Assembly: GCA_028683855.1 (NCBI GenBank)
Contig: JAQUHA010000013.1
Coordinates: 1-64,000, forward strand
From: Desulfuromonadaceae bacterium
GTDB taxonomy: Bacteria; Desulfobacterota; Desulfuromonadia; Geobacterales; Pseudopelobacteraceae
Direction: 5' to 3'
DNA: 64,000 nt
The notes beneath the pieces were generated by a model. It saw nothing but the letters and a program-made list of their open reading frames with translations, ran no database searches and was not told where the DNA came from. Positions 1-64,000 of this stretch are shown here, piece by piece. Position numbers and translations under genes: made by a program. Position 1 is the first letter of the stretch. The number at the start of each line of letters is the position of its first letter.

Positions 1-99
1 CGGTTAGACCAACTGACACTTTTGGCCGAAGGATGACCACCAGCAGTGGTCAGATAATCTTTTAAACAAACCGCTTTGAGCGGGTCACGAATTTTAATG

Positions 100-118
100 C
101 CCCCACCTTTGGTGGGGG
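100..118 (-). terminator. Hairpin downstream of the RAYT gene
   Basis: An 8-bp perfect GC-rich stem (CCCCCACC / GGTGGGGG) with a TTT loop lies about 30 bp past the transposase stop codon. On the minus strand it is followed by CATTAAAATT rather than a clean U-tract. It could be a weak terminator or part of the terminal structure of the REP/RAYT element. Confidence 0.35.
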
Positions 119-148
119 ATGCTTACTATATAATGCCAATGCGTGCCC

Positions 149-700
149 CTACATCGTCGGCACAATGGTGAATTTATCCGGGTGCAATCTGTCCTCCACC
201 CAACGGAGCGGGTTGTCGGTGATGTATTCGGCAATGCGTTTATAATCCGCATCGTCCCGAATAACGTGTTCATAATAATTCCGTTGCCATACGGGACAAC
301 CGGGGGTGGCACGATGAATGTTGATGCGTTTGGTAACGGCAGATTTGAATGACCGTACAATCGTTGGCAACGATCCGATAACCGGTTTCCCGAATCGTTC
401 AATCGTTGGGGCACGGCTCGCCGTGCCCGTAACATTTAAATTCACAATCCCATGGAAATGATTCGGCATTACCACATATTCACCGATTACGATTTCCGAC
501 CGTAATTCACCGCTTTTGATCCATTCCGCCTCCACAATATGCCCCGCATGATTCAACATCATCACACCATCAACAATCTCGCCAAATTGACATTCACGTT
601 CATGTACGCATACCGTGACAAAATATGCTCCGGCTGCGGCATAATCGTATTCCGGCAACCGGACAGAACGGCGATGGTGGATGTCACTATTGTAGGTCAT
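149..700 (-). CDS. REP-associated tyrosine transposase (RAYT, IS200-like Y1 family)
   Basis: A 183-residue single-strand DNA transposase of the Y1_Tnp/TnpA_REP family, which nicks and joins REP hairpins. The HUH motif is visible as MPNHFHGIV in the middle, and the probable nucleophile tyrosine sits in WQRNYYEHVIRD near the C-terminus. The typical N-terminal entry DIHHRRSVRLPEYDY is present. I start at the ATG at 700 because the upstream TTG at 709 has no advantage. Palindromes sharing GTAGGGGC/GGGGCACGGC sequences lie just upstream (716-743) and inside the gene (409-428), as expected for RAYTs that mobilise REP sequences. It looks intact. Domestication versus activity cannot be told. Confidence 0.88.
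   Translation of the reverse strand: MTYNSDIHHRRSVRLPEYDYAAAGAYFVTVCVHERECQFGEIVDGVMMLNHAGHIVEAEWIKSGELRSEIVIGEYVVMPNHFHGIVNLNVTGTASRAPTIERFGKPVIGSLPTIVRSFKSAVTKRINIHRATPGCPVWQRNYYEHVIRDDADYKRIAEYITDNPLRWVEDRLHPDKFTIVPTM
409..428. repeat. REP-like inverted repeat inside the RAYT gene
   Basis: Two perfect 9-bp arms (GGGCACGGC and GCCGTGCCC) separated by TC. It has the same core as the 28-bp palindrome at 716-743, but here it is read as coding sequence. Confidence 0.55.
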
Positions 701-715
701 AATTTCCAATTCACA

Positions 716-743
716 GTAGGGGCACGGCGCGCCGTGCCCCTAC
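716..743. repeat. REP-type 28-bp perfect palindrome
   Basis: Fourteen bases (GTAGGGGCACGGCG) followed directly by their exact reverse complement, 16 bp upstream of the transposase start codon. A related half (GTGCCCCTAC) lies at 145-154, on the other side of the gene. The likely role is as a substrate of the adjacent RAYT. Confidence 0.7.
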
Positions 744-763
744 ACACCATGTTTTCCCCATCG

Positions 764-785
764 CCGGGGGGCTATCGCCCCCCGG
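764..785 (-). terminator. GC hairpin after the DUF1566 gene
   Basis: An 8-bp stem CCGGGGGG / CCCCCCGG with a 6-nt loop, located 31 bp beyond the stop of the minus-strand DUF1566 gene. There is no U-tract, so it could equally be another REP-family structure. Confidence 0.35.
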
Positions 786-816
786 TAATATACAAATAAT
801 CAAAGAACCAAATAAC

Positions 817-1443
817 CTACTGTCCACTCCGAACGGGCCAGACATAGTAGTTATATGACTTATAGTAGTTGCTCACGAGGCCATTGTTCATATTGACGAA
901 ACAGGCGAAGGTACTATCGTACGCGTCGCTGGTAGACGACCAATAGTAGTCAGACTGAACGCCGCTGAAAGGATGACCGGCAGGGAGTGCGGGGTTAGCT
1001 TGAGAGCGATCTACAAGGCTCTGCAGTTCCTTGCGGTTTGGCAACCGCCACTGTCCGGCTCTGCTGCTGTCGGTCAAGCCGCATGTGCCTGTTGCAAGAG
1101 CACTGCTCCAGGTTATGGCGTTATTCCACGTGAGGTAACCGCTGCTCTTTGCTATGCCACCTGCGGTATCGGTGCAATTTGCATTTTTAAGCCATATTAA
1201 CCCTGTCAGGTTATCGGTTACTGTACCGTTGCTGTTATCAGTAAATCGCGGATCGGGCCAGGCAACTCCGGCTTTTGTTTCGCCATCCTGACCTGTGTCA
1301 GTGCATGGTATGACCGTGCCTGCTGTATCGGTGCAGGCAGTTTGCCCGGTCTGAGGGAGCTGAACGGTTGAAGCGGCAAAGGCAGCTGAGAATGAGGAAT
1401 AGAAAATGGAGAGTGCAATAACAATTGAGAACATTTTTTTCAT
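817..1443 (-). CDS. Secreted DUF1566 (Lcl C-terminal domain) protein
   Basis: 208 residues with a clear signal peptide (MKKMFSIVIALSIFYSSFSA, cleavage probably after AFA). Next come a threonine-rich linker with two similar CTDT segments and the DUF1566/Lcl_C domain, recognised by PRFTDNSNGTVTDNLTGLIW, WRLPNRKELQSLVD, YYWSSTSD and the terminal VWPVRSGQ. The family is extracytoplasmic, often surface-associated, with no established enzymatic role. A GAGG Shine-Dalgarno lies 9 nt before the ATG. The gene stands alone between repeat-rich spacers. Many Geobacter-type genomes hold families of these proteins. Confidence 0.8.
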   Translation of the reverse strand: MKKMFSIVIALSIFYSSFSAAFAASTVQLPQTGQTACTDTAGTVIPCTDTGQDGETKAGVAWPDPRFTDNSNGTVTDNLTGLIWLKNANCTDTAGGIAKSSGYLTWNNAITWSSALATGTCGLTDSSRAGQWRLPNRKELQSLVDRSQANPALPAGHPFSGVQSDYYWSSTSDAYDSTFACFVNMNNGLVSNYYKSYNYYVWPVRSGQ

Positions 1444-1454
1444 GTTTATAACCT

Positions 1455-1535
1455 CGTAGGGGCGGGTTCTAAACCCGCCCTGGTTCTGTTTTTTGCCGAA
1501 TATTTGGATATTCGCGGCAGAATGCCGCTCCTACG
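1455..1535. repeat. Composite REP/BIME-like palindromic repeat
   Basis: Two hairpins occur in tandem: GGGCGGGTT/AACCCGCCC (1460-1480) and GCGGCA/TGCCGC (1514-1528). The whole is bracketed by CGTAGG (1455) and CCTACG (1530). The outer sequence shares GTAGGGGC with the palindrome beside the RAYT at 716. It lies in the promoter side of the DUF1566 gene. The rest of the 1444-1880 spacer shows no gene I can support. Confidence 0.55.
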
Positions 1536-1880
1536 CACAAAAACAAAAGTTATTGATTTTTTTTCACGCAAAGTAAACTGTAGTGCTGCTTTTGTCAAAG
1601 ATTTTAATAATTCTTTACCCCTTAAAACTGAAAAGCAAACTTGATTTTTTGGTGTTAACCGGGTCTTGACCAACCTGGAAATAATAGTTATAGAGCGATA
1701 CGATTGTATATAATCCTGCGCCATATACAAAAATGTGGAATTATATAACTAACCATTGGTGACGGAAGCGCACTTCTACGGGGGGCGTATATAAACACGC
1801 TTAGAATGAATTTGCGTTGGAGTTTTTACGTAAGGCGGATCATGACATTCGGTCCGCACGGTTATTGTTGCTGAAATTTT

Positions 1881-3506
1881 TCAATGAATACCATGCACCT
1901 TTGACAGGTAATAATCATAGTTGCCTTCATAAACCCGCATTTCACCATGATCAACTTCAAACACTCGATCTACAAGCAGGCGGAGAAAATGTCGATCGTG
2001 GCTTACGAGTATGATCGTTCCACCAAAGTTTTTGAGTGTCTCCAGAAGCATATCCCGTGATCGGATATCAAGATGGTTGGTTGGCTCGTCAAGGATCAGG
2101 AAGTTTACCGGACGGGCAAGAATTGTAGCTAGAACCACCCTGCTCTTCTCACCGCCGGATAGATTCTCAATTCGCTTATCGACGGCATCACCGGAAAAGA
2201 GGAACGCACCGAGCAGATTTCTTATCTGCCCTATCGTTGCGGTCGGCATACTATCCTGCAAAGTTTCAAATATTGTTTTCTTCGGTTCAAGCAGTTCCAT
2301 AGCGTGCTGGCTAAAGTAACCTATCTCGACATTTGCGCCTATAGTCATGCTCCCGGCGGTTGCTTCGGTCTGCCCCGCCATTATTTTGAGAAAAGTAGAT
2401 TTACCGGCGCCATTCACACCGACTACGGCAATTTTATTAAGGCGTTTAACCATTCCGGTTACGCCATGAAAAACAGGTTTTTCCGTACCGTCAGGGGTAA
2501 TCCATATTTTGCCAAGCCCTTCAAAGGCGGCAACGTCATCACCGCTGCGGGGCGGTTCGGCAAAATCAAAACGGACTGTGCGCTCTTCAGGCGGAATCTC
2601 GATCCGCTCAATCTTTTCAATCTTTTTAACACGCGACTGTACCTGTGCGGCATGAGATGCCCTCGCGGCAAAACGGGCGATGAATTCCTCTTCTTTGGCA
2701 AGCATATCCTGTTGACGCTTTTGTGATGCGATCAACTGTTCCAGTCTTATTTCACGCTCACGTTCGTAAAAATCATAATTGCCGCCATAAGTGGTTACCG
2801 TGGCATTTGCCACTTCAATTACTCTGGTAACAACCCTGTTCATAAAATCACGGTCATGGCTCGTCATAAGCAGAGAACCTTTAAACTCACTGGACAACCA
2901 CTCTTCCAGCCAGATGATTGATTCAACATCCAGATGGTTGGTCGGCTCGTCAAGCAGAAGCACATCAGGCTTGAGTGTGAGAATACTTGCGAGCGCAATA
3001 CGCATCTTCCACCCGCCGCTGAATGATTCAACGGGATGATTGTAACGGTCTGGACCTATCCCCAATCCGGTCAGTACTGCCTGGGCACGCGAATCGAGAT
3101 CATAACCTTCCATGTGTTCAAACTCTTCAACTGCCGTTCCATACCGCTCAAGCAGCGCCGCCATTTCATCATCTGACTGAGGTTCGCACATCGCCGCTTC
3201 CATCTCTTTCATTTCGGCTGCCAGACGGACTGTCGGTCCGCAGGTTGCCATAACCTCTTCAAGAGCGCTCCTGCCGGACATTTCGCCAACATCCTGAGAG
3301 AAGTAGCCTATTGTGGTTTTTTTGGGGAGGATAACTTCACCTGCATCCGGCTCTTCCTGACCGGCAATAATGCGGAATATTGTGGTTTTACCCGCTCCGT
3401 TAGGACCAACCAGACCGGTATGAGTTCCCGGAAGAATCTGACAGGAGGCGTCACGAAAAAGTATCTGCGAACCGTGTTGTTTTGATATGCCTGATAATTG
3501 GACCAT
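1881..3506 (-). CDS. ABC-F family ATP-binding protein (YheS/Uup-like)
   Basis: 541 residues, two ATP-binding cassettes and no membrane segment: an ABC-F protein, a class that acts on the ribosome (translation factor or antibiotic resistance). NBD1 has Walker A GPNGAGKTT at residues 34-42, signature FSGGWKMR and Walker B LLLDEPTNHLD. NBD2 has GVNGAGKST, LSGGEKSR and LILDEPTNHLD. The charged linker between the domains (about 250-310) fits the P-site tRNA interaction motif region. It is the third and last gene of a minus-strand run, 21 bp after the ParB-like gene. A GGGAG ribosome site precedes the ATG. Subfamily assignment is by general appearance only. Confidence 0.9.
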   Translation of the reverse strand: MVQLSGISKQHGSQILFRDASCQILPGTHTGLVGPNGAGKTTIFRIIAGQEEPDAGEVILPKKTTIGYFSQDVGEMSGRSALEEVMATCGPTVRLAAEMKEMEAAMCEPQSDDEMAALLERYGTAVEEFEHMEGYDLDSRAQAVLTGLGIGPDRYNHPVESFSGGWKMRIALASILTLKPDVLLLDEPTNHLDVESIIWLEEWLSSEFKGSLLMTSHDRDFMNRVVTRVIEVANATVTTYGGNYDFYEREREIRLEQLIASQKRQQDMLAKEEEFIARFAARASHAAQVQSRVKKIEKIERIEIPPEERTVRFDFAEPPRSGDDVAAFEGLGKIWITPDGTEKPVFHGVTGMVKRLNKIAVVGVNGAGKSTFLKIMAGQTEATAGSMTIGANVEIGYFSQHAMELLEPKKTIFETLQDSMPTATIGQIRNLLGAFLFSGDAVDKRIENLSGGEKSRVVLATILARPVNFLILDEPTNHLDIRSRDMLLETLKNFGGTIILVSHDRHFLRLLVDRVFEVDHGEMRVYEGNYDYYLSKVHGIH

Positions 3507-3527
3507 CTTCTGAAAACTCCCTGTTTT

Positions 3528-3962
3528 CTAAATCTCAACCAACCATACATAAGGAATCATGCCGTAGTTCCACGCCAGACAGAGCCGTCTGTAACCGGAG
3601 AAAAGAATAGCGTCTCCGTTGTGAACCAGAATAATTGGAGCCGGAAGATTAAGTTCTCCGGCAGCCTGCAGTGCATCTTCCATTTTTGAATAACTTTTCC
3701 TGTAACCACGCTTCGCTTTTGCAAGCCATGTCTGATACTCTTCATAACTGTGGTAAGAAAGGGCAACAGGAATTTCGCCGATTTTAGAGGAGCGGGGATA
3801 TTTACACAGAGTTCCACTCTTAAAACATGAAACAATCTGCTCCCAAGTGACAGAGTAATTCAGATACCACTCCTGCTTTGCAGGGTGATTGAAAAACTCC
3901 CACCGTTCATCTTCAATATCCGGCTTGAACCAGTTTATTACGAGGGTTGAATCCGATCTCAT
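3528..3962 (-). CDS. Small ParB-like nuclease-fold protein
   Basis: 144 residues. The C-terminal half (PAPIILVHNGDAILFSGYRRLCLAW) resembles the ParB/sulfiredoxin-like fold, where a GxRRLxAA segment follows two beta strands. The N-terminus (about 1-60, aromatic-rich) is not recognised. There is no DNA-binding helix-turn-helix, so it is not a partition protein. It sits between two ABC-F genes on the same strand with 21-26 bp spacers, so it is probably cotranscribed with them. A link to translation or antibiotic response is inference only. Confidence 0.6.
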   Translation of the reverse strand: MRSDSTLVINWFKPDIEDERWEFFNHPAKQEWYLNYSVTWEQIVSCFKSGTLCKYPRSSKIGEIPVALSYHSYEEYQTWLAKAKRGYRKSYSKMEDALQAAGELNLPAPIILVHNGDAILFSGYRRLCLAWNYGMIPYVWLVEI

Positions 3963-3988
3963 TTCAACACGTTAGATCAGATTATCAG

Positions 3989-5626
3989 CTACAGTGTAAG
4001 TTCTGCATGACCGTGATACAACTCATCACGCTCACGGTTTACGTCTTCACTCTCAAGGTACTCTTCAAAGCAGATCGTACGATCAATTATGCCGCCGGGG
4101 GTAAATTCGATTATCCTGTTTGCAACTGTGGATACAAATTCATGATCATGTGAGGCAAAGAGGATAACTTCGTTGTATGCTATCAAACCATCATTCAGTG
4201 CGGTGATAGATTCGAGATCGAGGTGATTGGTAGGCTCGTCAAGGATAATCACATTAGCGGCGGTAAGCATCATGCGCGACAGCATACACCTGACTTTTTC
4301 ACCACCGGAGAGAACTGTTGTCTTTTTCATCGCTTCTTCACCGGAAAAGAGCATTCTCCCTAGAAATCCGCGAGCAAAAGTTTCACCTTCAGTCGGCGGG
4401 GAGTACTGCCCCAACCAGTCGATCAGAGTCATCTCCTTTTCAAAATACTGGCTGTTCTCTTTTGGGAAATAGGCGCTTGTGATTGTAACACCCCAACGGA
4501 AACTGCCGGAGTCAGGCTGCATCTCCCCTGCAAGAATCTGGAATAGAGTTGTTCTGGCAAGTGAGTTCGCTCCGACAAAGGCGATTTTATCACCCTTGCG
4601 TACAATCAAATCAAGATTGTCGAGGACTTTCACACCGTCAATTTCCTTTTTCAGCCCCTTTATTTCCAGAATTATATCGCCGCATGGACGCTCCGGCTTG
4701 AAAACTACGTGCGGATACTTACGGGATGAAACCGGCATATCTTCTATGGTAAGTTTATCGAGAAGTTTTTTACGGGATGTCGCTTGCTTCGCCTTTGAGG
4801 CATTGGAGCTGAAACGCTGAATAAATGCTTTAAGTTCTTCAGCTTTTTCAGATACTTTGCGGTTTTCGTTCTGCTTCTGCTTTAAGTTCAGCTGAGCGGC
4901 ATGGTACCAGAAATCGTAGTTACCGACGTAAATCTGGATACGCCCGAAGTCGATATCAGCGGTGTGTGTGCAGACCTGATTCAGAAAGTGACGGTCATGG
5001 GAAACTACTATAACTGTATTGGGAAAGCGGAAGAGAAACTCTTCCAGCCAGTTGATTGATTTCAGGTCGAGATTGTTGGTAGGTTCGTCAAGCAGTAGTA
5101 CATCGGGGCTGCCGAATAGTGCCTGCGCCAGCAGTACGCGTACTTTATCGCCTGCTTCCAGCTCTTTCATCTGTTTAGTGCGGAGTTCTTCGGGAATTCC
5201 AAGTCCGTTTAGCAGTACAGCTGCTTCCGATTCCGCTTCATAGCCGTTCATCTCCGCAAAATCGCCTTCAAGTTCGGCTGATCTTACGCCATCTTCTTCG
5301 GTGAACTCTGCTTTAGCGTAAATTGCCTCACGCTCTACCATAACATCGTACAACCGTTTATATCCCATTATGACGGTATTGAAGACAGTCTCTTCGTCAA
5401 ACGCAAACTGATCCTGACGAAGAACGGCAATCCGCTCTCTGGCTCCGACAACTATTTCGCCTTTATCAGCTTCAATCTCACCGGCAAGAATTTTGAGAAA
5501 GGTGGATTTACCGGCACCGTTAGCGCCTATAAGACCATAACAGTTGCCCGGTGTGAACTTTATGTTTACATCTTTAAAAAGGACCCGTTTTCCATAGGAA
5601 AGGGTTATGTTTGATGCTGCAATCAT
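3989..5626 (-). CDS. ABC-F family ATP-binding protein (YbiT/YkpA-like) with degenerate second Walker A
   Basis: 545 residues, two nucleotide-binding domains. NBD1 has GANGAGKST (residues 34-42), a non-classical signature ELEAGDKVR (155-163) as in YbiT-type proteins, and LLLDEPTNNLD. NBD2 has LSGGEKVR (439-446) and IILDEPTNHLD. Its P-loop, however, reads GANSLARTT (352-360), without the invariant Gly and Lys, so the second site may hydrolyse ATP poorly. The linker 240-300 is rich in Lys/Gln and coiled. First gene of the three-gene minus-strand run. Transcription starts opposite the hpnN-like gene and passes an intrinsic-terminator hairpin at 5652-5683 before the ATG. Confidence 0.88.
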   Translation of the reverse strand: MIAASNITLSYGKRVLFKDVNIKFTPGNCYGLIGANGAGKSTFLKILAGEIEADKGEIVVGARERIAVLRQDQFAFDEETVFNTVIMGYKRLYDVMVEREAIYAKAEFTEEDGVRSAELEGDFAEMNGYEAESEAAVLLNGLGIPEELRTKQMKELEAGDKVRVLLAQALFGSPDVLLLDEPTNNLDLKSINWLEEFLFRFPNTVIVVSHDRHFLNQVCTHTADIDFGRIQIYVGNYDFWYHAAQLNLKQKQNENRKVSEKAEELKAFIQRFSSNASKAKQATSRKKLLDKLTIEDMPVSSRKYPHVVFKPERPCGDIILEIKGLKKEIDGVKVLDNLDLIVRKGDKIAFVGANSLARTTLFQILAGEMQPDSGSFRWGVTITSAYFPKENSQYFEKEMTLIDWLGQYSPPTEGETFARGFLGRMLFSGEEAMKKTTVLSGGEKVRCMLSRMMLTAANVIILDEPTNHLDLESITALNDGLIAYNEVILFASHDHEFVSTVANRIIEFTPGGIIDRTICFEEYLESEDVNRERDELYHGHAELTL

Positions 5627-5651
5627 TTCTTGATACTCCCCGATTTGAAAT

Positions 5652-5683
5652 AAAAAACCACGGGCTTAGTGAGCTCCGTGGTT
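5652..5683 (-). terminator. Intrinsic terminator in the ABC-F leader (candidate attenuator)
   Basis: On the minus strand an 8-bp stem AACCACGG/CCGTGGTT extends, past one bulged base, by 3 further pairs. It closes a 5-nt loop and is followed directly by TTTTTTA. It lies 25 nt upstream of the ABC-F ATG and there is no other gene upstream on this strand (the neighbour is divergent). It can therefore only terminate the ABC-F transcript itself. Attenuation is a known mode of control for resistance-type ABC-F genes. Confidence 0.65.
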
Positions 5684-5698
5684 CACGAACGGCGGCAC

Positions 5699-5726
5699 GT
5701 TATCACATATTTTACTTTCAAGGCAA
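5699..5726 (-). promoter_or_regulatory. Putative sigma70 promoter for the ABC-F run
   Basis: On the minus strand there is a -35-like TTGCCT (5726-5721), a 16-bp spacer and a -10-like GATAAC (5704-5699) preceded by TG (extended -10). The leader would be about 65 nt and consist mostly of the terminator hairpin. Confidence 0.35.
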
Positions 5727-5758
5727 TAGAATTTAACCTCGAACACTCACCAGTCGGA

Positions 5759-5788
5759 TTGACTTTTAAGTTGTTCCGGTGCTATTCA
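5759..5788 (+). promoter_or_regulatory. Putative promoter of the HpnN-like gene
   Basis: TTGACT (5759-5764), an 18-bp spacer and TATTCA (5783-5788), about 29 bp before the GTG start codon. Weak -10. Confidence 0.3.
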
Positions 5789-5816
5789 ATTCAGGCTTTT
5801 AACATAAGGAGTTGCC

Positions 5817-8474
5817 GTGTCTAAGCCGCATAACCGCCTGTTCGGTTTTATATCTCAATATCCACGCATGATTGTCTTTATCGCAATCTTATTTTCAGCT
5901 ATCTCTCTCATTTACACAGTAAAGAATATGCAATTTCTGACTGGCAGAGATGATCTGATGCCGAAGAACGCCTCTTTTCAGAAGGATTATCGTGCCTACC
6001 GCGCCGAGTTTGGTGATCAGGAGGAGATAGTTGCGGTCATTGAATCTGATGATGCAGTAAAAACATCCCGCGCTGCAGATGCGCTATACAAATCTTTGCA
6101 GATGAAAAAAAACGTCTTTAGAGAGGTTTTCTACCCAGGCGGTCTACCTTTTTTCCGTAAAAACGGACTTCTCTTCATGCCGCTGGATGAGATTAAAAAC
6201 CTGCGGCAGACTTTAAGTATGGCTGCGCCCGTCTTGAAAGATCTTGCGGCAGCACCATCAATTCAAACTCTTTTCACGAGCCTGACCAGTCAGATAGATG
6301 CTTATCTTGAATCAAGAGACCCAGCTGCATTTGCAAGCCTGACTTTTATGCTCTCAACCCTGGATAGAGGTTTTAACAGTTTTGACGGTAAAGGTGGGGG
6401 CGTATCAATTGACTCCTTCCTTAAAGGCTCCGGTAAAGAACCTTCAATGCTTGAGAGTTCCGGTAAACAGCAGGTAATTACGCTGCTGCCGGTTAAAGTG
6501 GAGGGGAGTTTTGTCGCTTCTGAAAATTCTATTATAACCGCACGGGCAGCTCTGAATGAGATTCTCGCCAAGCCGGAGTTCAAAGGAGTTACAGGTGGAC
6601 TGACCGGCGTGCCTGTACTGGAATATGAAGAGATGAAGACGAGTCAGAGCGACCTGACTATAGCAACAGTACTCTCACTCTCGCTAACAGTAATACTTCT
6701 GCTGGCTGCTTTTCGCGGTACTCTTAACGTAATTGCAGCAATGGTTTCACTGGTTGTCGGAATCTGCCTCTCCTTCGGTTTTGCGACTGTAACTATCGGT
6801 CACCTGAATATACTTTCAATGGTCTTTGCAATTATGCTTATAGGTCTTGGAATCGAATACGGAATCCAGTTTGTACTCCGCTATCAGGAGGAGCTGAAAA
6901 CCGGCTCACCCCATCGGGATGCTATCCGGATTTCGATCTCCGGAAACTTGCGTTCAGTAATTATGGCTGCGTCAACAACTTCACTCGCCTTTCTCACTTT
7001 TGTTCTGACAGATTTCAAAGGGATTGCCGAACTGGGCATAATTGCAGCTGGCGGTATTTTTATCTGTGTAATTACAACTTTTACACTGCTTCCATCGATG
7101 CTGCTGCTTCTTCAGCGTTTCAGAAAAAGCTCCATCAGCTCTCCTGCCAGTCAAGCCGGAGTGATTAATGGTTCCCCGCTTTTTAAAAGTATTCATGCTA
7201 ACCCACGAAGCGTAATAGCCGTAACCGTAATTTTATCAACTGCCTGTTTATACCCAACCCTGACCATGCGTTTTGACTACAATTTGATGAATCTCCAGGC
7301 GAAGGGACTTGAATCTGTAGAGTATGCCTACAAACTGATGCGGAGCAGGGAAAACGCCGGCTACTTTGCAGTTGCAACTGCCAGAGACAGAGATGATCTG
7401 GCAAATTTAAGCAGAAGAGTTGAAGAACTTCCGGCGGTTGACCACGTCACAAGCCTGCTCTCATTCTCACCGGAGCAACAGAAAGAGAAACTTTCAGAAT
7501 TGGCACTCCTCAAAAGGATAATGGAAAACATCAATCCTGTTGAATATGAAGAAAATATTCAGGTTATGACGCTGCCTGCTGTTTTCGAGAACTTTCATAA
7601 CAGAGTAGTTAAACTGAAGGAGTTGCTGATTACGGAAAATTCACCTGAAGCTGAACAAATATCATCTTTCAACCTGACTCTGGACAGGTTTTTTAAAAAT
7701 CTGGAAAGAGAGAAAGATCGAAACGCCCTGGGAATGTTGAGAGAGTTTCAGAACAAAATGTTTGCAGAACTGCCTGAGAAGCTGAAGCTGTTGAAGGGGA
7801 GTTTTGGAGGGGGGTATATTTCTGATAATGACATTCCTGATGAGCTGACTAAACGCTTTATTGGTAAAAGCGGAAAGCTTCTGCTGCAGATTGCCCCAAA
7901 AAGGGAAATTTTTGAAATAGAGCCGCTGCGCGATTTTGTAACTCAGGTAAAATCAGTCGTTCCTGACGCAACAGGCGAACCTGTAATGGTTTATGAGTCA
8001 CTCTCCATCCTGAGAAACGCCTATCTTAAAGCTTTCATCTATGCCTTTGCCGGAATTGCGGCTCTACTCCTCATAAATTTCAGGAGCATAAGATACGCTC
8101 TGCTTGGAACAGTTCCGCTGGCTGCGGGTCTTCTGTTTATGATCGGCGGTATGCGACTGATCGGAGTGAGTTTCAACTCTGCAAACATCATTGTACTGCC
8201 GCTTATTCTAGGAGTCGGGATCGATTCAGCCATTTATATACTGAATCGCTACCGAAACGGGTGTGAAACTCCGGCAGAGGTTGTTGCCAGCAGTTCAGGC
8301 GTCGGTGTGTTCTTAAATGCAGTCACGATACTGTTCAGTTTTGGAGCGCTTATGGTGGCGCATCACAGGGGGGTATTCGGCATAGGTGCGGTCATGTCAC
8401 TCGGAATGATCGCGAGTGTGGCAGCCTTCCTCATATTTCTGCCTGCCCTTCTAAGCTTGTGGGGGAAACGCTGA
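5817..8474 (+). CDS. hpnN: MMPL/RND family exporter, HpnN-like (hopanoid transporter)
   Basis: 885 residues, RND superfamily with the MMPL architecture. TM1 is at about 17-38, followed by a large periplasmic loop rich in helices. A block of five or six TM segments (about 280-430) contains GLGIEYGIQFVLRY, and this whole arrangement is duplicated in the C-terminal half (GVGIDSAIYILNRYR). The length and N-terminus fit HpnN, which moves hopanoids to the outer membrane in bacteria that make them. Other MMPL exporters cannot be excluded because no other hopanoid gene is in the window. The GTG start is chosen because AAGGAG lies 7 nt upstream. It is convergent with the next gene, with stop codons 3 bp apart. 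Confidence 0.75.
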   Translation: MSKPHNRLFGFISQYPRMIVFIAILFSAISLIYTVKNMQFLTGRDDLMPKNASFQKDYRAYRAEFGDQEEIVAVIESDDAVKTSRAADALYKSLQMKKNVFREVFYPGGLPFFRKNGLLFMPLDEIKNLRQTLSMAAPVLKDLAAAPSIQTLFTSLTSQIDAYLESRDPAAFASLTFMLSTLDRGFNSFDGKGGGVSIDSFLKGSGKEPSMLESSGKQQVITLLPVKVEGSFVASENSIITARAALNEILAKPEFKGVTGGLTGVPVLEYEEMKTSQSDLTIATVLSLSLTVILLLAAFRGTLNVIAAMVSLVVGICLSFGFATVTIGHLNILSMVFAIMLIGLGIEYGIQFVLRYQEELKTGSPHRDAIRISISGNLRSVIMAASTTSLAFLTFVLTDFKGIAELGIIAAGGIFICVITTFTLLPSMLLLLQRFRKSSISSPASQAGVINGSPLFKSIHANPRSVIAVTVILSTACLYPTLTMRFDYNLMNLQAKGLESVEYAYKLMRSRENAGYFAVATARDRDDLANLSRRVEELPAVDHVTSLLSFSPEQQKEKLSELALLKRIMENINPVEYEENIQVMTLPAVFENFHNRVVKLKELLITENSPEAEQISSFNLTLDRFFKNLEREKDRNALGMLREFQNKMFAELPEKLKLLKGSFGGGYISDNDIPDELTKRFIGKSGKLLLQIAPKREIFEIEPLRDFVTQVKSVVPDATGEPVMVYESLSILRNAYLKAFIYAFAGIAALLLINFRSIRYALLGTVPLAAGLLFMIGGMRLIGVSFNSANIIVLPLILGVGIDSAIYILNRYRNGCETPAEVVASSSGVGVFLNAVTILFSFGALMVAHHRGVFGIGAVMSLGMIASVAAFLIFLPALLSLWGKR

Positions 8475-8490
8475 AAATCAGTTTTTCAGC
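8470..8490. terminator. Possible shared terminator between convergent genes
   Basis: GCTGAAAA (8470-8477) pairs with TTTTCAGC (8483-8490) around a 5-nt loop. The structure covers the stop codons of both converging genes. A/T-rich arms give weak U-tracts in both directions. Confidence 0.35.
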
Positions 8491-10382
8491 CGGTTCATCC
8501 GGTTTTTGTAGATATAGTTTGTCCCCTGAATATACGCAAGAGCATCAAACAGCAGACCCTCATCCGGTTTTATCACAGTTGTCATACCAAGAACTCTTTC
8601 AAAACTGTAGTAATCTGCACGTTTCTGCGGTCCCAGAACTAGAAGTTTGTCATTTTGTATGTAGCCGAGTTTCTGATAGGTTGATATGAACGCCCTTTCA
8701 GTCCAATCGCCACTTGTCATAACATCCTTCCCGATAAACGAACTGGTATAACTGAAATTGAGTAATCCAAGTATTGTCGGTGCAACGTCGATCTGACTCA
8801 TCATCCTGTCGACAACCTGCGGTTTGATAAGAGCCGGTGCATAAACAAGAAGCGGTATTTCATAATTCTTTACCGGCAGCGCGAGCTTGGCTGCACTCCC
8901 TGCACAGTGATCAGCGACAATTATAAAAATTGTATTATCAAACCATGGCTTCTTTTTTGCCTCCTCCAGAAACCGTCCTATTGCGTAATCCGCATATTTA
9001 ACTCCGCCTGCCCGACTGGTATGTGAAGGTATATCTATCTTCCCCTCAGGATAGGTATAGGGACGGTGATTTGATGTAGTCATAACAACGCTGAAAAATG
9101 GTTTTTTGGCAGCCTCTGAGCGGTCAGCCTCCTTGATAGTCTTTAAAAAAAGATCCTCGTCGCAGACCCCCCAGGCATTCGTAAAAGTCACTTCACCATC
9201 GGTAAAATTTGTCCTGTCTATAGTTGCAAAACCGTTGTTTGCGTAAAAATAGTTCATGTTGTCAAAATAGCCATGTCCGGCATAGATAAACTTGTTGTCA
9301 TAACCCTTCTTCTTCATAACAGAACCCCAGGAGGCAAAGTTCTCGTTGTTGGGACGCTTGACAATAGATGTGCCTGGCAGCGGCGGCATAGAGAGCGTAA
9401 GAGCTTCAAGCCCACGTACCGTCCGTGTTCCTGTTGCATAAAGATGTGTAAAATTCAGAGATTTTTTTGCCAGATCATCAATATTAGGGGTTAATCCCAG
9501 AGAGAGGAAAGCAGCGCTCAGACTCTCTTCAATAACCATAATTACGTTCAGATGCTTTTCTGCTCCGTTTGATTTTATGACCCTTGTGAATGTTTTGGAA
9601 TCATCATTTACAAAACTGCTGTTTTTCTCCTGCACCAAAGCCTTAAGACGTGCCATTACACTCTTATCGTCCCTGTTAACGTAAAATTTGTTAAAATCAA
9701 GCTCGTTGTTTCTGAAAGCTGCAAAGAGGCAGTAGATGCCGTTACCAGCAAGTTCATCTGCATAATTATTAGGAGATATCTGTGTCATTGATAGATCTAC
9801 AGCAGCAAATGACGCCAACGGAATCAGCAGGATCGGGACACCGACCTTAAGCCTTTTGACAAAAGTCGAGTTATAGGAGAATGAGGGGGAGAGATGGTTT
9901 CGGGCAGCAATAAATACAAAAATATTAAGGGCAAACAGACCTGCTAGTATCCAGTAAACCGGATAGGATTCTGTAATATTGCTGACAACTTCGGTGGTAT
10001 ATATCAGATAGTCAATTGCAATAAAGTTAAACCGTGTTGCAAACTCTTCAAAGAATGTGTATTCGGCAACAACATTGAACAGCATCAGATAAGTCAATAT
10101 GAAGCAGAGTCCATAGGAGGAGTATTTGAAAAACGAGCTGTTGAATATTTTGTCAGGCAGAATAACGGCTGCTAATACGAATGGAATGACAAAGTATGAA
10201 AAAGTTACAAAGTCAAAAAACAGTCCGACTGCGTAAATTTTAGCAATCAGAACAGGATCAAAACCGATCTGCGGAAGCGAAACCAGAAGCAGAATGGTTC
10301 TGGATAGAGTTGAAAAGATAAGTATTATCAACCAGAGAGTGTATAACGAATTAAATCTGTTATTTATCTGCATATTATTCAA
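8478..10382 (-). CDS. LTA synthase/MdoB-like sulfatase-fold membrane enzyme
   Basis: 634 residues. Five hydrophobic segments fill about residues 12-220, followed by a periplasmic sulfatase-fold domain. Family landmarks visible: VIEESLSAAF (metal ligand region), YATGTRTVRGLEAL holding the catalytic Thr, TTSNHRPYTYP and VADHCAGS (metal ligands). Enzymes of this family transfer phosphoglycerol or phosphoethanolamine from phospholipids to envelope glycans. In Gram-negatives the product is usually osmoregulated periplasmic glucan or LPS, not teichoic acid. It lies among other envelope genes (HpnN-like, LptF/G). Substrate unknown. Confidence 0.82.
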   Translation of the reverse strand: MNNMQINNRFNSLYTLWLIILIFSTLSRTILLLVSLPQIGFDPVLIAKIYAVGLFFDFVTFSYFVIPFVLAAVILPDKIFNSSFFKYSSYGLCFILTYLMLFNVVAEYTFFEEFATRFNFIAIDYLIYTTEVVSNITESYPVYWILAGLFALNIFVFIAARNHLSPSFSYNSTFVKRLKVGVPILLIPLASFAAVDLSMTQISPNNYADELAGNGIYCLFAAFRNNELDFNKFYVNRDDKSVMARLKALVQEKNSSFVNDDSKTFTRVIKSNGAEKHLNVIMVIEESLSAAFLSLGLTPNIDDLAKKSLNFTHLYATGTRTVRGLEALTLSMPPLPGTSIVKRPNNENFASWGSVMKKKGYDNKFIYAGHGYFDNMNYFYANNGFATIDRTNFTDGEVTFTNAWGVCDEDLFLKTIKEADRSEAAKKPFFSVVMTTSNHRPYTYPEGKIDIPSHTSRAGGVKYADYAIGRFLEEAKKKPWFDNTIFIIVADHCAGSAAKLALPVKNYEIPLLVYAPALIKPQVVDRMMSQIDVAPTILGLLNFSYTSSFIGKDVMTSGDWTERAFISTYQKLGYIQNDKLLVLGPQKRADYYSFERVLGMTTVIKPDEGLLFDALAYIQGTNYIYKNRMNRLKN

Positions 10383-10415
10383 ATCCCTTTTTAGCCGTCA
10401 ATCAGTCTGAAAAAA

Positions 10416-11330
10416 CTAAGGGGCGGTTACTGTGATAACCTGACTCCCAACTCCTCCGGGGTTAACAACCTGAAGCCTGAAATCCTTCTCCACCGGAGAG
10501 TACGGATGCCTCTGATATATCAGCTTAGTACAGTCAATGTAGATGAGCTTTTCGCGATCAGCCATATCCTGTCCGCCACGACCGCCAACCTGAACCCCGT
10601 CGACGTATACCGAAGAATTTTGAGTGAAATTTCTTCCGGTAACTATAAGCTCGTAAAAATTAACATATTCATTTCCTACAGTAACCTGACCTATTTCCGG
10701 CCTCGTTTCAACGACCAGAGTCAATGGCACAGAACTGTTTTCCGGAGCATTTTTAACCTGAACCTGATGCAGACCGCCGGCGACTTCCGGAACTGAAAAA
10801 TATATAGAATCAGATGAGGATAATCTGGAGGAGAGAGCCGATCCGTTAAAAAAAAGCATTGAAGAGTCAGTGAAATTACTACCGGCAGCCAACACCTCAC
10901 GCTCCTTGCCGGTGGCACACGAGCTTATGCTTGCAGGCTGCAGAGCAGTCAATACAGGTCTCAGCGGGAGTACCGTAAAATTATAGGATCTTCCAACCGT
11001 GCCATCGGCACGTTTAAGATAAAGAGCATATAGCCCCGCCTCCATTTGTGATGGCAGGGTGAACACAGCCTGTTTTGCATCAGTAACAGCGGTATTAATT
11101 TCGAGTGTTCCCATAAATGCCGTTGCCGACTCACCAAAACCGCTGCCTGAGAGTGTTACCTTGGCACCAGGTTCAGCCTGGGCAGGTATTATGCTGAGAA
11201 TAGTAACCGGCTCAGCGGCTACAGGAGTGGCATCATTTTTTATACGATTCTTACGCTCAGCGGCATTGACATAGATCCCTGAACTTAGAATCATTACAAG
11301 CACAGCAATGCCGCATAATGCTGATTTCAT
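10416..11330 (-). CDS. Secreted IPT/TIG-domain protein
   Basis: 304 residues from the ATG at 11330, chosen because AAAGGAG lies 7 nt upstream; an in-frame ATG at 11351 has none. It has a signal peptide (MKSALCGIAVLVMILSSGIY, cleavage near VNA), then at least two IPT/TIG immunoglobulin-like modules, each opened by a phrase such as ILSIIPAQAEPGAKVTLSGS or LTALQPASI and holding GxGFG or GSNFT turns. Probably periplasmic or surface, binding rather than catalytic. It is 33 bp upstream of the LtaS-like gene on the same strand, suggesting joint transcription. Confidence 0.75.
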   Translation of the reverse strand: MKSALCGIAVLVMILSSGIYVNAAERKNRIKNDATPVAAEPVTILSIIPAQAEPGAKVTLSGSGFGESATAFMGTLEINTAVTDAKQAVFTLPSQMEAGLYALYLKRADGTVGRSYNFTVLPLRPVLTALQPASISSCATGKEREVLAAGSNFTDSSMLFFNGSALSSRLSSSDSIYFSVPEVAGGLHQVQVKNAPENSSVPLTLVVETRPEIGQVTVGNEYVNFYELIVTGRNFTQNSSVYVDGVQVGGRGGQDMADREKLIYIDCTKLIYQRHPYSPVEKDFRLQVVNPGGVGSQVITVTAP

Positions 11331-11392
11331 TGATAACTCCTTTAACTGCATACAAAATAAGCTACGTCATATTACGGTAAAACAGGACAATA

Positions 11393-12469
11393 TCACCCTC
11401 TAACTCTCATAGAGAGCCAGACTCCACCCAGCAGAAAGATTATATTTGCCCCCCAGGCTGCTGCCATTGGCGGCAGAGCACCGCTCCTGCCATAGGAGAG
11501 AAGCAGCGCATTAACCACAAAGTAAGCGAACCCAAGACCGATACCGACACCTATCCCCATGGCAATACCACCTGAGCGGCTGTTTCGGAGGGCAAAAGGG
11601 ATGCCGAGCAGTACCATAATAAGCGCTCCGAAGGGAGAGGCTATTTTAGTGTGCATCAACGTCAGATAACGATATGCCTGATAACCGCCACGACGTAGAT
11701 TTTCAGCATACTCTCGCAGCGTACGGATACTCATATTGTCAGCGTCACTATCCAGCAGGCGCAGATCTTCAACTTTAAGCTTCAAATCCAAAGGCATTGT
11801 TTCTAAAGATTTTTCCGTAAAGCCAGATGGATTGAATTTTTTCTGTTTCACCGAATTAAGCAGCCACATCCCATTGCTGTAAACCGCATTATCAGCATCA
11901 ACTCTGCCGACCGGGTGCATGGTGCTATCCACATCCCACAAAACTACGCCGCTCAGAGTTTTTGTTTTCGGCTCAAACATAGTTGCCTGCAGTATCATGC
12001 TATCAGAACGGAACCATATATTGTTCCGCTTGAACGCCACGCGCTCGCCATGCTTTTTAATCTTTACCCTGTCTATCATCTCTGTTCGTGCATAACTGTG
12101 CGGCAAAACAAGCTCAGAGTTAACAAAGAGTACAATGCTCGCAATAAAGCCGAGAATCAGCATCGGCATAGATAGGCGGAAAAGACTTATACCGCAACTA
12201 CGCATTGCGATAATTTCACTATCACGGGAGAGCGCTCCAAGTGTAAGAAGAGTTGCCATTAGAGTTGAGAAGATTGCAGTGCGACTGATCATTTCAGGAA
12301 ATTTACAGATGAAATATTCCAGGATATCAACTGCAACCCCACCGGAACGTAGAAAACGGGGGATTTTTTCAATAAGATCAACGACAAGATATAATCCCAC
12401 AAAACCGCTAAGACAGAGCAGAAGCATATTAAGCCATCTAATGGCGATATAGCGGTCGAGAACTTTCAT
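11393..12469 (-). CDS. lptG: LPS export ABC transporter permease LptG
   Basis: 358 residues, YjgP/YjgQ family. Three TM segments at each end (about 12-100 and 275-355) flank a periplasmic beta-jellyroll (about 120-270). The N-terminus KVLDRYIAIRWLNMLLLCLSG and the C-terminal block PFGALIMVLLGIPFALRNSRSGG are typical of this family. LptF, LptG and the LptB ATPase extract LPS from the inner membrane; lptB is not in the window. Its start lies 1 bp after the lptF stop region, so the two are translationally coupled. The order lptF-lptG matches other bacteria. Confidence 0.92.
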   Translation of the reverse strand: MKVLDRYIAIRWLNMLLLCLSGFVGLYLVVDLIEKIPRFLRSGGVAVDILEYFICKFPEMISRTAIFSTLMATLLTLGALSRDSEIIAMRSCGISLFRLSMPMLILGFIASIVLFVNSELVLPHSYARTEMIDRVKIKKHGERVAFKRNNIWFRSDSMILQATMFEPKTKTLSGVVLWDVDSTMHPVGRVDADNAVYSNGMWLLNSVKQKKFNPSGFTEKSLETMPLDLKLKVEDLRLLDSDADNMSIRTLREYAENLRRGGYQAYRYLTLMHTKIASPFGALIMVLLGIPFALRNSRSGGIAMGIGVGIGLGFAYFVVNALLLSYGRSGALPPMAAAWGANIIFLLGGVWLSMRVRG

Positions 12470-12470
12470 A

Positions 12471-13619
12471 TCATGGTGACTTTCTGAATAAATTGAGAAT
12501 TTTTCCCCACTGAAAGAGTGGAATCACCTTTTCCATGGAAGCCATCCGTAAAAAGATCAAGCCTGTTGATAAAAATAGCAGGTTGGGTATCCAGAGTGCG
12601 ATAAAAGCCGGTAAACCACCTTTTTCTGCAACTGTTTTCACAACCGACATGAGAATGTAATACGAGAGTATAATCAAGATGCTGATCGTAAAGCCTGCAG
12701 ATTTACCTGCACGGCGATTTTGTATTCCAAGTGGAACCGCTAGGAGCGCAAAGACAATCGAAGCAAAAGGGAATGTAAAACGGCTGTGATACTCAGAAAG
12801 TTTTTTAAGTCTATTTGCCTCTACTGTTGACGGATCTTCAATCACGCTTTCGAGTTCCGACATTGTCATATCCGACTCACCGCGCAATATATCGCGTTTC
12901 CCCCCTTTATCCCCAACCGTCATGCTGTACTCGCCAAAATTTATCAATCTATACGCACCTGCAGCTGCAACAGAATGGATAGAACCATCCTGCAACGAGA
13001 GTAGCAGTGACTGACTCCCCTGTTCAGCGCTTATAACACCCTGCTTTGCAAAGATTGTCATCTGACGATAAGGGTTCCTGCCATCGTGAATAATAACCCC
13101 TTTAAGAGTCCGGTTCTCTTCGTCGTAACGATCAGTATACATGACAATACCAGGAATATCAGCCCAGAACGTTTTTTCGCGGATTGTAGCGCTGACATTC
13201 TCTGTTAGAACTTTAAGTGTAAGCTTTTTAAAAGAGCTGTTCCCCCATGGAGCGGCGATTGTACTTGCGCCAAGAGAGAGGAGCATCGCTATAAGAGAGC
13301 AGAATATTACAGGGGGGAGCATCTGAAAAAGGCTTATGCCACTCGCTTTCAGAACGACTATTTCATTATCTGCTGAAAGCCGTCCGAATGCCATAAGTAC
13401 CGCAAGCAGAAACGCCATAGGGATAGTCATAACAAGAAATGAAGGGATAAGGTAAAGAACCATTCTGCCTACATCAGCAAGCGGGACACCGTATGAAACA
13501 ACCATATCCGTAAGCGAAAGGAGGCGTCCCATAAGCAGAACAACTGTAAAAATGACAATACCAAGCAGAAACAGCGAGGAGATTTCACGGATTATGTAGA
13601 GGGATAATATACGTTTCAC
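12471..13619 (-). CDS. lptF: LPS export ABC transporter permease LptF
   Basis: 382 residues with the same six-TM plus jellyroll plan as LptG; C-terminal signature FPFASIVFALLAVPLGIQNRR. I start at the GTG at 13619 (KRILSLYIIREI follows), which matches where LptF proteins normally begin. The longer reading from the ATG at 13703 would add an unrelated basic stretch and overlap the preceding receiver gene. The GTG has no strong ribosome site, so the start is uncertain. Partner of LptG immediately downstream. Confidence 0.9.
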   Translation of the reverse strand: MKRILSLYIIREISSLFLLGIVIFTVVLLMGRLLSLTDMVVSYGVPLADVGRMVLYLIPSFLVMTIPMAFLLAVLMAFGRLSADNEIVVLKASGISLFQMLPPVIFCSLIAMLLSLGASTIAAPWGNSSFKKLTLKVLTENVSATIREKTFWADIPGIVMYTDRYDEENRTLKGVIIHDGRNPYRQMTIFAKQGVISAEQGSQSLLLSLQDGSIHSVAAAGAYRLINFGEYSMTVGDKGGKRDILRGESDMTMSELESVIEDPSTVEANRLKKLSEYHSRFTFPFASIVFALLAVPLGIQNRRAGKSAGFTISILIILSYYILMSVVKTVAEKGGLPAFIALWIPNLLFLSTGLIFLRMASMEKVIPLFQWGKILNLFRKSP

Positions 13620-13674
13620 AGTCGGGATAATACATGAGTGCTTTAAATGTGTAAAGAACCGTGGATAGCTCCGG

Positions 13675-14235
13675 TTACCCCTTTGCCTCCCGCTCGCACT
13701 CAAGAATCAGATTGGCGATTTCACTCTCATTAATATCCGGCAGGAGAAACGTCCCGTTTTGATCTTTTTCAACACGACTTATTCCTGGATAGCGCCTCTC
13801 AAGAACCTTTATTTCCATAGCCTGATCTTTGACTGTAGCCAGAAGCCGTCGATTTTCCGCCTCAAGATCAAACTTTTCAACTGCTGAACGTATGGCAAAC
13901 TTTAAATCTGTATCGTCCCACGGTTTACAGAAAAAACGGTAAATTTCACCCTTATTAACTGCATTCATCGCCGCTTCCAGAGTTGCATGACCTGTCAGCA
14001 GAATGCGTACGGTATGCGGATGAAGATCCTTGACAATCGCAAGAAACTCCGACCCCTGCATTGCAGGCATCCGCTCGTCGGAAACAACAACCTTGAAATG
14101 CCCCCTCTTCATTTTTTCGAGCGCTTCCTCGGCACTTTCAGCGAGCATTATATCAAGCGGCTCATCTATAAGAGCACGTCTTATTGCCTTCAGTACATTT
14201 GCTTCATCATCTACAAGCAGAATATTACTGTTCAT
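13675..14235 (-). CDS. Response regulator, single receiver plus short tail
   Basis: 186 residues. CheY-like receiver in 1-120: acidic pocket VDDE, phospho-acceptor Asp in KVVVSDERMPAMQG, Thr/Ser in ILLTGHA and Lys in CKPWDD. That last form is typical of RpfG-type receivers. A coiled segment follows (about 125-160) and then a tail ending LILECEREAKG, with no recognised output domain. Last member of the long signalling cluster and 55 bp upstream of lptF. Confidence 0.85.
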   Translation of the reverse strand: MNSNILLVDDEANVLKAIRRALIDEPLDIMLAESAEEALEKMKRGHFKVVVSDERMPAMQGSEFLAIVKDLHPHTVRILLTGHATLEAAMNAVNKGEIYRFFCKPWDDTDLKFAIRSAVEKFDLEAENRRLLATVKDQAMEIKVLERRYPGISRVEKDQNGTFLLPDINESEIANLILECEREAKG

Positions 14236-14272
14236 TACTCCCCCCCTTTTAACCTAAAAAAATATTAGAAAC

Positions 14273-15580
14273 TTACACGTCCACAACTTTAATAAATATT
14301 CCATGTGCAGGGGGACTTTTTCGATAATGACTCTTTATAAGCAGAACCGAAGAGGTGTCAAGCACGCTGCCTGCCTGCATCAAAAGGACACCGCTGCCAG
14401 TTTCAACATCCCTCGAAAGAGTCATGCCGGATACCAGGTCGTAAGGGACAACCTCCACTTCGCCAACTGCACTCCCCTTCTTGCCTTGATAATAGAGCGT
14501 CCGTACAATCGGGCTGAATTTTGCCACCAGCTGCGGATCAAGCAGTGTTCCGGCACGATAGCCGGCACTCATCATCGCAAAATCGGCACGGTTCTGTTCA
14601 ACAGATCGTGCTGTCTTTTCAATAAAATCGGCAATAGCAATCAGTCGTGCTCCAAGCGGTATCTCCTCTCCGGCAAGTTTATCCGGAAAACCGCTCCCGT
14701 CAAAAGCCTCATGGTGACTTCGCAGCATCGGCAGAATCTCTTCCAACTCCGGCACATTACTCAACATATCAACGGCACGCTGCGGATGCTGCGAGTAATC
14801 ATTCAGCTCACTCCCCGACATTTCGTCCGTTCGTTTCAACTGCATTACCGACTGCTGCCCGAACTTACCTAAGTCGTGTAGCAGAGCAGCCAGACTTAAA
14901 GTCGTAATCATCTCCGCAGAAAGACCTGACCTGCGCGCTACATCTGCCACCATTGTACTGACTGAACGGGCATGAACAGCGAAACGGTCACCCATTATTT
15001 CGAAAATTTTATCAAAAGTTCTGCATATAATATCAGCAGGTGATTTATCAAGCTCTTTGATAGCCTGGCTCTGTTCCCTGATTGTCGCAGTTGTCTGCAG
15101 CAGCCGTTTTTTCAGACTGTCATTCCAAGCTTCAAGCTCTTCCTTCTGCTTTGCAATGATTGCATTCAAGCGATTGCGTTCTTGACTCTCCATGTATAGA
15201 AGAATTGCGTCACGTACAACTCCGATAAGCTCTTCATCATCCCACGGTTTTGAGAGATACCTGCTTGCCCCCCCCTTGTTAATAGCCTCTATTGTAGCAT
15301 TTATGTCAGAGTAACCTGTCAGCAGAATGCGCTGTGCATTTGGAGCAAACTCCTGTGATCTCCCAAGAAACTCCGCGCCGTTCATACCGGGCATACGTTG
15401 ATCAGAAATTATCAGGCCGACATTCTGAAGAGTTTTGATCTTTTCAAGAGCAGCTTCACCCGACGTTGCGGTTTCAATCTCAAAATCTTCATCCATTAGC
15501 AGACGCTGTATCGCTCGAAGAATATTTTCCTCGTCATCTACCAGAACGACTGTAATCGCCCCCTCTTCGCCATCAACCAT
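14273..15580 (-). CDS. Response regulator with HD-GYP-type phosphodiesterase domain (RpfG family)
   Basis: 435 residues. Receiver 8-125 (phospho-Asp in LIISDQRMPGMNG, Lys in LSKPWDD), a coiled coil about 130-175, then an HD-GYP domain. Its metal ligands are visible in LLHDLGKFG and SHHEAFDGSGFP. HD-GYP enzymes hydrolyse cyclic di-GMP. Here the GYP signature reads GFP, a conservative change. The C-terminal 90 residues (from VEVVPYDLVSGM) form a small extra domain. Probably converts a phosphorelay signal from the neighbouring kinases into a change of cyclic di-GMP level. Confidence 0.86.
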   Translation of the reverse strand: MVDGEEGAITVVLVDDEENILRAIQRLLMDEDFEIETATSGEAALEKIKTLQNVGLIISDQRMPGMNGAEFLGRSQEFAPNAQRILLTGYSDINATIEAINKGGASRYLSKPWDDEELIGVVRDAILLYMESQERNRLNAIIAKQKEELEAWNDSLKKRLLQTTATIREQSQAIKELDKSPADIICRTFDKIFEIMGDRFAVHARSVSTMVADVARRSGLSAEMITTLSLAALLHDLGKFGQQSVMQLKRTDEMSGSELNDYSQHPQRAVDMLSNVPELEEILPMLRSHHEAFDGSGFPDKLAGEEIPLGARLIAIADFIEKTARSVEQNRADFAMMSAGYRAGTLLDPQLVAKFSPIVRTLYYQGKKGSAVGEVEVVPYDLVSGMTLSRDVETGSGVLLMQAGSVLDTSSVLLIKSHYRKSPPAHGIFIKVVDV

Positions 15581-15601
15581 AAAACTGCCTCCAGATATTT
15601 T

Positions 15602-18007
15602 CTACTTCTTTGCCTCACCACAGAAAGGACAATGCAGCCAATCTGCATCCATGGGGAGGTGGCAACTTACACAGCGATTTGCCCTGACTTTTCCGCAGTA
15701 GGGGCAAAACACATATTTCGCTTCGACTGACCGACCACAGTGCATACAGGGTCTTTCAAGCGAAATATTCGGCCCGATCACCCGTAACACCTCATCAAGG
15801 GTAGTCCAGCCAAGCCGTACTTTCTCAAGTGCGTCCTCAAGCAGTGTCCGCATACCACTTGAACGAGCCAGTTCAAGGACTTCCGACTCTTTATAGCCAC
15901 TACCGATAACCTGCCTGAAATCCTCGTTCATAATAAAGACTTCATAAACACCTATTCTGCCGTGATAACCGCTCTTGTTACAGACGTTACAACCGCTCCC
16001 GACATAAACGCCACCGGTAAAGAATCCGGCTGGCACTCTAAGTATTTCCAGCATATCCTTATCAGGTGGAACGAGCGTTGCACAGTTTTTACAGATTTTC
16101 CTCACCAACCTCTGGGCAACTATCCCCTCAAGCGCAGAAGCAATGATATAAGGTTTTATCCCCATATCTATCAAACGGGTTACTGACCCTACAGCCGAAT
16201 TTGTATGCAGTGTGGAAAGCACCATGTGTCCGGTCAAAGCAGCTTTAAAGGCGACATCTGCAGTATCATGATCTCTTATCTCGCCAACCAGAATTACGTC
16301 AGGGTCCTGACGCAGCGTAGAGCGGAGAACCTGTGCAAAGGTCAGCCCGATCTTTTCATGGATCGAAACCTGATTTGCCTCTTCAAGAAAATATTCAACC
16401 GGCTCTTCAATAGTTTCAAAATTGCGTGACGCGTTCATCATGGAGGAGAGAAGCGAATAAAGCATGGTAGTTTTACCGCTACCGGTAGGACCGGTGGCTA
16501 TAATAACCCCTTGAGGCTTCTTGCTCATCACATTAATTTTTTTAAGATCATCCTGTAACACGCCAAGATCATTCAGACTTTTTATAGCGGCGCTCTTATC
16601 CAGAATACGCATGACAATTTTTTCGCCGTTTACAGTCGGGAGAGATGAAACCCTCATATCAACGATACGTGTCCCTGCTTTAACTGTAATACGACCATCC
16701 TGCGATCTTCTTCTTTCCGAAATATCCATTTTTGCGAGAATTTTAAGGCGGGAGATAACAGCCGGATGAAGATCGGCAGGGATCTTTATCTTGCTGTGCA
16801 GCATACCGTCAATACGGAAGCGGATAACTGTATATTTGGTCTTTGGCTCTATATGAATGTCGCTGGCACAGTACCTGATCCCCTCTGAGATTATCGAGTT
16901 TACAATCCTTATTATCGGCGGAACTCTGGATGAGCCGATAAGCTCTTCAACTGTAGCCTCTTTCTCCTCATCCTCAATAACGATATCGATCTCATCCATC
17001 GGTTCGACATCAAATCCAGAATCAGTGCCAGCATACAGATCCGTCAGACCGGCAGTACGTGAGAGAACAGCTTCTATCTCCGAAGAGACCGCAATATACG
17101 GCACAACCTTTAAACCGGTTACTCTGGTTATATTGTCGCAGAGCATAAGATCGGAGGGGTCAGCCATTGCCAGCATAAGCTGTCCGGCTTCCATTCGTAC
17201 AGCCAGAATCCGATGCCGCTGACAGATGTCGATAGGTATAATATTTACGGTAGCCTGATTGATCTCTGTCTCACGAAGATCAATAAAATCTATACCGAGA
17301 TTCTTCTGCAGCGTTCTAATCAGAACATTCTCTGTGATGTAGCCAAGACGAATGAGAGTATCTCCAAAAAACTCCCCCGGTTCACGCTGTTTCAGCGCCG
17401 GTGCAACAATATCTTTTGATAAAACCCCCTCTTTGATCAGGATATCCGAGATCATCCCGCGACTTTCATCAAAAAGCCCCGCATACCTCGTAATAGTAGC
17501 CTGCTGATGTTTTGCGACCTCTTTTAATTGGCGGTTTTCCTGAATAAGAACGTACTGCTGCAGAGCAAGACTGACTGTAAGCCTGAGATCTTCATCATTC
17601 CACGGCTTTGTAATAAACTTATAAACAGCCCCATCCTTTACCGCGCCCATTATGGAATTAACATCTGCGTAACCGGTCAGCATTATACGAATCGTTTCCG
17701 GCCACCTCTCCTTAATGACTTTAAGCATCTCAGCCCCGGTCATTCCAGGCATACGGTGGTCGGAAATTACAAGTTGTATCTGATGTTTTTCCATTACCTC
17801 CAATGCTTTTATCGCCGAATTTGCAGTTAGTATATTGTAATTTTCCTCAATAAAAATACGCTTTAGCGCAGAGAGAACATTCTCTTCATCATCAACAAAC
17901 AGCATAGTAAAATGGTTCGGTGATGAATCAATTTCGAGGAGATCATTTTCATTGATTTTTGTCTGGTCGGCACCCATATCGCGGAACAGACCGGCATACT
18001 TGCTCAT
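15602..18007 (-). CDS. Receiver-PilB/GspE ATPase fusion with zinc-ribbon tail
   Basis: 801 residues. Order: receiver (about 32-150, phospho-Asp in LVISDHRMPGMTG, Lys in ITKPWND); MshEN/GspE N-terminal domain (about 185-325), which in relatives binds cyclic di-GMP; then a secretion ATPase with Walker A ATGPTGSGKTTM, Asp box, Walker B DPDVILVGEIRD and His box TGHMVLSTLHTN. The usual four-cysteine zinc finger CKNC...CNVC follows. It ends in two extra zinc ribbons (CMHC/CPYC and CVSC/CPFC). PilB motors power type IV pilus extension; fusion to a receiver would place the motor under direct phosphorelay control. Ribosome site GAGGGG. Overlaps the preceding kinase gene by 4 bp. Confidence 0.88.
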   Translation of the reverse strand: MSKYAGLFRDMGADQTKINENDLLEIDSSPNHFTMLFVDDEENVLSALKRIFIEENYNILTANSAIKALEVMEKHQIQLVISDHRMPGMTGAEMLKVIKERWPETIRIMLTGYADVNSIMGAVKDGAVYKFITKPWNDEDLRLTVSLALQQYVLIQENRQLKEVAKHQQATITRYAGLFDESRGMISDILIKEGVLSKDIVAPALKQREPGEFFGDTLIRLGYITENVLIRTLQKNLGIDFIDLRETEINQATVNIIPIDICQRHRILAVRMEAGQLMLAMADPSDLMLCDNITRVTGLKVVPYIAVSSEIEAVLSRTAGLTDLYAGTDSGFDVEPMDEIDIVIEDEEKEATVEELIGSSRVPPIIRIVNSIISEGIRYCASDIHIEPKTKYTVIRFRIDGMLHSKIKIPADLHPAVISRLKILAKMDISERRRSQDGRITVKAGTRIVDMRVSSLPTVNGEKIVMRILDKSAAIKSLNDLGVLQDDLKKINVMSKKPQGVIIATGPTGSGKTTMLYSLLSSMMNASRNFETIEEPVEYFLEEANQVSIHEKIGLTFAQVLRSTLRQDPDVILVGEIRDHDTADVAFKAALTGHMVLSTLHTNSAVGSVTRLIDMGIKPYIIASALEGIVAQRLVRKICKNCATLVPPDKDMLEILRVPAGFFTGGVYVGSGCNVCNKSGYHGRIGVYEVFIMNEDFRQVIGSGYKESEVLELARSSGMRTLLEDALEKVRLGWTTLDEVLRVIGPNISLERPCMHCGRSVEAKYVFCPYCGKVRANRCVSCHLPMDADWLHCPFCGEAKK

Positions 18008-19284
18008 TGCTGTATCCCCTCTGCAGGTATTGTTATGGTAAAAACAGTCCCACCCTCTTCAGGGCAGTTGATAACTACAGTTCCTCCACAAGCCTGAACA
18101 GCCTGCTGGGCAACCGTCAACCCCATACCAATCCCATGCCCGACATCCTTTGTGGTGAAAAAAGGCTCAAAGATACGATCCCTTATTTCAGGCGGAATTC
18201 CGGGTCCGTTATCCGCAATCCTGATAAAAACATCATCCCCCTGCAGACCTGTTTTTAGTGATATTTTCAGGTCAGGGGTCTCAAGCTGAAGAGCATTCTG
18301 AATAATCTGAAGAAACGCCAGAGATAGAAGAGCCGGGTTGAGATTAACTCTGGGGAGACTCCCCAGCTTGCATTCAATCTGCACATCATCCCCTGTTTCG
18401 TGTTTAAGAACAGACAAAGTCTGTTCGAGTTCAATGTTTATATCAGTCAAAACAGCACCAACCTCATCAACGTGTGAAAATCCGCGCATATCAGCTACCA
18501 GTTTCTGAATTCGCTCTGCTCCATCAAGCGACTCTTTCATCAACCCGTCAATATCGCTCAGAACATAATCTATCTTTAACCTGTCCCATTGAGCGCCCGC
18601 CTCTAAAGCAAAATCAACAGGCATTACAGGTTCACATTTCACCCTGTAGAATTTAAGCATCTCACCAAGCTTTTCTGCATATCTGGAGAGCGTATTAAGA
18701 TTGCTGATAACAAATCCGACAGGATTATTAATTTCATGTGCCATGCCCGCCGCAAGCCCGCCTATCGCAGCCAGTTTCTCTTTCTGAAGCAGAGTTGCGT
18801 ATGCACGATTCAGCTCCTCAGTACGTTTTTCAACCTTGATCTCGAGTGTTGCAGCAAGCTCGCGATACCGCCTCTCCGATTCCGCCAGCATACCGTTAGC
18901 TTCGAGAAGCTCCTGATATGAGCTGTTTACTATCTTTGTATGTGCTTCGCTCGTAAGCATCCGCTTCATCGAACTGTTTATAAGAGTATTAAGGGCGGAA
19001 TGCAGCATATCTGCGACACCGTCAACCCCGGAGTCCGAATCTGTCGCCGACACTTTGAGAATACCGACCGGTTCACCCTCCAGATAAATTGTTCTCACGA
19101 CAGAAGCGGGAGCATCAAAACCGGAAACCGCCAGAACCAGACCGTTATAATCTGTAATCTCGGCTCCGCTCGCACCGGCAGACACCGCACCATCAAGCAG
19201 TTTCAAAGCTTCAGGAAGATTAAGCAGATCTGCCAGGCTTTTCTCTTCCCCTATTATAAAATCCAGTTTTCTGTCCATGTTCAT
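18004..19284 (-). CDS. Cytoplasmic sensor histidine kinase
   Basis: 426 residues, no membrane segment. N-terminal region 1-120 is a probable ligand or GAF-like module, then a coiled coil (about 120-165). The phospho-acceptor helix reads GGLAAGMAHEINNPVGF (His near 182), and the HATPase_c domain has DNGPGIPPEIRDRIFEPFFTTK and GMGLTVAQQ. Overlaps the MglA gene by 4 bp (ATGA) upstream and the PilB-like gene by 4 bp downstream. The three are thus translationally coupled, and it is the best candidate to phosphorylate the PilB-fused receiver. Confidence 0.88.
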   Translation of the reverse strand: MNMDRKLDFIIGEEKSLADLLNLPEALKLLDGAVSAGASGAEITDYNGLVLAVSGFDAPASVVRTIYLEGEPVGILKVSATDSDSGVDGVADMLHSALNTLINSSMKRMLTSEAHTKIVNSSYQELLEANGMLAESERRYRELAATLEIKVEKRTEELNRAYATLLQKEKLAAIGGLAAGMAHEINNPVGFVISNLNTLSRYAEKLGEMLKFYRVKCEPVMPVDFALEAGAQWDRLKIDYVLSDIDGLMKESLDGAERIQKLVADMRGFSHVDEVGAVLTDINIELEQTLSVLKHETGDDVQIECKLGSLPRVNLNPALLSLAFLQIIQNALQLETPDLKISLKTGLQGDDVFIRIADNGPGIPPEIRDRIFEPFFTTKDVGHGIGMGLTVAQQAVQACGGTVVINCPEEGGTVFTITIPAEGIQQ

Positions 19285-19934
19285 GCCATCACCTTCGTAA
19301 TGCTGTTTAAAAAGTCAGCACGCTCAACGCCGAAACGCTCATTTAAACCAAGTCTGGCATCCAGTGAGTCAAACACCATAGCAACAATACTGCTGTATGT
19401 TTCGACTATTCCACTCCCCTTCAGAGCTGATGCCATAACCAGATGCAATCCGGTTTTACCCCAGGTATTCCGAACTTCCGTCTCAGATATCACATCCGGA
19501 AGATCACGTTTATTGAACTGTATTACAAGAGGTAACCTCTCTATATCGAGACCTACAATAGCAAGGTTCTTTTCAAGATTTGCAAAACTTTCAGCATTAT
19601 TCCCCATCTCCCCTTTTTGCGAATCCGCAACAAAAACAACTCCATCAGCTCTCTGCAACACCGCCTTTCTGGTCGCGTCGTGTCTCACCTGACCAGGTAC
19701 GGTAAAGACCTTAAGTTTGATACGGAAACCGGAAGGTGAATGATAAAAAAGTGGGAGAAGATCAAAGAATATAGTTCTATCATCAACAGTATCCAGAACC
19801 ATCAGATCACCCCGCCCCTCATTGCACAACTGGTCGTGCAGAGTCAGCAGGTTCGTTGTCTTGCCGGATAGTGCCGGCCCGTAATATACGAGCTTAATCA
19901 CAAGCTTTTTTGCCTGTTCGTCAAATTCAATCAT
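19281..19934 (-). CDS. mglA: MglA-type small GTPase
   Basis: 217 residues, Ras-like GTPase of the MglA family, which sets cell polarity and controls type IV pili or gliding. P-loop YYGPALSGKTTN, switch/G3 segment KVFTVPGQVRHD (MglA-type TVPGQ instead of DTAGQ) and G4 QFNKRDLPD are visible. Slightly longer than the usual 195 residues because of the C-terminal extension (from DARLGLNERFG). No MglB (roadblock) partner is in the window. Position upstream of a coupled kinase and PilB-like motor supports a role in pilus or motility control. Confidence 0.87.
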   Translation of the reverse strand: MIEFDEQAKKLVIKLVYYGPALSGKTTNLLTLHDQLCNEGRGDLMVLDTVDDRTIFFDLLPLFYHSPSGFRIKLKVFTVPGQVRHDATRKAVLQRADGVVFVADSQKGEMGNNAESFANLEKNLAIVGLDIERLPLVIQFNKRDLPDVISETEVRNTWGKTGLHLVMASALKGSGIVETYSSIVAMVFDSLDARLGLNERFGVERADFLNSITKVMA

Positions 19935-19990
19935 TAATCGGTAACCCTGACAAAAGTGTAATAACCATTAAACAGGTATATCTGTAACAA

Positions 19991-21202
19991 TTAAAGCGGT
20001 AGGCGAATAGTGAAGGTAGATCCCTTCCCTACTTCACTATTCACAACTAATTCTCCACCATGCTTTTTGATAAGATCGGCACTTATAGCCAAACCAAGAC
20101 CTGTACCTTTGCCAGCCTCTTTCGTAGTAAAAAACGGTTCAAAGATCCGCTCCAGGTGTTCCCGTGCAATACCGCACCCCGAATCAGTTACGCTAATTTC
20201 GATCCAGTCATCAGTCTGTTTTGTTGCAAGAGAAATTACGCCTTTTTGGTCAATAGAATGAGCTGCATTTACAAGCAGATTCATAAGAACCTGACTGATC
20301 TGCTGCGGATAGCAGAGAACCGGCGGGATATCACCTAACTGCAGATTTAATTCGGCTACATATTTGATTTCATTCCTGACGATATTTATAGTGCTGTTGA
20401 TACATTCATTCAGATCGCTAAGAACAGCCTTGTCCTCCTCTGATCGTGAGAAACTCTTCAGATCCCTCACAATCTTGGTAACTCGGTCCGCCCCCTCCTG
20501 TGACTCGGAGATAAGTTCGCCCAGATCCTTCAGGATCATATCTATCTTCAGCTGTCGTTTCTTCTCAGTAATAGCAGCTTTAGCAGTAAGATCCGTGCAA
20601 CCCTCCAATGCAGCATCCTCAAACTCAAAGAACTGAACCAGTCTGTCGGCATACCTGACAAGAGCAGAAAGATTGCTGGAAATATATCCGATCGGATTAT
20701 TTATTTCGTGTGCAACACCGGCTGCAAGCTGACCGATTGAAGCCATTTTTTCCTGTTGAATAATAAGAGTCTGTGACTCTTTAAGCTGCAGCTCAATCCT
20801 CCTCTTATCCTGAATAAGCTGCCACTCACGCAGAACACCGTCAATAGTCGTACCGATTGACGCAAAAGCCTCCGGCGACTTAACCAGATAATCCAGCGCC
20901 CCACGCTTTATAGCCTCTGCAGCCACCTGCTCAGTACCGAAGCTCGTCATCATTATTACAGGAAAGGATGCAACATTTTCAGGTGAATTAAGCAGATTAA
21001 TCGTACATCCATCACTAAGATTGAGGTCGACAATCGCAACCGACGGTATTGATGAAGCGATATATTCGGAATAGTCGTGAATAGTTGTGACAACTGTAAT
21101 TGCAGCGTTTGGAAATTTTCTTTCCAGATTACGGCTGAGTGCCATTGAGTGGGCGGAGTCATCCTCCGCTATAAGAATATTCAGAGGACTCTTTATTTTC
21201 AT
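19991..21202 (-). CDS. Receiver-histidine kinase hybrid
   Basis: 403 residues, soluble. N-terminal receiver (about 8-125) with Asp in VAIVDLNLSDG and Lys in YLVKSPEAF, coiled linker, HisKA helix with GQLAAGVAHEINNPIGYISS (His near 166), HATPase_c with DSGCGIAREHLERIFEPFFTTK and GTGLGLAIS. A receiver in front of a kinase suggests a relay step rather than a direct sensor. Start overlaps the end of the next upstream kinase by 4 bp, so the two are coupled. Confidence 0.87.
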   Translation of the reverse strand: MKIKSPLNILIAEDDSAHSMALSRNLERKFPNAAITVVTTIHDYSEYIASSIPSVAIVDLNLSDGCTINLLNSPENVASFPVIMMTSFGTEQVAAEAIKRGALDYLVKSPEAFASIGTTIDGVLREWQLIQDKRRIELQLKESQTLIIQQEKMASIGQLAAGVAHEINNPIGYISSNLSALVRYADRLVQFFEFEDAALEGCTDLTAKAAITEKKRQLKIDMILKDLGELISESQEGADRVTKIVRDLKSFSRSEEDKAVLSDLNECINSTINIVRNEIKYVAELNLQLGDIPPVLCYPQQISQVLMNLLVNAAHSIDQKGVISLATKQTDDWIEISVTDSGCGIAREHLERIFEPFFTTKEAGKGTGLGLAISADLIKKHGGELVVNSEVGKGSTFTIRLPL

Positions 21203-23184
21203 TTTCCACTCTCGATTCCATCCAGAACTGAGCGCACCTTGCGGGCAAGCTGGGTTATGGTAAAGGGCTTATGGATAAAATTTGTCTTGGCAGGAAGAAT
21301 CCCACGTTTTGTTATCACATCGTCAGTATAGCCCGACATATATAAAACTTTCAGGTTCGGGTTTACAATGGATATACGGTCGTACAGCTCTCTTCCGGTT
21401 AGTTCCGGCATAATCACATCTGTAAGAAGCAGTGTTATTTTGTCAGCATTCTGTTCGTAAATTTTACAAGCCTCAAGCGAAGAGATGCTCGAAAACACCT
21501 TATAGCCACACTCTTCAAGAAGTAACTGAGCAATTTCAAGATTGGATTCGTCATCCTCAACGATCAGAACAGTCTCGCTGCCGGATGGTATATCTGCAAA
21601 CTCCTCATTCAGCTTTAAATTTTTAGGTGGTGTATGAGCAGGTATGTGGATGTAAAAGGTAGTACCAACACCGGGTGTACTTTCAGCATGAATTTCTCCG
21701 TTATTCTGTTTGACAATCCCGTACACAGTTGCCAGCCCAAGCCCTGTACCCTTGCCAAGCTCCTTGGTAGTAAAGAATGGTTCAAAAATACGCTTTATCG
21801 TAGGAGCATCCATCCCGCAACCGTTATCACTGACTGTAATACGGACATTAGAACCGGTCTGCGATCCTGGATGAACCTGGCAGTAATATTGATCAAGGTT
21901 CGCATTTGAAGTTGTGATTACTATATTGCCGTTCTCCTCAATAGAATCGCGGGCATTAACTACAAGATTTATAAGAAGCTGATCGAGTTGCGAAGGATCC
22001 ATCATAACCGCGTCGGTTTCATGATCTGGAATAAATGTCAGCCTTACATCCTCGCTTATGAGCTTTGCAAGCATCTTCATCTCTTCATTTATTGATTTAT
22101 TTATATCAATAACACGCGGCTGCACAACCTGCTTACGCGAAAATGCCAGAAGCTGCCTTGTAAGATCAGCAGAACGACCGGCGGCATCCATAACATTGCG
22201 GAGATATGTATGGCTCTTTTCGTCCTGAACAACACGTTTCATGGCAAGTTCGGTGTAACCTATTATGACATTAAGCATATTGTTATAATCATGAGCCACA
22301 CCACCGGCCAGACGTCCTACAGCCTCCATCTTCTGCGACTGTCTCAAACTGTCTTCCAACATCCGGCTTTCTGTTATGTCCAGCAGACTGACAAGAACCA
22401 GAGGCTCTTCACGGATAATCAGCTTGGCTGTTGAGCAGAGAAAATAGTGTTCCTGATCCTGTCCGTCGCGGTTAAATAAAAGTCGCGCCTCAACTGAAGT
22501 ATGCGTGGTTCCGTTATGAAGAGTATCCAGTAAAAGCTTACGAAATCCGCAGTCAAGACATTTTTCGCTGAATCCGCAACCGCGCGGATCAAGAGCTGAC
22601 TGAAGGCAGTGCAATGACTCGCCGAGAGGCTCTCCAAGCATCTTACCCCTCAGCAGTTTGGTAAATGCTTCACCGGAACGGTTAACCTTGCATATCCGGC
22701 GCTCCTCATCAACAAGCATCATAATCATAGGGGCATTTTCATAAATTGCATCCAGCTCCTCTTCCTGTGATCTTACCAACTGAACCGCACGCTGCCTCTC
22801 AATGAGCAGCTTCCATTCACGCAGCGCCCTCTCTATGGTTCGTGGCAGCTGTTCAAAGGCTTGAGACGATTTAACGATATAATCAATTGCTCCCGCTTTT
22901 ATTGCCTCAACCGCAACCTGCTCATTACCAAAACTGGTCATAAGAAGTATCGGAAAAGCACCTGCTTCAGCCGGAGAGGTTAAACATTCAACTGAACGAC
23001 CGTCCGGGAGGTTAAGATCCATGATTACGATGTCAGGAAGAGCTTCCGCCACACGCTCACGAAACTCTTTCAAGTTTGATGCAAATGTAATCACAGCACC
23101 ATGACCGCTGTTTTCAAATGCCCGTTTAACAGCAAACAGGTGGGACTCTTCATCCTCTACCACCAGAATTTTAATATCTTCCAT
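21199..23184 (-). CDS. Hybrid histidine kinase: receiver-PAS-kinase-receiver
   Basis: 661 residues, no TM. Receiver 1 (5-125, Asp in IVIMDLNLPDG). A PAS-like domain (about 140-270) holds an unusual cysteine cluster (CLQSALDPRGCGFSEKCLDC), perhaps a metal or redox site. HisKA has VGRLAGGVAHDYNNMLNVI, a variant with Asp-Tyr-Asn after the His as in NtrB-like kinases. HATPase_c has DNGCGMDAPTIKRIFEPFF. Receiver 2 (about 535-655) has LLLTDVIMPELTG. Its first receiver closely resembles that of the downstream hybrid kinase, suggesting duplication. Confidence 0.88.
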   Translation of the reverse strand: MEDIKILVVEDEESHLFAVKRAFENSGHGAVITFASNLKEFRERVAEALPDIVIMDLNLPDGRSVECLTSPAEAGAFPILLMTSFGNEQVAVEAIKAGAIDYIVKSSQAFEQLPRTIERALREWKLLIERQRAVQLVRSQEEELDAIYENAPMIMMLVDEERRICKVNRSGEAFTKLLRGKMLGEPLGESLHCLQSALDPRGCGFSEKCLDCGFRKLLLDTLHNGTTHTSVEARLLFNRDGQDQEHYFLCSTAKLIIREEPLVLVSLLDITESRMLEDSLRQSQKMEAVGRLAGGVAHDYNNMLNVIIGYTELAMKRVVQDEKSHTYLRNVMDAAGRSADLTRQLLAFSRKQVVQPRVIDINKSINEEMKMLAKLISEDVRLTFIPDHETDAVMMDPSQLDQLLINLVVNARDSIEENGNIVITTSNANLDQYYCQVHPGSQTGSNVRITVSDNGCGMDAPTIKRIFEPFFTTKELGKGTGLGLATVYGIVKQNNGEIHAESTPGVGTTFYIHIPAHTPPKNLKLNEEFADIPSGSETVLIVEDDESNLEIAQLLLEECGYKVFSSISSLEACKIYEQNADKITLLLTDVIMPELTGRELYDRISIVNPNLKVLYMSGYTDDVITKRGILPAKTNFIHKPFTITQLARKVRSVLDGIESGK

Positions 23185-23198
23185 ACAACACCTCTATT

Positions 23199-23639
23199 TT
23201 ATGCTGAAGGCTTTTTGTTCCATGCCAGCCAGTAGTACCCCAGTGAAGCGATCAACTCTACGAACTGCGAGAGGTCAAGCGGTTTGACGAGATAACTGTT
23301 AACCCTCCGCTCGTATGCTTTAATCATATCAGATTCGGCTGCCGAGGTTGTGAGTATAACCACCGGTATTGAATTCAGACCAGGGTCTTCCTTTATAATC
23401 CTTAGAACCTCAAGTCCATCCACCTTGGGGAGACGAAGATCAAGCAGAACAATGTGCGGACGTGTCGGTTTTAAATCACTCCAGCGCCCGACACCGTGCA
23501 GATAATCGAGTGCCTCCTGTCCGTCAGTCACATGTTCAAGATGATTGGCAACTCGAAAACCTTCCAGATTTCGTCGAACGATCTCAGCATGTGCCGGGTC
23601 GTCCTCAACCAATAAAATTACCACCGGCTCTCCTTGCAT
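23199..23639 (-). CDS. Rcp1-type single-domain response regulator
   Basis: 146 residues, a stand-alone receiver. Acidic pair VEDD, phospho-Asp in IVLLDLRLPKVDG, Thr in VILTTSAAE, Lys in YLVKPLD. The long insertion YLHGVGRWSDLKPTRPH is the mark of the Rcp1 (phytochrome-associated) subtype, often paired with GAF/PAS kinases like the two just upstream. No output domain, so it probably shuttles phosphate or acts by protein contact. Confidence 0.88.
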   Translation of the reverse strand: MQGEPVVILLVEDDPAHAEIVRRNLEGFRVANHLEHVTDGQEALDYLHGVGRWSDLKPTRPHIVLLDLRLPKVDGLEVLRIIKEDPGLNSIPVVILTTSAAESDMIKAYERRVNSYLVKPLDLSQFVELIASLGYYWLAWNKKPSA

Positions 23640-23701
23640 AGCGTTTACTCTCCGATCACAACTTATTCAAATTTAAAATAAAATTTTAAGTACCTATAAT
23701 T

Positions 23702-26161
23702 TCAGAGCTTTTCTACGACATCAGGGAGTGTAAAACAGAAACAGGCCCCCTCCCCCTCTCCGGCAGACTCAACCCAGATTCGTCCACCGCTCAGTTCAAC
23801 TATCTTCTTTACGACTGAAAGCCCGAGGCCGACACCACCGCTTCCTGAATCTATTTTTTCAAAAACCCCGAAAATTTTATCCTGATCCTCTCTCTTTATC
23901 CCTATGCCATTATCACGTACAAAGAATTTTATCTCCTTACCGTTAATCACTGCGCCTGTTTCTATCTCCGGTGCAGACTGATCTCCCATATATTTGACAG
24001 CATTATCGAGCAGATTCTGCCAGATCTGAACTAACCTTGGACGGTCGCCATGCAGCATAACATCGAATCCGGTAATTTTAAGCGTAACACCTTTTTTCTC
24101 CAACTGACCGGCAACTGCAATCCTCGCCTCTTCTGCAATCTGTTTCAAGGTAACAGATACTGGCTGGTTACCAATTCTGCCAATACGCGACAGCTCCAGC
24201 AACTCATTAAGCATAATTTCCATCCTGTCGGATGCGCCACGAATAAAACCTATATCCTCTGTAATGCGTCCTGAGTCTGCTCTGGAAATATCCTGTTCAA
24301 GATAGCCGATAAAGGTCTTGATCGTAACCAGCGGGCTACGCATATCATGTGAAACGCTATAGGTAAACTGCTCCATTTCAGCAATTTTACTATGCAGGTC
24401 TGCTTTTATTTTTCTCCGTTCAGTAATGTCGTATGTAACTCCGATAACACCTATTACCTCACCGGAGTTATCGCGCCAGGGAGTTTTGTGAGCAAGAAAA
24501 TAACATCTATTGCCGGCAAGCACCCCAACCTCTTCACGTTCATGGAACTGCCCAGTCGAAATAACCAATTCATCGGTTTTTCTGAACTCTTCTGCAATGT
24601 CATGGGGGAGAAGCTCGAAGTCTGTACGACCAACTATCTCAAGCGGAGAATATCCGAGCATCCTCGCCCCTGATCTGTTTATTGAAATGTAGCGACCATC
24701 AATATCCTTCGCAAAAATTGCTTCTGAGGCACTTTCGATGATGGTACTTAACAAACTCCTCTGGCGCAGAATTTCATCCTCAAAGTTTTTTTGCTCGGTA
24801 ATATCTGTTGAAATTCCACAAAGCCCAAGAATTTTGCCATCGCTGTCTGTAAGAGGAATTTTCACCGTCTTAAAAACATTCTGCTTATCGCCACTGTTTA
24901 CCCACTCCTCTGTAGTAATAATATTTCCATCCTCAATCACCATTGAATCGTCAGCCATCTGTTTCTCTGCAATTTCAGACGGAAGAAGCTCACTGCTTGT
25001 CTTTCCTATCGCTTTATCTCTAGGAATTGATAAAAAATCAGCCAGGTTTCGATTGCATAAGAGGAGGCGACCTTCGGTATCTTTCATGTAGACCATAGCC
25101 GGCAGGTTATCTATAAGTGTTTCTAACAGTCTTTGCTGATTAAAAAGCTCTTTTTCGCCAAGGAGTTCTCGCTTCCTACCCAGGAATATCATGTAAGCAA
25201 ACATAATAGAGGTTAACAGGAAAATTAATAGAATTGCAGCCGTATCCGTAACTTCACCATACCAATCAATCAGTATGTCCTGCTTAGCCATACCAAGATT
25301 AATATATAACGGATATTCACCTACTCTCTGGTAGATGTATAGGCGTTCAATATTATCAATCGGAGAGACTGAATAACGGGTAAAACTGCTCTGGTTTGAT
25401 TGAAGAATGTTTTTTAAATTCGGATACTCCCTTTTAACACCTACCGCTTTGGAGAGAGCTTCCGTAAAGGGGTAGCCGGTAATAATCGTCAGATCCTTGC
25501 CACGAAGCCTTACCACGCCATTTTTACCAATATCAAGAGTCGAAAATGCTTTACTAAAGTACTCCAGAGGTATTCCTGATAAAACTACACCTCCAAAAGA
25601 ACCATCAGGATAATTAAAGCGCCTGGCAAACAGAAGTACCCATTTTTTGCTGATCATTCCAATAATCGGCTTACTTATAACTAAACCCTGAGCTCTGTTA
25701 TCCCGTAACTCTTTAAAATAATCACGCTCTGCAATATTTTTAGGTTTTCCGGTATAACCATCCGTTCCATATAAAGTATCGCCCTTTGAATCTGCAACGC
25801 GCAAACTGTTTAACGAAGGTATCCGCTTGCGCTGTCTGCCCAGATACGCGTTCAAAGCCGTTTCATCGATTTTACCAATGGCTAACTGACGCTCTATCTC
25901 TTCAACAGTAGAGTGCAGCAGAATATCAATCTGACCGATTGAACCGCTGATATTCTGCTCCAGAACTAAAGCCAGATTATGAGCTGTAATTTCTGACAGT
26001 CGCAGATCCTCTTTACGGTTTTTATGCAGAAGAATTGCTGCAATAGAGTTAACAAACAGATTCAGCAGCAGCACAACTAGAATCAGGCGCTGGATATACC
26101 TCGGAACTGAAAAAATCTCCGGAGTAAAATCAATACTGTTTTTGTTATCTTCCGATGTCAT
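23702..26161 (-). CDS. Membrane sensor histidine kinase with Cache-like sensor and two PAS domains
   Basis: 819 residues. TM1 about 25-47, periplasmic Cache-type sensor about 50-305 (RDYFKELRDN and SKPIIGMISKKWVLLFARR are typical), TM2 about 308-330. Two PAS domains follow (about 345-455 and 470-585), then HisKA with YSVSHDMRSPLVTIKTF and HATPase_c with DNGIGIKREDQDKIFGVFEK. The Ser-His-Asp-Met-Arg-Ser-Pro H-box is of the phytochrome-like HisKA type. Probably signals through the Rcp1-type receiver 62 bp downstream. Confidence 0.88.
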   Translation of the reverse strand: MTSEDNKNSIDFTPEIFSVPRYIQRLILVVLLLNLFVNSIAAILLHKNRKEDLRLSEITAHNLALVLEQNISGSIGQIDILLHSTVEEIERQLAIGKIDETALNAYLGRQRKRIPSLNSLRVADSKGDTLYGTDGYTGKPKNIAERDYFKELRDNRAQGLVISKPIIGMISKKWVLLFARRFNYPDGSFGGVVLSGIPLEYFSKAFSTLDIGKNGVVRLRGKDLTIITGYPFTEALSKAVGVKREYPNLKNILQSNQSSFTRYSVSPIDNIERLYIYQRVGEYPLYINLGMAKQDILIDWYGEVTDTAAILLIFLLTSIMFAYMIFLGRKRELLGEKELFNQQRLLETLIDNLPAMVYMKDTEGRLLLCNRNLADFLSIPRDKAIGKTSSELLPSEIAEKQMADDSMVIEDGNIITTEEWVNSGDKQNVFKTVKIPLTDSDGKILGLCGISTDITEQKNFEDEILRQRSLLSTIIESASEAIFAKDIDGRYISINRSGARMLGYSPLEIVGRTDFELLPHDIAEEFRKTDELVISTGQFHEREEVGVLAGNRCYFLAHKTPWRDNSGEVIGVIGVTYDITERRKIKADLHSKIAEMEQFTYSVSHDMRSPLVTIKTFIGYLEQDISRADSGRITEDIGFIRGASDRMEIMLNELLELSRIGRIGNQPVSVTLKQIAEEARIAVAGQLEKKGVTLKITGFDVMLHGDRPRLVQIWQNLLDNAVKYMGDQSAPEIETGAVINGKEIKFFVRDNGIGIKREDQDKIFGVFEKIDSGSGGVGLGLSVVKKIVELSGGRIWVESAGEGEGACFCFTLPDVVEKL

Positions 26162-26176
26162 AGAAGTTCCGGTCTC

Positions 26177-27457
26177 TCATTTTTTTAGAGCAAGCGGCAG
26201 AGTAAAACGAAAGCATGAGCCGTGCCCTAAACCCTCTGACTCTACCCATAACCTTCCACCGTACAGCTCAACTATTCTCTTTACCACCGCCAGACCAATG
26301 CCGCTCCCCTTACTGGATGGATCAAGTTTGTTAAAAATACCGAAAATATTATCCTTAAAGTTCGGATCAATCCCCAGTCCGTTGTCTCTGACATAGAAAA
26401 TAAATTCACCGGCAACCTGTTCGAGACCAAGCTCAATAAACGGTTCCGGCTGATCCCCCATATATTTGATCGCATTTTCAATAAGGTTTAGCCATATTTC
26501 AAGAATCCGCTGCCGCTTTGCCATTAGTTCCACGCTATTTTCTACTACTTTAACGGTAACACCCCGTTCACTTATGCTGCCGGCTACAAGTTGAAGTGAC
26601 TCCTGGACAAGCTCGGAAAGGAGAAAAAGTTCAGGCTGATAATTAAGCCGTCCTATTCGTGCCAATTCAAGGAGTTCGCCAAGCATTAAATTCATCTTTT
26701 CAGTAGCGGCGTGCATATACCCTATATCCGCGGAAATTCTGGCATGGTCTCCCGATTTTATATCCTGTTCCAGATAGGCGAGGAATGAAGAGACTGTTAC
26801 CAGCGGACTTTTAAGATCATGCGACACCGTGTAGACAAACCGCTCAAGTTCGGCATTCTTCTGTTTAAGATCCTCCTCATAGCGTTTTCTTTCCGAAACT
26901 TTCCAGACGGCATCCATAAGAAGCGTCAGCTGCATAACATCGGAATCGTCGTAAGCTGAAGCCTTATTTGCGACACCGACAACTGCAACAATAACCCCCT
27001 TATCAAAGAGCGGAACAGTCATAAAGCTGGTCAATTTAACATGACCTTCAGGGTATCCCCTCTTATCAGGATGCGGGGCGGAAAAATCATTGATAATAAT
27101 CGGTTTTCTCTGCCTTACAGCCTCACCCCACACTCCGGTTTTATCAAGTTGATAGAGAGTCTGCGGGTTAACAATGCTGCAAGCATCCATAACCCCGTTA
27201 GACCATGAGTTAAGAATGAACTGCCTGCTTTTCTCTTCATAATAGTATATGTAACCATACCTGCTGGAGGTAATGACAATAGCTTCGTTAAGTGCAAAAT
27301 CGAGCAGAGCCTGTGAATTGACCGCATCATATTGAAATACGTTTACGAGCGATTGAAGACGCTCCTTATTTCGTTTCTGCTCGGCATAAAGCCTGTCAAT
27401 TTCTGCCGGCGTAATTTCCTGGCCCGGCATAAGGGATTCGGTTATCGAGTGATCCAT
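26177..27457 (-). CDS. GAF-domain histidine kinase
   Basis: 426 residues, soluble. A GAF domain (about 35-190) contains GYIYYYEEKSRQFILNSWS and FMTVPLFDKGVIVAVVGVANK. Then come a short coiled coil, HisKA with YTVSHDLKSPLVTVSSFLAY and HATPase_c with DNGLGIDPNFKDNIFGIFNK. Its kinase core is close in sequence to that of the downstream Cache-PAS kinase, so the two are probably paralogues from local duplication. It lies 15 bp upstream of that gene on the same strand. Confidence 0.87.
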   Translation of the reverse strand: MDHSITESLMPGQEITPAEIDRLYAEQKRNKERLQSLVNVFQYDAVNSQALLDFALNEAIVITSSRYGYIYYYEEKSRQFILNSWSNGVMDACSIVNPQTLYQLDKTGVWGEAVRQRKPIIINDFSAPHPDKRGYPEGHVKLTSFMTVPLFDKGVIVAVVGVANKASAYDDSDVMQLTLLMDAVWKVSERKRYEEDLKQKNAELERFVYTVSHDLKSPLVTVSSFLAYLEQDIKSGDHARISADIGYMHAATEKMNLMLGELLELARIGRLNYQPELFLLSELVQESLQLVAGSISERGVTVKVVENSVELMAKRQRILEIWLNLIENAIKYMGDQPEPFIELGLEQVAGEFIFYVRDNGLGIDPNFKDNIFGIFNKLDPSSKGSGIGLAVVKRIVELYGGRLWVESEGLGHGSCFRFTLPLALKK

Positions 27458-27504
27458 GTCTGAATATTCCCTTAAAAACTGAATGTTATCATCTTGTTAT
27501 CGCG

Positions 27505-28305
27505 TCACACTTCCAGGAAAATTATAACAACTGCGTCATTATCATAAAATTTTATTGTACGACCAAGCAGAAGACACGGTTTTCCACCCAGAGAAGTTCT
27601 GTTTGATAAACTCTTCTTTTCACGAATCTGAGAAACAATATTTACAAACTCCATTGAACAGCTCTGAACGATGTCCGCACCAAAAATTTCACTGCAGACA
27701 GGTTTCAGCCACTCCACCCCCATATCGTTTGCGTACGCTATCATTCCGCTTGCATCAACACCCACAACACCGACCGGCAGGTTGCCAAGAAGGCTCTGCG
27801 AAAATTCGAGCGCCCTGTTCCGTAACTCGAGCTGTTCTGTACGCAGCAGAACTTTTTCCTCCAGAATATGGTTTGAGGCAGCCAGCTCCTCAAGCAGTTC
27901 CCTGTTCCTTTTAAGTAGAGAATAGCGTTCGAGACCATTCTGTATTGTGACCCTTAATTCGGTATCGTTCCACGGTTTGGGAATAAACTTATAAATCTGC
28001 CCCTCGTTAATTGCAGAGACAATAGCTCCGGCATCAGCATAACCGGAGAGAATTATCCTGACAGTTTCCGGCCAGCGCTGGTTTACCTCTTTTAAAAACT
28101 CAACTCCGTTTGTTGCAGGCATCCGATAGTCAGAAATCACAACCTGAAATGGGCCTGACTCCTCCATACTTTTCAACCCCTCCTGGGCTGATCCTGCAAT
28201 GACTATTTCGTAATCGTCATCCATAAAAATACGTTGCAGAGCCCGCAGGACATTGTGCTCATCATCAACACAGAGTATTTTTATCTGCTCGTTATTTACT
28301 GTCAT
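27505..28305 (-). CDS. Response regulator with PAS-like domain
   Basis: 266 residues from the ATG at 28305, preferred to the ATG at 28341 because AAGGGG lies just upstream and the receiver begins directly after it. Receiver about 8-125 with Asp in VVISDYRMPATNG and Lys in IPKPWND, a coiled coil, then a PAS-like domain (about 175-265; GVVGVDASGMIAYANDMG). No catalytic output. Receiver subtype matches that of the HD-GYP and PilB fusion proteins in the cluster. Confidence 0.83.
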   Translation of the reverse strand: MTVNNEQIKILCVDDEHNVLRALQRIFMDDDYEIVIAGSAQEGLKSMEESGPFQVVISDYRMPATNGVEFLKEVNQRWPETVRIILSGYADAGAIVSAINEGQIYKFIPKPWNDTELRVTIQNGLERYSLLKRNRELLEELAASNHILEEKVLLRTEQLELRNRALEFSQSLLGNLPVGVVGVDASGMIAYANDMGVEWLKPVCSEIFGADIVQSCSMEFVNIVSQIREKKSLSNRTSLGGKPCLLLGRTIKFYDNDAVVIIFLEV

Positions 28306-28422
28306 AGCCCGCCCCTTTTCAGCTGGATGTTCAAAAAACATTAAGAGTATTGCTTCGTTGGATAACTGTTCAAACTATCACGCTGCAGTAGCAGTCTCCT
28401 GATTCAGCTGACCTGCAGATAA

Positions 28423-31400
28423 TCAGGAGACCACATTCTGGTTCTGCATAAGCGGTAGACGAATTGTAAATGTTGTTCCTACACCAACTTCACTCTCAAC
28501 CTTTATTACGCCGCCATGTTTTTTTATTATGTCATAGCTGATAGACAGACCCAACCCTGTCCCCTTGCCAACCTCTTTAGTTGTAAAGAAGGGCTCAAAT
28601 ATGCGGCTGATATTTTCTGGTGGAATCCCTTTGCCGTTGTCACTTATACGAACGACAATATCATCCCCATCATGTTCAGACTTTATTCTGATAGTTCCAT
28701 GTCCTTCAATGGCGTGAGCGGCGTTCACCAGAATATTCATAAACACCTGATTAAGCTGCTGCGGGAAACAGTCAAGAAGCGGCAGATCAGCCTCAAGCTC
28801 CTCCTCTACATCGGCTACATACTTAATCTCATTACGAGCCATATTCAGAGTACTGATGAGACATTCGTTTATACTGAACGGTTTGCATTCACTTTCATCT
28901 ACATGGGAAAAACTCTTCAAATCCTGCACGATACGCCGTACACGGTCAGCTCCATCGCGTGACTCCGAGAGTAATCCGGCAATATCTCCCAGAATAAAAT
29001 CTATTTTCATCTTTTTGCGGAGTTCGTTAAGCGTTTCAACTGTACGGGCATCGCCATCTGCCTGCAAAACCTCAATCAGCGCCGAGTTATAAGCAGTGAT
29101 TTTATCCATATATTTACCTAGCGAACTTAAATTGCTCGATATGAACCCCATAGGATTGTTAATTTCATGAGCTACACCGGCAGCCAGCTGACCGATTGAA
29201 GCCATCTTTTCCTGCTGCAGTATCTGTGACTGCGAATGCTGCAGTTCCGAATAGGCTTCTTCCAACCTGCTGTTCATAGCTTTAAGGATTGTAGTGTCAT
29301 GTATGCTTACGACTGTGCCTGACTGCAGCGGGCTGTTATTCTCTTTTATGGGTGAAACGCTCATTTCAAATGAACGTCCGCTCTTCGGGTCTATCAGATT
29401 TCCATGCTGTCCATCAAAATCAGCTACCTGAATTCCAGCCCCTACCAGCAGAGTCATCCAGTTTTTGTCGATTATCTCGCTATACGATAGTCCGGTCAGA
29501 TCGATAATCGGCTTGTTGCAACGCTTTATCTTCCCACAAGTGTCACACATCAGAACCATATCAGAAATACAGTCGAGGGTAATTTCCCACTCTCTTTTTG
29601 CCTTCTCGATCTGCTTGAATACCCAGTTCAACTCTTTATGCTGCTCCTGCAGACTCTCCTTGCTTCTAGCAAGCTCTAACTGAATCATTTTACGCTCAGT
29701 AATATCCTCCTTAACTGCCAGATAGTGGGATATCTCTCCGGTATCAGTCATAATTGAAGATATTGATGCCATCTCCCAATAAAGTTCTCCACTCTTCTTC
29801 TTATTATGAAACTCCCCGCGCCAGGTTTTACCGTTTGAAATTTCACGCCATAGAGCTGAATAATTCTCCGGTGACATCTCCCCTGACTTCAGAATCCTCG
29901 GGTTTTGACCTATCGCTTCGACTTCGCTGTAACCTGTTAACTCGCAAAACTTACGATTAACATATTCAATTGTCCCTTCCGTATCGGTTATGACAATTGA
30001 ACATGGATTTTCAGATACAACCCTGGAAAGTTTCCTCTGTTCATCTTCCGCCAACTTTCTCTCTGTTATATCCAGCAGGGTTTCAATGGCAGCGACCTTA
30101 CCGCCTGATCCATCAAAAACGGGAGCTGCATCGAAGAGCATATAACGTCTCCTCCCCCCTACATTTTCCAGCCACCGTTCAGACTGCAACCCTCCATTAA
30201 CGTGCTGTGATTTTCGACAAGTGCTGTATAACTCTTCAAACGGTGCTTCATCTGCTGCGAGAATAAGATCCGCCAGAACCGGACGTTCTACATTGTAAAA
30301 GGGGAGCCACTGACGGTTGGTACCCAGCATCTCTGAAGCAGAGAGGCTGGTCAGCTCCTCAATAGCACTGTTCCATACTGTTATGCGGTGATTTTGATCA
30401 ATAACAAATATCGGGACTGCCGCTTTGTTCAGTATCTCCTCGGCAAACGCCTTCTGACGCTGCAGTTCAAGTTTTACGCTGACAAGAGAATCATTCTGAA
30501 GATTTATTTTATCCATAAGATTATTAAAAGTTTCAGCCAGTCGCTCTATCTCATCCCCACTATTAATTGAAAGCGGTTTCCAGCTCTCAATTGTAAAATC
30601 CGTACTGTCAAGATTTTCTATCATCTGCATAATCGGCTTTGTCAGACGACTCACAAGCAACCAGACAATCCACAACGAAAGGAGTAAACCAAGAAATGAA
30701 ATTGCGAACAGGTTTATTGAGAGATCATTAAGTGGCTTAAAGGCATCATAGTAGGAATTATTTGCCGCTATGATCCAGTTTGTACCTTCAACCCTCTTGA
30801 AAGAGCTTAAAAGGCGCTCTCCCTTCGAGTTCACATTGTCCAGAGAGCCTTCAAAACCATTAAGGGCTTTGTCAAGACCAATATTTTTACCTTCAGGAAT
30901 AACCTCAAGTATACGTCTGCTGTCTTTATGAATAAGAATCGTACGTTCATTGAAAAGGGTGAGAAATGATGATTTTCCGAAAAATTTTGAGGAGAGTCTG
31001 GTTAGAAACTGATCTGAATCTAGCGAATGATATCCGGCAAGAAGGCAGATAACACGATCTCCATTATCCCGAACCGGCACAACCATTGCGATAGTAGGTG
31101 TATGCGGCGGCACACTCAGGCGGAATGGTGAAGATAAAAATGGTTTCCCTGTTTTCAGCGGTTCGCTCACATACTCACGGAAACCAAGATTAGCCCCCAC
31201 CAGTTCAGGAAATCCCATACACTCAGTAATAACAGTGCCATCCGTACCAATTACAAGAAAGCCGGCATCAAAAATCATGGTTGCCGGACTGGCATTGGCA
31301 AGAGTCTGTTCAAGTTTAACCGGATCTGCGAGAGTTTTTGAATCGATGGAGGCAGCGGCTAAAGAGAGCTGATTACGGGCAAGTTCGACCCTTCCACGCA

Positions 31401-31572
31401 GTTGTTCAGAAATTTCTGATACAAGAATAAACTGTTTTTCAAGAAGGGTCTCTTTCAGAAGACTCTGAAAATAGAAAAAAAGGAGGAGGGAAATAGAAGC
31501 GATAAGCAGAGAAATGGTAAAAAAAACCATCACGCTTACCTTCGTCTTTATGCTTCTTTTGATGCCAGACAT
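28423..31572 (-). CDS. Large membrane sensor kinase: dCache-HAMP-PAS3-HisKA
   Basis: 1049 residues. TM1 about 12-35, periplasmic double-Cache sensor to about 285, TM2 about 285-307, HAMP about 307-360. Three PAS domains (about 385-500, 515-635, 660-770; the second carries FCELTGYSEVEAIGQNPRILKSG). A coiled segment leads to HisKA with GQLAAGVAHEINNPMGFISS and HATPase_c with DNGKGIPPENISRIFEPFFTTK. Head of the minus-strand signalling run; divergent from clpB. Kinase core very similar to that of the hybrid at 19991-21202. Confidence 0.88.
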   Translation of the reverse strand: MSGIKRSIKTKVSVMVFFTISLLIASISLLLFFYFQSLLKETLLEKQFILVSEISEQLRGRVELARNQLSLAAASIDSKTLADPVKLEQTLANASPATMIFDAGFLVIGTDGTVITECMGFPELVGANLGFREYVSEPLKTGKPFLSSPFRLSVPPHTPTIAMVVPVRDNGDRVICLLAGYHSLDSDQFLTRLSSKFFGKSSFLTLFNERTILIHKDSRRILEVIPEGKNIGLDKALNGFEGSLDNVNSKGERLLSSFKRVEGTNWIIAANNSYYDAFKPLNDLSINLFAISFLGLLLSLWIVWLLVSRLTKPIMQMIENLDSTDFTIESWKPLSINSGDEIERLAETFNNLMDKINLQNDSLVSVKLELQRQKAFAEEILNKAAVPIFVIDQNHRITVWNSAIEELTSLSASEMLGTNRQWLPFYNVERPVLADLILAADEAPFEELYSTCRKSQHVNGGLQSERWLENVGGRRRYMLFDAAPVFDGSGGKVAAIETLLDITERKLAEDEQRKLSRVVSENPCSIVITDTEGTIEYVNRKFCELTGYSEVEAIGQNPRILKSGEMSPENYSALWREISNGKTWRGEFHNKKKSGELYWEMASISSIMTDTGEISHYLAVKEDITERKMIQLELARSKESLQEQHKELNWVFKQIEKAKREWEITLDCISDMVLMCDTCGKIKRCNKPIIDLTGLSYSEIIDKNWMTLLVGAGIQVADFDGQHGNLIDPKSGRSFEMSVSPIKENNSPLQSGTVVSIHDTTILKAMNSRLEEAYSELQHSQSQILQQEKMASIGQLAAGVAHEINNPMGFISSNLSSLGKYMDKITAYNSALIEVLQADGDARTVETLNELRKKMKIDFILGDIAGLLSESRDGADRVRRIVQDLKSFSHVDESECKPFSINECLISTLNMARNEIKYVADVEEELEADLPLLDCFPQQLNQVFMNILVNAAHAIEGHGTIRIKSEHDGDDIVVRISDNGKGIPPENISRIFEPFFTTKEVGKGTGLGLSISYDIIKKHGGVIKVESEVGVGTTFTIRLPLMQNQNVVS

Positions 31573-31694
31573 AGCCCCCCCTGACAGAATTTATAGCTTA
31601 ACCATTCTACAGCAATGCCGGTATTTGTCAAACGGCGGTATAATTACAAACTTCTTAGATATTGATATGTTAATAGATTTATAATCCCCCCCTC

Positions 31695-31720
31695 TTGACT
31701 TCCGAACATTCCATGTTTAA
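31695..31720 (+). promoter_or_regulatory. clpB promoter, heat-shock (sigma32)-like
   Basis: CTTGACT at 31694-31700 and CCATGTTTAA at 31711-31720 match the general sigma32 pattern (CTTGAAA, 11-14 bp, CCCCATNT). A sigma70 reading (TTGACT then TTAATT) is also possible. Confidence 0.45.
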
Positions 31721-31764
31721 TTCATAAGCAGGGAATGAAAATCAAGAATTAAAGAGGCGTAGCC

Positions 31765-34377
31765 ATGGACTTTAACAAACTTACACAGAAATCTCAGGAA
31801 GCATTTACAGAAGCACAAAGTAAGGCTGTATCTTACGGTCATGTGGAAGTTGAGGGCGAACACCTTCTATGGGCGCTTCTCAATCAGCATGACGGACTGG
31901 TTTCGAGATTGCTTCAGCGTATGGATATAAGACCGGATCTGGTAAAAAATGCCGTTATTGCTGAACTTGATAAAATACCAAGGGTATCCGGTCCGGGCGC
32001 AGAAGCAGGTAAAATTTATGTTTCACAACGTCTTTCACGCATTCTTGTTGCGGCTGAAAATGAGGCAAAAAGGCTTAAAGACGAATATGTATCAGTAGAG
32101 CACCTATTTATGGCACTCCTTACAGAGGGAGATAAAACACCATCCGGGCGTATTATGAAACAGGCTGGAATAAATCATGAGCGCTTTTTAAAAACTCTGA
32201 CAGAGGTACGCGGAAGTCAGCGGGTGCAGAGTGCAAATCCGGAAGCAACCTATGAGGCTCTTGAGAAGTATGGGCGCGATCTTGTAAAAATGGCAAAGAG
32301 CGATAAGCTTGATCCGGTAATAGGGCGTGATGATGAAGTTCGGCGGGTTATTAGGGTGCTGTCAAGGAAAACAAAGAATAATCCGGTTTTGATCGGAGAG
32401 CCTGGTGTCGGTAAAACTGCCATTGTTGAAGGATTGGCGCAGCGTATTGTCCGTGGCGACGTACCGGAAGGGTTGAAAGATAAGACAATTTTTGCTCTTG
32501 ATATGGGGGCGCTGATCGCCGGCGCAAAATATAGAGGCGAGTTTGAGGAGCGTCTTAAAGCGGTGCTGAATGAAGTGAAGGAGGCGCAGGGGCAGATTAT
32601 CCTCTTTATAGACGAACTTCATACGATTGTCGGGGCAGGCAAAACAGAAGGTTCGATGGATGCGGGCAATATGTTGAAACCGATGCTGGCGCGTGGCGAA
32701 CTCCACTGTATCGGTGCAACAACGCTTGATGAATACCGGCAGAACATAGAAAAAGACGCAGCGCTGGAGCGCCGTTTTCAACCGGTTTTGGTAGAGCAGC
32801 CGACCGTAGAGGATACCGTTTCTATTCTGCGAGGCTTACGGGAGCGTTTTGAAGTGCACCACGGAGTACGTATTCAGGACAATGCACTCGTAGCCGCCGC
32901 AACTCTCTCTAATCGTTACATAACCGAACGCTTTCTTCCGGACAAAGCTATTGATCTGGTTGATGAAGCGTGTGCCATGCTCCGCACCGAGATTGACTCG
33001 CTACCATCCGAACTTGACACTTTGTCGCGACGTGTCATGCAGCTGGAGATTGAAGAGGTTGCTCTCAAAAAAGAGAAAGATAAAGCCAGCAAAGAGCGTC
33101 TTGAAATATTACGAAAGGATCTGGCAGATGAACGTGAAAAAGCAAACTCTATGCGGGCTCGCTACGATTCAGAAAAAATCGCCATACAGAGAGTTCAGGG
33201 TCTTCGTGAACAGATAGAGAAAACACGCCGCGAGATTGAGCAGGCAGAGAGGGCAGGAAATCTTGAACAGGCATCAAAACTTAAATATTCCGAGCTACCG
33301 GGTCTTGAAACAGCTCTTAAAAATGAAGAAACATCTTTAAACCAGAAACAGGGTGGTCAGAAACTTCTCCGTGAAGAGGTAACCGAAGATGAAATTGCAG
33401 AAATAGTGGCACATTGGACCGGTATTCCGGTGTTGCGACTTGTAGAGGGTGAACGTGAAAAACTGCTAAGGCTGGAAGATATACTGCATCAGAGAGTTAT
33501 CGGACAGGATGAGGCGGTGCAACTGGTATCCGACGCTGTACTTAGAGCACGGTCAGGCATAAAAGATCCACGTCGTCCAATCGGCTCTTTCATATTTTTA
33601 GGGCCTACCGGAGTCGGAAAAACAGAACTGGCTCGCACGCTGGCTGAAGCTCTCTTTGACTCCGAAGAAAATATGGTTCGGATAGATATGTCGGAATACA
33701 TGGAAAAGTTTGCCGTATCTCGCCTTATTGGTGCGCCTCCGGGCTACGTCGGCTATGAAGAGGGTGGACAGTTGACAGAGGCAGTAAGGCGCAAACCATA
33801 CAGCGTGCTTCTGTTTGATGAAATAGAAAAAGCTCATCCAGATGTGTTTAACATTCTTCTTCAGATTCTTGACGACGGACGGGTTACAGATAGTCACGGA
33901 AGAACAGTCAGTTTTAAAAACACAGTAATAATAATGACCTCAAACATCGGATCAGCCTATCTACTGGACGGAATAACAGAGACCGGTGACATAAGAGAAG
34001 ATGCCAGAAAGAGTGTAATGCACGAGCTGAAAGCCGGATTCCGACCGGAGTTTTTAAACCGTGTTGACGATATCGTTCTGTTCAAACCTCTCCATATAAA
34101 TGAAGTTATGAAAATTGCCGATCTTCTTGCTGAACAATTAAAATTGCGTCTGAAAGAGCAGCGTATAACACTTGAAATAAGTAAGGAAGCTTTAGAGTTT
34201 ATTGCAAAAGCCGGTTATGATCCAATCTACGGCGCACGACCACTAAAACGCTATCTACAGCGCGAGCTGGAAACAAGAGTAGCAAGATCAATCATTGCAG
34301 GGGATGTGCTTGAGGGGGGTATCTTAACTGTAGTACTGGAAAATGGAGTCCTAAATATTAAAAGCTCAACACCCTGA
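31765..34377 (+). CDS. clpB: ClpB disaggregase
   Basis: 870 residues, usual ClpB length. N-terminal double Clp-N repeat (1-145), NBD1 with Walker [10 protein letters not shown] and Walker [10 protein letters not shown]. The M-domain coiled coil (about 405-530) distinguishes ClpB from ClpA/C. NBD2 has GPTGVGKTE and [12 protein letters not shown]; ClpB-type C-terminus. No ClpP-binding IGL loop is apparent. The ring ATPase works with DnaK to rescue aggregated proteins. Ribosome site GAGG, 8 nt before ATG. It is the last core gene before the island boundary, 96 bp before the left attachment repeat. Confidence 0.95.
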
Positions 34378-34473
34378 TTTTACGCTTAAAAACGAAACCC
34401 CGAATCTTCCATTAAAAACCTTTTGGTGAAAGTTTTAGTGAAAGTCGGGGCAAATCAAAAAGAATCTTCAATG

Positions 34474-34512
34474 ATTCTATGTAGTTAAATGGAGCTGGAA
34501 ACGGAATTCGAA
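34474..34512. repeat. Left attachment repeat of island 1 (degenerate tRNA-Gly 3' end)
   Basis: 39 bp identical, apart from 2 mismatches, to 50126-50164, where it is the 3' end of tRNA-Gly(CCC). Here the sequence after the repeat no longer matches a tRNA, so this is the displaced copy. The 137 bp from here to the first attC hold AT-rich, weakly palindromic sequence and no gene I can support. Confidence 0.75.
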
Positions 34513-34649
34513 AATCACGTATTATTTCAGTATGTTATAAAACATATAAATATATCATATCGTTAGTTTGTATTTCGTTGGTAGTCAGTCCAGTTTAGTC
34601 CAACCAATTTCAATCAGTTTCAAGCAAATAAGGGGCAATGAGGGGGCAG

Positions 34650-34710
34650 TAGTAACGGGGTGAGCCTTCACCTGCCGGTTCTTAGGGCAGGTGCAAGGCG
34701 TTGGTTAGGA
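34650..34710 (-). repeat. attC site 1 (end of array)
   Basis: On the minus strand, TCCTAAC at one end and GTTACTA at the other enclose an imperfect inverted repeat with a CACCTGCC/GGCAGGTG stem (34669-34693). It follows the HEPN gene, as attC follows its cassette gene. Confidence 0.68.
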
Positions 34711-34717
34711 TCGACTC

Positions 34718-35797
34718 TCAATTCACAGGTTTAAGTGTTAACGTCACCCTATGAAGTTCGTCAATAAATTGGTCGAAAACCAATCGTGCTTCTTGAGCTA
34801 ATTCCTTTTTAGGAAAAACTGGTTCTTCTGGTGGCACCTCTGCCTGGTTCAACATACCTATAGAGGGAGAAACGTGAATAATCCTGTGTCGATATTTAAT
34901 GAACTTTTGTACTCTCTCAATAGTATTCTGTGGGAGGTTAAGTTCGCCAAATTTGATATTATAGGCTTTGTTATAAGCAAGTTTGCATTTCTGAAAGCTT
35001 TGAAAGTTTATTATGTTTCTTTCGTCTATCAGCTTTAAAACAGTTTTGTTTTGCTCTTTTGCTTCTTCAGCCAAGATATTAAAAATACCGGCATCTCGCT
35101 CTTTTTTTGGAAAGAATGAGTCAACTAGATTACCTGTATTTGGGGTTATGCCTTCTGATTCAATCTCAAGTAGTCGCTTCTTTGTATATGCTTCGAAGCC
35201 AGAGACTAATATTGCCAAGCTCAGATTGGTTACAACAACCTCATAAATATAACCTTGATTAGATTCACCAGTAGCTAAGATTTCTGTGGCTTTTAGTGTT
35301 TCTTTCCAGGCGTCTTTTGCGGTTGGTTGCAAAACTGGTACTCCTTCATGAAATATACTTACTCCCATTACCTCAAGACCATTATCTCCGACTTGGAAAA
35401 TAGAACCATCGATACCCACCCTAAATTGTCTTTCAGAATTTTTACCTATTGCACTGTATAATTCTGCATTTTGTGCTCTTGGTCCTACATGTAATGCTAT
35501 TTCAACAGGCGACCAAGTAAATGCCATGAAAACCTTCTCTGCTGGAGTTGCCTCTTTTAGGTCAACTTTCGCTACTCTTGTGCCGGTGCCAGGTGAAGTG
35601 TGATAGAAGTACAGGACTAAATTATCATCACGCTCCAGCCTGAATAGGTGGCCTCCAGATGGAATTTCGAAAAGAATGCCGCCTTTAACATTATGGTCAA
35701 AAAGCTCCTTTGAATGATACTCAAATGAAACTGTACCTTCAGGGCGACAGACAGCTTCTTGAATTTCCGCACGAATCGATGGAGGAATATTTTGCAT
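34718..35797 (-). CDS. HEPN-like cassette protein
   Basis: 359 residues. The C-terminal region (about 185-350) is helical and contains VSGFEAYTKKRLLEIE and then YRHRIIH. Arg303 and His308 form the R-X4-H motif of HEPN domains, which are often RNases in defence and toxin systems. The N-terminal 150 residues are beta-rich and not recognised. Carried as a minus-strand cassette: attC 35808-35882 lies upstream and attC 34650-34710 just after the stop. Nuclease activity is inferred from the motif only. Confidence 0.6.
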   Translation of the reverse strand: MQNIPPSIRAEIQEAVCRPEGTVSFEYHSKELFDHNVKGGILFEIPSGGHLFRLERDDNLVLYFYHTSPGTGTRVAKVDLKEATPAEKVFMAFTWSPVEIALHVGPRAQNAELYSAIGKNSERQFRVGIDGSIFQVGDNGLEVMGVSIFHEGVPVLQPTAKDAWKETLKATEILATGESNQGYIYEVVVTNLSLAILVSGFEAYTKKRLLEIESEGITPNTGNLVDSFFPKKERDAGIFNILAEEAKEQNKTVLKLIDERNIINFQSFQKCKLAYNKAYNIKFGELNLPQNTIERVQKFIKYRHRIIHVSPSIGMLNQAEVPPEEPVFPKKELAQEARLVFDQFIDELHRVTLTLKPVN

Positions 35798-35807
35798 GAT
35801 TTTAAAA

Positions 35808-35882
35808 TCCTAACGGCGTGTGAGATCACCTGTCGGCTTTTGGGGCAGGTGTATCTTCCTTGTTGGTAGCTCCACGTTAGAC
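35808..35882 (-). repeat. attC site 2
   Basis: Minus strand: GTCTAAC (matches RYYYAAC) to GTTAGGA, with a CACCTG(C/T)C central stem, 75 bp. It lies between the HEPN and TIR cassettes. Confidence 0.75.
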
Positions 35883-35898
35883 TGACTTTGCCTGTCAA

Positions 35899-37407
35899 TT
35901 AATAGTCTGTTATTTCCGCTAGAAACTCTTTCTCGTTAAAATTCGGATATTTTCCATCTGGTGCTCGGAATTTTTCCCATATATGCATTAATAGTTCAGC
36001 AATTTCTTCCTTTGAAGAATTGTCGATACTGATTTCATGTTCAATTTCTAAATCATTGTCGGTGGGTGCTCTGTAGCTTTGAAGACTTTTTTGTAAATAT
36101 TTATCGCTATGAACTAGGCCATTCTGCAAATCAAACAGACGTATTCGAACCTTTATTGAAGGCAATTTCAAATTGAGAGCGATATTTCTAAAAAACAAAA
36201 GCAATAGCGCACCATACTCATTTATTTCACTAGCTTCTATGAGTGTGATATCACCGGCATCCCATCTGAATTGCCGTGTCCAATAAGTTAGAGTCAACGC
36301 CCCTGATTTTATGAATGCAATTTGACGTTGTTCATTTGAAAATGGATTCTGTAAATCGGTGTTGATTACCATGACATCTTTGTCAACAGACTTATTAAGT
36401 CTATTGCTCAAATCTGGGTAGCTGTAACTAAAGCGCCTTTCTGTTGACTTAAGATTAATTGTTGATTTATCCATAATTTCATTTAAACGTTGCAATGGGA
36501 TTGCTTTTGAAACTGGAAAATGAGCTTCAATCAAATATTGAACGGGTACGCTCTCGTTTGGGGCCGCCAGTGGGTACTCGATTAACTCTTCAATTTTCCC
36601 AGTTTCTTCTGAATCTCTTCTGGCTGATAATTTTTTACTAATCTGCTCTAGCGCATCAAATTCGTCCTCTGAAATCATCTCATCGTAGCCAATGTTTGTG
36701 ATTTCTGCTATCCGCGTTAATAATTCATTAACCTCGGATTTATCTTCAATATTCTTACCTTGAAATATTGTCATTGGAGGTTTGAATTCCTGAGGCGATA
36801 CGCCAGACCATATCGGAATTAGGGTGCTTTTTCCGAAACCAGCTCCAGACTCAAACCACAACCACGGTGAAGTACGTGAATATTCTGTGCATATAGCTAG
36901 TACTATCGAGCAGTTTGCAAGATTTTCATGGAGCATGGTTTTGAAAGCATCGTAACCTGGTTTTATGTCACGCTTTGCTATAAATGTTTTTACTTTACCG
37001 TTGAATACCCTTTGCAAAACTCCATCGATAGCTCTTACAAGCTCAATATCCCTAGTGTCGTAGCTTATAAAAACAAGTGGCTCGTTCAGTTCAGTTTTGT
37101 CTGAGAGGGTCAATGCAGTCTCCTTATTATTGCCCGACCGAGTAGATTCTTGAGGCGCGGATATAGCTTCTTCAACTTTTTTTACTCCGTCGTGAGTAAT
37201 ACCGATACCGCCGCCAATTGTCCTATGTTTTACAAGATTCTCGCCGGCTAGATACTGAACAATTAAACTAACTTCTTCCCTATCAAAACCGAGTTCAGTC
37301 CCGAGTTCAAACATATTGGCTATCTTGTTATTGCTTCCCTCGGTAATTTCATAGAGGCTATTCAAAAAAGTGAATCTGTTTTCGTTAGTTTTTTGCAGCT
37401 TGTTCAT
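35899..37407 (-). CDS. TIR-domain protein with N-terminal winged helix
   Basis: 502 residues. Residues 8-85 look like a winged helix-turn-helix. A TIR domain spans about 110-225: FISYDTRD (113-120) is the first strand, and SPWLWFESGAG holds Glu186 at the place of the catalytic Glu of NAD-cleaving TIRs. The C-terminal 200 residues are unrecognised and may sense a trigger. TIR NADases act in anti-phage abortive responses. As an integron cassette it is AT-rich compared with the chromosomal genes to the left. Function in defence is inference. Confidence 0.72.
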   Translation of the reverse strand: MNKLQKTNENRFTFLNSLYEITEGSNNKIANMFELGTELGFDREEVSLIVQYLAGENLVKHRTIGGGIGITHDGVKKVEEAISAPQESTRSGNNKETALTLSDKTELNEPLVFISYDTRDIELVRAIDGVLQRVFNGKVKTFIAKRDIKPGYDAFKTMLHENLANCSIVLAICTEYSRTSPWLWFESGAGFGKSTLIPIWSGVSPQEFKPPMTIFQGKNIEDKSEVNELLTRIAEITNIGYDEMISEDEFDALEQISKKLSARRDSEETGKIEELIEYPLAAPNESVPVQYLIEAHFPVSKAIPLQRLNEIMDKSTINLKSTERRFSYSYPDLSNRLNKSVDKDVMVINTDLQNPFSNEQRQIAFIKSGALTLTYWTRQFRWDAGDITLIEASEINEYGALLLLFFRNIALNLKLPSIKVRIRLFDLQNGLVHSDKYLQKSLQSYRAPTDNDLEIEHEISIDNSSKEEIAELLMHIWEKFRAPDGKYPNFNEKEFLAEITDY

Positions 37408-37419
37408 TTATTCTCCTTC

Positions 37420-37479
37420 TACCAACGGGCATGGCTTTGACCTGCCGGGTTTTAGGGCAGGTCGTAAGCCTTGTTGGAC
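37420..37479 (-). repeat. attC site 3
   Basis: Minus strand: GTCCAAC (consensus) to GTTGGTA, 60 bp, with paired AAGGC/GCC boxes and an ACCTGCC/GGCAGGT stem. It is separated from the next gene by a 72-bp spacer. Confidence 0.78.
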
Positions 37480-37551
37480 ATGATCTTTAACCTTCTAAAG
37501 TAAAAAAAGGGGAATGGAGAGTTGACCCCTCATTCCCCCGTAAAGTAATTA

Positions 37552-38436
37552 TTAGCCTGCGTCTATATCTTTGGTTGGTCGCCTTGGCCTATGTCTTACG
37601 GGTGGAGAACTTAAAGAAAACTGTGTCACAAATTGATCAATTTCAGCAGGGTCAGCTTCATCTGTTATGGTAACATGTAGAAATTTTTGCCCATTCATGT
37701 TTAAAATTTTAACATTTAAGACGTCAGGGCGACTGATAGTTTTAGTAATTATATTTTGTAGATCAGACGGTAAAGGATCACCAACGCAAATCTCCATTAA
37801 TCGATTTCTGTCAAATAGATCTGGTTTTTCACGAAAGTTTGAGTTGCGATCCATGCGCCTTATTGTCATGCGAAGGCTTCTAAGCTCATCAAGGATCAAC
37901 TCTTGCCCTGGCACCTCTTTTTTCTCGATTTTTGCTACTTTGAATTCTCCAAAATGTTTTAGAAAGGTGGTATATGACCCATCAGTACTTGCTTTTTCAT
38001 ATGTTGCTTTTATTTTTTCAGTCAATTTATGTTTAAAATCAACAATTTTTGAAAATCTAAGATCTCTCGGATATTCCAAATGTTCAATTGGTGAAGTATC
38101 AAAAGAGTAAGTTGTTCTATCATCCTTGATAATAATCGTAGGTTTATCGAACGCAAGTCGCATTCCCAATTCAAACATAACATTTGGATTTTTACCGCTG
38201 ACATCACAAACTACAATTGGGTTTTCATACAAATTCTGAATAATTCGTTTCTGAATAATTCCTACATCGTCTGCATTGCTTACTAGATTTCCTTCAAACC
38301 CAGCAGACTCTATTGCCTCCGTCAATATATCAAGGACATCTCCCCAATGAGATTCTGAACAGCCGTCAATGGTAGAAATAGGCATTACAATGCCACAGGT
38401 GAGTAGGGGTAGTACTTTTTGGGATTCATCTGTCAT
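37552..38436 (-). CDS. Nucleoside deoxyribosyltransferase/TIR-like cassette protein
   Basis: 294 residues. The N-terminal 110 residues have the NDT/TIR-like fold: PIVVCDVSGKNPNVMFELGM (73-92), with Glu89 at the position of the catalytic Glu of this superfamily, preceded by QKRIIQNLYENP. A coiled stretch (about 175-200) and a C-terminal beta domain with VKILNMNGQKFLHVTI follow. Such domains occur as effectors that destroy NAD or nucleotides in conflict systems, and as predicted sensors. It sits next to a true TIR cassette but has its own attC, so the two need not act together. Confidence 0.62.
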   Translation of the reverse strand: MTDESQKVLPLLTCGIVMPISTIDGCSESHWGDVLDILTEAIESAGFEGNLVSNADDVGIIQKRIIQNLYENPIVVCDVSGKNPNVMFELGMRLAFDKPTIIIKDDRTTYSFDTSPIEHLEYPRDLRFSKIVDFKHKLTEKIKATYEKASTDGSYTTFLKHFGEFKVAKIEKKEVPGQELILDELRSLRMTIRRMDRNSNFREKPDLFDRNRLMEICVGDPLPSDLQNIITKTISRPDVLNVKILNMNGQKFLHVTITDEADPAEIDQFVTQFSLSSPPVRHRPRRPTKDIDAG

Positions 38437-38457
38437 TTGAAACCTCCAGGTATATTA

Positions 38458-38511
38458 GTTCAACGTGGCTGAGGCTGACCCGCCCTCGGCGGGTCTTGCC
38501 GATGGTTGGAC
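38458..38511 (-). repeat. attC site 4
   Basis: Minus strand: GTCCAAC to GTTGAAC, both fitting the consensus, with a GACCCGCC/GGCGGGTC stem; 54 bp. One of the cleanest in the array. Confidence 0.8.
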
Positions 38512-38512
38512 G

Positions 38513-39301
38513 CTATTGCCCATCGGTTGTGCTATATATGCCACCGTATGGGAGTCTTTCAGGAGTATCTCTATCTGACTCAGTTGGTTTAGAACCAGGT
38601 CGACATTTTCCAGACCTGTCATATGCATCCCAGTTGTAGCCCATATAATCATAACCTTCTTCATCATATTTGGTTCTTGTTACTTTGTGTAAATGCATAC
38701 TATCAAAACCTTGATTATTATATCCTTCTATGTCTAGACCTCTTTTGTTGAATCCTTCTTTATTGTATCCATCCCTATCATATCCTTGCTTGTCGAATCC
38801 AATTCTATTAAAACCATTTATATCGAAGCCGGCATAATCGTAGCCATCTTCGTCAAAACTAGTGTTTGTAGTCTTGTGTATTCTAGCGATATTAAATAAA
38901 TTTCTGTTATATCCGTCTTTGTCATTTCCGTCGTTGTTATAACCGTCTATATCATACCCAGAGACATCATAGCCTTTCGGATCAAATATAGTGTTCGTAT
39001 CTTTGTGGTGATTTTGCCGATTATAGCCTTTAGAATTGTATCCGTCCTTGTCATAACCATCCCTATCAAATCCGAGTCGGTTATAACCATCCTTATGAAA
39101 GCCCTCTCTGTCGTAACCAAATTGATCAAATCCATTATTGTCGTAGCCTTGATTATCGTAAGTTGAACTACCATTATTTTGATCTTCTACCCACCATATA
39201 TCGCCCTCTCGATGGACAGCACTGGTATTTTTTGTTGTTATCGCAATATGCTTGGAGAATTCACAAGCTTCTTTAAATGTATTGAAAAAAACTTTTGCCA
39301 T
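38513..39301 (-). CDS. Protein of tandem Gly-Tyr/Phe-Asp/Asn pentads
   Basis: 262 residues. After a 45-residue head (MAKVFFNTFKEACEFSKHI..., with a DIWWVEDQ strand), almost the whole protein is a five-residue period of the form G-(Y/F)-(D/N)-x-x, for example GYDREGFHKDGYNRLGF. Three spacers of similar type (HHKDTNTIFD, IHKTTNTSFD, LHKVTRTKYD) interrupt it and divide it into about four blocks. This is not the A(D/N)LxX pentapeptide repeat. Acidic Asp-rich loops could bind divalent ions, but that is speculation. GGAGG precedes the ATG. Function unknown. Confidence 0.7.
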   Translation of the reverse strand: MAKVFFNTFKEACEFSKHIAITTKNTSAVHREGDIWWVEDQNNGSSTYDNQGYDNNGFDQFGYDREGFHKDGYNRLGFDRDGYDKDGYNSKGYNRQNHHKDTNTIFDPKGYDVSGYDIDGYNNDGNDKDGYNRNLFNIARIHKTTNTSFDEDGYDYAGFDINGFNRIGFDKQGYDRDGYNKEGFNKRGLDIEGYNNQGFDSMHLHKVTRTKYDEEGYDYMGYNWDAYDRSGKCRPGSKPTESDRDTPERLPYGGIYSTTDGQ

Positions 39302-39345
39302 ATTCGCCTCCGTTGCAAGTATATCTCTATGCAGAAACTATAAGA

Positions 39346-40062
39346 CTAGGCAAAGGTGAGAGTCCTGTCAGATGGATTGTTAGCGACGACATCTTTGTAG
39401 TCTGCAATGTGTTTGAAGTATGGATGCCCATTCGGTTGGTCGATTTTCTCGCAGAACCACAATCGTTCGTAAGGCTCTCCGGAAAAATCAAAATGACAAA
39501 AAATGTGAGGAAAGTAGTAATACTTATCACCGTCCATATTTACGGCCTCAATTGAATCGTACGGGACATCTCCCATAAGCCACGCTCTTACATCGGCTTT
39601 TTCTTCGTTAACCCAATCCAGAAATCGGTAACCATTTTCACACTCTACGAGACTACCAATTCTCAAACAAAGAACTATTCCTCGTTCGTATGTATCCAAT
39701 AAAGCAACCCGAAACCAAGGTGAAATGCCTTTCTCTTCGTCTACTGTATTTGGATAGTTATCCACTCGATCTACGTGCCTGACAATCACGTCTTGCCTTA
39801 GATTCTCCGCACGGCATTTGTAAATCTCTTCCTCGAATTGCTTTCTCAGTAATTCTCGATGCTGAATCCTCTCTCCGTTAGACTTGAAACGATTCCTTAT
39901 AGTGGGCTTGCTAACTCTTCTCCATATTTCTACAGCAACACCGACAAATCCACAGAGAACAACGAGCGGTTCCCAGTTACCCTTCGGGTCAAAATACCAA
40001 ACAACACCTAAGGAAGCAGCACATATAAACCCAACTATTTCAACGTATATCAGCTTTGACAT
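39346..40062 (-). CDS. Membrane-anchored cassette protein, unknown function
   Basis: 238 residues. Two N-terminal TM segments (about 5-24 and 30-47) are followed by a basic stretch (RRVSKPTIRNRFK) and a soluble cytoplasmic domain of about 170 residues containing WLMGDVPYDSIEAVNMDGDKY. No family recognised. No attC is visible in the 44 bp between it and the pentad-repeat gene, so the two may share one cassette and be cotranscribed. An AAGGA site lies 8 nt before the ATG. Confidence 0.6.
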   Translation of the reverse strand: MSKLIYVEIVGFICAASLGVVWYFDPKGNWEPLVVLCGFVGVAVEIWRRVSKPTIRNRFKSNGERIQHRELLRKQFEEEIYKCRAENLRQDVIVRHVDRVDNYPNTVDEEKGISPWFRVALLDTYERGIVLCLRIGSLVECENGYRFLDWVNEEKADVRAWLMGDVPYDSIEAVNMDGDKYYYFPHIFCHFDFSGEPYERLWFCEKIDQPNGHPYFKHIADYKDVVANNPSDRTLTFA

Positions 40063-40078
40063 GCCTAATTTCCTTGCC

Positions 40079-40140
40079 GTTCAACGGGGGCCGGAAATCA
40101 CCTGCCGGTTTTTATGGCAGGTGTATTTACGTGGTTATAC
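40079..40140 (-). repeat. attC site 5
   Basis: Minus strand: GTATAAC to GTTGAAC, with a CACCTGCC/GGCAGGTG stem; 62 bp. Confidence 0.76.
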
Positions 40141-40193
40141 CTTCAGGTGTAGCCTCTGACTCCTTAACCTCCTACGGGAGAGAAAGGAACTTT

Positions 40194-40439
40194 ATGAAAA
40201 TTGATCGTATGGCTGGTCAAATTGAGTTTGATTCTACTGAGGAATTATTAGATTCTTTTGTTTCCTTGTCTATTCAGTTAAACGACTTTGGAAATGAAAC
40301 TTATAACTCCTTGGTAGATGACCCTTGGTATTTCAAGGGACGCAAGCTTCTATGGGAGTCTGGCTTTGCTTTAAGGCAACAGCTGCGGCACGAGCTTCTT
40401 TCAGCTCTTCCGCAGAAGCGAATAGTTCTCCACATTTAG
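40194..40439 (+). CDS. Small unknown protein, opposite to the cassette direction
   Basis: 81 residues from an ATG with a good GAAAGGA ribosome site. Mostly helical (TEELLDSFVSLSIQLNDFG, LWESGFALRQQL). It runs against the orientation of all other cassette genes. The other strand encodes a competing fragment with CSKCGELF, a zinc-knuckle-like piece lacking a start codon, so the coding strand here is not certain. Confidence 0.4.
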   Translation: MKIDRMAGQIEFDSTEELLDSFVSLSIQLNDFGNETYNSLVDDPWYFKGRKLLWESGFALRQQLRHELLSALPQKRIVLHI

Positions 40440-40537
40440 AGCAAATTCTGTCTTCTGTTCTTGTACCATAAACTTCATCCTATATTTTTGGTTATTTTTT
40501 TTTTTAAGGAGTTAAAATGCCAACAGAATTTAAACAG

Positions 40538-40744
40538 TTACAGGCTGATCTTAAAGCCCTTCAGCCCTTTTTGCAGTTCACCGACGATGGACTTTTTGGC
40601 CTCGTCAAGTACTGCTTCTCTGATGTCTCCGTACTTCCAGACGTTGGAGCAGCCGGAACAGGTAATCTCGGAGTTACTGTCAATTTCTCCGATAGGCTTC
40701 ATAAGGTCTCCTCCACAATTGGTACACTTCGGGAATACTTCCAT
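40538..40744 (-). CDS. Small zinc-ribbon protein
   Basis: 68 residues with CTNCGG and CSGCSNVW forming a two-knuckle zinc ribbon, then a helical tail (DEAKKSIVGELQKGLKGF). GAGGAGG lies 7 nt before the ATG, the strongest ribosome site in the array. A longer reading on the opposite strand is regarded as a shadow. Role unknown. Confidence 0.62.
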   Translation of the reverse strand: MEVFPKCTNCGGDLMKPIGEIDSNSEITCSGCSNVWKYGDIREAVLDEAKKSIVGELQKGLKGFKISL

Positions 40745-40784
40745 GGTGATACCTCCTCGGTTTGATTTTATTTATTTTCTTGGT

Positions 40785-40856
40785 GTATAACGGCTATGAG
40801 CGTGACCGGCTGCGGCGGGTTTTTCGCCGCGACCGAGTCCACGCGAGAGTTGGGAC
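40785..40856 (-). repeat. attC site 6
   Basis: Minus strand: TCCCAAC to GTTATAC with a long GC stem (GGTCGCGGCG / CGCCGCAGCC) and AAAAA loop; 72 bp. Confidence 0.78.
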
Positions 40857-40909
40857 ATCCTTTTATCCTCAAATGCGAATATGTGAAAGGCGTCTCCAAA
40901 GGATCCCTT

Positions 40910-41311
40910 TTATCTCTGAACAGGCTGCTCCCACGGGTTTCTCTGAAGCAGGTTATATTTCTTGCCCTTCGCTTTTTCATCCTCTTGCAACGGGGTACAT
41001 GGCGGCGAACCACCTTCTTTCAGCTTTTGACGAAGATCATGAGGTAGGCCAGCAAGCTCAGTCCAATACACGATTGTCCTTGTTTTTGAGTTAAGGCCGA
41101 AAGCGTCACCATACTCCAGATAAACTCTTGACGCGGTCACTCCAATGTAAGTCGTCCAAGTTGCGCTATTCATGCCGTTAATCTGCTTTGCTTGAGTAAT
41201 AAATTCTTCTGGCGATAGGTGCTTTATGGTAGTGCCGCATCCACTTATGAAAAAAAGTGTCAACAACGGTAGAAGTACCAGAAAACATTTTTTTGTATTT
41301 GACTTGATCAT
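40910..41311 (-). CDS. Small lipoprotein
   Basis: 133 residues. Basic start, hydrophobic h-region (CFLVLLPLLTLFFISGC) and a lipobox ISGC give a lipoprotein signal peptide. The mature part has SPEEFITQAKQING and VYLEYGDAFGLNSK and ends with a charged tail. No family recognised. It resembles the secreted or exported small proteins that are common in chromosomal integron cassettes. The attC 6 site follows its stop. Confidence 0.65.
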   Translation of the reverse strand: MIKSNTKKCFLVLLPLLTLFFISGCGTTIKHLSPEEFITQAKQINGMNSATWTTYIGVTASRVYLEYGDAFGLNSKTRTIVYWTELAGLPHDLRQKLKEGGSPPCTPLQEDEKAKGKKYNLLQRNPWEQPVQR

Positions 41312-41324
41312 ACCTTGCTCCAGA

Positions 41325-41360
41325 TAGCGGTTTGGGCGGTGTACACCGCCCTAGTTGGAT
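41325..41360 (-). repeat. Partial or degenerate attC (site 7)
   Basis: A perfect 18-bp palindrome GGGCGGTGTACACCGCCC (41334-41351) is followed by GTTGGAT, a good attC end, but no matching partner end is seen on the other side. Probably an eroded attC. Confidence 0.45.
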
Positions 41361-41396
41361 ATTCATTTTTTTGCGGTTCTATGCGGACTTTTCCTT

Positions 41397-41582
41397 CTAG
41401 CCTTTTTCGTTTTTGCCGCTCTTCCTTACTGCTCCACCAGCTTGCTTCTCCGGTTCCGTACGCGACACCAGCAAACTCCTCTTCGTTTTCGCTGCCCGCG
41501 CTGCCATGCTCTTGCAACTCCGGGCACCTCCGCCAGCAGAACCGACATACTCCTCGGTTTTCTTTGTTTTTTCGTTGTCCAA
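41397..41582 (-). CDS. Doubtful small basic protein
   Basis: 61 residues from a TTG that lies inside the attC core (G-TTGGAC). Lys/Glu/Ala-rich, with no ribosome site. It is the only reading in this 240-bp cassette that fits between two attC ends on the cassette strand, so it is listed, but the cassette may be non-coding. Confidence 0.22.
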   Translation of the reverse strand: MDNEKTKKTEEYVGSAGGGARSCKSMAARAAKTKRSLLVSRTEPEKQAGGAVRKSGKNEKG

Positions 41583-41636
41583 CGTGGTGGGGGCGCACCA
41601 GCGCGTCAGCGTCTGTGTGCCGCCGCCTGGTTATGA
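41577..41636 (-). repeat. attC site 8
   Basis: Minus strand: TCATAAC to GTTGGAC; the GGCGGCGGCAC / GTGCGCCCCC arms pair. 60 bp. The 3' end of the zinc-ribbon membrane gene runs into it. Confidence 0.74.
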
Positions 41637-42157
41637 CTTCGCTTTCCAGTGCGCCCGGCTATCCTCAAGCAAGCTACCGATATCCCGAGGGCCGCTGCAA
41701 TAAATGATGCCATTAAGATGTAATCGGTAAGAAGTTCGTTCGGTGCATCAGGGGCAAATTCTTTTGCAGAGAGACGAAGCCAGTAGGCCAGTGTTGTTCC
41801 GACCAAGATGTAGCTGAAGCCGTAAAGTGGAATGGCTAATAATCTGAAGCCTTTTCTCATCAGCACGACAGCAAACGCGGCAGTCAGCATGAGGACAGCT
41901 AGTGATGCCCCTCCGCGTTCAATTGTATTTGCCATTGGTTCAGAATTAAAAAGACTTGCCGTTCTAGTCATTTCCTCGACTGCCAACAAGCCTCCTCCGA
42001 TCAAGACGAGTATGTACACGCCCGTCATGCCGTCGATTCCTCCTTTTATTTCTTCCTCAATCTCATAGCCGCAGGTGCATCTAAGGAGTTCTGCTATCTC
42101 TAACTCCTCCCCACATCTCGGGCATCTATTTGTCGTCATTTCTTTCTTCATGGTCAT
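41606..42157 (-). CDS. Zinc-ribbon plus four-TM membrane protein
   Basis: 183 residues. An N-terminal zinc ribbon (CPRCGE ... CTCG, residues about 12-32) is followed by four hydrophobic segments (about 47-62, 88-105, 110-128, 145-165). The stop codon is inside attC 8. The ATG at 42157 lies in the attC end GTTATGA, so the first true codon may be the ATG at 42151 or 42142. No family recognised. Confidence 0.6.
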   Translation of the reverse strand: MTMKKEMTTNRCPRCGEELEIAELLRCTCGYEIEEEIKGGIDGMTGVYILVLIGGGLLAVEEMTRTASLFNSEPMANTIERGGASLAVLMLTAAFAVVLMRKGFRLLAIPLYGFSYILVGTTLAYWLRLSAKEFAPDAPNELLTDYILMASFIAAALGISVACLRIAGRTGKRSHNQAAAHRR

Positions 42158-42210
42158 AACGCCATAAGCCTGACCGGCGGCTTTTTGGCCGGTCTTGGCG
42201 CTAGTTGGAC
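42154..42210 (-). repeat. attC site 9
   Basis: Minus strand: GTCCAAC to GTTATGA, with GGCGC/GGCG and GACCGGC/GCCGGTC arms; 57 bp. The first attC of the array counted from the upstream end. Confidence 0.82.
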
Positions 42211-42225
42211 ATTGTCATTGATCCC

Positions 42226-42843
42226 CTATCTAGTTATTTGTTTGAGTGCTTTCTGCGCCTTTTCATGTCCCTGTTCAGCTGCCTTGCGATACCACTTCTC
42301 TGCCTCTACTTTGTTTTGCGGAACCCCATCACCTTTGGATAACATATAACCGAGAACAAACTGTGAATTTGAGTATCCATTTTCTGCAGCTTTTCTGTAC
42401 CACTTTGCTGCCTCTGTTTTATCTTGAGGAATTCCATCGCCCTTGGCTAAAATGTTAGCAAGGTTGTGTTGTGCTTCAACATATCCCAGTATAGCTGCCT
42501 TTCGGTACCACCTCTCTGCCTCCACTTTATCTTGAGCTATCCCTTCGCCATTACTATACATAGTGCCGATATTGAATTGAGCTAAGGCGTTCCCCTGTTT
42601 TGCCGCCTTACGAAACCACTCAATTCCAGTATTGTAGTCTTGTGTCACACCTTTGCCGTCGGTATACAATACGCCAATATTATACTGCGCGTTAGCATCC
42701 CCTTTTTTTGCAAGTGGCATCCACTCACGCAATGCCTTTGTATAGTTTCCAGCCTTTGCAGCAGTCATACCTTCGTTGAATCCAGCAAAAGCCGCTGTAG
42801 AACAAACTGCAACCATAAACAGTGATGCGAGATGTTTCTTCAT
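42226..42843 (-). CDS. Secreted Sel1-repeat protein
   Basis: 205 residues from the ATG at 42843 (AAGGAG 8 nt upstream). Signal peptide ending TAAFA, then five Sel1-like repeats of 36 residues (for example AQYNIGVLYTDGKGVTQDY, WYRKAA), a helical solenoid used for protein contact. Probably periplasmic. Cassette gene followed by attC 9. Confidence 0.82.
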   Translation of the reverse strand: MKKHLASLFMVAVCSTAAFAGFNEGMTAAKAGNYTKALREWMPLAKKGDANAQYNIGVLYTDGKGVTQDYNTGIEWFRKAAKQGNALAQFNIGTMYSNGEGIAQDKVEAERWYRKAAILGYVEAQHNLANILAKGDGIPQDKTEAAKWYRKAAENGYSNSQFVLGYMLSKGDGVPQNKVEAEKWYRKAAEQGHEKAQKALKQITR

Positions 42844-42886
42844 TTCACAATCTCCTTGAAACAATAAGTGATGAGTAGAATTAGAG

Positions 42887-43264
42887 TCACATATTAAAGA
42901 TATTATTCAGTTCTGCGGCATGTGCTGTGCCATACCATATGAAAAATATCCCTATACCACCAACTATTAAACTAGGCACTATGGCCATAGCCAGTATGTT
43001 TGTAGAGTGGAGTCTGTTTTTGTTGAAATTCTTTACCAATACAAATGTTATTGCTGCTACAACTACATACAGTGGTATGAACATAACGAGATAAGAAACG
43101 ACAACGCTCAGAACCTTACCAGCTGCAGTTATCACGTTTTCCAGTGGCGGGTTTGGGATCACGATATGGGATACTGTACAGTACACCGTTGCGGCAATGC
43201 CCAGTCGCAGAAAAAATCTTTTCCAACCAAGTACATTATCAGTTGCATTAATATTGTCTTGCAA
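42887..43264 (-). CDS. Small membrane protein, unknown
   Basis: 125 residues from a TTG start supported by GGAGAGG 8 nt upstream. Three or four hydrophobic segments (about 20-38, 45-72 and 88-112). No recognised family. It lies between the Sel1 gene and a HEPN-like gene without an attC on either side. Confidence 0.55.
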   Translation of the reverse strand: MQDNINATDNVLGWKRFFLRLGIAATVYCTVSHIVIPNPPLENVITAAGKVLSVVVSYLVMFIPLYVVVAAITFVLVKNFNKNRLHSTNILAMAIVPSLIVGGIGIFFIWYGTAHAAELNNIFNM

Positions 43265-43298
43265 ATGTATTACCTCTCCTATTTACATCATATTTACT

Positions 43299-43835
43299 TT
43301 ACATTACTCCAACATATTTACTATTCAGGACATCCCACACCTTTTGTGCAAAACGTCCTCCTTCCATGCCCAAATTCAAAAGTTCTTTGCGAAATGATGC
43401 CCATTCTGAGTCGTCAAGAAGCACCGTTCGTAGAACGTGACCATCTTCTTTTCTTATGTCAATCTTTGAAAACTTAAAAACTCCATCTTCGAGCAAAAAC
43501 GCTGTAATGGCTCCATGTACTAAATCATTTCGTCTATTGCCGGCGACCTCAAATCTTTGAAGCAGAGTTTTACTTTCTGCATTGAATTGATTCAAGTCCG
43601 AATAGTTTTCAAATTGTTCTCGTAGAAATTCAGTTTTCCCTTTCAAAAAATGCGGCGGCTTGCTGAAGCGCTTACTGGGACCAACAAGGGGAAAGACCAT
43701 TGAAACAATCAAGTCTAATGTTTGTTCGGCGCAGCCCCACTGTACCACTACAAAACCAACAGCCTTGAACAGAATTTCTATATCACTATTTGGCTCTACT
43801 CCGGAAAGATCAAAGGTCATTTCTAACATCCTCAT
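43299..43835 (-). CDS. HEPN-like helical protein
   Basis: 178 residues, largely helical. RRNDLVHGAI contains the R-X4-H motif of HEPN-type proteins in its usual form RNDLVHG, and WGCAEQTLDLIVSMVF is the typical preceding helix. Start may be at 43835 or 43820 (AGGA upstream of the latter). Most upstream gene of the cassette run. Toxin or RNase activity cannot be concluded. Confidence 0.5.
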   Translation of the reverse strand: MRMLEMTFDLSGVEPNSDIEILFKAVGFVVVQWGCAEQTLDLIVSMVFPLVGPSKRFSKPPHFLKGKTEFLREQFENYSDLNQFNAESKTLLQRFEVAGNRRNDLVHGAITAFLLEDGVFKFSKIDIRKEDGHVLRTVLLDDSEWASFRKELLNLGMEGGRFAQKVWDVLNSKYVGVM

Positions 43836-43905
43836 GGAAAAGGGTGCTCAATTTGGAGCACTCGGCTATTTTTGGTTCTTTGTTCAACTCGGTTATATAC
43901 GGTTT

Positions 43906-43987
43906 CCCTATATAGGACATTTGTTCCTCATATAGGTAACTTATTCCTCATATAGGACACCTGGGTTGGTTACCTATATAAGACACC
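43906..43987. repeat. Iteron-like CCTNATATAGG repeats
   Basis: Three copies of CCT(C)ATATAGG with GACA or GTAAC after them have their ATATAGG cores at 43910, 43930 and 43950, exactly 20 bp apart. A fourth (ATATAAG at 43976) is 26 bp on. Two helical turns between copies fits protein binding on one DNA face. Confidence 0.5.
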
Positions 43988-44394
43988 TATCCACAAATTG
44001 ATCAGCATCGCTTCATCTACTTGTATATGCTTCTCTAATTGAGTGCCGACGATCTTACCGTACTGAACAAACCAGAGTTGCCTCTCCGGATTCCAAAGCC
44101 CCCCCTGCGGCTTTCAACATTGCCCGCAAATCCTTTTCATGAACTTCAATATGAAGAGGAACAAGAGTATCAAGAGAATATTTAGCCGGTGGCGGTATCC
44201 AGTCTGTTTTCTCTACAATCAATTCTACCGTTTTCAGCCGTTGCTTCAATTCAGCATCATACCGATACCGGACACAAACCAAATCATCACCGTATTTTTA
44301 GGTAAGACGCTTTGTTCACTTTTGCCCCGGTTTCAGAATCAATCTGGTTTTCATACATTATCCGATAATATTTTGGTGATTGGTTAATTTTCAT
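43970..44394 (-). pseudogene. Conserved hypothetical protein with two frameshifts
   Basis: Reading the minus strand from the ATG at 44394 gives MKINQSPKYYRIMYENQ and continues to YLKIR, where a stop occurs. One frame over, the protein continues as KYGDDLVCVRYRYDAELKQR. A second break falls at a run of seven C (44099-44105, + strand); beyond it the right frame reads LWNPERQLWFVQYGKI and ends at 43970. Joined, the pieces give a protein of about 140 residues of a type I associate with integrase-linked genes in deltaproteobacteria. Both breaks are in homopolymers: recent decay or sequencing error. Confidence 0.6.
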
Positions 44395-44452
44395 AACATA
44401 CAATCTGTATACAAGAAACCAAAATCAACAAACTTCCCACTGACCGGCCTTA

Positions 44453-44652
44453 TTATGCGTCTTTGAACGCATAAAACTTAACGCCTCTGCCTCTGTCATA
44501 CATGACGCGACTCTGCGTGATGTGTGACGCCTTTCCCGCCTCAAGCGAATATGATGCCGCCGTAACGGAACAGAGTGCAACGGCGTGAAGTGAAGCGCGG
44601 TGTTATGTGAGTTGCCTTTATCCTCTGACTCTATCCTGGCGGAAGTTAGACA
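44453..44652. other. Structured non-coding spacer
   Basis: The 390 bp between the pseudogene and the RHH gene have no supportable gene. They contain a TTATGCGT/ACGCATAA hairpin (44453-44474) and an imperfect palindrome around 44492-44530. Attachment-like ends ACTTAAC (44476-44482), GTTATGT (near 44612) and GTTAGAC (near 44646) are also present. It could hold a degenerate attC or attI, since it lies at the upstream end of the cassette run, but no simple fold joins the ends convincingly. Confidence 0.35.
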
Positions 44653-44728
44653 GCGTGTCCTCTTGCGCTGGCTGACTGTAGCGGTTTTCCCATATTTTTT
44701 TCGTCACGTATTTTTTTGAAATATTTTC

Positions 44729-44769
44729 TTGACACAAATATACCCTGGTATATTATATACCCAGGTATA
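44729..44769 (+). promoter_or_regulatory. Promoter with double palindromic operator
   Basis: TTGACA (44729-44734), 16 bp, TATTAT (44751-44756). Two 14-bp palindromes, TATACC-CT-GGTATA at 44739-44752 and TATACC-CA-GGTATA at 44756-44769, are centred 17 bp apart. They cover the spacer, -10 and start region, the layout of an autorepressed gene. Confidence 0.68.
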
Positions 44770-44784
44770 ACGAAAGGGGAGTCA

Positions 44785-45288
44785 ATGATACCCAATACTG
44801 ATGAAAGACAGATTGCCATAAAATTCAACGACAATTTAATCAGCAACCTTGATTGTGCTGCAAAAGCAGGTGAGATGAATCGAAATCACCTCATGCTCAG
44901 CCTGGTAAATATTTGGTTAAATGTTCTGATGAATAACTCTGGCTTACGCAGTCTTTTCTATATCACATGCATTCTCAGAACACGTAAAAAACAGATGGAG
45001 TGTAAGCCTGCGTTTGAACACGAATTCACAGAATCACGACTTCCTGAGAAACCATTGCCCTTAAAGTTCAGTGACTCAACAATCTTCGACATTGATAGCT
45101 TGGCTTGTGTTAACCAAATATCGAGACATCAATTATTAAAAACAATGATAATTGTAGGTGTTGAAGAACTTAGAGAATTAACAGAGGGAAAAACTTATCA
45201 GTTTGGAGCAGTTGAAAAGAAACTGCACAAATCATTCAGCACAATAATGGAGAAGGGCTTCAAGGCATTCAAAGCCTATATCAATTAA
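44785..45288 (+). CDS. Duplicated ribbon-helix-helix-like regulator
   Basis: 167 residues from the ATG at 44785 (AAGGGGAG upstream); an in-frame ATG at 44716 is rejected because the promoter lies between. The protein contains two similar halves: RQIAIKFNDNLISNLDCAAK with NRNHLMLSLVNIWL, and LPLKFSDSTIFDIDSLACVN with SRHQLLKTMIIVGV. Each has a strand-helix-helix layout like MetJ/Arc repressors. A fused pair would act as a built-in dimer, matching the two palindromic operators in front. Probably the copy-number or excision regulator of the element. Confidence 0.6.
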   Translation: MIPNTDERQIAIKFNDNLISNLDCAAKAGEMNRNHLMLSLVNIWLNVLMNNSGLRSLFYITCILRTRKKQMECKPAFEHEFTESRLPEKPLPLKFSDSTIFDIDSLACVNQISRHQLLKTMIIVGVEELRELTEGKTYQFGAVEKKLHKSFSTIMEKGFKAFKAYIN

Positions 45289-45333
45289 TCCTTCACGGTT
45301 CAGTTTTGTCAAGGATAGAAAGGAGATTAAAAT

Positions 45334-45474
45334 ATGAAAAACACAAAAGAACTAGTACTTGATTACACGCAGGTTCCTTTAAAAATTATTTTTAAAGGCA
45401 TATATGGCGTTAAGCGTTACAAGTTAATACCATCCGCAGACCAAAGCGGCATCACAATTAACAAGGACATTTAA
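45334..45474 (+). CDS. Small protein of the replication module
   Basis: 46 residues, with a near-perfect AAAGGAG ribosome site 8 nt before the ATG. Sequence MKNTKELVLDYTQVPLKIIF, then basic residues and SGITINKDI. No family recognised. It is between the RHH gene and the rep gene on the same strand, so it belongs to the replication/control operon. Confidence 0.5.
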   Translation: MKNTKELVLDYTQVPLKIIFKGIYGVKRYKLIPSADQSGITINKDI

Positions 45475-45490
45475 TGACACTGACAACAGA

Positions 45491-45543
45491 CAGCTGAAGC
45501 CAGGAGGTCTGCCCCTGTCGGGGCGGCCTTCTGGCGTCAGCTG
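45491..45543 (+). repeat. Large inverted repeat upstream of rep (candidate origin)
   Basis: Arms CAGCTGA/TCAGCTG, GCCAG/CTGGC, GAGG/CCTT and GCCCC/GGGGC stack into one 53-nt hairpin with small internal mismatches and a 4-nt TGTC loop. No U-tract follows. Position just before a Rep_trans-type gene suggests the nick or binding site for rolling-circle replication; a terminator for the small upstream gene is the alternative. Confidence 0.5.
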
Positions 45544-45554
45544 CATATAAAGCC

Positions 45555-45622
45555 TAGTAGCCAGCCAATCGTTAATTCGTAGTAGCAAGCCATCGGCAAT
45601 CTCTTACCCCGTAAATTTACGG
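45555..45622 (+). repeat. Direct repeats and palindrome before rep
   Basis: TAGTAGCCAGCCAATCG (45555-45571) and TAGTAGCAAGCCATCGG (45580-45596) are near copies 25 bp apart. A perfect 14-bp palindrome CCGTAAATTTACGG lies at 45609-45622, ending 1 bp before the ribosome site. Likely Rep binding or autoregulatory sites. Confidence 0.48.
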
Positions 45623-45635
45623 AAAGGAATTGTAT

Positions 45636-46808
45636 ATGAACTTACTACTATCAACCACATCTGCACCTTACCCCGGCAGGATGTTACCTGTAACACATCC
45701 TGCTTCAACCCCATCTGTTTCAGAGTTCCAGCATCTCCTCCACGGCATTGATTCCCTTGACCTCGGTCTATACGTCGCGTGGGGATCAGACTGGAAACGC
45801 CGACTTCACTCCCTCGACAAGAAAAAACAGCAAGCCCGCAGAAATGGCGCTCTGCTGATCTCAATGCCTTCCGGTAGAAACTGTATCTTCAAACCTGGTG
45901 GCAAAGGTGAGAACTACCGCTTTCATCTTCAGTTCGACGCTTACAATCTCTTTATCGGTAAATCAGCAACCCCTGGTACTTCGCCCAACGTCTATCTCTC
46001 CATAAGTGCCAAAGTTCTCTGGCATAACGGTATTGAAACCGCCTTGTCATGGATTGCACTTGATCTGAAAGCAATCGGTGGTGGTACGATCCAGCGTGTG
46101 CAAGTTAGCCGTCTTGATCTCTGTGCCGACTTCCTGGTTCCAGGTGGACTCTCTCACGAATTCATTCTTTCCCACAAAGTGACCCGCAACGATAAAGGCA
46201 AGCTCTACCTCGACAAGAACGAACTGCAAACCTATTACGCTGCCGATGGAAAGTCGCCTATTCAGCTAAGACTGTACAATAAGGGTTTAGAGGTAAAACA
46301 GGGTGGGATAAAGCTCTGGTTCCTCGATCTCTGGAAGCGTGAATCAACAGATGACATCTGGCGCATAGAATTCCAGGTGCGCCGCCCTGCCCTCAAACAG
46401 TTCGGGATAAACTCTATTGACGATCTAAAAGAGAAACAAGCCGGACTATGGGGGTATCTCACTATGAAATGGTTTTCCCTCCGTCTTCCCGATAACGACA
46501 AAGCAGAACGTAAAACCGTTCACCCCTTCTGGTCTGCCGTCCAGGAGTGTTTTAAGAACGATATTTCTGGTACTTGCAGTCAAGCATACCGTAACTGCGT
46601 GACGCTTGCAGCTGCCTCACCGGAATGGCACCTATCCCATATAGACGGCTGTCTCTCCTCCTTTGCCGCAATTCTCGGAATAAGTAATCGTGAAGAGGCT
46701 CTGCAAGAATTACAGAGTCGTCTGACTAAACGCAACAACGCCGCCGACTTTGAGACCGCCTGCATTAAGAAAGCAATTCAACGCGGAACTTCAGGGGGTG
46801 GACAATGA
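45636..46808 (+). CDS. Replication initiator, Rep_trans family
   Basis: 390 residues from the ATG at 45636 (AAGGA 7 nt upstream). Family features: GLYVAWGSDW near the N-terminus, VQVSRLDLCADF (the VSRxDxxxD strand of Rep_trans/MobT-type relaxases) and DIWRIEFQVRR. PIQLRLYNKG is also present. These proteins nick an origin hairpin and start rolling-circle replication or transfer of integrative elements. Its gene overlaps the helicase-like gene downstream by 4 bp, and hairpin and repeats lie directly in front. Confidence 0.72.
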   Translation: MNLLLSTTSAPYPGRMLPVTHPASTPSVSEFQHLLHGIDSLDLGLYVAWGSDWKRRLHSLDKKKQQARRNGALLISMPSGRNCIFKPGGKGENYRFHLQFDAYNLFIGKSATPGTSPNVYLSISAKVLWHNGIETALSWIALDLKAIGGGTIQRVQVSRLDLCADFLVPGGLSHEFILSHKVTRNDKGKLYLDKNELQTYYAADGKSPIQLRLYNKGLEVKQGGIKLWFLDLWKRESTDDIWRIEFQVRRPALKQFGINSIDDLKEKQAGLWGYLTMKWFSLRLPDNDKAERKTVHPFWSAVQECFKNDISGTCSQAYRNCVTLAAASPEWHLSHIDGCLSSFAAILGISNREEALQELQSRLTKRNNAADFETACIKKAIQRGTSGGGQ

Positions 46809-48328
46809 TGGACTCTTTCAGCGACTCAGCACTTTCAGCTTACTTCCCTGGTCTGGTGGATATCTGCCAGAATGAAGAGGGTCAACTCGTCTATGCAATC
46901 ATAAAAGATGGGGAGCTGATCTTCTCCCAGGAGTACAAGACCGATACTGATAGCTTCTCTATACCTGAGAGAAAACATTTCCAGTTCACCATTCCCCGCG
47001 CCGCCGAAGTCATGCGTTACTTCAAACAGGATGACGATTCGCTCTATGACGATCTTCTGACCTATCTGAAACGCTTCTCCGGTCTGGACGATATGCAGTG
47101 GGCTATTGTTGCTCACTACATCTTTCTGACGTATCTGCACGATCACCCATGCATTGACTACTGCGGCTATCTCCTCTTCTACGCCGTACCGGAAAGGGGG
47201 AAGAGTAGAACCGGCAAATCAGTCACCTATGTTGCTTTCAGGGGCATTCATCTGATTGAACTTCGGGAAGCTACTATCTTCCGCTACAGCCAGAACCTCC
47301 ACGGCACACTGTTCCTTGATCTGCTTGATGTGTCAAAGAAGGCGGAACGTGGCGGCTGTGACGATATTTTACTTCTACGGGCTGAAAAGGGTGCCAAGTG
47401 CTGCCGTGTGCAAAATCCGGATCAAGGCCCATTCAACGATACAGTTTATTACGATATTTACGGACCGACGATCATTGCCAGTAACGAACAGTTGCACAAC
47501 ATCCTTGAGACAAGATGCCTCCCGATCATCATGCCGAACCGCCCAGGGAATTATGAGAATCCACGTCCCGAACTCGGCATTGAATTAAAGGAGCGTCTGA
47601 CAGTCTGGAGAGCTAAGTATCTCACCGCAACACTTCCCGATCTGGAACCAATCGACGGTATTTCCGGAAGACTCTGGGATATTACAAAACCGATGTTCTT
47701 TATAAACTCGCTTCTGCCTGTTGATTCTTCAATCCTCGAAGATTCGATTCTTTCAATAGCTGGTGAAAAGGATGAATCAAGGAAAGATTCTCTGGAAGGT
47801 CGTCTGGTAGCGATCATAAAGGAGATAACTGAAGAGAGTGCCCTTGGTCGATTCGCTGAATGGAGTATCAAGACCGGAGAGATTCGAGACAGATTCAATC
47901 AGGGGAGACCAATAGACAAGTATGTTTCACCTCAATGGATAGGTAAGAGATTAAAGAGCATGAGTTTTCACAATAGGATTGTTCACGGCTATTCGGAGAT
48001 CAAGATCACCGCCCAAGAATACGCCCTGATCCTCAAGCAGTACGGGCATGACAAGAGAGAGTCGCAAATACCCGTCAACTCTCACCCCAACTCTCTACCA
48101 GATAAAAGCCAACAGATTCAGCAACCTTTGAAAGAGGTAGAGAGTGGTAGAGAGTCTGCACAGGTGCGAGGTCAACGGTTTACCTTTACTACACCGGAAG
48201 AGAAAGAAGTTTATCTTGCCAGACTTAATGAATTGAAGGAAACAGGCGGCTTGTCTCGGGATGAGATGGAAGGACAGGCTCAAGGGTATTTAGAGCAGTG
48301 GAGGTGCGACCATGACTTTCCATTCTAA
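46805..48328 (+). CDS. P-loop helicase/primase-like replication protein
   Basis: 507 residues. An N-terminal region of about 100 residues is followed by an ATPase core with PERGKSRTGKSVTY (P-loop-like), DLLDVSKKAERGGCDDILLLR and the sensor segment TIIASNEQLHNILETRCLPIIM. The C-terminal region has a wH-like part (RFNQGRPIDKYVSPQWIGKRL). It resembles element-encoded replicative helicase-like proteins (DUF3631/DUF927 neighbourhood). ATG overlaps the rep stop, so the pair is coupled. Family name not certain. Confidence 0.62.
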   Translation: MMDSFSDSALSAYFPGLVDICQNEEGQLVYAIIKDGELIFSQEYKTDTDSFSIPERKHFQFTIPRAAEVMRYFKQDDDSLYDDLLTYLKRFSGLDDMQWAIVAHYIFLTYLHDHPCIDYCGYLLFYAVPERGKSRTGKSVTYVAFRGIHLIELREATIFRYSQNLHGTLFLDLLDVSKKAERGGCDDILLLRAEKGAKCCRVQNPDQGPFNDTVYYDIYGPTIIASNEQLHNILETRCLPIIMPNRPGNYENPRPELGIELKERLTVWRAKYLTATLPDLEPIDGISGRLWDITKPMFFINSLLPVDSSILEDSILSIAGEKDESRKDSLEGRLVAIIKEITEESALGRFAEWSIKTGEIRDRFNQGRPIDKYVSPQWIGKRLKSMSFHNRIVHGYSEIKITAQEYALILKQYGHDKRESQIPVNSHPNSLPDKSQQIQQPLKEVESGRESAQVRGQRFTFTTPEEKEVYLARLNELKETGGLSRDEMEGQAQGYLEQWRCDHDFPF

Positions 48329-48470
48329 ACGCCTTTTCAGAGATGCAAATGAAGAAGAGTTCTATTTTGAGCGGATAGCAGAATTAATCGCGGATGACCG
48401 CCTGGATGATGAGGAGACTGAGCGATGCGCTTGGGATGCTGTTCTGAGAAGAAGAGACCATGACGACTGA
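48312..48470 (+). CDS. Small acidic/basic protein in overlap
   Basis: 52 residues (MTFHSKRLFRDANEEEFYFE... ending RRRDHDD). Starts inside the end of the helicase-like gene and ends inside the start of the excisionase gene, with correct coupling on both sides. The presence of good overlap on both sides is the main support. Unknown role. Confidence 0.45.
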   Translation: MTFHSKRLFRDANEEEFYFERIAELIADDRLDDEETERCAWDAVLRRRDHDD

Positions 48471-48732
48471 CAAGCCTCTCCATACGTCTATGCCAGAACT
48501 TTTGACGGTTGAAGAGTTTGCAAAACGTCTTCGTGTCGGTCGCTCTACTGTTTTTTTCTGGATCGCCAGCAAGAAGATGATACAGGCTGTTCATTATTTC
48601 AAGATCGGCAAAACGGTTCGTATTCCCTGGAGTATTGAGTTGCTGGTCTCTTTATCCTCAGAGAGTGAAGAAACTGAACCGGCTCCAATACGATCCAGGA
48701 AGAATAAGAGAACAATAAATCTGGACTATTGA
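48460..48732 (+). CDS. AlpA/excisionase-like helix-turn-helix protein
   Basis: 90 residues. A MerR-type helix-turn-helix of the excisionase group occupies residues 14-60: LLTVEEFAKRLRVGRSTVFFW, then IGKTVRIPW. Followed by a basic tail. Next to the integrase on the same strand, it probably directs excision of the island. Confidence 0.78.
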   Translation: MTTDKPLHTSMPELLTVEEFAKRLRVGRSTVFFWIASKKMIQAVHYFKIGKTVRIPWSIELLVSLSSESEETEPAPIRSRKNKRTINLDY

Positions 48733-48808
48733 AAATAATCTTAAAGGAGAATAGTCTCTTACTCGGACTACTACCGACGGAAGGGGGCTAACAGAATGGG
48801 GACATAAA

Positions 48809-50122
48809 ATGAAGAAGACATCAGGCATGGTTTCATTGAATGAAACTTTGCAATCTGGCGGCACTATTAAACGCCGCAAAATCTCAGAAAAGTTGTATGT
48901 GGACTTTTACTATTTCGGCATTCGTATAACCAAGTCCACCGGCCTTGACGATACGCCGCAGAACCGGGCTAAAGTCCGTTCGTTCCTTGATAAATCAATG
49001 CAGAAAATCGAAGCCCGAACATTCAGGTTTGCTGATGCGTTCCCTGGTGCATCTCGTAAAGAGAAGAAATTATTTACTGAGCTTGAAGGGCAACAGTTTA
49101 GTCCTGAACCTCAGTATGTGATTTTTGGGGAGTATGCTAAAGAGTGGATGAAGAAGGTTATTCCGACTTTTGAATCAACGACGAAACGTAATGATTACGA
49201 GTCGGCTTTGAACTCCCGAATTCTTCCCTATTTCAGAAAGAAGAATTTTTATCAAATTACCAGCATGGAGCTACAGAACTTTGCCGCCTCGCTTAAAAAG
49301 AAAACCGGCAAGAACAAGGGGAAACCGCTTGCAAGACAGCGGATGCAGAATATTATTATTCCGCTGCGCCGAATCTGGGAAGATGCTGCCGATCAGCACC
49401 GCTGGAATCTTCGTAATCCGTTTGAGACACTCAGTAAGCACCTACCTTCAAAGTCTCGCAAAAGAAACGGCAAAGTGTTCAGGTTCACTGAATGGCAAAA
49501 TTTCATAGCGTGCGCTCCATTGTTTTTCAGGCCGCATCTGGAGTTTTTGCTAATGACCGGTTTATCGGCAAGTGAACTGGCCGGACTGCGGAAAGAAGAT
49601 GTTTCTGATAAGGCGATCACGCTTAACCGTTCTATTGTGCTTGGGGAAGAAAAAGACCGGCTCAAGAATGATTACCGTTTCAGACGAATTCCGGCAACCG
49701 ACGCAATCAAGAATGTGGTAAGTCGGATTCAGGCTCTTTGCCCTGATTCTCCATATCTGTTCCCGATGGAAAACGGCAGGCCATTTGACGGGAATTCATT
49801 CAGGAAGATCGTTTGGAACAAAGCCCTGAATGAGTCACAGATTGCATACAAGACTCCGTATAGCACACGGCACACGTTCTGCGCCTGGGCACTTACCATT
49901 GGCTTGAATCCGATGAAGCTGGTCAATCTGATGGGGCATTCATCAAAGCAGATGGTGTATCAAGTTTACGGGGAATACGTCGAAGACCTGGAAGACGATG
50001 TGGATGATATTATCGGCTATTTTGGGAAGGATTTTCTGATAAAACCAGGCAAAAAAATATCCCCAATACTGCTTTATGGGGACAGTGTGGGGACAGTTGC
50101 TACTTATTTACAAAAATCATAA
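48809..50122 (+). CDS. Tyrosine integrase of island 1
   Basis: 437 residues. Arm-type N-terminus, SAM-like core-binding domain (about 115-200, FGEYAKEWMKKVIPTFEST), and catalytic domain with Arg in GLSASELAGLRKEDV, HxxR-type STRHTFCAWAL, His in LMGHSS and Tyr in VYGEYVEDLE. Ends 3 bp before the right attachment repeat and reads toward it, the usual layout for tRNA-targeting integrases. It is not an integron integrase: too long and without that family's extra patch in the places I can judge. Confidence 0.88.
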   Translation: MKKTSGMVSLNETLQSGGTIKRRKISEKLYVDFYYFGIRITKSTGLDDTPQNRAKVRSFLDKSMQKIEARTFRFADAFPGASRKEKKLFTELEGQQFSPEPQYVIFGEYAKEWMKKVIPTFESTTKRNDYESALNSRILPYFRKKNFYQITSMELQNFAASLKKKTGKNKGKPLARQRMQNIIIPLRRIWEDAADQHRWNLRNPFETLSKHLPSKSRKRNGKVFRFTEWQNFIACAPLFFRPHLEFLLMTGLSASELAGLRKEDVSDKAITLNRSIVLGEEKDRLKNDYRFRRIPATDAIKNVVSRIQALCPDSPYLFPMENGRPFDGNSFRKIVWNKALNESQIAYKTPYSTRHTFCAWALTIGLNPMKLVNLMGHSSKQMVYQVYGEYVEDLEDDVDDIIGYFGKDFLIKPGKKISPILLYGDSVGTVATYLQKS

Positions 50123-50125
50123 ACA

Positions 50126-50164
50126 ATTCTATGTAGTTAAATGGAGCGGGAAACGGGATTCGAA
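50126..50164. repeat. Right attachment repeat of island 1 (tRNA-Gly 3' end)
   Basis: 39 bp matching 34474-34512 with 2 mismatches. The part from 50142 is the true 3' end of the tRNA-Gly(CCC) fragment, including the CCA complement at 50142-50144. Confidence 0.76.
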
Positions 50165-50192
50165 CCCGCGACCTTCAGCTTGGGAAGCTGAA
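50142..50192 (-). tRNA. tRNA-Gly(CCC), 3' part only
   Basis: Read on the minus strand: anticodon stem TTCAGC, loop TTCCCAA (anticodon CCC), stem GCTGAA, variable GGTC, T-arm GCGGG-TTCGAAT-CCCGT, acceptor strand TTCCCGCT and encoded CCA. The D-arm and 5' acceptor strand (expected GCGGGAA) are absent beyond 50192, where unrelated AT-rich sequence starts. The gene is therefore cut in or next to its anticodon arm by the second island. Confidence 0.8.
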
Positions 50193-50349
50193 TTTTTATG
50201 ATTTCAGAGCTTTTCATTATGTATCAAATCCCTCCCAAATACCAGTCTAACATATTGACTTTCCTGAATTTAACTTATATATTCTTTCCTGTTGTTTCCA
50301 ATCACTTTTGATCGTTGCCAAGGCATTAGAGGTTACACGGAGGTTACAC

Positions 50350-51678
50350 GTGCCGGATACGATAACACCCCAAAATCGGCAGCGCAAGCGTGAAGTGCGC
50401 AAACCGGGGTCTTTCACTGACAGGTATATCAAGAGCCTCAAGCCGGATAAGGAAATGTACCAGCTTCGCGAGGGACGAGGATTTGCCATTCGCGTCCTGC
50501 CTTCCGGGGTCAAGACCTGGTACTACATCTATACGATCAACGGGAAGCGCAGACAGCTCAATCTTGGTAACTACCCTGACATAAGTCTGGAGGCAGCACA
50601 TAAAACGTATCTCGAATCAGCTGCTCTCGTAAAGAGCGGCATAGATCCGATGGCCAAACCGGTTGAGGAAACCGCCGAGCCGGCGCAACAACAGGTTGAA
50701 CTGACCGTAAGGCGGCTCGCGGTTGACCTGTATCTTGATGATTGGTCCAAAATCCATCACTCGGAAAGATGGCACTACAACAACAGGAAAGCACTGGAGG
50801 CCGATATATTGCCGGTCTGGGGTGACCGTCTGGCTGTCGATATTCGACGGAAGGACGCAGTAGAGATTCTGGAACTGGTGGCAAAGCGGGCACCCGGTCA
50901 GGCCCGGAATGTCCTGAAAGCCGCACGGGGAATGTACTCGTACGCTGTCGACCGGGAACTGCTGGAATACAACCCATTTGCTGACATCAAGATATCCAGG
51001 ACCATCCCCATGATGCAGCCCATGTCCCGGGACCGCGAACTTTCAGAGGATGAGATAAGGCATCTCTGGAAAGCGATTGACGAAGGTGGTGGGAGCGAAA
51101 GCACCAAGCGGGCACTGAAACTGATTCTGGTCACCGGGCAGAGACCGGGGGAAGTGGTCGGCATGCACCGGCGTGAAATCCAGGGAAAATGGTGGACAAT
51201 ACCATGGCAGCGAATCAAGACCCGCAAGCGCCGTCAGGAAGATCACCGGATTTATCTTACGCCATTGGCGATGTCGCTTATAGGCGATGAGAAGGAATAT
51301 ATCTTTCCTGATCCTGCCGGTAAAAGCGCCATGACTGAAAATGCCCTGAGCCACCATGTGCGCAAGGATATACCGGATACCGTCAAGCGTCCGTATTATG
51401 ACCTCCCCCGCTGGACACCTCATGATCTTCGCCGTACAGCAGCCACGAGGCTTTCCAAGATCGGCGCGTCCGATGAGGTCATCGATGTTATTCTGAACCA
51501 CGCCAAAAAGGGTGTAAGCGGCATCTACAACCGGAACAAGTACGATAATGAAAAGCAGTTGTGGCTTACCAAATGGTCACAGCACCTGTCGAGACTTCTC
51601 AAGAAAAAGCAACCTGCAGCGAAAGGCACCGGTGGCAAGAAGAGCGTCAAAAGTTCCACCGAAGAACCCAAAAAGTAG
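50350..51678 (+). CDS. P4-type tyrosine integrase of island 2
   Basis: 442 residues from the GTG at 50350 (GGAGG 6 nt upstream). The DUF4102 arm-binding domain comes first: DRYIKSLKPDKEMYQLREGR, VRVLPSGVKTWYYIY, LGNYPDISLEAA. The core domain is followed by catalytic residues in TGQRPGEVVGMH (Arg), HDLRRTAATRL (HxxR), NHAKKG (His) and SGIYNRNKY (Tyr). P4-like integrases use tRNA anticodon or T-loops, consistent with the split tRNA 160 bp upstream. A basic tail rich in Lys follows. Confidence 0.9.
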   Translation: MPDTITPQNRQRKREVRKPGSFTDRYIKSLKPDKEMYQLREGRGFAIRVLPSGVKTWYYIYTINGKRRQLNLGNYPDISLEAAHKTYLESAALVKSGIDPMAKPVEETAEPAQQQVELTVRRLAVDLYLDDWSKIHHSERWHYNNRKALEADILPVWGDRLAVDIRRKDAVEILELVAKRAPGQARNVLKAARGMYSYAVDRELLEYNPFADIKISRTIPMMQPMSRDRELSEDEIRHLWKAIDEGGGSESTKRALKLILVTGQRPGEVVGMHRREIQGKWWTIPWQRIKTRKRRQEDHRIYLTPLAMSLIGDEKEYIFPDPAGKSAMTENALSHHVRKDIPDTVKRPYYDLPRWTPHDLRRTAATRLSKIGASDEVIDVILNHAKKGVSGIYNRNKYDNEKQLWLTKWSQHLSRLLKKKQPAAKGTGGKKSVKSSTEEPKK

Positions 51679-51800
51679 TTTCTGCACGATGGGGGAGCAC
51701 TCTCTGCAGCCAGAGGATTATCAGTATAGCTGTCAAACTATTTATGGCTGCTATTTATGTCAATAGCGTTTTTATAGTTGCTAAATATGCTGTTATCGTT

Positions 51801-51819
51801 AAATATAGAAGCTATATTT
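51801..51819 (+). promoter_or_regulatory. Inverted repeat before the Fic gene
   Basis: AAATATAG-AAG-CTATATTT, perfect 8-bp arms, ending 19 bp before the ATG at 51839. Several related ATAGC/GCTAT words lie in the 80 bp in front. A plausible operator for the helix-turn-helix part of the Fic protein itself. Confidence 0.5.
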
Positions 51820-51838
51820 GCTGATTATGGGAATTCTG

Positions 51839-53314
51839 ATGTCGAATAGAAACGAAAATATCCTGCCGGAAGTTTTCCTCTCAGAAAGCGATGCCTCGCG
51901 TGCTGTCTCGAACATGGTCAAGCTGGGGACTGCGCGTAAAATCGGCCCACGGCTCTATACCCGTAACATGATCGAGCCGGTGGAGAATATCGTTGCCCGC
52001 AATCGCTGGCAGATTGTCGGCATGCTGGCGCCAGGCGGAGTGATCGGTTTTCGTACCGCCCTGGAAAGTCATCCCGCCGAGGATGGATCCGTCTTTGTCA
52101 CCTGCGGCTACAAAAAGATTTCCGAACTGCCGGGTCTGCGGATTGTCAGAATACCCGGTTCAGGTCCGGTCGAAGGCGATATGCCTTTTATCGGCGGACT
52201 TCACATGGCATCGCCTTCACGTCTTCTACTGGAAAACCTCTCGCATACAAAAGCACGGGAGGGAGCAACCAAGGCTGCCGGGCAGAAGGCTGTCGAAGAG
52301 AAACTTACCTCCATCCTGCGGATCAAGGGCGAAAGTGAGTTGAACCGGATCCGTGACCTTGCACGCTCCATTGCAGCAGATATCGGCCTTGAGAAAGAGT
52401 TTCAACTGCTCGACCGTCTGATCGGCAGCCTGCTGCAAACGCGGGAAGCAGACTTGAAAAGTCCGGTCGCACGGGCATATTCCAGCGGTGAACCGTATGA
52501 CCCTGCCCGTCTGGAACAGTTTGAAGCCCTGCGCAGCGCACTTGCCCGCAGCGTCCTGCCAAGCCGGAACCGCACCTATGAACCGGGGCCGGCGTTTTAC
52601 AACGAAAGCTTCTTCGACGCGTACTTCTCCAATTTTATCGAAGGGACCGAGTTTGAAGTGGACGAGGCTCTGGGGATTGTTTTCTCTGGAGTGATTCCCC
52701 AATCCCGACCGGAAGATGCCCATGACATCCTCGGTACCTGGCGTATCGTCGGCAATCTTGTTGAATTACAGCGGACGCCATCGGATATCGCCTCATTCAT
52801 GGAACTGCTGCAAAGCCGACATACGTCGATCCTGGAAGGGAGACCGGACAAACGCCCAGGGGAGCTAAAGGAGAAGGGCAACCGGGCCGGGACTACCTAC
52901 TTTGTCGCACCGGAACTGGTAAAAGGTACGCTTGCCCAGGGCTTCTCCTTCTACAATTCACTGTCCGATCCACTTGCACGAGCGCTTTTCATGATGTATC
53001 TCGTTTCTGAAGTCCATCCCTTTGACGATGGCAACGGCAGAACGGCGCGGGCGATGATGAACGCTGAACTTGTTGCGGCTGGTGTCTGCCGGATCATCAT
53101 CCCGAGTGTCTACCGCAACGAATACATAGCATCGCTGAAACTGCTTTCCAACCACAAGGACCCTGCGGCATTCCTTCGCGTCATGGATGTGGCTCAGGAT
53201 TTTGTCAGCAGAATAGATTTCAGCGAGCTGGCGTCTGCCCGGCACATTCTGGAGCGGTGTAACGCGTTTGAACGACCTGCCGATACCGTCAAACTGATGA
53301 TGCCCTCACCCTGA
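51839..53314 (+). CDS. Fic-domain protein with N-terminal winged helix
   Basis: 491 residues from the ATG at 51839; TTG at 51818 and ATG at 51827 are alternatives. An N-terminal AbiEi-like winged helix region (SESDASRAVSNMVKLGTARKIG) is followed by the Fic domain with HPFDDGNGRTAR, the active-site motif of AMP-transferring Fic enzymes. SNFIEG matches the inhibitory S/T-x3-E-G motif placed N-terminal to the Fic core (class II, self-inhibited). Such proteins modify target proteins by AMPylation and many serve as toxins or stress regulators. Alone with an inverted repeat in front, it is probably self-regulated. Confidence 0.85.
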   Translation: MSNRNENILPEVFLSESDASRAVSNMVKLGTARKIGPRLYTRNMIEPVENIVARNRWQIVGMLAPGGVIGFRTALESHPAEDGSVFVTCGYKKISELPGLRIVRIPGSGPVEGDMPFIGGLHMASPSRLLLENLSHTKAREGATKAAGQKAVEEKLTSILRIKGESELNRIRDLARSIAADIGLEKEFQLLDRLIGSLLQTREADLKSPVARAYSSGEPYDPARLEQFEALRSALARSVLPSRNRTYEPGPAFYNESFFDAYFSNFIEGTEFEVDEALGIVFSGVIPQSRPEDAHDILGTWRIVGNLVELQRTPSDIASFMELLQSRHTSILEGRPDKRPGELKEKGNRAGTTYFVAPELVKGTLAQGFSFYNSLSDPLARALFMMYLVSEVHPFDDGNGRTARAMMNAELVAAGVCRIIIPSVYRNEYIASLKLLSNHKDPAAFLRVMDVAQDFVSRIDFSELASARHILERCNAFERPADTVKLMMPSP

Positions 53315-53363
53315 AGCGCATGAATTGAATATATAAAGCGGTGGCTCGACATGAGATCATTTC

Positions 53364-55772
53364 ATGAAACATAACAGGGCAACACTCATCGAAGCCATTG
53401 CCTTGAAAGAGACACAACTTGCTCGGCTCGACGCTGAACGGCAGGTGCTCCTTGATACGCTTCATGATCTACGGCAGCAGGTGTCAGCTATAGATGCATC
53501 CTCTTCCCCTGCCTCAGAACTTTCCTCATTATCCTCAGACGATAAGATTACCCTGTTCCGTTCCCTCTTCAAAGGGCGGGAGGATGTCTACCCGAAACTG
53601 TGGGTCAGCAAGAACGGTGACCGCAAGGGATACATGCCCGCCTGCGCCAATGACGGAGTCTATACCCTCTGCGGAAAACGCAAGACTCCCCGAGTCAGGT
53701 GCAGCGACTGCAAGCACCAGTCGTACGTGCCGGTCACGGATGAGGTACTTAAGGAGCATCTCCAGGGGAAACAGACCATCGGTGTTTACCCGCTCCTGCC
53801 GGACGACACCTGTCGGTTCCTGGCGGTGGATTTCGACAAGACAACCTGGCAGGAGGATGTGGCGGCCTTCCGGGAAACCTGTACAACTTTTGATCTCCCA
53901 GTTGCGATAGAACGCTCTCGCTCAGGTAATGGCGCCCACGCCTGGTTCTTCTTCTCGGAACCGGTTATGGCCGCAACAGCGCGGGTCATGGGTTGCTACC
54001 TTATTACCGAAACCATGTCCCGGCGCCACCAGCTCAGCATGGAATCATATGATCGGCTCTTCCCCAGTCAGGACACCATGCCTCGCGGCGGGTTCGGCAA
54101 CCTGATAGCCCTGCCGCTGCAATGGGAGCCGCGTAAAAAAGGGAATAGCGTCTTCGTTGACGAGACATTCTCCCCCTATCTGGATCAATGGGGTTATCTG
54201 ACATCGCTCAAACGGCTATCTTCACAGGAACTCCAGTCCATTGCCGACAAGGCAGTGCGCAAAGGACAGGTAATCGGCTTACGGTTGCCGTCGGATCATG
54301 ACGAAGAACAGGCACCATGGGAACGGTCGCCTTCAGGACGGCTGCCTGAGCAGCGGATCAAGGGAAAGTTGCCAAAAACAATCACGGCGGTACTTGCCCA
54401 AAAAATCTTTGTTGAAAAGAAATCGATCCCGTCGGAGTTTCTCAACCGGATCAAACGGCTGGCCGCCTTCCAGAATCCCGAGTTCTACAAGAAGCAGAAG
54501 ATGCGGCTCTCGACCCACAACACCCCACGGGTTATCGCCTGCTTTGAGGAACTGCCGGAATATGTGGCGTTGCCGAGAGGCTGTCGTGATGCGCTCGAAA
54601 CCCTCCTCAACGAACTTGGTATCACGTTACATCTCGATGATAAGCGTCAAGCCGGTGTTGTAACCTCCTTCGAATTCCATGGCACATTATCAGATGTCCA
54701 GCAGCAGGCCGTAGATAAACTCATGCAGCACGACATCGGGATATTTGTCGCACCTCCCGGTTCCGGCAAGACGGTAGTCGGCGCATGGATGACAGCGGCC
54801 AGGAATTGTTCAACCCTGATCCTGGTACATCGCAAGCCTCTTCTGGACCAGTGGGTGGCCCAGCTTGCACGCTTCCTTGATCTGCCACCCAAATCGATCG
54901 GCACCATCGGCTCGGGAAAGAGCAAGGCAACCGGGGTTCTGGATGTGGCCATGATGCAGAGCCTGGTCAGGAAAGATGAGGTTGCCGATCTGGTCGCCAC
55001 TTACGGTCAGATTATCGTCGACGAATGTCATCACCTGCCGGCATTCTCCTTCGAACGGGTGCTGGCCGAGGTGAAGGCCCGATATGTGGTAGGACTTACT
55101 GCCACCCCGTACCGACGCGACGGCCATCAGCCCATAATCCACATGCAATGTGGGCCGACCAGGTATTCATTGGACCGGAAGCAGCAGGAGTCACGTGACG
55201 CATTCACCCGGCGCCTTATCCTCCGGGAAACAAGTTTTACTGTGTCAGACTCCGATAAGGAGACGACCATCCAGGAAATCTATGCTCTGTTGGCTTCCGA
55301 CCGGGAGCGGAACCGTTTCATTCTCGATGACATACGAAAAGCCCTCGCCGACGGGAGGTCGCCAATTCTCCTGACCGAACGAAAGGACCATCTGGAACTC
55401 TTTGCCGGGGAGTTGCGTGATTCGGTGAAGCACCTGGTGGTACTCCATGGCGGCATGGGGGTAAAACAGAGACGCAAGATTATAGAGCATCTCGCAGCGA
55501 TTCCCGATGACGAAGAACGACTGATACTTGCTACGGGGCGCTATATCGGTGAGGGTTTCGACGATGCCAGGCTGGACACACTTTTTCTGGCGCTGCCTTT
55601 CTCATGGAAAGGGATGCTGGTACAGTACGCGGGCCGGCTCCACAGGCTTCGCGCTGGCAAAAAAGAGGTCCGGGTATACGACTATGTGGACGGGTCAGTG
55701 CCGATGCTGGCCAAAATGCATGAAAAGCGTATGAAGGGGTTCAGAACTCTGGGATATGAACAGGTAACGTAG
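53364..55772 (+). CDS. TOTE-type primase-helicase
   Basis: 802 residues. A short coiled coil (1-45) precedes a zinc-binding region with C-x-LCG...CSDC (about 93-120). A primase-like domain (about 135-290) with FLAVDFDKTTW (metal-binding Asp pair), GAHAWFFF and MPRGGFGNLIALPLQ follows. A superfamily 2 helicase (about 440-795) has APPGSGKTVVGAW, IVDECHHLPAF and GLTATPYRRDG. The order primase-helicase is known from TOTE conflict systems, thought to defend or copy mobile elements. No other TOTE partner is seen next to it except the Fic gene 49 bp upstream. Confidence 0.8.
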   Translation: MKHNRATLIEAIALKETQLARLDAERQVLLDTLHDLRQQVSAIDASSSPASELSSLSSDDKITLFRSLFKGREDVYPKLWVSKNGDRKGYMPACANDGVYTLCGKRKTPRVRCSDCKHQSYVPVTDEVLKEHLQGKQTIGVYPLLPDDTCRFLAVDFDKTTWQEDVAAFRETCTTFDLPVAIERSRSGNGAHAWFFFSEPVMAATARVMGCYLITETMSRRHQLSMESYDRLFPSQDTMPRGGFGNLIALPLQWEPRKKGNSVFVDETFSPYLDQWGYLTSLKRLSSQELQSIADKAVRKGQVIGLRLPSDHDEEQAPWERSPSGRLPEQRIKGKLPKTITAVLAQKIFVEKKSIPSEFLNRIKRLAAFQNPEFYKKQKMRLSTHNTPRVIACFEELPEYVALPRGCRDALETLLNELGITLHLDDKRQAGVVTSFEFHGTLSDVQQQAVDKLMQHDIGIFVAPPGSGKTVVGAWMTAARNCSTLILVHRKPLLDQWVAQLARFLDLPPKSIGTIGSGKSKATGVLDVAMMQSLVRKDEVADLVATYGQIIVDECHHLPAFSFERVLAEVKARYVVGLTATPYRRDGHQPIIHMQCGPTRYSLDRKQQESRDAFTRRLILRETSFTVSDSDKETTIQEIYALLASDRERNRFILDDIRKALADGRSPILLTERKDHLELFAGELRDSVKHLVVLHGGMGVKQRRKIIEHLAAIPDDEERLILATGRYIGEGFDDARLDTLFLALPFSWKGMLVQYAGRLHRLRAGKKEVRVYDYVDGSVPMLAKMHEKRMKGFRTLGYEQVT

Positions 55773-55935
55773 AGAGTGTAATTTCAAATATTCCCCAAGG
55801 ACTTGAGCCTACCAATAATCGGCATGCGCAAAATTCACCGGATATTGTTTGTTTTTGCAATTATCCATTATGAATTACCCTCAAGGTATTTCAATGTGCA
55901 ATACCACCTGCAACTACCACATTTCCTCACCAAAA

Positions 55936-57246
55936 TTATTGATCAAAAATTGAGGGCTGCTGTGCTTTCTGCTGTTGCCATTGGAAGCGAACCGGCTTGC
56001 TGAGTTTTTTGATATAACCTTCATCTTGAGCCCGTTTTAGCCAGTCATTCAACTGGGTCTTGCAGACATCGACCTGGTTCAGCATTTCATCAAGGGTAAT
56101 GGGGGTTTTATACGTCAACTCCTGAAAACGTTGCAAGAACAGGCCATAAAAACTTACAGGTCCAGGCGGTGTTTCAGCAGCCGGAATCAGTTCTGGAGCC
56201 TCTTCTTTTCTATATATGTTGTCATCTGATGGCACCTCACATACCACTGGCGGATGCTCCTGCCTTTCCAGCAAGGACATTTGGGCCGGCTCAGGCAACT
56301 CGGTTTTCGTTGTCTGCTGTTCGACTGCGGTCATCAGCACTTTGAGATCAAGCCTGTCTCCCGGCAGCCATTTGGCACCTTGCCGGACAAGCTCGGCATT
56401 ACCGGATGATGATGACGAAGTAGTTTTCACCCAGAGTGGCACCCAGGTCTGCCGCAAATTCTCGACCGCTCCGTTCCATGTCCCTCCCTTGTTTTTCGTA
56501 GAGGAAACCACAATCGCCGCATCAGCCAGGCAATAGATATACTTGTTGCGAGACATTGCGTTGCCGACATCGAAACCTGCCTCTGGATTGAACGGTGAGA
56601 TCAGTACCAGGTTATTGGCCATCAAAGATTTGCGGTACTTGGCCGAAGTTGCGGAACGAAGCAGGCTATCTGCCAATATGCCGATGGTCGTCCCTTCATG
56701 GGCAAGCGATCCTTGCATTGCCGCTTCGTCGATTCCGCGAGCGCCACCGGACACGATTGAATACCCTTGAGTGGCAGCTTCTTTTCCCAGAGTAGTCGCA
56801 AACAGAAGATCATCCTCTGTAGCATCACGGGAGCCGACGGCCGCGATTCCTCCCTTGTTGAGCAGATTGCGGTTGCCGCACCCGAACAGCACTGGCGGAG
56901 AATCTGTCTTGAGCAATTTCTTCAAACGGTTCGGATATTCTGCGTCAGAACGGGTCAATACCCACAAACCTGCACGCTGCCACTTTTCCAGAGCCAGAGC
57001 CAGAGCACTGCCACGGCCTAGCAAAAAACGGATGCGATCAAGCGTTACTGTTTTGTCGTTCCAACCCAACAACAGCGATCCAGGGTCATTACCCAACAAT
57101 GCTTCCGGGAGAGTTTCTTTCTCCTTCAGCCACAGGGCGAACCGACCCCACTCAGTAGGTGAAAGGGGGCGAGGATCACCCTTGACCGGTTTAGAAAAAT
57201 AAGCTGTCAATAACAAAACCGCCTGTGTTTGCCCACTGATATTCAT
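55936..57246 (-). CDS. DprA/Smf-like SLOG-fold protein
   Basis: 436 residues from the ATG at 57246, which follows GGGG and overlaps the RecQ stop codon. The DprA/SLOG Rossmann domain spans about 120-310: YPNRLKKLLKTDSPPVLFGCG, IAAVGSRDATEDD, VSGGARGIDEAAMQGSL and TIGILADSL. A Ser-rich patch and a linker lead to a C-terminal winged helix with ITLDEMLNQVDVCKTQLNDWL. Longer than competence DprA, with an extra N-terminal domain. Coupled to RecQ-PRTase. SLOG domains bind nucleotides or DNA; the role is probably with the partner helicase rather than in competence. Confidence 0.78.
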   Translation of the reverse strand: MNISGQTQAVLLLTAYFSKPVKGDPRPLSPTEWGRFALWLKEKETLPEALLGNDPGSLLLGWNDKTVTLDRIRFLLGRGSALALALEKWQRAGLWVLTRSDAEYPNRLKKLLKTDSPPVLFGCGNRNLLNKGGIAAVGSRDATEDDLLFATTLGKEAATQGYSIVSGGARGIDEAAMQGSLAHEGTTIGILADSLLRSATSAKYRKSLMANNLVLISPFNPEAGFDVGNAMSRNKYIYCLADAAIVVSSTKNKGGTWNGAVENLRQTWVPLWVKTTSSSSSGNAELVRQGAKWLPGDRLDLKVLMTAVEQQTTKTELPEPAQMSLLERQEHPPVVCEVPSDDNIYRKEEAPELIPAAETPPGPVSFYGLFLQRFQELTYKTPITLDEMLNQVDVCKTQLNDWLKRAQDEGYIKKLSKPVRFQWQQQKAQQPSIFDQ

Positions 57247-57247
57247 A

Positions 57248-59356
57248 TCAATCCCCGGTACTCGTACTTGCCAATGCCACCGGCCAGACAATCCCGCTGC
57301 CGGCACGGCGCAGCAATGCCGCAATCACGGTCATCGTCCATGCCGAATCCACCATGTCGTCTACCAGTAGCACCGGCCCATTGGATATGCCGGGGATAAC
57401 GGAAAAGACGCCATCAAGGTTCCGGCACTGATGATAACGGTTCTGCTGAAATTTTTGTTGCTGGTTGTCACGTACCTTGGTAACCGCTTCTACAAATGGC
57501 AGATTGAGCCTTGCAGCCAAACGGCGAGCAAAATCCGGCACCAGTTCCGGATGGTTGCGAGAAGGTACACAGGTGACCCATGCCGGTCGCGGCTCTGGTC
57601 GCCACCGTTCCGTGACCATCTCGGCCACGGCATTGACCAGATCATCCCGGAAACGGTTATTGTGCTTGTCCTCAGCAACTATGCGTCCCCAGCCTGCGTC
57701 ACCCCAACGGGAAAGAATCCTGCCGGTCTCGGCGCGGAGATTGGCTGGAAGATTTCCGCTAAATCCGTACTGCTGAAATGCGCCACCAGCCACCTGTTTT
57801 TTACATTCCAACGGCAGTTCGGCATGTTTCAGATACAGTGCCGCCTCGACAGCCAGCCGATGGGAAAATTCCTCCGGAATGACCGGTTGACCGAGACAAC
57901 GAGCACATCTTCCGCAGGGTTGCGCCTGTTCGTCGTCAAGTGAACGGGCAAGGAACAGCATCAGACAATCCGGACTGTTTATATATTCCTGGACTTCCTG
58001 CCACTCGCCGGCACGCTGCTGCGTCAGACGCTGAATGTGCTGATGGTCGAGCCGATAGGCAACAGGAGTACGCCGCCAGCGCGAACCGTCCTTGATAACG
58101 GGAGAAGGATTTTCAACCGACAGGAATTTGAGTACCTTGTCAATCTGTCCCTTGCGGAGATTAACTTCAGCTTCGAGTTGGCGGTCCGATAATCCATCAC
58201 TTTCCGCAAGCGCATCCATAATGCTGTTCACATGGCGTTCGTCCGGAAAGGCGCTGGCACGGAAAAACTCTTGAATCTCTTGATCTTCCCGTCCTGAAAG
58301 CAGCACGCCAACAGCATAATCTATGGCACGCCCAGACCGGCCTACCTGCTGATAGTATGCAACTATGGAGCCCGGCGCCTGATAGTGAATGACAAAACCG
58401 AGATCAGGTTTATCATACCCCATTCCCAAGGCTGTCGTTGCCACAAGCGCTTTTATCTCATTGTTGAGCAGTGCTGATTCAAGATATTGCCGGTATGCGT
58501 CGGAACTTTCAAAGCTGTCAGCTTCGACCCCGCTGTAGTATGCTTTGGCAGTAATACCGTTCAGTGTCAGCCATTCGGCGACTTGATCGGCATCACGTTT
58601 AGTAAGGGTGTACACGATTCCGGTGCCGGGAAGTTGCGGCAGATGTTCAGCTAGCCATGCCAGGCGTCCTGACTGGTCTGGAAGCTTAACCGTCTGCAGA
58701 GCGAGGGTTTCGCGAAGAAGCGAACCCCTCTGAATATCAATATTTCCCAGCTGTGATGTGATGTCATCCAAAACCCGGTTGTTGGCCGTCGCAGTCGTAC
58801 CGAGTACCGCCATATTCGGCGGCATGTGCTGCAATACGCTCACAAGCCGGCGATAATCAGGCCGGAAATCATGGCCCCAGTCAGAGATACAGTGAGCTTC
58901 GTCCACAACCAGAAGACCGATCTGGTTGGCAACGGGGAGCAGGACCGTTCGGACAAATTCATCATTTGCAAGACGTTCGGGAGAAATCAGTACTGCGTCC
59001 GCTTGATTGTTCAGAATGGTTTGTATCAATGGCTGCCAATCATCGCGATTGGTTGAGTTTATTGTTACCGGTCGGATTCCCAGACGTTCTGCAGCCTCGA
59101 TCTGGTTACGCATCAGCGCCAGAAGGGGCGAAACGATCAGAGTCGGGCCATGTCCCCTGTCACGCAGGATGCGGGTTGCTATAAAGTAGACCGAGCTTTT
59201 CCCCCAGCCGGTTCTCTGCACCACCAGCATCTTCCTGCGCTGGTTCACGATGGCGTCAATAGCTTCCCACTGGCCGTCACGAAAATCGGCGTTTTGATTC
59301 GACAGGGCTCGACGCAGTAATTCAAGGGCGTAATGTTGGTCAGTGGGAGCAGGCAT
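57248..59356 (-). CDS. RecQ-family helicase fused to a phosphoribosyltransferase domain
   Basis: 702 residues. RecQ helicase core (1-360): FRDGQWEAIDAIV (motif 0), QRTGWGKSS (P-loop, 47-55), VVDEAHCISDWGHDFRPDYRR, and in domain 2 QVGRSGRAIDYAVG. The zinc-type region has CGRCARCLG (about 480). The C-terminal 150 residues look like a phosphoribosyltransferase: VLLVDDMVDSAWTM, the PRPP loop (SAWT in place of SGxT). The family role (3'-5' helicase) is known; the fused domain suggests nucleotide handling. Followed by the coupled DprA-like gene. Confidence 0.82.
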   Translation of the reverse strand: MPAPTDQHYALELLRRALSNQNADFRDGQWEAIDAIVNQRRKMLVVQRTGWGKSSVYFIATRILRDRGHGPTLIVSPLLALMRNQIEAAERLGIRPVTINSTNRDDWQPLIQTILNNQADAVLISPERLANDEFVRTVLLPVANQIGLLVVDEAHCISDWGHDFRPDYRRLVSVLQHMPPNMAVLGTTATANNRVLDDITSQLGNIDIQRGSLLRETLALQTVKLPDQSGRLAWLAEHLPQLPGTGIVYTLTKRDADQVAEWLTLNGITAKAYYSGVEADSFESSDAYRQYLESALLNNEIKALVATTALGMGYDKPDLGFVIHYQAPGSIVAYYQQVGRSGRAIDYAVGVLLSGREDQEIQEFFRASAFPDERHVNSIMDALAESDGLSDRQLEAEVNLRKGQIDKVLKFLSVENPSPVIKDGSRWRRTPVAYRLDHQHIQRLTQQRAGEWQEVQEYINSPDCLMLFLARSLDDEQAQPCGRCARCLGQPVIPEEFSHRLAVEAALYLKHAELPLECKKQVAGGAFQQYGFSGNLPANLRAETGRILSRWGDAGWGRIVAEDKHNNRFRDDLVNAVAEMVTERWRPEPRPAWVTCVPSRNHPELVPDFARRLAARLNLPFVEAVTKVRDNQQQKFQQNRYHQCRNLDGVFSVIPGISNGPVLLVDDMVDSAWTMTVIAALLRRAGSGIVWPVALASTSTGD

Positions 59357-59419
59357 ATAGTTCTCCGATATATTCGTTCAAGCAGCCTCCAAAGAAATGC
59401 GTTCACTCACAACTGTACT

Positions 59420-60733
59420 TCAGGCAGGCTCCATGTTCAGCAGATATTTGAAAGCCGGGATCAGCCGTATTATTTTACCGTCAAGCGAAAGTTCTTCCTC
59501 ATCCTCATAGGTGATGATCTCACCTCGATCCAATCCGGTCTCTTCCATCGCCTTGATCAGTGATCGCAATTCCCGGTTGCGTGTGCCCTCATCCCCTAAG
59601 GTATGCACGACCTGGATCAATTGCGTGATCTTGCCGCCGGTACAGCAGGCAAAATCAACCTCAAGGCCATTGCCGGTCTTGTAGTAGTAAAGTTCATGGC
59701 CTCGGCGTTTCAGATCAAGATAAACCTGATTCTCCAGGAGATGCCCAAGATTTTCACTGAAACTGAATCCGACGGCACCGGCCATCCCGGTGTCAATGGC
59801 GTAGACCTTTTTCGGGCTTTTGATCTGCTCCTTCGCGGAAAATGCAAAGGAGTCGAGAGTAAACAGCAGATAGGCATCGCTGAAATATCCCAGGTACTCC
59901 TTCACGGTCTTATCGTTGAGACCAACCAGAGCCGCCAGCTTGTTGAAACTGTAGAGCGAGGAGATATTCGACGCCAGGTAGAAAAAAAGATTCTCCAGAT
60001 CAACGGCCTTCTTGATGTTAAACCGGGGGGCTATGTCCTGGTAGAGGATGTTTCTGGCGTACATCACCAGAAGCTCTTTTTTGGTTTCCGGCAGATCTAC
60101 CGCACCGGTCTCCGGGAACCCGCCAAAACGGAGGTAGTCGTCAAGAAGTTTGCGCAGCCGGTTTCGCTGTTTGGTCACTGCTACTGCATCGCTGATACTC
60201 AGCCCGTTGGAAGCAATAAACTCCGGGAAAGAAAACGGATACACCTCAACCGGCATCGCCCGCCCGGAAAGAAGGGTAATGAACTCCGATGTAAGCAGGT
60301 GCGAATTGGACCCGGTGACAATGAACTTTATCCCCTTCTGTTCGTATTTTGCCTTGACGAATACCTGCCATTCAGGAAAGAAGTGCACCTCATCGAGGCA
60401 GCAGTAAACCGGTCCGACCGGCGCAACCAACTTCAGGTAATCGTCATAGGCCCGCTCAAGGTAGGATACATCGCTACGGTGACGGCTGAATTGTGGGTTT
60501 TCCAGATTGAGAAATAGTATGTTCCGGGGGGGTACCCCCTTATCGCGTATCAGGTGGTTGATCGTTTGCCGCACCAGCGTGCTCTTGCCTGACCGACGCA
60601 CACCTACCAGCGCGACAATGTGGGGCAGATCCAGATAACCCTTCACCTTACCGAGAATTCCGCGTGAGACCCCTTCCTGGTAGAGGGTCCCATCCCAATG
60701 GGGATTCTGGTCAACGATTACCGATTCAAACAT
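59420..60733 (-). CDS. AAA-type ATPase with DUF4143
   Basis: 437 residues. AAA_14 domain with VGVRRSGKSTLVR, FLNLENPQF, YCCLDEVHFFPEW and VTGSNSHLLTSE. DUF4143 with YARNILYQDIAPRFNIKK, NDKTVKEYLGYFSDAYLLF and the nuclease-like tail LENQVYLDLKRRGHELYYYKTGNGLEVDF. Common, mostly uncharacterised ATPase type found in many genomes; some act as element or toxin modules. Promoter and imperfect inverted repeat lie before it. Confidence 0.86.
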   Translation of the reverse strand: MFESVIVDQNPHWDGTLYQEGVSRGILGKVKGYLDLPHIVALVGVRRSGKSTLVRQTINHLIRDKGVPPRNILFLNLENPQFSRHRSDVSYLERAYDDYLKLVAPVGPVYCCLDEVHFFPEWQVFVKAKYEQKGIKFIVTGSNSHLLTSEFITLLSGRAMPVEVYPFSFPEFIASNGLSISDAVAVTKQRNRLRKLLDDYLRFGGFPETGAVDLPETKKELLVMYARNILYQDIAPRFNIKKAVDLENLFFYLASNISSLYSFNKLAALVGLNDKTVKEYLGYFSDAYLLFTLDSFAFSAKEQIKSPKKVYAIDTGMAGAVGFSFSENLGHLLENQVYLDLKRRGHELYYYKTGNGLEVDFACCTGGKITQLIQVVHTLGDEGTRNRELRSLIKAMEETGLDRGEIITYEDEEELSLDGKIIRLIPAFKYLLNMEPA

Positions 60734-60756
60734 AGATCGCTCCGAACTAAATCTGT

Positions 60757-60793
60757 ATTGTTCGTATTATAACGCGAATAATATTCATTTCAA
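60757..60793 (-). promoter_or_regulatory. Promoter and operator of the DUF4143 ATPase gene
   Basis: On the minus strand: TTGAAA (60793-60788), 16 bp, perfect TATAAT (60771-60766). An imperfect inverted repeat (ATTGTTCG at 60757, CGAATAAT at 60775; 7 of 8 pair) surrounds the -10, suggesting repression. Confidence 0.6.
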
Positions 60794-60867
60794 GCGAAAT
60801 TGTCAGCCTATCATCCACCGTCATGCGGGCCGACCTTACGTATGTTGAACTGGCGAATTAATTCGAC

Positions 60868-60976
60868 AATGGCGCATTGATGGTACCATTTTTGTACCCA
60901 AAGATGCGCCATTAGTAGAAGGTGGCAAAAAGCTCCCCATATTTGGTACCAAATTGGCATCCAAAACAGCCACCTT
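60868..60976. repeat. Cluster of nested inverted repeats
   Basis: Outer 10-bp arms AATGGCGCAT/ATGCGCCATT (60868-60877, 60904-60913) hold an inner GGTAC/GTACC pair. Then AAGGTGGC/GCCACCTT (60919-60926, 60969-60976), followed by TTT, holds a perfect 12-bp palindrome TTTGGTACCAAA (60942-60953). The second may end transcription toward the ATPase promoter or the small membrane gene. Confidence 0.55.
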
Positions 60977-60997
60977 TTTGAGATACTAAATATTCTC

Positions 60998-61348
60998 CTA
61001 CCACCAGTAGTACCAGCGCCAGTACCACCATGGGGCATAGCAGGGACGGTAATCCGTACTGGAGAAGGCGTACTTGATCAATGTCCAGAACGGTTTTCCC
61101 TTCACGTAGCCATGATAGAGCCGCACCTGCACCCGGTCCATCAGGATGTACGGCAGCGAGATACAGGCGATGCCGATGGCCCAGTACCAAAAGGACTTTG
61201 GGGAAAAGAGGCCGACCAGCAGGCCGGAAACCGCACTGGTCAGCAAGGGCACTGCAATTGCGACCAGCACCGCCGGTAGCTTCGCCCTTTTCGGCTGCCG
61301 CTCTCGTAGCCATTGCTGAGCGTCATAGTATTTGATAGTATCCGACAT
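60998..61348 (-). CDS. Small two-TM membrane protein with Trp/Tyr-rich end
   Basis: 116 residues. Charged N-terminus (QQWLRERQPKRAK), two TM segments (about 25-48 and 52-70), and a C-terminus ending WWYWRWYYWW. GGGAGG precedes the ATG by 6 nt. Last gene of the operon that starts with the recombinase-like gene; unknown function. Confidence 0.55.
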   Translation of the reverse strand: MSDTIKYYDAQQWLRERQPKRAKLPAVLVAIAVPLLTSAVSGLLVGLFSPKSFWYWAIGIACISLPYILMDRVQVRLYHGYVKGKPFWTLIKYAFSSTDYRPCYAPWWYWRWYYWW

Positions 61349-61365
61349 AGAGACCTCCCGATTCT

Positions 61366-61830
61366 TCAGTTTTCAAGGTAGATCGTTTCTGGCGTCAACA
61401 GGTTGATAGCCTTGCCGATGGCGATGTCCAGCATGATCACCTCCTGGCCGCTCAGATAAATATTGTTGGCAGTCTTGCCATTCTCGGTCAGACTGATTTC
61501 GAGGTAGTGAATACCGTTCTTCTGCCGGGCAACCAGGTAGAGCGATTGCGGATGTTCGCCATAGTCATGTTTGAGTGCCGACGCCAGCTCGATCTTGCTG
61601 CCAGCCTTACTGCTCCGTTTCCAGTAGGCCTGCATGAAGTAGTTCAGAGTGGATTTCACCGTGGCAAGCTCATAGAGATCGTTGAAGATGACAAAATCCC
61701 AGAAATCTGCAGTTACGTTGGCATTTCTACTGAAATGGGATTTGTAATGACCGCGGGAATCCCTGCATTCATGCCGTTGTATCTCGACAGTAACTTCAAC
61801 CTTGATTCCCTTGAATTCGAAATCAACCAT
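61366..61830 (-). CDS. Hypothetical protein of the recombinase operon
   Basis: 154 residues, beta-rich at the start (MVDFEFKGIKVEVTVEIQRH), then a helix and TENGKTANNIYLSGQEVIML near the end. No family recognised. It overlaps the next upstream gene by 8 bp, so the two are coupled. Confidence 0.58.
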   Translation of the reverse strand: MVDFEFKGIKVEVTVEIQRHECRDSRGHYKSHFSRNANVTADFWDFVIFNDLYELATVKSTLNYFMQAYWKRSSKAGSKIELASALKHDYGEHPQSLYLVARQKNGIHYLEISLTENGKTANNIYLSGQEVIMLDIAIGKAINLLTPETIYLEN

Positions 61831-62311
61831 TTCCTTCCACCTCCTTCCATAGTTTGCTCAGGTACGTTGCCGATACCTTCAATTTCCGCTTCCTGTACAA
61901 ATAGTCGGAAATAGTGCGGAATCCCATGTCTTCGGCCTTCAGCTCCTTGACTTCCCCCCAGTAAGCCAGAATCTTACGTCGCAGGAGCGGCTTCCTCCCC
62001 CTGCTGATCAGGATGGCGGCGTTGGCCTTGCGCAGATGAGAGAAGTCATCGTATTGCTCCTTCTCTGCCACCCGGTAGCCTTTACCCTTGATCGTGTCCC
62101 AACCTCCCTTGCGGGCGGCCATGACAAAGGCGCAGTATTTGGAGATCCGGCCGGGGAGGTCGGGGCGCTCTCCCTTGAGTTGAAACGATCTCTTCACCCC
62201 GTCCTGGAAGATCTCGATGATCTTGTCCTCCGGCAGCGACGCCACCCAGGCAAAGAGCTTCTTCCGCTCGTGTCCCGTCAGGCCGGTTATCAGGTTCAGT
62301 TGTTCGGTCAT
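61823..62311 (-). CDS. Hypothetical helical protein of the recombinase operon
   Basis: 162 residues, mostly helical and basic (TGHERKKLFAWVASLPEDKI, RKANAAILISRGRKPLLRRK). The end YLYRKRKLKVSATYLSKLWKE could be a helix-turn-helix. It begins 1 bp after the stop of the recombinase-like gene. Function unknown; DNA binding is only a suggestion from charge and shape. Confidence 0.58.
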   Translation of the reverse strand: MTEQLNLITGLTGHERKKLFAWVASLPEDKIIEIFQDGVKRSFQLKGERPDLPGRISKYCAFVMAARKGGWDTIKGKGYRVAEKEQYDDFSHLRKANAAILISRGRKPLLRRKILAYWGEVKELKAEDMGFRTISDYLYRKRKLKVSATYLSKLWKEVEGNG

Positions 62312-62312
62312 G

Positions 62313-63281
62313 TCATCCTCTCGTGTAGGTCAGGGTCTCCCGCAGCCGGAAATGGGAGGTTTCCAGGGAGGTCTGCTGCAGGGCCTGCTCGTGGCTCATG
62401 CCATGGGCAATGCATTCCAGGTAGCGTTCCTGGGCAAAGTTGTGCTTGAGGCCGTGGCTGCCTCGGCCCGGGACATACTGGCCGGTCTTGTGTGCCGCAG
62501 TATTGATTGCCTCCACATAGGCGAAGTAATCGCTCTCCAGTCTTCCTCCCTGATGGTCGAGATATTCTTCCAGCCTGCGGTAGGTTGGGACGGAGACGAA
62601 GTGTTCGGTCTCTTTCCCACCTTTCTCCACCGAGGCGACAACACCTATTGGAGATGAGGTGACCGGATCGGCAGTGATTCCGCGCAGCCCATTCATGGTC
62701 AGCGGGTTCTTTAGCCGTCGGTTGCTGGGAGCGCCGACCCCTTCGGTACGCAGGCCGCCTTCGTACTGCAATGACGCCTGCAACTGGAAGGTCCCATCGG
62801 TGATGGCGGCGATCAGCCGGACCGGGTCGGGATAGGCCCGGTTGTCGAAGAGCTTGCTCGATTTCCGGAGCAGCTTTCCGCTTCTAGCGTAGAATTCCAT
62901 GCGCAGCTGTTCCGTGCTCAATCTGGGAATCTCCAGATCATGGATTTCGATATAATGATTGATGGCGTACTCGAACTTTCCCAGTGCCGACAGGATGGTC
63001 TCCATGGTCTGGCGGGAGCGTTTCTTTTCGACGTAGTGCGTCAGCCGCTCCTCCAGGTACACCGCCATGCCGTCGTGAACGGACGCGGTATCAAGGATGG
63101 AAGTTCGTCCGTTTCCGATCATGAACTCAACGAAGCGATGGGCCTCGTATTTGTAGACCTTCCAGGAGCCGAATGAGCGTATTCCCAGTGAGCTGTCCGC
63201 CTTGGCCTCACGGATCGAGCGGACCGCATGGAAAACCGCTTCGGTCTGGGAGTGCAATGATGTCGGCCACCTGTGTTTCAT
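62313..63281 (-). CDS. Degenerate tyrosine-recombinase-like protein
   Basis: 322 residues. An N-terminal SAM-like domain (about 35-135) looks like a core-binding domain. The C-terminal part has the layout of a tyrosine recombinase: GGLRTEGV (first Arg), GSHGLKHNFAQER in place of HxLR, TSHFRLRETLTYTRG with His and a final Tyr. Some catalytic residues are changed, so activity is doubtful. Heads a four-gene minus-strand operon reaching 60998. Its role may be binding of element DNA. Confidence 0.6.
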   Translation of the reverse strand: MKHRWPTSLHSQTEAVFHAVRSIREAKADSSLGIRSFGSWKVYKYEAHRFVEFMIGNGRTSILDTASVHDGMAVYLEERLTHYVEKKRSRQTMETILSALGKFEYAINHYIEIHDLEIPRLSTEQLRMEFYARSGKLLRKSSKLFDNRAYPDPVRLIAAITDGTFQLQASLQYEGGLRTEGVGAPSNRRLKNPLTMNGLRGITADPVTSSPIGVVASVEKGGKETEHFVSVPTYRRLEEYLDHQGGRLESDYFAYVEAINTAAHKTGQYVPGRGSHGLKHNFAQERYLECIAHGMSHEQALQQTSLETSHFRLRETLTYTRG

Positions 63282-63967
63282 TGATTACCTCTGGCCGTTG
63301 CCGGCCTGCGTGTTGAGATGACATGCTCTTTTTCCGGCATCGCCATGCCGACGGTAGCAGCTCCGTCTTCCTGCTTTTCGTAGTGTCCCTTGTATCTGGA
63401 CCTGGCAAGGATTCCTGCCAATTGTCCTACTGTCTGTCGTGAACCGGGACTCTACCGGTGACTCACATCAAACAGGTCCTCGATTGTGCCTGCCAGAAAA
63501 TGCCTTTCCAGGGCGCCGGACTTCGGGGGTATCCCGGTCCTTCCTCAGATTCCGGATCAACAGATACATATTGTTGAGCGGAAACGCCTTTCCAGGGGCG
63601 CCGATACCGGGGGTTCTCCGGTCGTCTTCGGATTTCTGACTGCGTACGGTCATGCGAGGGGGAGGTACATCTACCTCGACATGAAAGGGCTCTGCTTAGG
63701 TTGGCCAATCCCGTGGGTGGTGTCCGGCCGGGCCAAGTGGCTCGACGGCTCTGGGTACACCGGGCAATGATGCTGCGAAAAATCTCTCCTATCTGAAAAG
63801 TAGTAACTGTTTTGTTTGTTTTCTTAATATCTGCAACACCTTGATTATTCGTCACATTCTCGAACCCAGCAAAGCACTGCAGGTATTATTTGTGCTCATT
63901 TGTGAACAGATCGACGCACCAGGTCTATCGGCCTCCTGAAGGGAGTGAGAGATCCCCATTGGCAAAC
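63282..63967. other. Non-coding spacer upstream of the recombinase operon
   Basis: About 690 bp with no gene I can support. Contains two near direct repeats of about 53 bp (63502-63555 and 63586-63638; both start GCCTTTCCAGGG, share CGGGGGT and end near GATTTC/GATTCC) and small inverted repeats. It is a candidate for a regulatory or attachment region. Confidence 0.4.
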
Positions 63968-64000
63968 ATGGCGGCAAGGATCTTGGTAATCGGAACAGCC
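63968..64000 (+). CDS. Possible start of a plus-strand gene, cut by the window end
   Basis: An ATG followed by GCGGCAAGG reads MAARILVIGTA, the type of first strand seen in Rossmann-fold proteins. Only 11 codons are visible and there is no clear ribosome site within 15 nt, so this is weak. Confidence 0.2.
   Translation, partial: MAARILVIGTA

Follow-up and report, generated by a model that had tools for sequence, protein, structure and literature searches.

The locus considered here, part of a 64,000-nucleotide stretch of DNA that we analysed as a whole (hereafter the window), encodes a RecQ-like helicase with a C-terminal phosphoribosyltransferase (PRTase) domain and, directly behind it, a DprA-like protein. 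It raises the question of whether these two genes form a unit of a new kind or belong to a system already described. The initial annotation of the window did not recognise the combination as a described defence unit. That view was mistaken, and an undescribed system is ruled out, by the existence of dedicated PADLOC models for PsyrT and PsyrA and by the characterization of RqlHI from Escherichia coli in 2015 (PMC4670107). Judged from its sequence, the gene pair is an ordinary, intact copy of PsyrTA (= RqlHI), a catalogued toxin-antitoxin pair. The two genes, the parts of the first and the gene preceding them are arranged as follows:

57248..59356, minus strand: psyrT (rqlH homologue), 702 aa, with ATG at 59356 and TGA at 57250-57248; PADLOC PsyrT, Pfam DEAD, Helicase_C and Pribosyltran
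57851..59317, minus strand: helicase part of psyrT, with Walker A QRTGWGKS (K53), a DEAH box (D152) and the Zn-type cysteines C464/C481/C484/C487
57251..57571, minus strand: C-terminal PRTase part of psyrT, with PF00156 at residues 609-687; compared with PDB as a profile of 34 rows
55936..57246, minus strand: psyrA (rqlI homologue), 436 aa, with ATG at 57246 and a stop codon ending at 55936; PADLOC PsyrA, PF02481
59420..60733, minus strand: gene of an AAA_14/DUF4143 ATPase, upstream of psyrT on the same strand; Pfam AAA_14 and DUF4143, PADLOC candidate PDC-S01

The source cited for PsyrTA, a PADLOC/DefenseFinder system, is reportedly Sberro et al. 2013. The system is catalogued among bacterial anti-phage systems (PADLOC), and both window proteins were recovered by its models: PsyrT by PDLC03928 with 1016 bits, over residues 7-702 of 702 and positions 5-688 of the 689 in the profile, and PsyrA by PDLC03927 with 524 bits. 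The second-best PADLOC model for the latter protein was ShosA, with 98 bits. Membership in ShosTA was rejected because the PRTase of the toxin is fused to a RecQ helicase and the ShosA score lies far below the PsyrA score. According to NCBIfam, PsyrT is not a canonical RecQ (259 bits with TIGR01389, for 640 required, the helicase part alone matching), nor is PsyrA a canonical DprA (107 bits with TIGR00732, for 191 required); a stronger DprA match is encoded elsewhere in the host genome, at C33, separate from psyrA.

The open reading frame of psyrT is intact, and Pfam recognised in its product RecQ-type DEAD and Helicase_C domains and, at the C terminus (residues 609-687), a Pribosyltran domain (PF00156) that scored 30.0 bits for a cut-off of 26.3. 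The C-terminal domain contains the motif VLLVDDMVDSAWT, and among 34 aligned homologues the residues D666, D667, S671, W673 and T674 of the PRTase loop are invariant, so that the initial reading of a RecQ helicase with a PRPP-loop-like C-terminal domain is upheld. The Walker A motif, the DEAH box and the four RecQ-type cysteines are invariant or nearly so in the same homologues, D152 and D667 being invariant and K53 nearly invariant. With PF00156 above cut-off and a DD..DSxWT motif, PsyrT displays the acidic PRPP loop of the type I PRTase superfamily in an atypical form: the PRPP loop of PRTases usually reads T-G-x-T and that of PsyrT S-x-W-T, and an invariant W within this loop is unusual among PRTases. 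A profile of the C-terminal domain (34 rows) gave weak PDB matches to PRPP synthetases and to amidophosphoribosyltransferase (E 5e-6 to 2e-3), which fall mostly around the PRPP loop. AlphaFold modelled PsyrT with a pLDDT of 88.6 and the C-terminal domain with high confidence, in blocks mostly of 88-98 pLDDT. A Foldseek search with the whole model returned RecQ folds on top; all 50 matches listed are helicases and are thus uninformative for the PRTase domain.

PsyrA harbors a DprA domain (PF02481, 148.6 bits), in which G138-S139-R140, G167, A169, G171, D173 and R233-N234 are invariant or nearly so among homologues. Its AlphaFold (AF2) model, with a pLDDT of 87, combines a DprA core with a small helix/strand domain at the C terminus, the two joined by a disordered linker (residues 314-361), and the best PDB fold matches of the model are DprA (3maj), ShosA (8zva) and DprA (3uqz). 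The protein had been described as DprA-like with a winged-helix tail: the DprA part was confirmed, the tail as modelled is compatible with a winged helix, and the length is 436 rather than 462 residues. The 462-aa frame opens at TTG 57324, a mechanical start that was discarded, as homologues align from ATG 57246 in tblastn. An overlap between the stop of psyrT and the start of psyrA, also claimed at the outset, was rejected because homologues begin at ATG 57246; the junction reads TGA-T-ATG, a gap of 1 nt that is also present in the close relatives L003, L004, L005, L008, L009 and L015. The coupling of the two genes stands, psyrA lying directly downstream of psyrT on the same strand across this single nucleotide. 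The AAA_14/DUF4143 ATPase gene ends 63 nt ahead of psyrT and a promoter-like TTGAAA-16-TATAAT occurs at 60793-60766, promoter-like sites overall being no more numerous than expected by chance. Co-transcription of the ATPase gene with psyrT is possible, although the ATPase is not a conserved partner. As a third component it is unsupported, being absent from the 25 commonest Pfam families of upstream neighbours.

To evaluate the linkage of the two genes, we used 43 loci in which PsyrT is intact and of full length; they were taken from scanned genome contigs, together with one E. coli locus. The PsyrT proteins of this sample display 41-91% identity and originate from Pseudomonadota, Thermodesulfobacteriota, Cyanobacteriota, Kiritimatiellota, Chloroflexota and others. 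A psyrA homologue directly follows psyrT in 41 of the 43 loci (in two, psyrA runs off the contig end), a figure that applies to the fairly close PsyrT relatives reached by the contig scan. This was the neighbourhood survey suggested in the initial annotation; the pairs are conserved neighbours, and the lack of conservation that had been named as a ground for refutation was not seen. Judged by its invariant PRPP-loop-type motif, the C-terminal domain likewise gave no sign of the second such ground, an inactive non-PRTase fold. The gap between the two genes is shorter than 30 nt in 35 of 38 measurable pairs, with start codons chosen by the analyst. The two loci devoid of psyrA (L044 and L048) both belong to Actinomycetota, which matches the published finding of RqlH without RqlI in Gram-positives; as PsyrT occurs in actinobacteria without PsyrA, the pair is therefore not obligatory. 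In a Bacteroidetes locus counted among the 41 (L041, 10078-12151), two divergent PsyrA-like genes lie in tandem behind psyrT.

PsyrT is sporadic, with five strong matches besides the window copy among the 98 genomes searched, and a strong match is absent from 38 other genomes of the host genus. A search of 50,697 phage records found no close phage-encoded PsyrT at E<=1e-60, and the PsyrA matches in these records were partial generic DprA proteins only. Two types of psyrTA occur in E. coli, one chromosomal, between gntU and yhgN, in many genomes (L068, L069), versus a rarer one nested in restriction genes (53 genomes).

The E. coli pair at gntU-yhgN provides the link to experimental data. PsyrT shares 62% identity with the helicase of this site (L068) over 697 residues without a gap, and PsyrA 44% identity with its partner over nearly the full length. 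Russell & Mulvey 2015 mutated K49, D148 and D663 of RqlH in E. coli F11 (PMC4670107), and these residues correspond, at a constant offset of 4 in the alignment to L068, to K53, D152 and D667 of the window protein. By numbering and by its DIVD motif, the gntU-yhgN helicase fits an RqlH-type protein, the aligned sequence being L068 and not F11 itself. RqlH and RqlI are encoded in a co-transcribed operon; RqlI physically binds RqlH and counters its toxicity, its C-terminal HTH being dispensable for rescue, and this toxicity requires the PRTase domain and D663 and leads to SOS induction and filamentation (PMC4670107). The theme of DNA damage, already proposed for the window pair, is sustained. The nucleotide signal suggested along with it is conceivable but found no support in this analysis.

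Since every relevant residue is kept, we infer that the window copy most likely works as reported for RqlHI by analogy, with PsyrA restraining PsyrT and its release leading to PRTase-dependent damage or arrest. PsyrT would act as a RecQ-like translocase/helicase whose toxic part is the C-terminal PRPP-binding-type PRTase domain, and DprA-like PsyrA, produced from the same operon, would bind PsyrT and render it harmless. Restraint could be lost when the partner is lost or titrated, or when foreign or damaged single-stranded DNA is recognised by the DprA or helicase part; for a related pair, DprA was proposed to sense phage DNA and thereby to activate the PRTase (Rousset et al., PMC9122126). The PRTase would then act while the helicase sits on DNA, with DNA damage/SOS, filamentation and a growth stop as consequences, and in an infected cell the PsyrT-driven arrest would serve as abortive defence. 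The trigger, the PRTase substrate and phage defence by the window copy are what we infer within this scheme. Counting against it are the atypical PRPP loop, the actinobacterial PsyrT without PsyrA and the observations in E. coli that the PRTase alone is non-toxic and that helicase-dead RqlH mutants behave in a complex manner (PMC4670107).

The surroundings of the pair agree with the defence-island context initially assumed, for they form an island bounded by copies of tRNA-Gly and containing TOTE, Fic and BREX genes. Its left part within the window comprises:

50142..50191, minus strand: left island boundary, an att-type repeat of 50 bp that copies the 3' part of tRNA-Gly
50308..51678, plus strand: tyrosine integrase adjoining the boundary repeat; PF13356 and PF00589
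51818-53314, plus strand: Fic-domain protein, its HPFDDGNGRTAR motif intact
53364..55772, plus strand: archaeo-eukaryotic primase of the TOTE type, in fusion with a superfamily 2 helicase; AEP-TOTE PF22548, E 5e-97

The 50-bp repeat matches, with 100% identity, the 3' part of a tRNA-Gly-like gene that the same genome carries in intact form (C34:82712-82786), and is also present in a relative, Geobacter sp. UBA5730 (L014). Between the tRNA-Gly copies, from window position 50142 to C34:82786 (L076), the island spans about 32.6 kb and contains the integrase, the Fic protein, the TOTE primase-helicase, psyrTA, the AAA_14/DUF4143 ATPase and a BREX set. The latter lies in the same island outside the window, about 6-23 kb beyond, and its BrxF, BrxC, PglX, BrxH, PglZ and BrxA give it a type III-like composition. 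The TOTE gene is convergent with psyrA and is island cargo outside the pair. A block corresponding to window 50530-60974 appears to be mobile as one unit because its counterpart in Geobacter UBA5730, 91-96% identical, adjoins an intact tRNA-Gly. A second integrase (48809-50122, plus strand) abuts the left boundary repeat, and two ORFs of 392 and 507 aa on its left (45630-48328, plus strand) have no Pfam match; together these genes hint at a tandem or older element. The psyrT of Geobacter sp. UBA5730 (L014, near 8014; also L061) displays a deletion of about 361 bp, equivalent to window 58998-59359, as a result of which the L014 gene lacks its start codon and roughly 120 N-terminal residues, Walker A among them. 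The psyrA downstream of it is 97% identical to that of the window; as read from the sequence, the toxin has here been lost naturally while the antitoxin was retained.

The neighbours of psyrTA elsewhere were surveyed as the two nearest ORFs on each side in about 40 loci, and the results are raw Pfam counts rather than enrichment. N6_Mtase and Methylase_S were the commonest upstream families (6 each of 77 ORFs) and type I R-subunit domains the commonest downstream (3 of 69 ORFs); BREX and Druantia-type helicase genes were also encountered. In several loci, the order hsdM-hsdS-psyrT-psyrA-hsdR occurs on one strand, namely in Geobacter (L003), Providencia (L012), Shewanella (L035), Kiritimatiellae (L031/L032) and E. 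coli (L059, NZ_CP023853.1 4725647-4735726), with extra genes in some loci; such nested operons span at least three lineages. A literature search for RecQ/DprA genes embedded in type I restriction-modification (RM) operons found no papers in the library searched. The system being already known, this nesting may be its sole new part, and the functional meaning of the nesting is speculative.

Two other explanations have to be weighed. The pair could be a DNA repair or processing module, in which PsyrT would remodel DNA, PsyrA would load or protect single strands, toxicity would appear when the two are unbalanced and phage defence would be incidental. A role of this kind would suit the actinobacterial PsyrT without PsyrA (L044, L048), the active helicase reported for M. 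smegmatis RqlH in work cited by PMC4670107, and the rqlHI-type pair found in many E. coli genomes at the single gntU-yhgN site with no visible island, but psyrT is patchy within the host genus, and integrative islands and restriction operons are also places where psyrTA sits. When PsyrTA of E. coli NILS69 was challenged with a phage panel in 2025, no protection was detected (PMC12409345), which counts against a strong defence role and is compatible with a repair module, whereas the invariance of the PRTase motif and the reported PRTase dependence of toxicity (PMC4670107) are at odds with it. Overall, we consider a repair module unlikely.

The nested loci suggest another role, modelled by analogy on PrrC, in which PsyrTA would stay silent as long as a partner, restriction or another defence, is intact and would be released when a phage inhibits this partner. 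Such a role finds an echo in the hsdM-hsdS-psyrT-psyrA-hsdR order itself, in the flanking hsd genes retained in all 53 E. coli genomes with L059-type psyrTA, and in the PsyrT tree, on which nesting was gained or lost at least four times, yet the nesting may merely mirror co-mobility, and the window copy, like most homologues, lies outside any RM operon. That PsyrTA might guard co-resident DNA-targeting defences in general, silenced by an intact restriction complex and firing upon its inhibition by a phage, strikes us as a long shot; as the explanation of the pair, a PrrC-like guardian is very improbable. Were it true, the BREX set of the window island could represent a looser coupling of the same kind.

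The explanation that we favor, and hold to be likely, is that the pair is PsyrTA/RqlHI carried as cargo of a tRNA-Gly island, with a PsyrT toxin restrained by PsyrA and acting through PRTase-driven DNA damage or arrest. It is preferred because of the 62% and 44% identities to the E. coli proteins, the retained counterparts of the residues mutated in RqlH, the reported toxicity of RqlH and its neutralisation by RqlI, the PADLOC matches, the linkage in 41 of 43 loci, the defence-rich neighbours and the patchy distribution. For the window pair, domain identity, intact motifs, linkage and island context are established here. The outcome being a catalogued system, the locus is no new unit but one more example, intact and well conserved, from a new setting.

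Among known systems, PrrC of the type IC RM system EcoprrI resembles some psyrTA relatives in its position within an hsd operon (PMC3874165, PMC2610378), but it is an unrelated protein, an anticodon nuclease; guarding by PsyrTA would be an analogy only, and the window pair lies outside an hsd operon. The competence proteins ComFA/ComFC and DprA again bring together helicase, PRTase and DprA parts; PsyrT differs in being a RecQ-family protein rather than ComFA, in its fused PRTase, in its toxin-antitoxin behaviour and in its sporadic distribution. ShosTA likewise combines a PRTase toxin with a DprA-like antitoxin, and PsyrA resembles ShosA by profile (98 bits) and by fold (8zva), whereas ShosT is a PRTase without a helicase (PMC9122126) and the window PRTase is helicase-fused. 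RqlH-RqlI of extraintestinal E. coli shares with the window pair a leading gene for a RecQ and PRTase toxin, a DprA-like antitoxin and the residues that were mutated; the RqlHI-type pair of E. coli lies at gntU-yhgN with genes overlapping as annotated, in contrast to the 1-nt gap and the integrative island seen here. With PsyrTA, finally, the window pair shares the two-gene architecture, the gene order and end-to-end matches to both models, and it differs in no relevant respect, its host being Geobacter-like.
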